Shown one piece after another: positions 1 through 22,824 of a stretch of 22,824 nucleotides of DNA. The stretch spans positions 1-22,824 of IMG/VR virus record IMGVR_UViG_3300035083_000019. One strand, 5' to 3'. Every line of letters starts with the position of its first letter. Position 1 is the first letter of the stretch. This DNA comes from a virus. The notes below the pieces were generated by a model. That model did no database searches and had not been told where the DNA came from. It was given only the letters and a program-made list of their open reading frames with translations. The translations under genes and the position numbers were made by a program.

Positions 1-1
1 C

Positions 2-373
2 TGGTTGCCTGCTGCTGTAGGTGTTATTGTAGCGATTTTTGGCGGTGGGGGTGTAGCTGCCCTTATTAAATCGCGTCCTGAAGGATCTAAAATTCTGATA
101 GACGCAGCTGCTGGAATAGTAGTTGTTCAGACTGGCGTGATAACTAGTTTGCGTGATCAGATTGAAAAATCACAAAGACAGTCTGATCTACAGGCTTCTC
201 AGCTCAAGGAAGCACAAACTCAAATCGAAGAACTTCGCAGTCATATTATGGAGATGACTGCGTTGCGAGTTGAGAATGATCAGCTGAAGGTTCGGCTAAG
301 TGAACAAGAAGTCAAAATTCAGCACTTGCGTGCGCGAGTTGCCGAACTGGAGCATCCAACCAAACTTCCATGA
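2..373 (+). CDS. Membrane-anchored coiled-coil protein, 5'-partial
   Basis: I do not recognise a named family. The frame is open to the left edge (a Trp codon precedes the first possible start, TTG at 5), so the true start is probably outside the window. The visible product of about 123 residues begins with a hydrophobic, glycine-rich stretch (VGVIVAIFGGGGVAALI) that reads as one membrane segment. After a short basic/polar turn (KSRPEGSK) comes a second mildly hydrophobic stretch (AAAGIVVVQTGVI). From about residue 50 to the end it is a charged heptad-rich coiled coil (QIEELRSHIMEM, LRVENDQLKVRL, KIQHLRARVAEL). It sits just ahead of virion decoration genes. A membrane-anchored or holin-like accessory role would be possible, but nothing in the sequence proves it. 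Confidence 0.7.
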   Translation, partial: WLPAAVGVIVAIFGGGGVAALIKSRPEGSKILIDAAAGIVVVQTGVITSLRDQIEKSQRQSDLQASQLKEAQTQIEELRSHIMEMTALRVENDQLKVRLSEQEVKIQHLRARVAELEHPTKLP

Positions 374-389
374 AAAGGAAAGTTAGCAG

Positions 390-818
390 ATGAGCAATAA
401 TCCATTTTTCTCAGATGAGTCAGCTAAGGCGGCTGTTGACGCTGTAGCTGCTAAGTGCAACAGCGGGAAACTGCGGATCTACGACGGATCTCAGCCCACC
501 GACGCAAACACAGCTCTTGGCGCGCAGGTCCTTCTCGCTGAGCTGACCATGAATGCAACCGCGTTCGCTGCTTCAACTGCTTCCGGCTCGGCGGGTTCCA
601 AGGTAGTTACCGCTGCAGCCAATGCCATCACAGGAGACACGTCGGCAAATGCAACTGGTACCGCCGCGTGGTTCCGGGTCGTGAAGTCTGACGGTACTTC
701 GATCGTATTCGATGGGACTGTCGGTACGAGTGGCTGTGATCTGAACCTCGCTACCACGAGCATCGTGCTGGCCGAGGACGTCGAGGTCACGTCTTTCTCA
801 ATTACTCTGGTTGAGTAA
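390..818 (+). CDS. Small beta-rich virion protein, probable decoration or fibre component
   Basis: A 142-residue protein of a type widespread in phage structural modules and usually left as hypothetical. Hallmarks are KLRIYDGSQPTDANTALG near residue 27, then TGTAAWFRVVKSDGTSIVFDG and GTVGTSGCDLNL in the second half, ending in beta strands (VEVTSFSITLVE). The residues are almost all small, Thr/Ser/Ala/Val-rich and beta-prone, with no membrane segment. The ATG at 390 follows AAAGGAAAG by a normal distance. Codons visibly favour C- or G-ending forms, like the capsid and tail tube genes and unlike the terminase and portal genes, which hints at high expression. An abundant head or tail surface protein is inferred; the exact location is not known. 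Confidence 0.8.
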   Translation: MSNNPFFSDESAKAAVDAVAAKCNSGKLRIYDGSQPTDANTALGAQVLLAELTMNATAFAASTASGSAGSKVVTAAANAITGDTSANATGTAAWFRVVKSDGTSIVFDGTVGTSGCDLNLATTSIVLAEDVEVTSFSITLVE

Positions 819-833
819 CGGAGGAGGCCAGGA

Positions 834-1961
834 ATGTCTGTAACAATTACCAGCGTTCTGGCCTCTGGTGCAACTGGCGCGGCTACAAACGCGACTGCTA
901 GTTATACTCCGGATACTACAGCGCAATATTTTCTGGCGATCAACTCGTACGTATCTGCCGGATCTGCGATTCCGACTATTACAAGTGTATCAGGTAATGG
1001 TCTAACGTGGACTTTGGTTCTAGGTCCCGTAAATGCTGACAATGCCGGTACTGACCGAACCTCGCTCTGGGTATATGCAGCATCGGGTTCAGGTGGAAGT
1101 ACAGGAACGATCACAATTACTTGGGGTACTATTCCAACAAAGGCTTCATGGTGCCTTGATAAGATTTCCGGTGCTGATTCTGGACTCCACTCTGGCACTT
1201 TGCTACAATCCCCCGTTAGTGGTGTTTCTAGTGCAGCAAATCCATCTGCGACTCTGGCGAGTGCAGTTAAATCAGGTTCGGTAAGTTACGCAGTAGCTGG
1301 TTTTGAGTCGAGTACAGGTACTCTTACGCCAGGATCTGGATATACACAACTGGCTCAAGTTGTTTCACAATCATTGGCTTGGATTATATCTGAATGGAAT
1401 TCATCTGGTTCAACAACAGCTACTGCGACGAATTCTGTAACAACTAACCGGCATGCGATTATTCTCATAGAGGTTGGTGTCGCTGTCAGCGGCACAGTTT
1501 CTATCGCCATGCATAAGCTAGGCCTATCAGGTTCCGGGATTGAGAAAGTCTCAGTCACAGGTTCAGTAAGATTGCATAAGCTAGGCCTATCAGGTTCCGG
1601 GATTGAGAAAGTCTCAGTCACAGGTTCAGTAAGATTGCATAAGCTAGGCCTATCAGGTTCCGGGATTGAGAAAGTCTCAGTCACAGGTTCAGTAAGATTG
1701 CATAAGCTAGGCCTATCTGCTATTGGCATTGTCATGCTGTCTAGCGACATGGGCACAGGATTTGTATTTTTCAGAAAAATGAGCCTATCAGGATCAGGTA
1801 CAGAACGACTTTCTGCTTCAGGCAGCGTTGCTATTAAAAACTTGATTCTTTCTGGAATGGCTATAGAAAAAGACATCGGCTCAGGTAGCATTGCTTTGCG
1901 CAAAATGAATATTCGCGGTACAAACACACCTTCAAATCTATTCATATTTACAGCAGTCTGA
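834..1961 (+). CDS. Beta-sandwich fibre-like protein with C-terminal GS-x-MHK-type repeats
   Basis: A 375-residue protein. Residues 1 to about 218 form a Ser/Thr/Gly-rich beta domain (GLTWTLVLGPV near 60, TDRTSLWVYAASGSGG near 80, a late HAIILIEVGVA strand) of the jelly-roll kind found in phage fibres and appendages. Residues from about 220 to 370 are seven copies of a roughly 21-residue repeat with core GSVRLHKLGLSGSGIEKVS; the first full units are identical in DNA, the last ones (VFFRKMSL, VAIKNLIL, IALRKMNI) diverged. The same repeat recurs eleven times in the giant protein at 18316. The start at 834 follows GGAGGAGG at 820-827. Likely a virion surface fibre or decoration protein with a repetitive stalk; the exact role is unknown. 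Confidence 0.8.
   Translation: MSVTITSVLASGATGAATNATASYTPDTTAQYFLAINSYVSAGSAIPTITSVSGNGLTWTLVLGPVNADNAGTDRTSLWVYAASGSGGSTGTITITWGTIPTKASWCLDKISGADSGLHSGTLLQSPVSGVSSAANPSATLASAVKSGSVSYAVAGFESSTGTLTPGSGYTQLAQVVSQSLAWIISEWNSSGSTTATATNSVTTNRHAIILIEVGVAVSGTVSIAMHKLGLSGSGIEKVSVTGSVRLHKLGLSGSGIEKVSVTGSVRLHKLGLSGSGIEKVSVTGSVRLHKLGLSAIGIVMLSSDMGTGFVFFRKMSLSGSGTERLSASGSVAIKNLILSGMAIEKDIGSGSIALRKMNIRGTNTPSNLFIFTAV
1512..1717 (+). repeat. Perfect 63-bp direct tandem repeat, 3 full copies plus a partial fourth
   Basis: Units start at 1512, 1575, 1638 and 1701, each beginning cataagctaggcctatc. The first three 63-base units are identical by eye; the fourth diverges after about 17 bases, where Ser-Gly-Ser is replaced by Ser-Ala-Ile. 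63 is a multiple of 3, so each unit adds 21 residues without changing frame. Identity at synonymous positions indicates recent duplication or gene conversion. Confidence 0.95.
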
Positions 1962-1977
1962 AAGGACAAGATCAACG

Positions 1978-2499
1978 ATGGATGTTCAGCAGTACAATGC
2001 CACCAAGGCCGCCGCTGATTCTGAGAACCCGAACGGCGTCTGGGCCGGTGCGCCATCACTCGCCGCTAGCGCTGTTTCGATGAAGAACACCTCTGGTTAT
2101 TCAACTTTGGTGGATGTTTCTGGCGGTACAGTCACTGTGATTTCAGTCAACGGAAATGTCAGTGGCCTCACTTCCGGATCATTCCGGCTCGCGCCTGGTG
2201 ACAAAATCGCCATCACTTACAGCGTTGCTCCTAATGTCGGGTGGTCTTTCGACTCGGCAACTACGTCGGCTCCGCATGGTGCCTGGGCTGCTGCGCCATC
2301 ACTCGCCGCCAGCACTGTGAACATGTTCAACACGTCTGGTCTCCCAGTCAGTGTTCATGTTAGTGCAGGTACCGTCACGGTGATCGCGATCGATGGCGTC
2401 ACTACAGGTCTCACCTCAGGTTCGTTCCGTCTCCGCCGTGGAGGAAGAATCGCCATCACTTACAGCGCCGCTCCGACGTTGGCCTGGGTCTACGCGTAG
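1978..2499 (+). CDS. Two-repeat beta-rich protein, probable capsid or tail decoration protein
   Basis: A 173-residue protein made almost wholly of two copies of an approximately 75-residue module. Each runs WAGAPSLAAS or WAAAPSLAAS, then NTSG, a VSGGTVTVI or VSAGTVTVI strand, GLTSGSFRL, a basic/Gly turn and IAITYSVAP or IAITYSAAP, then a Trp. Copy one spans about residues 22-92 and copy two about 102-172. The pattern is typical of small Ig-like or beta-sandwich domains on phage surfaces. Start ATG 1978 lies behind AAAGGA at 1961-1966. Codons are visibly C/G-ending, as in the capsid gene, suggesting an abundant product. A decoration role is inferred from composition, repeats and context; I do not recognise a named gene. 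Confidence 0.8.
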   Translation: MDVQQYNATKAAADSENPNGVWAGAPSLAASAVSMKNTSGYSTLVDVSGGTVTVISVNGNVSGLTSGSFRLAPGDKIAITYSVAPNVGWSFDSATTSAPHGAWAAAPSLAASTVNMFNTSGLPVSVHVSAGTVTVIAIDGVTTGLTSGSFRLRRGGRIAITYSAAPTLAWVYA

Positions 2500-2535
2500 T
2501 ACAAACGGTCTCGGTCGAGTAAGAAAGGAGGCGAA

Positions 2536-3555
2536 GTGGCAGAGCCGACCGTCGTTCAGCGTAAGATGCTGGCAAAGATGGGCATCGCAATGCCTGATGG
2601 GTCATACTACATCAGGAATGAAGCCGAACTTAGTGATGCGATAAAGGCTGTTGGCCGGGCTACTCCAAACGCTGGCGAGTCAGATGTACAAAGAAGAAAT
2701 GACGTTCGTCAACACTGCATCGCCAGAGCCAAAGCATTAATGCTTACTAAGATGATTCCTGACACCTGGAATTCCGATGGATCGCTGAAGCAGTCGATAT
2801 CAGTCGATGATATTCTGGAGCATTTCGGCGTCAAGGGTATGCATTGGGGAATCAGGAAAACTTCGGAAAGTAATCCAGCAGATACTAAAACTTCAGCGAT
2901 CAAGGGTCTAGATAAATTTCCGCCAGATCAGGCAGCTGCATATGCTTCGACTGCTGCTAAAATGTCGAAAGCATATGGGTTTCAAGTTAAAGAGTTCGTC
3001 CCTCTTACTTCCAGAGAGAGCAAGAACGGACTTGCCTATATTTCGATGAATTCTAATGGTGGTGTCATTCATGCTTCAACAGAATCGAATCTTAAATCCA
3101 CACTTCTTCAAAAAGAACGTGAAGGATGGTTTCCCGATTCAAGTGGCCATTCAATGGAAGCGCTCATAACTCACGAATCCGCACACGCAATGTTTCATAC
3201 TCTCGGTAAAGGCAGTGATTCATGGAAAGGATTCAATAATCAGAAACAGCCGACAGGAAAAATTCTAAAAGAGGCGTGGAAGAAAGCTGCCGCGCAGGCT
3301 GTTGCTGATGGCATTATAAAACCGCAGAAGACTGGTTTTTCCAGAATTCTAGACAGTAGTCCTGAATTCAAACTAGCTAAATTCATTTCTAGATATGCAG
3401 ATACTTCTGTGTTTCGAGAAGAATCGGAAGCTGAGATATTCCGAGCCTATCACTGGAGTAGTAATCCTTCTAAGTTTATCGACGCGTTCATGAAAGAACT
3501 AAACGATGGACTTGGCGTTGACGCTCCGCCATTCAGCGGAAGGAAAATTAAATGA
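2536..3555 (+). CDS. Phage structural protein with LEHFGVKGMHWG motif and HExxH metalloprotease-like domain
   Basis: A 339-residue protein with GTG start placed by AAGGAGG just upstream. Residues about 18-80 (MPDGSYYIRNEAELSDAIKA, then CIARAKALML and IPDTW) match a segment I know from many phage capsid/protease proteins. Residues 94-108 carry LEHFGVKGMHWGIRK, a motif seen in phage virion proteins ahead of variable domains. The remainder is a separate globular domain with H213-E-S-A-H217 (ITHESAHAMFHTLGKG) and a downstream acidic cluster, EESEAEIFRAYHWS at 295-308, that could supply the third zinc ligand. That layout is zincin-like. The C terminus overlaps the next start by ATGA. I infer a virion-associated protease or injected effector; the substrate is unknown, and a non-catalytic structural role is possible. 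Confidence 0.75.
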   Translation: MAEPTVVQRKMLAKMGIAMPDGSYYIRNEAELSDAIKAVGRATPNAGESDVQRRNDVRQHCIARAKALMLTKMIPDTWNSDGSLKQSISVDDILEHFGVKGMHWGIRKTSESNPADTKTSAIKGLDKFPPDQAAAYASTAAKMSKAYGFQVKEFVPLTSRESKNGLAYISMNSNGGVIHASTESNLKSTLLQKEREGWFPDSSGHSMEALITHESAHAMFHTLGKGSDSWKGFNNQKQPTGKILKEAWKKAAAQAVADGIIKPQKTGFSRILDSSPEFKLAKFISRYADTSVFREESEAEIFRAYHWSSNPSKFIDAFMKELNDGLGVDAPPFSGRKIK

Positions 3556-4103
3556 TAACTCCAGGTATATTTGATCCCGATTCATTCGAGACCCCAGAGG
3601 ATTTTCGTCGTGCTCTCCTCGAGGCGGGTCTTAAAGAGGGCTGGCAGCCAATCGTTGTAGATCCTGAATCGAAAGTTGATGATGCCATGGTACAGACATC
3701 ATTCGAGGTTTCCAAATTCCTCGAACATTTCGGCGTCAAAGGCATGCATTGGGGTGTTCGTCGACAAGAAACTTCTAGTTCGCCAGGATCTTCAAGTGAT
3801 CGAACTGTAGCAGATAAACTTGCAGCAAAGACGCGAGCTGCTGGAGGAACTCACGTCTTGTCTAACGATGAACTTAGGAAACTTAACGAACGACTCAACC
3901 TTGAAGCCAATCATCAGAGATTGCTGCATCCCGGAAATGAAGAATCAGGAAGAAAGACTGTTGAAAAGATCCTGAGGAGTGCCGGGAAGAACGAGGCTAA
4001 TAAGTACGCCGCAATCTATGCAGCAAAGGGCGCTGAATACGCAGTTAAGTGGCTTATTAAGCAAAGTCTCGGAACTTCCGGAGGAAGAGGTAAGCACGGC
4101 TGA
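3552..4103 (+). CDS. Small LEHFGVKGMHWG-motif phage protein upstream of terminase
   Basis: A 183-residue protein whose ATG overlaps the previous stop (ATGA, 3552-3555), implying coupled translation. Residues 1-56 are acidic and helical (PEDFRRALLEAGLKEG). LEHFGVKGMHWGVRR follows at about 57-71, repeating twelve consecutive residues of the upstream gene. After a Ser/Pro-rich linker (SSSPGSSSD) comes a helical tail with LSNDELRKLNERLNLEANHQ and a Lys-rich C terminus. This NDELRxLNxRLxLE helix is commonly found behind the GVKGMxWG motif in phage proteins. It lies directly before the large terminase, where a small terminase would be expected, but I see no clear DNA-binding helix-turn-helix, so I do not call it TerS. 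Function unknown; virion-associated is the best guess. Confidence 0.75.
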   Translation: MITPGIFDPDSFETPEDFRRALLEAGLKEGWQPIVVDPESKVDDAMVQTSFEVSKFLEHFGVKGMHWGVRRQETSSSPGSSSDRTVADKLAAKTRAAGGTHVLSNDELRKLNERLNLEANHQRLLHPGNEESGRKTVEKILRSAGKNEANKYAAIYAAKGAEYAVKWLIKQSLGTSGGRGKHG

Positions 4104-4120
4104 AGAAAGGAGGATTTGCG

Positions 4121-5866
4121 GTGACTTTGTCGAACACGGCTGTGCCCAAGTATTACGGGCAATTTCGTGAGGCAGTTCTCCGAGGTGATATTCCTGTCAA
4201 CCGGGAAGTTTCGCTCGAGATGAACCGTATCGATGATCTCATCGCTGATCCTAACTTCTATTACGACGATGCTGCCATCGATGGTTTCGTCCGGTACTGT
4301 GAGAACGAACTGACGCTAACAGACGGAAGTGATTTTTATCTGCTTGACAGTTTTAAATTGTGGGCAGAGGCGTTGCTTGCGTGGTTCTATTTCGTCGAGA
4401 GAAGTATCTACAAACCGAACCCTGATGGTCATGGCGGTCATTACATCAGGAAGCGAATTCGCAAGAGGCTTGTCAATAAGCAGTTTCTGATTGTTGCACG
4501 CGGAGCTGCGAAGTCTATGTATGCTGAATGCATACAAGCATATTTTCTTAATGTCGATACGAGTACTACTCACCAGGTTACGACTGCTCCTACCATGAAG
4601 CAGGCGGAAGAGGTGATGTCGCCACTAAGGACTGCTATCACACGCGCGCGAGGACCTTTGTTCAAGTTTCTTACTGAAGGTTCTCTCCAGAACACGACCG
4701 GTTCAAGAGCCAATCGCGTAAAACTAGCTTCCACGAAAAAGGGCGTCGAGAACTTCTTGACTGGGTCGATAATCGAAGTAAGACCCATGTCAATCAATAA
4801 GCTTCAGGGGCTGAGACCTAAGGTTTCAACTGTCGATGAATGGCTTTCAGGAGATATTCGGGAAGATGTCATCGGTGCACTAGAGCAGGGAGCTTCTAAA
4901 CTACCTGACTACGTCATCGTGGCGGTAAGTTCTGAGGGAACAATCAGGAATGGTTCTGGCGACACAATAAAACTGGAACTCGCTGATATTCTCAAGGGCG
5001 ATTATGTAAATCCTCACGTCTCTGTCTGGCATTACAAGCTTGATGAACTAGAAGAAGTTGCTCTTCCTGAGATGTGGCCAAAGGCCAATCCGAACATAGG
5101 CAAAACAATCACCTATGAGACCTACCAGCTGGATGTCGAGCGTGCTGAAATGGCACCAGCTTCCAGAAACGATATTCTGGCTAAGCGTTTCGGTATTCCG
5201 ATGGAAGGGTTCACGTACTTCTTCACGTACGAGGAAACTCTTCCGCATCGTCCGCGTGAATTCTGGAAGATGCCCTGTTCTCTGGGTGCAGACCTTTCTC
5301 AGGGTGATGACTTCACAGCTTTCACATTCCTCTTTCCTGTAAGTAACGGATCGTTTGGGATTAAGACCCGAAGTTATATTTCGAGTCTGACAATGTCGAA
5401 GCTTCCAGGTGCTATGCGTCAGAAGTACGATGAATTCATCAGGGAAGGTAGTCTCCACGTACTTGACGGTGCCGTTCTTGACATGATGGAGGTCTATGAC
5501 GACCTAGAACGCTTCATTCTGGATAACGAGTATGACATCCGGGCATTTGGCTTCGATCCTTATAATGCAAAAGAGTTCGTGACCCGATGGGAATCGGAGA
5601 ATGGCCCCTTCGGAATTGAGAAAGTTATTCAGGGTGCCCGAACAGAATCTGTTCCGCTAGGAGAGCTCAAAGCCTTGTCTGGTGAGCGTATGCTCATATT
5701 TGACCAGGAACTCATGAGCTTTGCCATGGGGAATGCGATTACCATGGAGGACACAAACGGCAACCGGAAGCTCTTCAAGAGACGCCAGGAGCAGAAGATC
5801 GACAACGTTTCAGCCCTGATGGATGCTTACGTGGCGTACAAGCTAAATAAGGATTCCTTCGAATAA
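4121..5866 (+). CDS. terL: Terminase large subunit
   Basis: The DNA packaging motor, an ATPase plus nuclease that docks on the portal and cuts concatemeric DNA. At 581 residues it is normal for the HK97/T1-like families. The ATPase domain has a Walker A-type loop VARGAAKS (R127 to S132, with Ala in place of the second Gly of the usual RGxGKS) and Walker B VSTVDEW with D239 and E240. The nuclease half starts near 390 with GADLSQGDDFTAF, continues with FGFDPYNAKEFV and ends with KIDNVSALMDAYVAYKL, giving the expected acidic metal ligands. The GTG start at 4121 follows AAAGGAGG at 4106-4113. The portal gene follows directly. No recognisable small subunit gene is adjacent. Confidence 0.97.
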   Translation: MTLSNTAVPKYYGQFREAVLRGDIPVNREVSLEMNRIDDLIADPNFYYDDAAIDGFVRYCENELTLTDGSDFYLLDSFKLWAEALLAWFYFVERSIYKPNPDGHGGHYIRKRIRKRLVNKQFLIVARGAAKSMYAECIQAYFLNVDTSTTHQVTTAPTMKQAEEVMSPLRTAITRARGPLFKFLTEGSLQNTTGSRANRVKLASTKKGVENFLTGSIIEVRPMSINKLQGLRPKVSTVDEWLSGDIREDVIGALEQGASKLPDYVIVAVSSEGTIRNGSGDTIKLELADILKGDYVNPHVSVWHYKLDELEEVALPEMWPKANPNIGKTITYETYQLDVERAEMAPASRNDILAKRFGIPMEGFTYFFTYEETLPHRPREFWKMPCSLGADLSQGDDFTAFTFLFPVSNGSFGIKTRSYISSLTMSKLPGAMRQKYDEFIREGSLHVLDGAVLDMMEVYDDLERFILDNEYDIRAFGFDPYNAKEFVTRWESENGPFGIEKVIQGARTESVPLGELKALSGERMLIFDQELMSFAMGNAITMEDTNGNRKLFKRRQEQKIDNVSALMDAYVAYKLNKDSFE

Positions 5867-5870
5867 GAGA

Positions 5871-5880
5871 AAGGGGGTGA
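5871..5880 (+). promoter_or_regulatory. Ribosome binding site deciding the portal start
   Basis: AAGGGGGTGA matches the anti-Shine-Dalgarno consensus with one change. Two in-frame GTG codons exist, at 5877 and 5883. The first lies inside this site, so the GTG at 5883, five bases beyond the G run, is preferred. Confidence 0.65.
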
Positions 5881-5882
5881 CT

Positions 5883-7217
5883 GTGGGCAAAATTACAAAC
5901 CGTCTCAGACATGCCTGGAACGCGTTCGTTTTCCAGGACCAGAATCCGGCGATATCATCTTCTGATCTGGGAACATCTTATACGTCTCGTCCAGATCGTC
6001 AGCGATTCCGTCATTTCAACGAGAAAACAATCATCGCAGCAATCTATACGAGGATTGCAATCGATGTTGCTGCTGTTCCGATACGTCATGTTCGGCTTGA
6101 TGATAATCAGCAGTATCAGGAAGATATGGCTAGCGCGCTGAATGATTGTTTGCTGGTTGAGGCTAATATTGATCAGAGTGGACGCCATTTTATTCAAGAT
6201 CTGGTGCAAACACTGTTTGATGAAGGCGTAGTAGCGATTCTTCCTGTTGATACAACCTTGAATCCAATGACGACCGGTGGTTATGATGTCAACTCTATGC
6301 GAGTTGGCCGAATAATGAACTGGTATCCGAAATACGTCCGTGTAAGAGCTTATAACGAAGCTAAAGGCATTCAGCAAGAAGTTCTTGTGCCGAAGAACAT
6401 GGTCGCCATAGTCGAGAACCCTCTCTACTCGGTAATGAATGAGCCGAGTTCTACTCTTCAGAGACTACTAAGGAAACTTAACCTTCTGGATGTTGTCGAC
6501 GAGCAGAGCGGGTCTGGAAAACTAGATCTGATAATTCAACTTCCCTATGTTATTAAAACTGAGGCTCGTCGTGCAGAGGCAGATAAGAGACTAAGGGAAA
6601 TTGAGTTCCAGCTTAAGGGTTCACAGTACGGAATTGCCTATACTGATGGCACAGAGAAGGTTGTTCAGCTTAACCGGCCGACGACCAATAACCTTATGGA
6701 TCAGATCCAGTATCTTACGGTGATGCTATACGGCCAACTCGGCTTGACCGAGGAAGTTATGAATGGCACTGCTGCCGAAGAACCCATGATCAATTACTAC
6801 AATCGTACAGTCGAACCAGTTCTGGCTGCCATCGCAGGTGCCATGAAGAGAACTTTCCTTACAAAGACTGCACGCTCACAAGGTCAGAGCATCTTCTACA
6901 TCAGAGATCCGTTCAAGTTGGTCCCGGTCAAGGACATTGCAGAGATCGCTGACAAGTTCACTCGTAACGAAGTACTTTCATCAAATGATGTGCGTGCCAT
7001 TGTTGGCTTTAAGCCGTCTAAGGATCCACATGCAGACATTCTTCTCAACAAGAACATCCCGGCGGCGTATGCTGAACTGCCTGTGGCTGGTGTTGCACTG
7101 AAGAGACCGATACCTCCGCAAAGGTCGGCCGTCCCTCAAGTTCCATCAGAACCACTAGTACCACAACCAGAACAGCTACTAAGACCACAAGGAGATAATA
7201 GTCAAAATGGTACCTGA
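5883..7217 (+). CDS. Portal protein (HK97-like)
   Basis: Forms the dodecameric ring at the capsid vertex through which DNA enters and leaves. The product is 444 residues from GTG 5883 (446 if the GTG at 5877 is used). Recognisable portal segments are IYTRIAIDVAAVPIRHVRLD near 58, a middle region with MNWYPKYVRVR and VPKNMVAIVENP, the long helix EARRAEADKRLREIEFQLKG, and the clip/stem-like LMDQIQYLTVMLYGQLGLTEEVMNG followed by INYYNRTVEPVLAAIAGAMKRTF. The C terminus is a Pro/Gln-rich, disordered tail. It lies between terminase and the protease-capsid fusion, the standard order, and overlaps the latter by 11 bases. Confidence 0.95.
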   Translation: MGKITNRLRHAWNAFVFQDQNPAISSSDLGTSYTSRPDRQRFRHFNEKTIIAAIYTRIAIDVAAVPIRHVRLDDNQQYQEDMASALNDCLLVEANIDQSGRHFIQDLVQTLFDEGVVAILPVDTTLNPMTTGGYDVNSMRVGRIMNWYPKYVRVRAYNEAKGIQQEVLVPKNMVAIVENPLYSVMNEPSSTLQRLLRKLNLLDVVDEQSGSGKLDLIIQLPYVIKTEARRAEADKRLREIEFQLKGSQYGIAYTDGTEKVVQLNRPTTNNLMDQIQYLTVMLYGQLGLTEEVMNGTAAEEPMINYYNRTVEPVLAAIAGAMKRTFLTKTARSQGQSIFYIRDPFKLVPVKDIAEIADKFTRNEVLSSNDVRAIVGFKPSKDPHADILLNKNIPAAYAELPVAGVALKRPIPPQRSAVPQVPSEPLVPQPEQLLRPQGDNSQNGT

Positions 7218-9297
7218 CTTTAGTGGGTACGTCACGAAGAGCGGCATCAGGTGCTCCGATGGCAGGACCATAGTGGCCCATGCCTTCAAGAGTAGCGATA
7301 AGCAGCAGGTTCCGCTCGTGTGGCAGCACCAGCACAACGAACCCGAGAACGTCCTCGGCCATGTCATGCTTACCAACCGCGATGACGGAGTGTGGGGAGA
7401 CGGTTTCTTCAACGAGACTCCTCCGGCTCAGCAGGCAAAAGCCCTTGTCATCCACAAGGACATCACAAATCTCAGCATTTATGCCAATCAGCTCGTTGAG
7501 CACGCCAAGAACGTCGTTCATGGCGTCATCCGCGAAGTGAGCCTGGTTCTGTCCGGTGCCAATCCTGGTGCTTACATCGAGAACGTCAGCATCGCGCATT
7601 CCGAAGACAACATTCAGATCGTCGAGGATGAAGCCATCATTTACAGCGGTTCTCCGCTGGTTCTTGCGCATGCTGTCGATGGCATCAGTACTCTGGTACC
7701 ACCTCCGAGGCAGGTTGGCCAGAAGAAAGGCCCGATGCCCAAGCCGAAGACGCAGACTCCAACAGCAGCCAATCCCGATCCTGATGGAGACGGCGACAAC
7801 GATTTGTTCGATCCGGCGGATGGCGGTCTGGGTCCGGACGCCACTGTTCAGCAGGTGTACGACACGCTGACGCCACAACAGAAGACTATGGTAAACGCTA
7901 TGGTTGGCGCTGCCATGGATAACGTGTCGCAGAGCGGCGTGAGTTCAGACGACCCGGACAAGATCATCCACGACAAGAACCAGAAGGGCGACGCAGTGAC
8001 CCGAAACGTCTTCGACCAGGATTCTACAGACGGCAAGAAAGTGGCCGGAGCTACTCTATCGCATTCCGACATCAAGGGGATATTCGACTCTGCCCGCAAG
8101 GATGGATCTCTGAAGGCTGCGGTCGAGTCGTACGCTCTTGCTCACGGCATCGACAACATCTCAACTCTGTTCCCGTACGACCAGGCCGTCACTGATTCTC
8201 CGGACTTCATCAGCCGGAGGATGGAATGGGTGTCCAACGTTCTGGCCTCGACCCGGAAGACGCCTTTCTCCCGGATCAGGAGCTGGACTGCCGACATCAC
8301 ATTCCAGGAAGCTCGTGCCAAGGGTTACATCAAGGCCGCGCTGAAGAAGGAAGAGTTCATCCGGATCGCACGCCGGATCACGACTCCTCAGACCATCTAC
8401 AAGAAGCAGAAGCTCGACCGCGACGACATCCTGGACATCACCGAGTTCAACGTGGTCACCTGGCTGCAGACCGAAATGCGTCTCTTGCTTGACGAGGAGC
8501 TCGCTCGCGCAGTTCTGATCGGTGACGGCCGGGATGCCGATGACCCGGACAAGATCAACACGTCGAACGTCAGGCCGATCTACGGTGACGACGAGATGTA
8601 TGTCACCAATGTCTGGGTCGATCAGGCAGCCATCAACGTCGCCAATATCGGCCCTGACGCGATCGTTGACGGAATTGTCAACGCTTTCCGATTCTACAGG
8701 GGATCCGGGAATCCAATCCTGTACACAACCAGGATCTGGCTTGCGAAGATGCTCCTGATCAAGGACACTCTCGGTCGCAGGATCTATCCGACCGCCGTGG
8801 AACTCTCCGCTGCAATCGGCGTCAACGACATCATTCCATGTGAGGTTATGGAGTCCATTCCGAACCTCATCGGGATCGTGGTCAACCTGACCGACTACAC
8901 GAACGGCACCGACCGCGGCGGCGAGGTGTCGATGTTCGATTTCTTTGATATAGATTATAACCAGTTTAAGTATCTCATGGAGACCCGCATGTCGGGTGCC
9001 ATGACCAAGTACCGCGGTGCTCTGGTTGTTCAGCAGTTCACCGGAACAGGCTTGCTGCCGCTGCCTGCTGCTCCGACCTTCAACGAGGTCACCGGTGTCG
9101 GCACCATTCCGGCATTCTCTGGTCTGCACTACACATACAAGGTCGTTGCAGATGACGGTTCTCTGGGTTCGGCTCTGACTCTTGGTGCTCAGGCTGCGAT
9201 CAACCCGGGTGCCTATGTCACCTACCGGGCCGTTCCGGACTCTGGATACGACTTCGCGGCCGAGAACATCGAGTGGACTTTCCGTCGCGACAACTGA
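7207..9297 (+). CDS. Capsid maturation protease fused to HK97-type major capsid protein, with C-terminal Ig-like domain
   Basis: One 696-residue polypeptide holds most of the head-building functions. Residues 1-160 resemble a prohead protease: VPLVWQHQHNEPENVLGHV (His near 41) and IREVSLVLSGANPGAYI (probable catalytic Ser112). Residues about 160-285 are a Pro/Lys linker and a low-complexity, acidic, scaffold-like stretch (PDGDGDNDLFDPADG, then TPQQKTMVNAMVGAAM). Residues 286-610 are the HK97-fold shell protein, with PFSRIRSWTADITFQEARAK, TIYKKQKLDRDDILDITEF, LLLDEELARAVLIGDGR and METRMSGAMTKYRGALVV. Residues 620-696 add a beta-domain (GLHYTYKVV, VTYRAVPDSGYDFA, IEWTF). The start follows AAGGAG at 7190-7195 and overlaps the portal gene. 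Codons favour C/G-ending forms, fitting the most abundant virion protein. Fused protease-capsid genes are known in actinophages. Confidence 0.93.
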   Translation: MVPDFSGYVTKSGIRCSDGRTIVAHAFKSSDKQQVPLVWQHQHNEPENVLGHVMLTNRDDGVWGDGFFNETPPAQQAKALVIHKDITNLSIYANQLVEHAKNVVHGVIREVSLVLSGANPGAYIENVSIAHSEDNIQIVEDEAIIYSGSPLVLAHAVDGISTLVPPPRQVGQKKGPMPKPKTQTPTAANPDPDGDGDNDLFDPADGGLGPDATVQQVYDTLTPQQKTMVNAMVGAAMDNVSQSGVSSDDPDKIIHDKNQKGDAVTRNVFDQDSTDGKKVAGATLSHSDIKGIFDSARKDGSLKAAVESYALAHGIDNISTLFPYDQAVTDSPDFISRRMEWVSNVLASTRKTPFSRIRSWTADITFQEARAKGYIKAALKKEEFIRIARRITTPQTIYKKQKLDRDDILDITEFNVVTWLQTEMRLLLDEELARAVLIGDGRDADDPDKINTSNVRPIYGDDEMYVTNVWVDQAAINVANIGPDAIVDGIVNAFRFYRGSGNPILYTTRIWLAKMLLIKDTLGRRIYPTAVELSAAIGVNDIIPCEVMESIPNLIGIVVNLTDYTNGTDRGGEVSMFDFFDIDYNQFKYLMETRMSGAMTKYRGALVVQQFTGTGLLPLPAAPTFNEVTGVGTIPAFSGLHYTYKVVADDGSLGSALTLGAQAAINPGAYVTYRAVPDSGYDFAAENIEWTFRRDN

Positions 9298-9306
9298 AGG
9301 AGCTAG

Positions 9307-9639
9307 ATGCGGTTCTCCGGAGCCGTAGGCTATGCAACTAGTGAGGAAACGGCACCAGGCGTCTATGAGCAAATCATCACTGAGAAGGTTTATTACGGTG
9401 ATGTTATCCGCAATGATAGACGCTTGGTGCCGCCCTCGCAGGTGCCTCCGGTACTCAACGTTGGCCTCTCACTTGAGAACTCGTTCAGCATCGTTGGCGA
9501 CGCTGATGCCTACGCGAATTACTTGAACATGAGATACGTCAGATGGGAGGGAACTGTCTGGCAGATTACCAACGTAGAGGTTAGGCGTCCACGGCTTGTA
9601 TTGACGGTTGGAGGTCAATGGAATGGGAACACGGCTTGA
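9307..9639 (+). CDS. Head-tail connector, stopper-like neck protein
   Basis: A 110-residue protein directly after the capsid gene, behind AAGGAG at 9297-9302. Diagnostic stretches are MRFSGAVGYA, EQIITEKVYYGDVIRNDRR, NVGLSLENSFSIVGDADAYA and MRYVRWEGTVWQITNVEV ending in RPRLVLTVGGQWNG. I recognise this pattern from neck proteins encoded between capsid and tail tube genes in many siphoviruses; it closes the head or joins it to the tail. It resembles head-closure (stopper) proteins more than the helical adaptor type. Its stop lies inside the next gene. The exact neck position is inferred from gene order. Confidence 0.75.
   Translation: MRFSGAVGYATSEETAPGVYEQIITEKVYYGDVIRNDRRLVPPSQVPPVLNVGLSLENSFSIVGDADAYANYLNMRYVRWEGTVWQITNVEVRRPRLVLTVGGQWNGNTA
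9610..9615 (+). promoter_or_regulatory. Ribosome binding site deciding the tail terminator start
   Basis: GGAGGT lies seven bases before the ATG at 9623, inside the 3' end of the previous gene. It supports ATG 9623 over the upstream in-frame TTG at 9608, which overlaps the site itself. Confidence 0.65.
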
Positions 9640-9928
9640 GTTGCAGAGCCTCCTTCTAGGTCTCCAGGATGGTGTTCATGTATATTTCCAGCCTCCGCCT
9701 GACACTGAGGTTATCTATCCAGCGATAATCTACAACCGAAATTACCAGACGGTTAATTTCGCGGACAATATTCCTTATGGCCGGAAAATCAGATACCAGA
9801 TTACTATAATTGACCGGGATCCGGACAGTCTGATTCCAGATAAGGTCGCTGAGTTGCCGTTGACGACGTATGTCAGGCATTATACGACCGAAAACCTCAA
9901 TCACGACATTTATTACACCTACTTCTAA
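9623..9928 (+). CDS. Tail terminator-like protein
   Basis: A 101-residue protein from ATG 9623, overlapping the preceding gene by 17 bases. It runs LLLGLQDGVHVYFQPPPD, VIYPAIIYNRNYQ, FADNIPYGRKIRYQITIIDRDPDS and ends TTENLNHDIYYTYF. The strand-turn-strand order with YPAIIY, YQITIIDRDPDS and the closing LNHD..Y..YF is what I know from small tail-terminator or tail-completion proteins next to the tail tube gene. These cap the tail tube and provide the joining surface for the head. The next gene, separated by nine bases, is the tail tube protein, which fits. Confidence 0.75.
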   Translation: MGTRLELQSLLLGLQDGVHVYFQPPPDTEVIYPAIIYNRNYQTVNFADNIPYGRKIRYQITIIDRDPDSLIPDKVAELPLTTYVRHYTTENLNHDIYYTYF

Positions 9929-9937
9929 GGAGAAGTA

Positions 9938-10813
9938 ATGACAAAGGTTGTCTGGGATGACACCGGCAACAGACGATTCGAGACGGGCGTCGATCAAGGC
10001 GTTCTCTATCCGCTGAATCCCTCGACACAGCTCTACGACACCGGTTTCGCCTGGAATGGCCTGACCATGGTCAAGGAGCAGCCAACTGGCGCCGCTTCAA
10101 ACCCGCAGTACGCTGACAACATCAAGTACATGACTTTGTTGTCAACAGAACTCTACGGCGGAACGATCGAGGCATTCACTTATCCAGAAGAGTTCGGTGC
10201 TTGTGACGGGACTGTGACGCCAGTTGATGGCGTTGTCATCGGCCAGCAGGCCAGGCAGATGTTCGGCTTGTCTTACCGGTCCAAGATCGGCAACGACGTC
10301 TCGCCTGATCTGGGATTCAAGCTGCATCTCGTGTACGGAGCCATTGCAGCTCCAGCTGAGAGGGATTACGCAACAGTCAACGCTTCGCCGGGACCTGTTC
10401 AGTTCTCATGGGTCTTCGAGACCTATGGCGTCCCAATGGCGAACATGAAGCCGGTCTCTCTGATTGAGATCGACAGTACCGAGGTAGATTCCACTGCCTT
10501 GTCCAACCTGATGGACTTCCTGTACGGCACCAGCGGCTCTGCGCCGAGTCTTCCAATGCCGGATGCCGTCTTGGCGCTGTTCAGCGGTTCAGTTAACATG
10601 ATCACGTTGACTGCACCAACCTTCGATGGTGCTCACACCATTACCATTCCGTCTGAGACCGGCGTGACCTACTACGTCGACGGTGTGGTCCACACTGCTG
10701 GATCTCAGCTTCTCACTTCCGGTCAGAAGAAGGTCGTCACAGCAATTCCGAGCAACGGTTACGTGTTCAACAAGCCCTTCGTTGCTGAATGGCTGTTCAC
10801 GTTCGTCTCGTGA
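9938..10813 (+). CDS. Major tail tube protein with C-terminal Ig-like domain
   Basis: A 291-residue protein that should polymerise into the tail tube. Residues 1-205 carry the family pattern: ETGVDQGVLYPL, FAWNGLTMVKEQPTGA, YADNIKYMTLLSTELYGG, TIEAFTYPEEFGACDG, QMFGLSYRSKIGND and FKLHLVYGAIAAPAERDYAT. Residues about 224-291 form a separate beta-domain (GAHTITIPSETGVTYYVDG, KKVVTAIPSNGYVF, EWLFTFV) that resembles the capsid protein C terminus. Start ATG follows TAAGGAGAAGT. C/G-ending codon preference matches high expression. A diverged paralogue lies at 11385-12164, with the chaperone gene between. Confidence 0.93.
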   Translation: MTKVVWDDTGNRRFETGVDQGVLYPLNPSTQLYDTGFAWNGLTMVKEQPTGAASNPQYADNIKYMTLLSTELYGGTIEAFTYPEEFGACDGTVTPVDGVVIGQQARQMFGLSYRSKIGNDVSPDLGFKLHLVYGAIAAPAERDYATVNASPGPVQFSWVFETYGVPMANMKPVSLIEIDSTEVDSTALSNLMDFLYGTSGSAPSLPMPDAVLALFSGSVNMITLTAPTFDGAHTITIPSETGVTYYVDGVVHTAGSQLLTSGQKKVVTAIPSNGYVFNKPFVAEWLFTFVS

Positions 10814-10830
10814 TTTGAAGGGATAAGCGA

Positions 10831-11370
10831 ATGCTCCGGCTCGTAATAGTTACAAATGAAGGATTTAATGAGAAGACAAGCGAATTCGTCGTCTCAGACT
10901 CACAAGTAATAGAGTTGGAGCATTCGCTTATCTCGCTGTCAAAATGGGAGTCCAAATGGGAAATTCCCTTCCTGGGAAGTCAGGACAAGACTGAGGAACA
11001 AGTTCTGGATTATGTAAGGATGATGTTTCTCCCGGGGGAATTTCCTGAGGATCTCATTGAAAAGTTCACTGAAAAAACTTACACTGCAGTCAATGACTAC
11101 ATCAACAAGAAGATGACGGCTACGTGGTTTAATGAACTTACGAAGCCAGCAAGCAACGAAATCGTTACCGCCGAACTGATTTACTACTGGATGATCGCAC
11201 TTGGTATCCCGTTCGAATGTCAGGAATGGCATCTGAACCGTTTGCTGACTCTGATCAAGGTCTGCAACATCAAGAATACTCCGAATGAAAAGTCAGGTCG
11301 GAAAGAGACTGGTGATGAGCGGCGGGCGCGTAACGAATTGATGAAGAAGAAACTCGGTACTAATGGCTGA
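10831..11370 (+). CDS. Tail assembly chaperone
   Basis: A 179-residue, mostly helical protein recognised by LISLSKWESKWEIPFLGSQDK, the Asp/Tyr segment EEQVLDYVRMMFLPGEFP, and especially ITAELIYYWMIAL-like and WHLNRLLTLIKVCNIKN stretches near residues 110-150, ending in a basic tail (RARNELMKKKLGTNG). I know this combination from actinophage tail assembly chaperones, which bind the tape measure during tail assembly and are absent from the finished virion. The start follows GAAGGGAT. No second overlapping reading frame follows, so I see no lambda G/GT-type frameshift product; the next gene starts 15 bases later. Confidence 0.85.
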   Translation: MLRLVIVTNEGFNEKTSEFVVSDSQVIELEHSLISLSKWESKWEIPFLGSQDKTEEQVLDYVRMMFLPGEFPEDLIEKFTEKTYTAVNDYINKKMTATWFNELTKPASNEIVTAELIYYWMIALGIPFECQEWHLNRLLTLIKVCNIKNTPNEKSGRKETGDERRARNELMKKKLGTNG

Positions 11371-11377
11371 GAGGAGG
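11371..11377 (+). promoter_or_regulatory. Ribosome binding site supporting a TTG start
   Basis: GAGGAGG lies seven bases before TTG 11385. No ATG or GTG lies at a suitable distance, and the encoded product aligns from its first residues with the tail tube family, so the TTG start is accepted. Confidence 0.65.
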
Positions 11378-11384
11378 TTGCAGG

Positions 11385-12164
11385 TTGACGCGACTTGGTT
11401 GGGATTCGATAGGCGACCATGTTTACGAAAGAGGAGTCGATCGAGGCGTTCTCTATGTTGATGGGCTCGATGGAGTGGCCTGGAATGGTCTTATTACCGT
11501 TTCTGAGAAACCTTCAGGAGGTCATCAGCCTTACTACATAGACGGATCCAAGTTTAATCAGGATTCAGCTTCTGAGGATTTTGATCTGACAATCGACGCC
11601 TTCACGTATCCAAGCGAATTCGAATCATGCGAAGGCATAGATTCATTCAACACGGGACTGTACTTGACGAGTCAGCCGAGAAAGTCGTTCGGATTCTCAT
11701 ACAGAACGCTTATCGGAAACGACACATCGTCTGATGCGGGTTATAAAATTCATATCGTTTACAACGCAATGGCTATGCCGACAGGAAGAAACAACCTTTC
11801 TGAATCGAGTCAGGTCAACCCGCTTATCTTCAGCTGGGATGTTCAGACCGTTCCAATTCCCATTCCAGGTTTTAAGAGTACTTCGCACATCGTAATTGAT
11901 TCACGTGTGATAAGCGGGCCTGCACTCTCAGGCATAGAGGATATTCTCTACGGAAGTGGTAGTACTGCTCCAAGAATACCTACCGTTTCTGAATTGAGCG
12001 CCGTTATTGACGTTTACGCAGGTCTTCTGGTCATTGATTACGGAGATGGAACAGCCAATATCAGCGGTGTAAGTGTAGTAATGATTGATGCCAACACCTA
12101 CACAATCAACTGGCCATCTGTGGTCGAAATCGACGCAAATACATACAAGGTTACTACGTCGTGA
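11385..12164 (+). CDS. Second major tail protein paralogue
   Basis: A 259-residue protein clearly related to the gene at 9938: YERGVDRGVLYVDG against RFETGVDQGVLYPL, VAWNGLITVSEKPSGG against FAWNGLTMVKEQPTGA, TIDAFTYPSEFESCEG against TIEAFTYPEEFGACDG, and FGFSYRTLIGND against FGLSYRSKIGND, with DILYGSGSTAPRIP matching DFLYGTSGSAPSLP. The C terminus differs: from about residue 205 it has short internal repeats (VVMIDANTYTINW, VVEIDANTYKVTT) in place of the Ig-like domain. It begins with TTG. Codons are less C/G-biased than those of the first copy. It may be a minor ring in the tube, a collar or tip adaptor, or a replaced tube gene; copy number and position are not deducible here. Confidence 0.85.
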   Translation: MTRLGWDSIGDHVYERGVDRGVLYVDGLDGVAWNGLITVSEKPSGGHQPYYIDGSKFNQDSASEDFDLTIDAFTYPSEFESCEGIDSFNTGLYLTSQPRKSFGFSYRTLIGNDTSSDAGYKIHIVYNAMAMPTGRNNLSESSQVNPLIFSWDVQTVPIPIPGFKSTSHIVIDSRVISGPALSGIEDILYGSGSTAPRIPTVSELSAVIDVYAGLLVIDYGDGTANISGVSVVMIDANTYTINWPSVVEIDANTYKVTTS

Positions 12165-12176
12165 GAAAGGAATGAC

Positions 12177-12905
12177 ATGACTAGTGTGACAGTAATGACT
12201 GCCTCTCATATACAAGACCTCTTGAATGCAGTCGTTGCTACTGGAGCGATAGACTCAAGCGGCTTTCTCACTTTCACGCTCGCTGATGGGATAACTGTCA
12301 TAAATGTTGGACAGGTAACGACAAGTGTTATCACAAACGCTCTTGTCGAGAATGCAGCGATCAACGGAAGTAACCATCTCATTCTTACACTTGGCGACGG
12401 AGTGACAACGATTGATGTTGGAGCAATCTCGACTCCAGCTGTCACGAATGCCCTGGTAAAGAGCGGTTCGATCGACGCAACAACCAAACATCTGGTATTG
12501 ACTATGGGCGATAATAGTACTGTCGATCTTGGTTCGATCAATCCAGATCCAGTTCATGTTGACCCTGGTTTGAGTGCAACACCAGCATCGAACTTTACAG
12601 TGTCTCTTTTCACCGCACGCACTGCAAACGGTTATGCGTCAATACATCTTGAGTGCACGTACACAGGCACTACATTGACCGGAGATACTCACGGAGACAT
12701 AACAAATACGCTAGTTGCCACACTACCAGTTGGTCTTCGTCCTGCAGTTTCGAATTTCCAGGCGTGGGATACCAGCAGCACTGGAGGAGGAGTACTCATC
12801 TTCCTTACTGACGGAACGATTACTATTCAGACTCTTAGCCCGGGTGGCACTCTTGCTTCGGGAGGAAGTGTTCGCTGCGGGTTCTCTTACCTCATTGGGC
12901 CTTAA
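12177..12905 (+). CDS. Fibre-like protein with three beta-repeats and a C-terminal beta domain
   Basis: A 242-residue protein. Residues about 12-125 hold three diverged repeats of about 37 residues: ITNALVENAAINGSNHLIL followed by DGVTTIDVG is the clearest, preceded by a copy with AIDSSGFLTFTLADGITVINVG and followed by one with SIDATTKHLVLTMGDNSTVDLG. A short Pro-rich hinge (NPDPVHVDPG) leads to a C-terminal beta domain, residues 136-242, with LPVGLRPAVSNFQAW, GGVLIFLTDGTITIQ and a closing GFSYLIG, a pattern common at the ends of phage fibres and receptor-binding proteins. The ATG follows AAAGGAATG. I infer a trimeric fibre or knob-bearing appendage. Its position between tail tube and tape measure genes is not the usual one for a tip fibre. 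Confidence 0.7.
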   Translation: MTSVTVMTASHIQDLLNAVVATGAIDSSGFLTFTLADGITVINVGQVTTSVITNALVENAAINGSNHLILTLGDGVTTIDVGAISTPAVTNALVKSGSIDATTKHLVLTMGDNSTVDLGSINPDPVHVDPGLSATPASNFTVSLFTARTANGYASIHLECTYTGTTLTGDTHGDITNTLVATLPVGLRPAVSNFQAWDTSSTGGGVLIFLTDGTITIQTLSPGGTLASGGSVRCGFSYLIGP

Positions 12906-12913
12906 GGAATCAG

Positions 12914-13294
12914 ATGGTTAATATTACGACATCAGGTTCATTCGACAGAACAGACCGTTTTCTTTCCCGAATGTCAAAGAGAAACATAATCAGTAATCTC
13001 AACTCTTATGGCCAAATGGGAGTAGACGCACTTTCAGCAGCAACTCCTGCTTCTACAGGCGAGACTGCAGCTTCCTGGTATTATGAAATTCAGGGAAGCG
13101 GTCTCGACTTTATTATCCGGTGGTGCAATCGTCATCTTGATAGTGCCGGAACTCCCATCGTAATCATGCTTCAACTAGGTCACGGAACTGGAACCGGAGG
13201 GTACGTACAAGGACGGGATTTCATTAACCCGGCAATCGCGACTATATTTGATCAGATTGCCAACGATGCGTGGAAGGAGGTGATGTCTTCATGA
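12914..13294 (+). CDS. HK97 gp10-like tail completion protein
   Basis: A 126-residue protein. The N terminus is amphipathic and basic (FDRTDRFLSRMSKRN), followed by VDALSAATPASTGETAASWYYEI, where the TPxxTGxTAxSW-type stretch is typical of HK97 gp10-like proteins. The C-terminal half has IIRWCNRH, LQLGHGTGTGGYVQGRDFINPAI and FDQIANDAWKEV. I know this GHGTGTGGYVxGRDFINPA element from small proteins of siphovirus tail modules. The last codons overlap the tape measure start, and the tape measure ribosome binding site is inside this gene. Likely a neck or tail-completion protein. Confidence 0.75.
   Translation: MVNITTSGSFDRTDRFLSRMSKRNIISNLNSYGQMGVDALSAATPASTGETAASWYYEIQGSGLDFIIRWCNRHLDSAGTPIVIMLQLGHGTGTGGYVQGRDFINPAIATIFDQIANDAWKEVMSS
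13274..13284 (+). promoter_or_regulatory. Ribosome binding site deciding the tape measure start
   Basis: AAGGAGGTGAT is a full-length Shine-Dalgarno match ending seven bases before ATG 13291. It rules against the in-frame GTG at 13270, which lies upstream of the site. Confidence 0.75.
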
Positions 13295-16200
13295 GCGGAA
13301 GTATCGATGAACGTATAGTCGAAATGACATTCAGAGGTACAGCATTTGCTGCGGGGATCAAGAATTCTCTAACTTCCCTGAACAGTCTTAAGACTGGCCT
13401 GAATAGCCTTAAGGGATCTGAAGCAGACATCAATAATCTTGATGCCGCAGGAAAGAGATTCTCCCTCAAAGGAATGTCCAATGGAATCGAAGGACTTGCA
13501 GGCAAGTTCAAGTCTCTCGGAATAGTTGGCGTCACTGCTCTTGCTACCATCACAAACAAAGCAGTCAACGTAGGTATATCTCTAGTCAAAGCACTGACAA
13601 TTGATCCGATCAAGGCTGGCTTTGACGTCTATGAGACGAAGATAAATGCGATTCAGACTATTCTTGCCAACACTGCTGCCGCTGGTACAACGCTTAAGCA
13701 AGTTACTGCAGCTCTTGCTCAACTTAACACTTACGCGAATCTGACCGTATATAACTTTGGTGAGATGGCAAGGAACATTGGTACGTTCACAGCTGCTGGC
13801 GTAGGATTGAAGACTGCAGTTGCCTCGATCAAGGGTATTGCAAACCTTGCCGCTCTCTCCGGCGCAAGTGCTGATCAAGCTTCGAGAGGTATGTATCAGC
13901 TCTCTCAGGCAATCGCTGCTGGCAGAGTCAAACTGCAAGACTGGAACTCGGTTGTTAATGCTGGTTTCGGCGGTAAAGTATTCCAGACGGCTCTGATAAA
14001 CACAGCAAGAGCCTTTGGCATTAACGTCGATGCTATGATTAAGAAGGCTGGAAGTTTCAGGCAATCTCTTCAGACCGGATGGATCTCTTCTAAAGTTCTG
14101 ACTACGGCTCTGGCCACATTTACAGGCGATCTTAGTAATGCTCAGCTTAGGGCACTTGGTTTCACTGAAAAAGAAACCATAGCCATTCAGAAACAGGCCA
14201 AAATAGCAGTTCAGTCAGCGACTCAAATCAGGACGATAACTCAACTTAATCAGGCTCTGAAGGAAGAAGTCGCAACTGCCTGGGCATCTGTATTCCAGGC
14301 GATAATCGGAAACAGTCATCAGGCTGTGAAGACTCTTTCGGCTATTCATAGTGCTGCGGAAAACTTCCTCACTAAGCCGATTTACAGTCTGGCCAAGGTT
14401 CTTCAGCAATTTACAGATCTGGGTGGCCGAGCGGTTGTCATTAAAAGCCTTGAGAATGTGCTTCACTCTCTTGGTACTATTCTTCATGTTGTCGGTGAGG
14501 CATTCAGATCTGTCTTCCCGTCAACTGGCGGTGGTGCTGCCAGTGGATTGCTTTCCATGGCCAAGGCTTTTGAAAGATTCACTGCGGCCCTGACTCCTAG
14601 TGCAAAAACTCTGGGTTATCTGAAATCGATCTTCGCGGGACTCTTTTCAGCCGTTAAAATTGTTTATGATGTAATCAGCGGCTTGATACGAGTAATATTC
14701 CATCTGGGAGATTCGGCCTCAAAAAGCGGTGCTGGTTTCCTGGCCCTGATAGCTAAACTAGGCGATTTCATTACTAAGATCCGGAAGTCGATCGAGTCTG
14801 GTACTGCTCTTGGAAATTTCTTCCGTGTACTCGGTACGATTCTCTCCTTCCCGATCAAGGTCATAGAAGCTATTATCAGCAAGCTCGGTGGAATGGGCGG
14901 AGCTTTCGGAAAAGCAACTGGCGGTATTTCAGGATTCATTCAGAAGATCGGCGATTTCTTCAAGAATATTGCTAACTTCATTATTAAGGGCATTAATAGC
15001 GGAAACTTCAGCGCAATAGCCAGTTTGCTTAACCATCTTCTTGTAGGCAGCATCCTTCTGACAGTCAAGAAGTTCTTCAGTGGTTTCGGAAAAGCTAGTG
15101 GTGCAGGCGGAGGTATATTCGCAGGCATCAAAGAATCACTTGAAGGTTTGAACAAAACGTTTGAGACCATGCAAAACAAGCTCAAGTCAGGTATACTTAA
15201 GAACATTGCTATTGCAATAGGTATACTTGCGGTCTCACTATTGCTTCTGTCATTCATCAAACCCGCTAATTTGGCTAAGGCAGTCGCTGCTATCACTGTG
15301 ATGATGACTGAACTCATCACATCTATGAAGTTCTTGGTCAAGTTCAGCGAAGAAGGCGGCATCCTTCAAATGATAGCTGCCGCGGCAGCTCTTGACTTGC
15401 TAGCTGTGGCGATCCTGATTCTTGCTGCTGCTGTAGCAATTCTTTCTCACTTCAGCTGGGAGCAACTGGGCAAGGGATTGTCCGCAATTGCAGTTTTGCT
15501 AGCCTCGCTTGCACTTACGACCAAACTTCTGTCCGCTGATTCAAAGGGACTTATCGCTTCGGCGATTGCCATCGGAATTCTGGCTGTTTCGCTGAACATA
15601 CTGGCAATTGCAGTCGGAACACTCGGAAAACTTCCAGTAGCCAACCTGGTCAAGGGAATTGCCGCGATTGCCGTACTCCTGGCGATCATGGCTGGATTCA
15701 ACGCAATTAGCGGTACTCAGCTCATTCGTACCGGACTTGCAATGGTCATCGTCGGAGCAGCACTTATTGTCATCTCCAAGGCTGTAGGAAGTCTTGGAGC
15801 CATGTCAATCGGAACTTTGGCCAAGGGGATTATCTCCATTGCTGTTGTTCTTGGTGTTCTCGCAGCCGGTATGCTTGTTATGGAAGGCTCGATTCCTGGT
15901 GCAGTAGCACTAGTTATTGCTGCAGCTGCTCTTGAGATACTAGGCAATGTATTGCGCAAAATGGGATCAATGTCGTGGGGTTCCATTGCAAAATCACTAG
16001 TTCTTCTATTCGGATCACTTTTGCTTATCGCAGCAGCAATGATTGCCATGGAAGCAGCTCTTCCGGGAGCAGCCGCATTGCTTGTCGTTGCAGCATCGTT
16101 GGCAATCTTGACGCCAATTCTGATTGCTCTGGGCCACATGTCCTGGACGGCAATCGCCAAAGGCCTTCTAGCTCTCGCAGGCGTTTTCCTGGTTTTGGCT

Positions 16201-17508
16201 GCGGCGGGAGTTGTGCTAACACCTCTTATACCGAGTTTGCTTGGTATAGGTGCAGCTGTCGCGCTGCTTGGCATAGGTCTTGCACTAGCTGGTGCCGGTG
16301 TCTTCCTGTTCGCAACCGGACTTACAGCTCTTGGTGCAGCTCTTATCGTTTCGGGCGTAGCCATATTGTCATTCGTCAAGAGCATCCTGACTATTATTCC
16401 GGTAGCAGCAAAGGAACTCGGACTAGGAATAATTGCTCTGGCAAACGCTATTGCTGGCGGAACAGTCGCCATTACTAACGCTTTCGTAGCGATCTTGTCT
16501 GCCATCCTCAAGGGGATAATAAAGGTTGCCCCGCTGGCTGAAAAGACCTTTGAAGAAGTAATGACCGCGATTCTCAGGTCAATAAAAAAGTACTCTGGAC
16601 CGATTACTAACACGTTCCTGAATCTTATTCAGTTGTTGCTGAACGCTGTCAATAATCATCTTCCAAGATTCATCAATTCTGGAGTTAGCATTGTAATAGG
16701 TTTCCTTAACGGCATCCAGCGGAATATAGCAAAGGTTGCTAGTGCCGGAACGAACATTGTTATTACGTTCATTAATGCTATTAACAACGGCACTCAGCGT
16801 ATCGTTTCTGCTGGCATCACCATGATCATTAATCTGGTGAACGGCATAGCTAATAAGATCCATGCAAGTAATCCGGCAATGTCTGCGGCAGCTCGTAATC
16901 TTGGAAGTGCCATCGTTCAAGGGATGATTCTGGGAGTTGAAGGTTCCCTGCAAGGATTGTTTGGTTCCGTTATAAATGCGGCAAAGGGTGCTCTGCACGC
17001 TGCTATGCATGCCATCGGAGCGAATTCGCCATCCAGGGAATTCATGAAGGTTGGCAAGTTCAGCATGCTTGGCTGGGCTCAGGGAAATATCGACAACACT
17101 AGCATTGTAACTGATTCTGTGGAAGCAGCAGGAAAGGCTGCTCTTAACAGTCTCGGAAAGACGATGTCTAATGTCGGGGCATTCATCAGTGACAATCTAG
17201 ATCTTCAGCCTCGAATCACTCCAGTGATTGATCTCACAAAGGCCAGGGCGGGTTTCGGTCAGCTATCGGCCTTGTCAAAGAGTCATCTGATCAATGCTGG
17301 TGCCTCGACTACTTCAGCAGCATCTATATCTGCAGCTAACGCAATAGCAGCACAACAAGCGAGTCTCGTACAACATACTCAAAATCTGACGTTCAATCAG
17401 ACCAACACTTCTCCGGCGTCACTATCCGCAGCGGATATTTACCGGAAGACAAAAAATCAGCTATCTATCGCGAAGGGAGTACTAGCAGGTAATGCTAACC
17501 GCAGTTGA
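13291..17508 (+). CDS. Tape measure protein
   Basis: A 1405-residue protein that fixes tail length and is ejected with the DNA. Start ATG 13291 overlaps the previous stop as ATGA. The N-terminal 300 residues carry the conserved tape measure domain: IDPIKAGFDVYETKINAIQT, LNTYANLTVYNFGEMARNIG, TAAGVGLKTAVASIKGIANL and LKEEVATAWASVFQAI. From about residue 635 to 1040 there is a run of strongly hydrophobic helices (IAIAIGILAVSLLLLSFI, LLAVAILILAAAVAILS and others), typical of membrane-inserting tape measures. Near 1245 is NSPSREFMKVGKFSMLGWAQG, a segment frequent near tape measure C termini. At about 0.15 nm per residue this predicts a tail near 210 nm. No lysozyme or peptidase domain is obvious. 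Confidence 0.96.
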   Translation: MSGSIDERIVEMTFRGTAFAAGIKNSLTSLNSLKTGLNSLKGSEADINNLDAAGKRFSLKGMSNGIEGLAGKFKSLGIVGVTALATITNKAVNVGISLVKALTIDPIKAGFDVYETKINAIQTILANTAAAGTTLKQVTAALAQLNTYANLTVYNFGEMARNIGTFTAAGVGLKTAVASIKGIANLAALSGASADQASRGMYQLSQAIAAGRVKLQDWNSVVNAGFGGKVFQTALINTARAFGINVDAMIKKAGSFRQSLQTGWISSKVLTTALATFTGDLSNAQLRALGFTEKETIAIQKQAKIAVQSATQIRTITQLNQALKEEVATAWASVFQAIIGNSHQAVKTLSAIHSAAENFLTKPIYSLAKVLQQFTDLGGRAVVIKSLENVLHSLGTILHVVGEAFRSVFPSTGGGAASGLLSMAKAFERFTAALTPSAKTLGYLKSIFAGLFSAVKIVYDVISGLIRVIFHLGDSASKSGAGFLALIAKLGDFITKIRKSIESGTALGNFFRVLGTILSFPIKVIEAIISKLGGMGGAFGKATGGISGFIQKIGDFFKNIANFIIKGINSGNFSAIASLLNHLLVGSILLTVKKFFSGFGKASGAGGGIFAGIKESLEGLNKTFETMQNKLKSGILKNIAIAIGILAVSLLLLSFIKPANLAKAVAAITVMMTELITSMKFLVKFSEEGGILQMIAAAAALDLLAVAILILAAAVAILSHFSWEQLGKGLSAIAVLLASLALTTKLLSADSKGLIASAIAIGILAVSLNILAIAVGTLGKLPVANLVKGIAAIAVLLAIMAGFNAISGTQLIRTGLAMVIVGAALIVISKAVGSLGAMSIGTLAKGIISIAVVLGVLAAGMLVMEGSIPGAVALVIAAAALEILGNVLRKMGSMSWGSIAKSLVLLFGSLLLIAAAMIAMEAALPGAAALLVVAASLAILTPILIALGHMSWTAIAKGLLALAGVFLVLAAAGVVLTPLIPSLLGIGAAVALLGIGLALAGAGVFLFATGLTALGAALIVSGVAILSFVKSILTIIPVAAKELGLGIIALANAIAGGTVAITNAFVAILSAILKGIIKVAPLAEKTFEEVMTAILRSIKKYSGPITNTFLNLIQLLLNAVNNHLPRFINSGVSIVIGFLNGIQRNIAKVASAGTNIVITFINAINNGTQRIVSAGITMIINLVNGIANKIHASNPAMSAAARNLGSAIVQGMILGVEGSLQGLFGSVINAAKGALHAAMHAIGANSPSREFMKVGKFSMLGWAQGNIDNTSIVTDSVEAAGKAALNSLGKTMSNVGAFISDNLDLQPRITPVIDLTKARAGFGQLSALSKSHLINAGASTTSAASISAANAIAAQQASLVQHTQNLTFNQTNTSPASLSAADIYRKTKNQLSIAKGVLAGNANRS

Positions 17509-18316
17509 TATAACCAATCCTAGTGGGAACACACTATCACTCCCTCTTCTCGATTCTTCGGCTGGATATTCCATCCGGGATATCGGAGGTCTGGGTCCTG
17601 TCACAGCAGCACTGACATCTTCATCTCTGGCGCAAGTGGACGGGGCTCAGCCTCAGAATGCCAGAAGAGATATCAGAAATATCACGATGAAGCTGGGCCT
17701 CAAACCGAATTACGGAATGAATACAGTTCAGTCTCTCCGGTTCAATCTATACGATTATCTTCTGCCCAAGGCAATAATCGATCTTGGGTTCTACATTGAC
17801 GGTGTACTTTATGTGGTTACTTCGGGTCAGGTCGAGAGTTGTGATCCCGTTATATTCTCGGCCGACCCGGAAGTCGACATTTCAATTATCTGTTATGATC
17901 CTGATTTCTTCGGGCCTTCGGAACTGAATCTTTCAGGTCACACTCAGGCGGATCACACAACAACTAGCCTGATTCAGTATGCAGGAACGTCAGATGCAGG
18001 ATTTATATTTACCCTGCATGTAGACCGGGCCATTAGTGATTTCGTCATTACGAATACAACTTCAAATGATCTAGTGCGTTCTCTGGAATTGACAGCCTCG
18101 TTTATCCCCGGGGATGTAATCGCTATAAACACGATTCCAGGATCGAAAGGCGTTACTCTTACACGATCAGGCATTACCACTTCGATTCTCTATTACATGA
18201 ATCCGCTATCTACCTGGCCCTTCCTGCAGAAGGGAGACAATAACTTCGCAGCGTACACATCGGGGGCAGGAATTTTGTACGATCTTGTCTACACGCCTAG
18301 GTTCGGGGGCATCTGA
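17492..18316 (+). CDS. Distal tail protein (Dit-like)
   Basis: A 274-residue protein that starts inside the tape measure gene (17-base overlap) with AAGGGAGT upstream. The first 130 residues fit a siphovirus tail family/Dit N-terminal domain: YSIRDIGGLGPVTAALTSSS, ARRDIRNITMKLGLKPN, SLRFNLYDYLLPK, then strands LGFYIDGVLYVVTSGQVESC and DISIICYDPDFFGP. The rest is a beta-rich domain (GFIFTLHVDRAISDFVITN, LTASFIPGDVIAINTIPG, GVTLTRSG). Dit forms the hexameric ring at the tail end that joins the tube to the hub. Its place between tape measure and hub gene is the standard order. The stop overlaps the next ATG by one base. Confidence 0.85.
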   Translation: MLTAVDITNPSGNTLSLPLLDSSAGYSIRDIGGLGPVTAALTSSSLAQVDGAQPQNARRDIRNITMKLGLKPNYGMNTVQSLRFNLYDYLLPKAIIDLGFYIDGVLYVVTSGQVESCDPVIFSADPEVDISIICYDPDFFGPSELNLSGHTQADHTTTSLIQYAGTSDAGFIFTLHVDRAISDFVITNTTSNDLVRSLELTASFIPGDVIAINTIPGSKGVTLTRSGITTSILYYMNPLSTWPFLQKGDNNFAAYTSGAGILYDLVYTPRFGGI

Positions 18317-21300
18317 TGGTTACCCTGAACAACACTCTTGAGGGTGTGGCATCAGGTACTACTCTTACCGGCGGCAGTAGTGGTAACAGCGGAGGAACGT
18401 CAGGTAATTTCTTTGACTCTGTGGCCATCGTTGCGGGAGGTACACTAGCATCCGACAATTCCTGGTCGGCGCATGGACTTAACTCCCTGAAAATAGCCAC
18501 AGGATCCACTGCTGGTAACTCCATAGCAAACTGGCAGTCGAGCCTTACTGCTTCCAGTCTCGCGACTGTATATTTCCGCTATGCTCTTAAGTTCACTGCA
18601 AATCCGTCAGCAGATCACAGAATACTCACTGCCCTGATTTCAAGTGGCGGTGGCGTATGCTCATTCTGGGTTAGCTCCACAGGTAAGATACTAGCCAAGA
18701 ATGCAGCTGGCACGACAATTCTCACTTCTACAGCGTCTATTCCTCTTGGTACCGGATTCCGTCTAGAGGGTCTTATAACCGGCCATGCAACTGCCGGGCA
18801 GCTTCAGTTCAAGTTGTTCACAACATCGATGGATGCTGTGACAGCTGATGAAACTTCATCTTTGGCAACAGGCCTTGCCACAGGCGGACCCATAACCAAG
18901 GTTCAGATTGGTATCGGCGGAACATCAATAGCAAACGCCGGACCATTCTGGGCAGATGATATAGCTTTCTCTGATGTTGGCTACCTAGGCCCGGTTATCA
19001 CCGGAACGGGCTCAGTAAGAATGCACAAGATGAGCCTGTCTGGTTCCGGGATTGAGAAGATCTCAGCAACAGGCTCAATTCGCATTCACAAGATGGGTCT
19101 GTCTGCTGCTGGAATCGGGAAAATCTCAGCAACAGGCTCAATCGCGATGCACAAGATGGGCTTGTCTGCGGTTGGAGCTCCTGCAACATTTATTACTTTG
19201 TCAAACAGTTTTGAAGGTATCCCTTCTGGAACTACTCTGACAGGTGGCAGTGGCGGGAATACAGGAGGACTATCTGGCGACTTCCTTGATACTGTGTTTG
19301 CTTCCGCTGCTGCGACACTGGTATCTGACAATTCCTGGTCGGCACACGGTCTTAATTCTCTCAAGGTTGCTACCGGTCTGACTGCCGGAAATGCTCAGGT
19401 AACATGGGGAGCAAGTCTTTCTTCTAGTTCTGTTCCTACCGTATGGTTCAGGCAATATCTCAAATTCTCGTCGAACCCTGCTGCATCACTAAGGATATTT
19501 GGAACAACTGTTATAGCTGGCGGAGGAGTTGGCTCATTCTGGGTCAATACCTCAGGCAAAATAGAAGTTCATAATGCTGCCGGTACAACAGTTTTTACGT
19601 CAATTGCCAGTATTCCTCTTGGCACCGGATTCCGCCTGGAAGGCTTCATAACCGGTCATATTTCTGCCGGCCAGGCGCAATTCAAGTTGTTCACGACGTC
19701 AATGGATGCGCTAGTCGCTGATGAAACTTCGCTTTTGCATACAGGTCTTGCCACGGGCGGACCTATAGCAAAGGTATATTTTGGTATCAACGGCGCGTTG
19801 ATTTCAAATGCTGGTCCTTACAACATAGATGATATTTCAGTCTCTACAGTTGGCTGGATAGGCCCGGTTCTCACTGGCACGGGCTCGATCCGAATGCACA
19901 AGATGTCTGTCTCCGGCAGTCAGATTATCACAGGCTCAATCGCGATGCACAAAATGGGACTGTTCAGTAATACAGGCTCAATCGCGATGCACAAGATGAC
20001 TTTCTCCGGAGGCGGCTTTGAGATAGATGCAGGAACAGGATCCATCAGGATTAAGAAGATGGGCCTGTCTGCTTCTTCGATTCAGAGAGATTCTGGCACA
20101 GGATCCGTTCGTGTTAAGAAGATGCGCCTGTCTGGTTCCGGAACTGTAAGAGTTCCAGTTACAGGTACAGGATCCGTCCGTGTTAAGAAGATGCGCCTGT
20201 CTGGTTCCGGAGTATTCGTAGGCAGGAATATCCTGCGTCCGCAGACAGGCAAAGCATGGTTCGGTGCTTATGCGGGATCAGGAAATGCGGCGCCATCTAC
20301 GTTTGAGAACGCCGGCGATGTACTTAACGCTACTCGTAAGCTAGACATCATTGCTCGTTATGATAAATTTGATGCGCGATGGCCGTCTGCAACGGAAAAG
20401 TCTTATGTCGGATCAGGTACGGGTCGTACTGCAATATCGTTTAACTGGCCTTGCGCTACTGTATCGCCTAATACTCGCGGCGGCCGGACCTCGTCAAGTA
20501 ATGTTTACTGGGCAGATATAACAGCAGGGATCTGGGACGATGTAATCGATGCTCAAGGAGCTTACCTTGCGGCATATGGCCAGCCTGTTCTGATCAGTTT
20601 CGCTGGTGAATTTGACAGTACAGCCAGAGCTATCGATATTTTCGGCGAAGGCGATCCGCGCGAGTATGTTCCTGCCTACAGACGAATCGTAGACCGGGTA
20701 CGTGCCCAAGGTGCAACGAATGTCATCTGGTGCTGGCGTCCAACAGGAAACAACCTGACCGTTTCCGGATCGTTTATCGGCGGCTTGTCACTTGAAGTGA
20801 TGTATCCAGGAGATACTTACACGGACTGGATATGCGCAGATCTCTACGACACGAATCTTTCCCATGGCAGCGCATATAATGCGTATCATACATTCTTTGA
20901 CTGGATAGCAGCCGGGAATCTGGGAGCGAATGCCGGAACTGGCAGTCATCATTATCCGGCAGGAACAGGAATCAGCAAGGCTCGTGCCATCCTGGAGACC
21001 GGAGTTGGCACCACAGTATCTGATTCGGCCCGGGCTGCCTGGATTAACACTGTCCCGGCAGGATGCACGACGCTAGGCATCCAGATCTGGATGTGGTTCA
21101 ACGCAACCGGGACACTCGGAACATTCATTGATCCTGTCACATTCCCTCTGACATGCCTCGCCATGCAGTCGATCGGCGCCAGTTCGTTCTTTACGGAAAG
21201 CGGAGCTGGATCCATTCGGCTAAAGAAGATGCGCCTGTCTGGTGCGGGCACTGCTGTAGGGCTGAAATCAGGATCAGTCCGCATGCACAAAATGGGACTT

Positions 21301-22824
21301 TCGGGCATTGGCGTAATCAAATCCACTGTAGTGTCCCCGCCGAAATACTGGTACACCATAGATTCTTCTCTCAGGCGTGATCAGGTGATAGAGGGTTTCG
21401 AATCTCTTATATGGACTGAGAGATATTCCGCTTACGGTGATTTTCAGATAGTAATGAAGTCGACACTTGAAAATCGCAGACTGTTGACCAAGGATACTCT
21501 TATAGGCATGAATGGTTCGCGTCGTGTGATGAAGGTTCGTACAATCGCAGATGACGTTGATGACGCTGGAACCAGAAACATTACAGTTACGGGAAAGTCT
21601 CTCGAGGCAATCCTCGATGATCGTGTAGCCATTCCAAACCTTATGGGTACGACTGCGACACCGAACTGGACACTTACAGGAACACCAGGTGATATTGCCA
21701 GAGCTATGTTCTCTGATATTTGCGTCTTCAAGGTTCTGGATCCACTCGACGCAATCGACTTTTATACTCCGGGCTCACTTCTTCCGGCGGGAAACCTCAC
21801 AGAACCCACGAACATCATTACTCTCATCGCGTCTCCTGACACACTTTACAATAGCGTGAAACAGCTATGCGATGCGTACAACCTTGGGTTCAGGTTCGTC
21901 AAAGACGGCGATACAGGAAAACTATATTTCGAGATTTACGTGGGTAATGACCATACCACGAATCAGTCAGTCAAACCTGCCGTTATATTTGACCCCAATA
22001 TGGAAAGTCTATCGAATGTTAGTCAGCTTACATCTACGGATCTGGTCAAGACTGTTGCTTATGTAGTCGCTGCAAATGGTTCGGCTATCGTCTATGCTCC
22101 TGGTGTCGATCCGTCAGCGTCGGGATTTGAACGACGTGTGTTGCTGGTCAACTCGAGCAACACAGATCCTGCGAGTAAGAAAGCTATATTTGTGGGTTAT
22201 AGCGGTTCCATACATGGCTGTTATCTTGCAAATCCGGCTGAGACGAAAGCTATATTTGACACTCCAACTTCGTTCATCGCCGGAGGCAGTCCGAAATCAA
22301 GTCCAGTTCAGGACGGCATGCATTCCACGCCCGTTATGAACTATTCATCTTACGCGCAATTCAAGGCTGACATCATCAACGCTCCCTACATTCAGGGAGA
22401 CTTTACGTATTCTCCAAACGGCCCGATTGACAGATCTATATTTCAGTGGGTCATCTACGATCCGGAAAACTGGGCGGCCACACCGCGCGAGGAAAAGCAA
22501 GATCCGAAGAAATACATCGGCTTCTTCATCGCACTCGCTCATGCTAACGGCTTCAAGGTTATACTCGCTCCAGGTCGTGATCTGGCGAATTCAGCTACCG
22601 TTAATCAGGCACTAGTTGGCGAGAATGTCAATGACTGGTTCGTGCGAGTCAATGTGGCCTCATGGTGTGCGACTGCTGACATGTTCGAGTTTCAGGATCA
22701 GAACAATCAGGCGTCATCGACAGACTTTGTTGGTTATTTCACTACTGTGCGCAATCAGATAAGAGCGGTTAATCCCACCATCCCTGTACTGTGCGGGATC
22801 ATTACTACCGGCGGCGGTTTGCTT
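18316..22824 (+). CDS. Giant tail-tip protein: lectin-like domains, GH26-like domain and Gp37-like hub, 3'-partial
   Basis: Read in frame from ATG 18316 there is no stop to the right edge, giving at least 1503 residues. Residues 1-227 and 292-518 are paralogous jelly-roll, lectin-like domains (ASDNSWSAHGLNSLKIATG against VSDNSWSAHGLNSLKVATG; both contain IPLGTGFRLEG). Between and after them lie eleven copies of a GSVRMHKMSLSGSG-type repeat. Residues 638-960 are GH26-like, with LISFAGEFD (Glu765), NVIWCWRP, YPGDTYTDWICADLYD and ILETGVG (Glu894). Residues 1010 to about 1335 match the Siphovirus ReqiPepy6 Gp37-like tail family (YWYTIDSSLRRDQVIEGFES, TVTGKSLEAILDDRV), a tail hub component. From 1336 a second barrel begins (IYDPENWAATPREEKQDP). 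It follows the Dit gene with a one-base overlap. Likely the hub that binds and cleaves host surface glycan. Domain calls are by motif recall, not database search. Confidence 0.9.
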   Translation, partial: MVTLNNTLEGVASGTTLTGGSSGNSGGTSGNFFDSVAIVAGGTLASDNSWSAHGLNSLKIATGSTAGNSIANWQSSLTASSLATVYFRYALKFTANPSADHRILTALISSGGGVCSFWVSSTGKILAKNAAGTTILTSTASIPLGTGFRLEGLITGHATAGQLQFKLFTTSMDAVTADETSSLATGLATGGPITKVQIGIGGTSIANAGPFWADDIAFSDVGYLGPVITGTGSVRMHKMSLSGSGIEKISATGSIRIHKMGLSAAGIGKISATGSIAMHKMGLSAVGAPATFITLSNSFEGIPSGTTLTGGSGGNTGGLSGDFLDTVFASAAATLVSDNSWSAHGLNSLKVATGLTAGNAQVTWGASLSSSSVPTVWFRQYLKFSSNPAASLRIFGTTVIAGGGVGSFWVNTSGKIEVHNAAGTTVFTSIASIPLGTGFRLEGFITGHISAGQAQFKLFTTSMDALVADETSLLHTGLATGGPIAKVYFGINGALISNAGPYNIDDISVSTVGWIGPVLTGTGSIRMHKMSVSGSQIITGSIAMHKMGLFSNTGSIAMHKMTFSGGGFEIDAGTGSIRIKKMGLSASSIQRDSGTGSVRVKKMRLSGSGTVRVPVTGTGSVRVKKMRLSGSGVFVGRNILRPQTGKAWFGAYAGSGNAAPSTFENAGDVLNATRKLDIIARYDKFDARWPSATEKSYVGSGTGRTAISFNWPCATVSPNTRGGRTSSSNVYWADITAGIWDDVIDAQGAYLAAYGQPVLISFAGEFDSTARAIDIFGEGDPREYVPAYRRIVDRVRAQGATNVIWCWRPTGNNLTVSGSFIGGLSLEVMYPGDTYTDWICADLYDTNLSHGSAYNAYHTFFDWIAAGNLGANAGTGSHHYPAGTGISKARAILETGVGTTVSDSARAAWINTVPAGCTTLGIQIWMWFNATGTLGTFIDPVTFPLTCLAMQSIGASSFFTESGAGSIRLKKMRLSGAGTAVGLKSGSVRMHKMGLSGIGVIKSTVVSPPKYWYTIDSSLRRDQVIEGFESLIWTERYSAYGDFQIVMKSTLENRRLLTKDTLIGMNGSRRVMKVRTIADDVDDAGTRNITVTGKSLEAILDDRVAIPNLMGTTATPNWTLTGTPGDIARAMFSDICVFKVLDPLDAIDFYTPGSLLPAGNLTEPTNIITLIASPDTLYNSVKQLCDAYNLGFRFVKDGDTGKLYFEIYVGNDHTTNQSVKPAVIFDPNMESLSNVSQLTSTDLVKTVAYVVAANGSAIVYAPGVDPSASGFERRVLLVNSSNTDPASKKAIFVGYSGSIHGCYLANPAETKAIFDTPTSFIAGGSPKSSPVQDGMHSTPVMNYSSYAQFKADIINAPYIQGDFTYSPNGPIDRSIFQWVIYDPENWAATPREEKQDPKKYIGFFIALAHANGFKVILAPGRDLANSATVNQALVGENVNDWFVRVNVASWCATADMFEFQDQNNQASSTDFVGYFTTVRNQIRAVNPTIPVLCGIITTGGGLL
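19006..19188 (+). repeat. GS-x-MHKM repeat block A, 3 copies
   Basis: Three units encode TGSVRMHKMSLSGSGIEKIS, TGSIRIHKMGLSAAGIGKIS and TGSIAMHKMGLSAVGA, between the two jelly rolls. The DNA shares the 16-base string ggttccgggattgaga with the 63-bp repeats at 1512. Confidence 0.9.
19879..20226 (+). repeat. GS-x-MHKM / GS-x-VKKM repeat block B, 6 copies
   Basis: Six units link the second jelly roll to the GH26-like domain. The first three keep MHKM, the last three change to IKKM or VKKM; the final two share the nucleotide string gttaagaagatgcgcctgtc, indicating a recent local duplication. Confidence 0.9.
20227..21198 (+). other. GH26-like glycosidase domain within the giant tail protein
   Basis: Segment for residues 638-961. 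The order of elements is that of family 26 beta-mannanases: WFGAY near the start, an acid/base Glu after a beta strand (PVLISFAGEFD, Glu765), the NVIWCWRPTG strand, YPGDTYTDWICADLYD, and a nucleophile-position Glu after a strand (AILETGVG, Glu894), closing with IQIWMWF. The family match is from memory; the substrate is not predictable, and GH26 includes enzymes other than mannanases. Confidence 0.7.
21205..21330 (+). repeat. GS-x-KKM / GS-x-MHKM repeat block C, 2 copies
   Basis: Two units (AGSIRLKKMRLSGAG and SGSVRMHKMGLSGIG) form the linker between the GH26-like domain and the Gp37-like hub domain. Confidence 0.85.
21343..22320 (+). other. ReqiPepy6 Gp37-like tail hub domain within the giant tail protein
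   Basis: Segment for residues 1010 to about 1335. It opens with YWYTIDSSLRRDQVIEGFES and WTERYSAYGDFQIVM, continues with RTIADDVDDAGTRNITVTG and LEAILDDRVAIPN, and has a long middle with SVKQLCDAYNLGFRFVKDG. Proteins of this family occupy the hub position after Dit in actinophage tails. Here the domain is internal, with about 1000 residues in front of it. Confidence 0.7.

Follow-up and report, generated by a model that had tools for sequence, protein, structure and literature searches.

The tail hub at the right end of this phage record is likely a Tal-type, Gp37-like hub with two additions: an N-terminal arm of two concanavalin-like domains and a GH26 domain on flexible linkers, and a second TIM barrel nested at an insertion-tolerant hub site. 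The arm would act on surface polysaccharide. A single frame encodes the jelly rolls, the GH26 domain, the hub part and the barrel part, as proposed in the first-pass annotation, which was made from the sequence alone. From the N terminus, the order is jelly roll, linkers, jelly roll, linkers, GH26, two linkers, partial hub and partial TIM barrel (Table 1).

Table 1 Features of the fused hub gene and the two genes upstream of it. Positions refer to the window, residues to the fused protein.
Feature	Residues	Positions	Strand	Basis
Tape measure protein (TMP), two genes upstream of the fused hub gene		13270..17508	+	phrog_4372 E 0; TMP_3 E 1.4e-16
Dit (distal tail protein)		17492..18316	+	SPP1_Dit E 1.2e-8; phrog_33 E 2.1e-21
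Fused hub gene, 1503 codons, running off the right end of the record		18316..22824	+	
Jelly roll 1, predicted concanavalin-like	1-230	18316..19005	+	Model pLDDT about 90, best Z 17.9
Three linker repeats, 63-nt period	232-285	19009..19170	+	pLDDT about 35
Jelly roll 2	296-522	19201..19881	+	64% identical to jelly roll 1
Six linker repeats	523-632	19882..20211	+	
GH26 domain; putative acid/base E765 (20608-20610) and nucleophile E894 (20995-20997)	634-960	20215..21195	+	Pfam and PDB match, alignment
Two linker repeats	965-1000	21208..21315	+	
Gp37-like hub domain, first ~70%	1011-1283	21346..22164	+	PF14594 E 3.9e-32; phrog_538 E 1.3e-57
Uncharacterised, predicted TIM barrel, incomplete, begins at the hub insertion site	~1290-1503	22183..22824	+	Homologues, fold of homologue, site

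Genomic context and the open frame

The window, by which we mean the whole stretch of DNA analysed, is the entire IMG/VR record of 22,824 bases. Its structural module comprises, in order, a linker-repeat protein, terminase, portal, capsid protein, major tail protein with a paralogue, tape measure, Dit and the fused hub frame. The fused frame sits where relatives keep their tail hub, after TMP and Dit. Its ATG overlaps the Dit TGA by one base, and the same overlap was found in Streptomyces phage Psst1 and several IMG/VR relatives. The claimed open frame of at least 1503 codons was stop-free throughout. Since the record ends at position 22824, the stop codon and the C terminus of the hub gene are missing, and the search of viral_contigs gave no usable contig continuing to the right. 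GC content and codon use of all segments of the fused gene were near the values of the core genes, with jelly roll 2 the lowest.

The phage is a siphovirus whose relatives by hub infect Streptomyces, Arthrobacter and Microbacterium. Its host is probably an actinobacterium. A 7.6-kb contig (L089), which ends before the tape measure, encodes portal, capsid and major tail proteins 100% identical to those of the window, and the two apparently belong to the same phage population. In the product of the capsid gene (7207-9297, 696 aa), a fused N-terminal part resembling a prohead protease precedes the capsid domain. Two adjacent genes, 2536-3555 and 3552-4103, have the short motif LEHFGVKGMHWG(I/V)R(K/R) in common (Pfam DUF7211), which in relatives occurs in one or two genes at the same locus.

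The N-terminal arm

Residues 1-295 were modelled using homologues from the same phage clade. The model of residues 1-230 had an all-beta fold, with endo-glucuronan lyase, TtX122 domains and Cip1 as top structural matches (Z 17.6-17.9), followed by GH131, alginate lyases and sialidase lectin domains. As modelled, this segment is a concanavalin-like jelly roll, a fold that fits lectin domains and lyases alike. The two jelly rolls suggested earlier for residues 1-230 and 290-520 were thus both recovered, the second as a close copy of the first. Between its domains, the fused gene encodes eleven linker repeats of the type GS(V/I)xx(H/K)KMxLSG; the three modelled ones had the low pLDDT given in Table 1. 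For the N-terminal 1010 residues, no relatives were found at E 0.1 among 50,697 phage records.

A GH26-like barrel had been proposed for residues 638-960, and a GH26 match was found at almost the same boundaries. The Pfam score was 22.3 bits for the isolated domain and 19.1 bits within the whole protein, against a cut-off of 20.2. In the PDB, the domain matched endoglucanase H (E 1.9e-6), whose acid/base glutamate E109 aligned with E765. E894 was aligned by eye with a glutamate of the C-terminal GH26 domain of another contig, L124 (see below), in which the motif ETAS aligns by HMMER with AEFAS of endoglucanase H, at the nucleophile. Judged from these alignments, both GH26 catalytic glutamates are kept in the window domain.

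The hub domain

The hub was identified by PF14594 (Sipho_Gp37) with a score of 112.1 bits, against a curated cut-off of 26.2, as well as by phrog_538. Family match and synteny together point to the domain being the tail hub, in agreement with the first-pass annotation; the boundary given there at residue 1335 did not hold, as hub sequence stops at about residue 1283. A 389-position profile was built from five phage hubs, and the window hub covers positions 4-274 of it, after which the record ends inside the barrel. The window hub had no sequence match in the PDB, and profile comparison with the Tals of A118 and p2 (hhalign) gave no signal. A hub search in 396 genomes of one phylum, run with no positive control, found none.

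For comparison, 103 distinct hub frames were collected from phage records and IMG/VR loci, 98 of them complete, with a median length of 390 aa (n=98). In most siphoviruses of this kind, the hub had been said to start near its own N terminus, which was true for 97 of the 98 complete relatives; only L124 has more than 60 residues ahead of the hub. At the other end, the hub in L085 (8992-10617) is prolonged at its C terminus by an unassigned extension of about 160 residues.

The last barrel and the hub insertion site

Hub similarity ends at RRVLLVNSSNTD (residues 1273-1284). At the same point, the hubs of Microbacterium phage Count (L006) and of two further loci (L037, L075) carry inserts of 77-79 residues. 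The last barrel, which had been placed behind the hub, therefore appears to begin inside the hub domain, at the site of inserts in three other hubs.

Neither the window segment nor its homologues matched a Pfam or PHROG family, and tblastn in phages and plasmids gave no credible relatives. The barrel family was searched for with a degenerate DNA pattern for YDPExWxxTPxxE, which matched none of 100 shuffled versions of the window. The pattern was found at 35 genome loci and two viral loci. The homologues encoded at these loci are mostly 250-440 aa long and come from Actinomycetes, Acidobacteria and others; on visual inspection, many begin with a stretch resembling a signal peptide or lipoprotein signal. 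Y, D, E, W and Q residues are invariant in the family.

Viral contig L187 encodes a complete homologue with 44% identity to the window copy, which itself lacks the last ~50 residues. The model of the L187 homologue (pLDDT 87, pTM 0.86) had eight alternating strand/helix units and matched generic TIM barrels at Z about 13. Through this homologue, the last barrel of the window is predicted to be a TIM barrel. Its earlier description as glycosidase-like stood as regards the fold and is weakened by the lack of a match to a known glycosidase family. The search by fold likewise returned generic TIM barrels only, and assignment to a glycosidase family was rejected. The barrel may possibly be a glycosidase.

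A tail protein of 698 aa in L187 contains the barrel between its residues 85 and 341. The homologue of this protein in Pontimonas phage phiPsal1, phiPsal1_019, encoded right after the tape measure, is without the barrel, and its residues 78 and 81 flank the point concerned. The barrel family thus serves as a nested insert elsewhere, and the rest of the window hub is expected past the end of the record. In the nested reading, the hub would continue there, with the remaining ~110 residues just past the record end, after the barrel.

A second fusion at the same locus

L124, an independent contig located with an alignment of Dit proteins, encodes a 1185-aa protein at the same locus, composed of a barrel-like domain, a linker repeat, a complete and uninterrupted hub, a linker and a GH26 domain. 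The fusion thus recurs in an independent assembly, with a different order of modules. The L124 hub is 69% identical to the window hub, and the linker-to-hub junctions are alike (VVSPPKYWYTIDSSLRRDQVIEG in the window, VVTPKPLSNLWFTLDTQLRRDQIIEG in L124). The GH26 domain was matched by Pfam (E 4e-9) and in the PDB (E 4e-22). The N-terminal barrel-like domain, GH-like and with HEP and WETG motifs, had no Pfam or PDB match by sequence; it is related to the barrel of a tail-tube fusion in L091 (E 2e-18). In the C-terminal GH26 of L124 (10934-12376), the acid/base half and the nucleophile half are separated by an insert of ~170 residues, which is related to phrog_16363.

Alternative explanations

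In place of nesting, the barrel might replace the second half of the hub, giving a hub N-half with a C-terminal barrel and no further hub sequence. Second-half hub sequence is absent up to the record end, and C-terminal extensions of hubs are common (PMC7291167; L124, L085). However, 98 of 98 complete relatives keep the second half, L124 with its C-terminal glycosidase among them; the window hub breaks off at a site known to take inserts, and in L187 a barrel of this family is nested. We regard replacement as unlikely. An assembly chimera, in which an ordinary hub gene was joined through linker repeats to fragments of other phage genes, is suggested by the nature of the record, which is metagenomic and has tandem repeats, with exact repeats >60 nt in gene 834-1961. 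Yet exact repeats reaching into the fused gene are at most 33 nt long, the ATG of the gene still overlaps the Dit TGA, and the 1503 codons form an unbroken frame. The same kind of fusion in L124, with its similar linker-hub junction, also makes an assembly error unlikely, and a chimera is very improbable overall.

The added domains could also be adhesins that only bind, with both the GH26 and the TIM barrel catalytically dead. Known evolved Dits do carry binding CBMs (PMC7291167), and the jelly-roll fold is common to lectin domains, but the window and the C-terminal GH26 of L124 each retain both GH26 glutamates, and the barrel family keeps its invariant Y, D, E, W and Q. Binding alone is rather unlikely for these reasons. 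The reading of a hub with an N-terminal sugar-acting arm and a nested barrel remained the preferred one.

Glycan-type cassettes elsewhere in the clade

Carbohydrate-active domains of such siphoviruses had been expected on separate fibres. In this clade, domains of carbohydrate type are found on tail-tube paralogues and a pre-terminase protein as well. The same jelly roll is fused to paralogues of the major tail protein in five contigs (L093, L095, L097, L102, L115), and in two of these (L095, L097) it also lies within the pre-terminase gene. A tail-tube paralogue in L091, 1340 aa long, combines two LamG domains with a barrel-like domain. With jelly rolls, barrels and LamG domains on tail-tube and pre-terminase proteins, several positions of the virion are occupied by such cassettes. 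The window has a second major-tail-protein-like gene (11385-12164), which resembles the one at 9938-10813 (39% match in L089, a near-identical contig); the corresponding position in relatives takes up jelly rolls, barrel-like domains and LamG domains. Before the terminase, gene 834-1961 of the window contains exact 63-nt tandem repeats (about 1493-1731), the same linker type as in the hub gene. In L095 and L097, the homologous gene encodes two jelly rolls and about 20 linkers.

Homogenisation of the linkers within the genome was unsupported. On average, similarity was 0.70 between the linkers of the window, mostly those of the hub gene, and those of L095/L097, and 0.61 between the hub-gene linkers and those of 834-1961, in a small sample. 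Given this lack of homogenisation in the linker DNA, exchange between phages would be the likelier route. A broader view, which we put forward tentatively and with some doubt, is that glycan-acting cassettes (jelly rolls, LamG domains, GH26-like barrels) on a common linker might swap among the N and C termini of hubs, tail-tube paralogues and the pre-terminase protein. The virion would then serve as a carrier of interchangeable tools against polysaccharides, and the nested barrel would represent a new family of hydrolases, recruited from bacterial proteins that are probably secreted.

Proposed role of the fused hub

The sugar-acting domains built into the hub probably help the phage through the polysaccharide coat of its host. 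By synteny with the TMP-Dit-Tal triad (PMC7291167), the hub would close the tail below the Dit ring. If it is trimeric like known Tals, each tail would have three arms, reaching outward on flexible linkers. The jelly rolls would grip the surface polysaccharide and the GH26 barrel would cut it, so that the tail tip could approach the cell wall.

Contacts with Dit and the tape measure are believed to constrain the hub tightly. The window and L124 show that a large arm can precede it, and that inserts are tolerated at one internal site, apparently even the size of a whole barrel. The TIM-barrel family, which has no Pfam entry and occurs at least at 35 bacterial genome loci, is one for which phage genetics could help to reveal the substrate.

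Comparison with known systems

The compact Gp37-like hubs of Psst1, Scarif, LilHuddy and Count have a homologous hub domain (43-50% identity) and the same gene order as the window. They are shorter, at about 390 aa (465 in Count), begin with the hub itself and are without glycan-acting domains. CtLic26A/endoglucanase H (GH26; PDB 2cip, 2vi0) has in common with the window the GH26 similarity and, by alignment, the two catalytic glutamates. It is a distant, cellulosomal enzyme and gives no substrate for the window domain.

Carbohydrate-binding decorations are known from the major tail proteins of lambda, SPP1 and lactococcal phages (PMC7291167), and the jelly rolls on the tail-tube paralogues of this clade are placed likewise; in the window, the cassette type also reaches the hub. 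In the Tal of Listeria phage PSA, hub and glycosidase are on one chain, as in the window, but the glycosidase there ends an extension of ~300 residues after the structural domain, whereas the window GH26 is N-terminal (PMC7291167). In reported Tals, extensions come after the structural domain (PMC7291167). For an N-terminal arm of ~1000 residues, and for a TIM barrel placed at a site within the hub, we found no described precedent in the open-access literature.

The fused protein is best filed as an extreme "evolved Tal/hub". Evolved Dits and Tals of Gram-positive siphophages are central tail-tip proteins with carbohydrate-type domains (PMC7291167). This type of decoration is common to them and the window hub, and some known ones are inserted in the Tal structural domain (PMC7291167). 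The window hub differs in its N-terminal arm of ~1010 residues, its GH26 enzyme and its TIM barrel, probably nested, in place of a CBM.

Follow-up and report, generated by a model that had tools for sequence, protein, structure and literature searches.

A GH26-like glycosidase domain inside a phage gene raises the question of what such an enzyme does in a virus, and on which glycan it acts. The window analysed here is a virus record of 22.8 kb (IMG/VR record IMGVR_UViG_3300035083_000019, positions 1 to 22,824) with an overall G+C content of 49%. An earlier note, made from the letters of this DNA, had placed the domain in a phage tail protein, with glutamates at both catalytic positions, and had suggested a cell wall or capsular glycan of an actinobacterium as the target. 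We consider it likely that the domain is a virion-borne GH26 glycosidase, carried in an extension of the tail hub protein, that opens a surface polysaccharide of the host.

Profile searches (PHROG and Pfam) revealed a gene order that includes terminase, portal, head maturation protease and major tail protein genes, followed by the tape measure gene, the Dit gene and a final open reading frame that carries the GH26 domain. The parts of this region are listed in Table 1.

Table 1. Features at the distal end of the window, with nucleotide coordinates of the window and residue numbers of the final open reading frame
Feature	Coordinates	Strand	Basis or remark
Tape measure protein	13270..17508	+	PF20155, E 1.4e-16
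Distal tail protein Dit	17492..18316	+	PF22768, E 1.2e-8; phrog_33
Tail hub protein with N-terminal extension, at least 1503 aa	18316..22824	+	Open at contig end; 1-nt overlap with Dit gene
Duplicated domain copy 1, aa 1-230	18316..19005	+	66% identity to copy 2; no Pfam match
Linker repeats, type TGSIRMHKMGLSG, 3 copies	19003..19191	+	Sequence
Duplicated domain copy 2, aa 293-525	19192..19890	+	66% identity to copy 1; no Pfam match
Linker repeats, type TGSIRMHKMGLSG, 6 copies	19876..20232	+	Sequence
GH26 domain (modelled part 20260-21186)	20233..21198	+	Pfam, PDB profile, model, structural match
Glu765, acid/base position, end of beta strand 4	20608..20610	+	Alignment, model
YPGDTYTDW element, YPGD from aa 830	20803..20829	+	Sequence; 68-row alignment
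Glu894, nucleophile position, end of beta strand 7	20995..20997	+	Alignment, model
Linker repeats, type TGSIRMHKMGLSG, 2 copies, GH26 to hub	21202..21330	+	Sequence
Gp37-like tail hub domain	21352..22173	+	PF14594, E 3.9e-32; phrog_538 (minor tail protein), E 1.3e-57
C-terminal segment, no family match	22174..22824	+	Reference hubs have more hub sequence here

The window encodes a complete GH26 barrel between 20260 and 21186, and the sequence and structural matches of this domain to GH26 are far above chance level. A profile search and a structure prediction had been proposed in the earlier note as checks, and both bear out its reading of a GH26-like domain. The absence of a GH26 match, which the note had named as a refuting outcome, did not arise. 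Searched against the domain alone, PF02156 scored 22.4 bits (E 9.2e-5; Pfam cut-off 20.2), and against the full 1503 aa protein 19.1 bits, slightly under the cut-off. The GH26 lichenase of Clostridium thermocellum, CtLic26A (PDB 2bv9, 2cip, 2cit), was matched by a single-sequence phmmer search with the domain (E 1.6e-6) and by a profile of 68 relatives (alignment A2, described below; E 4e-81). A single-sequence AlphaFold model was unusable (pLDDT 32.7) and was replaced by a model based on A2 (pLDDT 84, pTM 0.87), which has eight barrel strands, strand 4 spanning positions 110-114 and followed by E117, and strand 7 spanning 241-247 and containing E246. The best solved structural match of this model is again CtLic26A (Z 28.4, 2.2 A, 255 residues; Foldseek E 1.5e-15), with GH26 xylanases and mannanases ranking after it at Z 22.5 or lower; the model is a (beta/alpha)8 barrel of the clan GH-A type, and its top matches are GH26 entries. 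Against viral models, Foldseek gave E values no better than 1e-6, for GH5-like and other barrels, and no named GH26 relative.

Both catalytic glutamates proposed in the earlier note were found where it had read them, within LISFAGEFD (from aa 759, Glu765 codon at 20608) and at the start of ETGVG (from aa 894, codon at 20995). They correspond to model positions 117 and 246, which the A2 profile aligns with the Glu of LHEANG and the Glu of IIIAEFA in CtLic26A, chain residues 109 and 222 as counted in the printed alignment; these we take to be the catalytic pair of that enzyme. PMC5217682 places the acid/base of GH26 enzymes where strand 4 ends and their nucleophile where strand 7 ends, and in both model and alignment Glu765 and Glu894 occupy these places. 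Glu is present at both positions in all 68 aligned domains. The YPGD element, likewise read from the sequence as a GH26-type feature, is conserved across the same 68 rows: in YPGDTYTDW the P, the G and the last D are invariant, and Y, D, Y and W are almost so.

Single-sequence searches with the GH26 domain found no relatives in viral contigs or genome contigs, and tblastn found none in a phage collection. A degenerate DNA pattern for the YPGD element (YPGDxY[TAVIM]DW) retrieved 33 viral stretches, from which alignment A1 was built, and a search with A1 reached 21 viral and 80 genome loci. Alignment A2 was chosen by hand and contains 68 domains, 25 from viral records (window included) and 43 from genomes, with duplicates, truncated or weak matches, second matches per locus and, for reasons of size, some further good matches omitted. 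PF02156 matches 66 of the 68 at E 0.001; it was also found in 32 of the 33 pattern-chosen viral records, which is not a frequency because the records were picked by the motif. One viral record of 110 kb (G021, loci L022 and L048) is matched by GH26 three times, once strongly (206 bits), and probably takes in the bacterial flanks of a prophage.

In a maximum-likelihood tree the window pairs with L004 (support 100/100), which is the closest relative (45% identity) and has Ig-like flanks; no recognised phage gene or family was found among the 8 open reading frames scanned on the L004 contig. The window's clade (31 rows, support 100/99) consists of 13 viral-contig records, window included, and 18 Actinomycetota enzymes, with the 13 viral rows grouped together at weaker support (94/71). 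GH26 is reported to split into five major branches, one without known function (PMC6556568).

Of the 18 actinobacterial loci in the clade, 14 or 15 contain genes typical of polysaccharide clusters. Locus L061 (Streptomyces acidiscabies) has its GH26 gene adjoining polysaccharide deacetylase, glycosyltransferase 2 and GNAT-type acetyltransferase genes (Pfam), and tblastn found relatives of these neighbours in 15 (deacetylase), 14 (GT2) and 15 (acetyltransferase) of the 18 actinobacterial loci in the clade. Relatives of a further upstream gene, flippase-like by eye and lacking a Pfam match, occur in 14 of the 18. Outside the clade list, relatives of the L061 neighbours were found in 6 of 62 loci, a comparison set of which not all members were placed in the tree. 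Fourteen Streptomyces loci of the clade, L061 among them, have a conserved gene set in which GH26 is accompanied by polysaccharide deacetylase, GT2 and GNAT-type acetyltransferase genes, apparently an uncharacterised surface polysaccharide cluster. For Actinoplanes missouriensis the GH26 protein WpsE is reported from a Wzx/Wzy exopolysaccharide cluster, and the authors state that, to their knowledge, no such cluster had been characterised before (PMC13390465).

A His before the acid/base residue (HEMN type) is usual in mannanases. The earlier note had observed that HEMN is replaced by GEFD in the window, with Gly for His, and had taken this to mean that specificity may differ from that of mannanases. 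The change itself stands, and the mannanase-type His is absent from the window. As a sign of a unique specificity the Gly is weakened, since the position varies across the 68 rows (His 20, Trp 12, Gln 9, Asn 7, Leu 7, Gly 3; the rows are related, and all residue counts given here are descriptions and not tests). His precedes the acid/base in only 2 of the 31 clade members (1 of 13 viral, 1 of 18 bacterial) versus 18 of the 37 others, and no clade member has Arg at model position 113 (0 of 31), against 25 of the 37 others. Because His is scarce and Arg-113 absent throughout the clade, the divergence on the acid/base side is a property of the whole branch, and because the site is variable and the whole clade has changed, the Gly alone is weak evidence of a special specificity. 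The Asp two residues past the acid/base is shared by the window and 16 of the 18 actinobacterial clade enzymes.

Since the clade has changed acid/base surroundings that are common elsewhere in the alignment, catalytic loss or a new role is possible. The domain could be catalytically dead and help the tail to recognise its receptor by binding glycan, a reading that also draws on its position next to a duplicated domain that may itself bind sugar. We regard this as unlikely: the Glu pair that is invariant in the alignment is kept in all 13 viral and all 18 bacterial members of the clade, and all 13 viral members retain the tyrosine and aspartates of the YPGD element as well as the Tyr at model position 196.

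The tail setting described in the earlier note was upheld and sharpened by PF14594 and phrog_538 to a Gp37-like tail hub protein, whose hub domain follows the GH26 domain in the same reading frame, right after the tape measure and Dit genes. The hub domain is up to 50% identical to hubs of Streptomyces, Arthrobacter and Microbacterium phages. Hub genes were examined in 8 of the 165 phages with a hub match; all 8 are 1.16-1.40 kb long and lack the N-terminal extension of the window, and the match to the window hub domain starts at the annotated start, up to 12 nt from it, or slightly upstream. The 1-nt overlap of the Dit and hub genes is found in the window and in 6 of these 8 phages. The window hub has about 1000 extra residues at its N-terminus, made up of two domain copies, 11 linker repeats and the GH26 domain. 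PF14594 had no match in the other 33 GH26 viral records, so that no fusion of GH26 with a Gp37 hub was seen in them, and the Gp37 segment had none in 197 actinomycete genomes, both in searches run without a positive control, and a Gp37-domain search of viral contigs found no match. Streptomyces phage Scarif (L136 1-312), a related phage, has another glycosidase in its tail region, the gene two upstream of its tape measure being annotated with a GH46 domain.

PHROG tape-measure models match 17 of the 33 viral GH26 records, and in 12 of these 17 the GH26 domain lies 0.5-7.8 kb downstream of the tape measure on the same strand, by distances read by hand from the match tables and with the 16 records that have no detected tape measure left out of the count. 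The five exceptions are G013, G015, G017, G021 and G028, although in G021 a further GH26 domain lies some 8 kb downstream of the tape measure. Among the 11 viral clade members other than the window and L004, the tape measure lies 0.5-7.8 kb upstream of GH26 in 10; no tape measure was detected in the exception, L027. In four of these members that were scanned directly, the tape measure gene was found a short distance upstream of GH26.

This placement bears on the idea that the GH26 gene is an auxiliary metabolic gene, a mannanase supplying the host by breaking down plant or environmental carbon. GH26 is listed among the auxiliary CAZymes of mangrove and tundra soil viruses in two studies (PMC6460857, PMC10127799), but a metabolic gene is expected to be a stand-alone enzyme gene outside the structural proteins, and here the domain shares one polypeptide and one reading frame with the tail hub. 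Its nearest solved enzyme is a lichenase, with mannanases more distant, and its viral relatives lie downstream of tape measures as described above. The metabolic reading was rejected on the GH26-hub fusion and is very improbable for the window. Just as little credence is given to an assembly chimera or repeat-caused artefact, for although the reference hubs start at the Gp37 domain in 8 of 8 cases, repeats flank GH26 on both sides and the contig ends inside the same gene, the gene stays open over 1503 aa and begins with the 1-nt Dit overlap also present in 6 of the 8 references, the G+C content of its parts is steady at 46-53%, and one linker type is common to all domain joints.

The 11 linker repeats, of the TGSIRMHKMGLSG type, separate the domains of the protein and drift from HKM to KKM forms. 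The duplicated domain is probably a lectin-like beta sandwich; it has weak similarity to a region after GH26 in the viral locus L031. The C-terminal segment, about 215 aa that replace hub sequence seen in the references, is barrel-like by eye and could represent another domain that was inserted into the hub. It had no match in PDB, phages, plasmids or viral contigs, none above cut-off in Pfam, and none in the 197 actinomycete genomes in a search that lacked a positive control.

Taken as a virion-borne glycosidase, the protein suggests the following order of events at the cell surface. The phage would build a retaining glycosidase with the GH26 (beta/alpha)8 fold into the N-terminal extension of its tail hub, displayed on linker repeats beside the duplicated domain, which probably binds sugar. 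When the phage meets a cell, this domain may hold the cell-surface glycan while Glu894 as nucleophile and Glu765 as acid/base would cleave a beta-linked polysaccharide of the surface, most probably an actinobacterial exopolysaccharide or capsule. Cutting this glycan would allow the hub to reach the wall and DNA to be injected; the tail-tip GH26 domain would thus clear or read the surface polysaccharide ahead of injection. In this picture the data show the GH26 family and fold, the placement of the two Glu residues, the fusion with the hub and the kinship with actinobacterial enzymes from polysaccharide clusters, while catalysis, substrate, host and the sequence of steps are inferred.

Mannan is not favoured as the substrate because a lichenase has the closest fold and the His usual in mannanases is lacking in the clade. 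The sister enzymes, and the resemblance of the tail genes to those of actinobacterial phages, speak for an actinobacterial exopolysaccharide, and the actinobacterial wall or capsule target suggested in the earlier note is made more plausible by the tree and gene context. A G+C content of 49% is low for a Streptomyces phage, and the G+C content of the window thus leaves the host open.

A broader proposal is offered tentatively, as one that could well fail: that phage tails have a GH26 branch of their own, which either was recruited from the GH26 enzymes of actinobacterial exopolysaccharide clusters or is shared with them; that its tail-tip members may cut the same Wzx/Wzy-type polysaccharide that the sister enzymes help to make or trim, and not mannan; and that the "carbon-metabolism" GH26 genes of soil viruses may in part be such entry enzymes. 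No description of GH26 in a phage tail hub, or of a tail-tip GH26 branch, was recognised in the open-licence literature searched. The window ties a tail-tip enzyme to a bacterial GH26 branch from largely uncharacterised actinobacterial polysaccharide clusters, and through this link the phage enzyme could serve as a probe for those polysaccharides and be a determinant of host range. It also calls for caution in tallies of viral carbon-cycling genes, since a GH26 gene included in them can encode a part of the virion.

Tail proteins that cut glycans are already known, and the window can be set beside several such or related systems. CtLic26A resembles the window domain in fold, Glu pair and YPGD element, but is only 23-24% identical to it and has HEANG where the window has GEFDS; it is a free cellulosomal enzyme and not a virion protein. 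Capsule depolymerases (tailspikes) likewise carry a glycan-cutting domain on a tail protein of the virion, a role that the window protein would share. Known depolymerases are typically trimeric beta-helix spikes, whereas the window has a GH26 barrel in the hub. The Gp37-like hubs of Bing (gp26) and LilHuddy (gp29) match the window in the hub domain and in the order tape measure, Dit, hub, but reference hubs of this type start at the Gp37 domain, and the window hub has the N-terminal extension with GH26. The GH26 enzyme of L061 falls in the same clade as the window and conserves the Glu pair. The GH26 enzymes of actinobacterial clusters (L061, and WpsE of PMC13390465, which stands outside the tree) are, in contrast, chromosomal, beside biosynthesis genes and without fusion to a tail protein.
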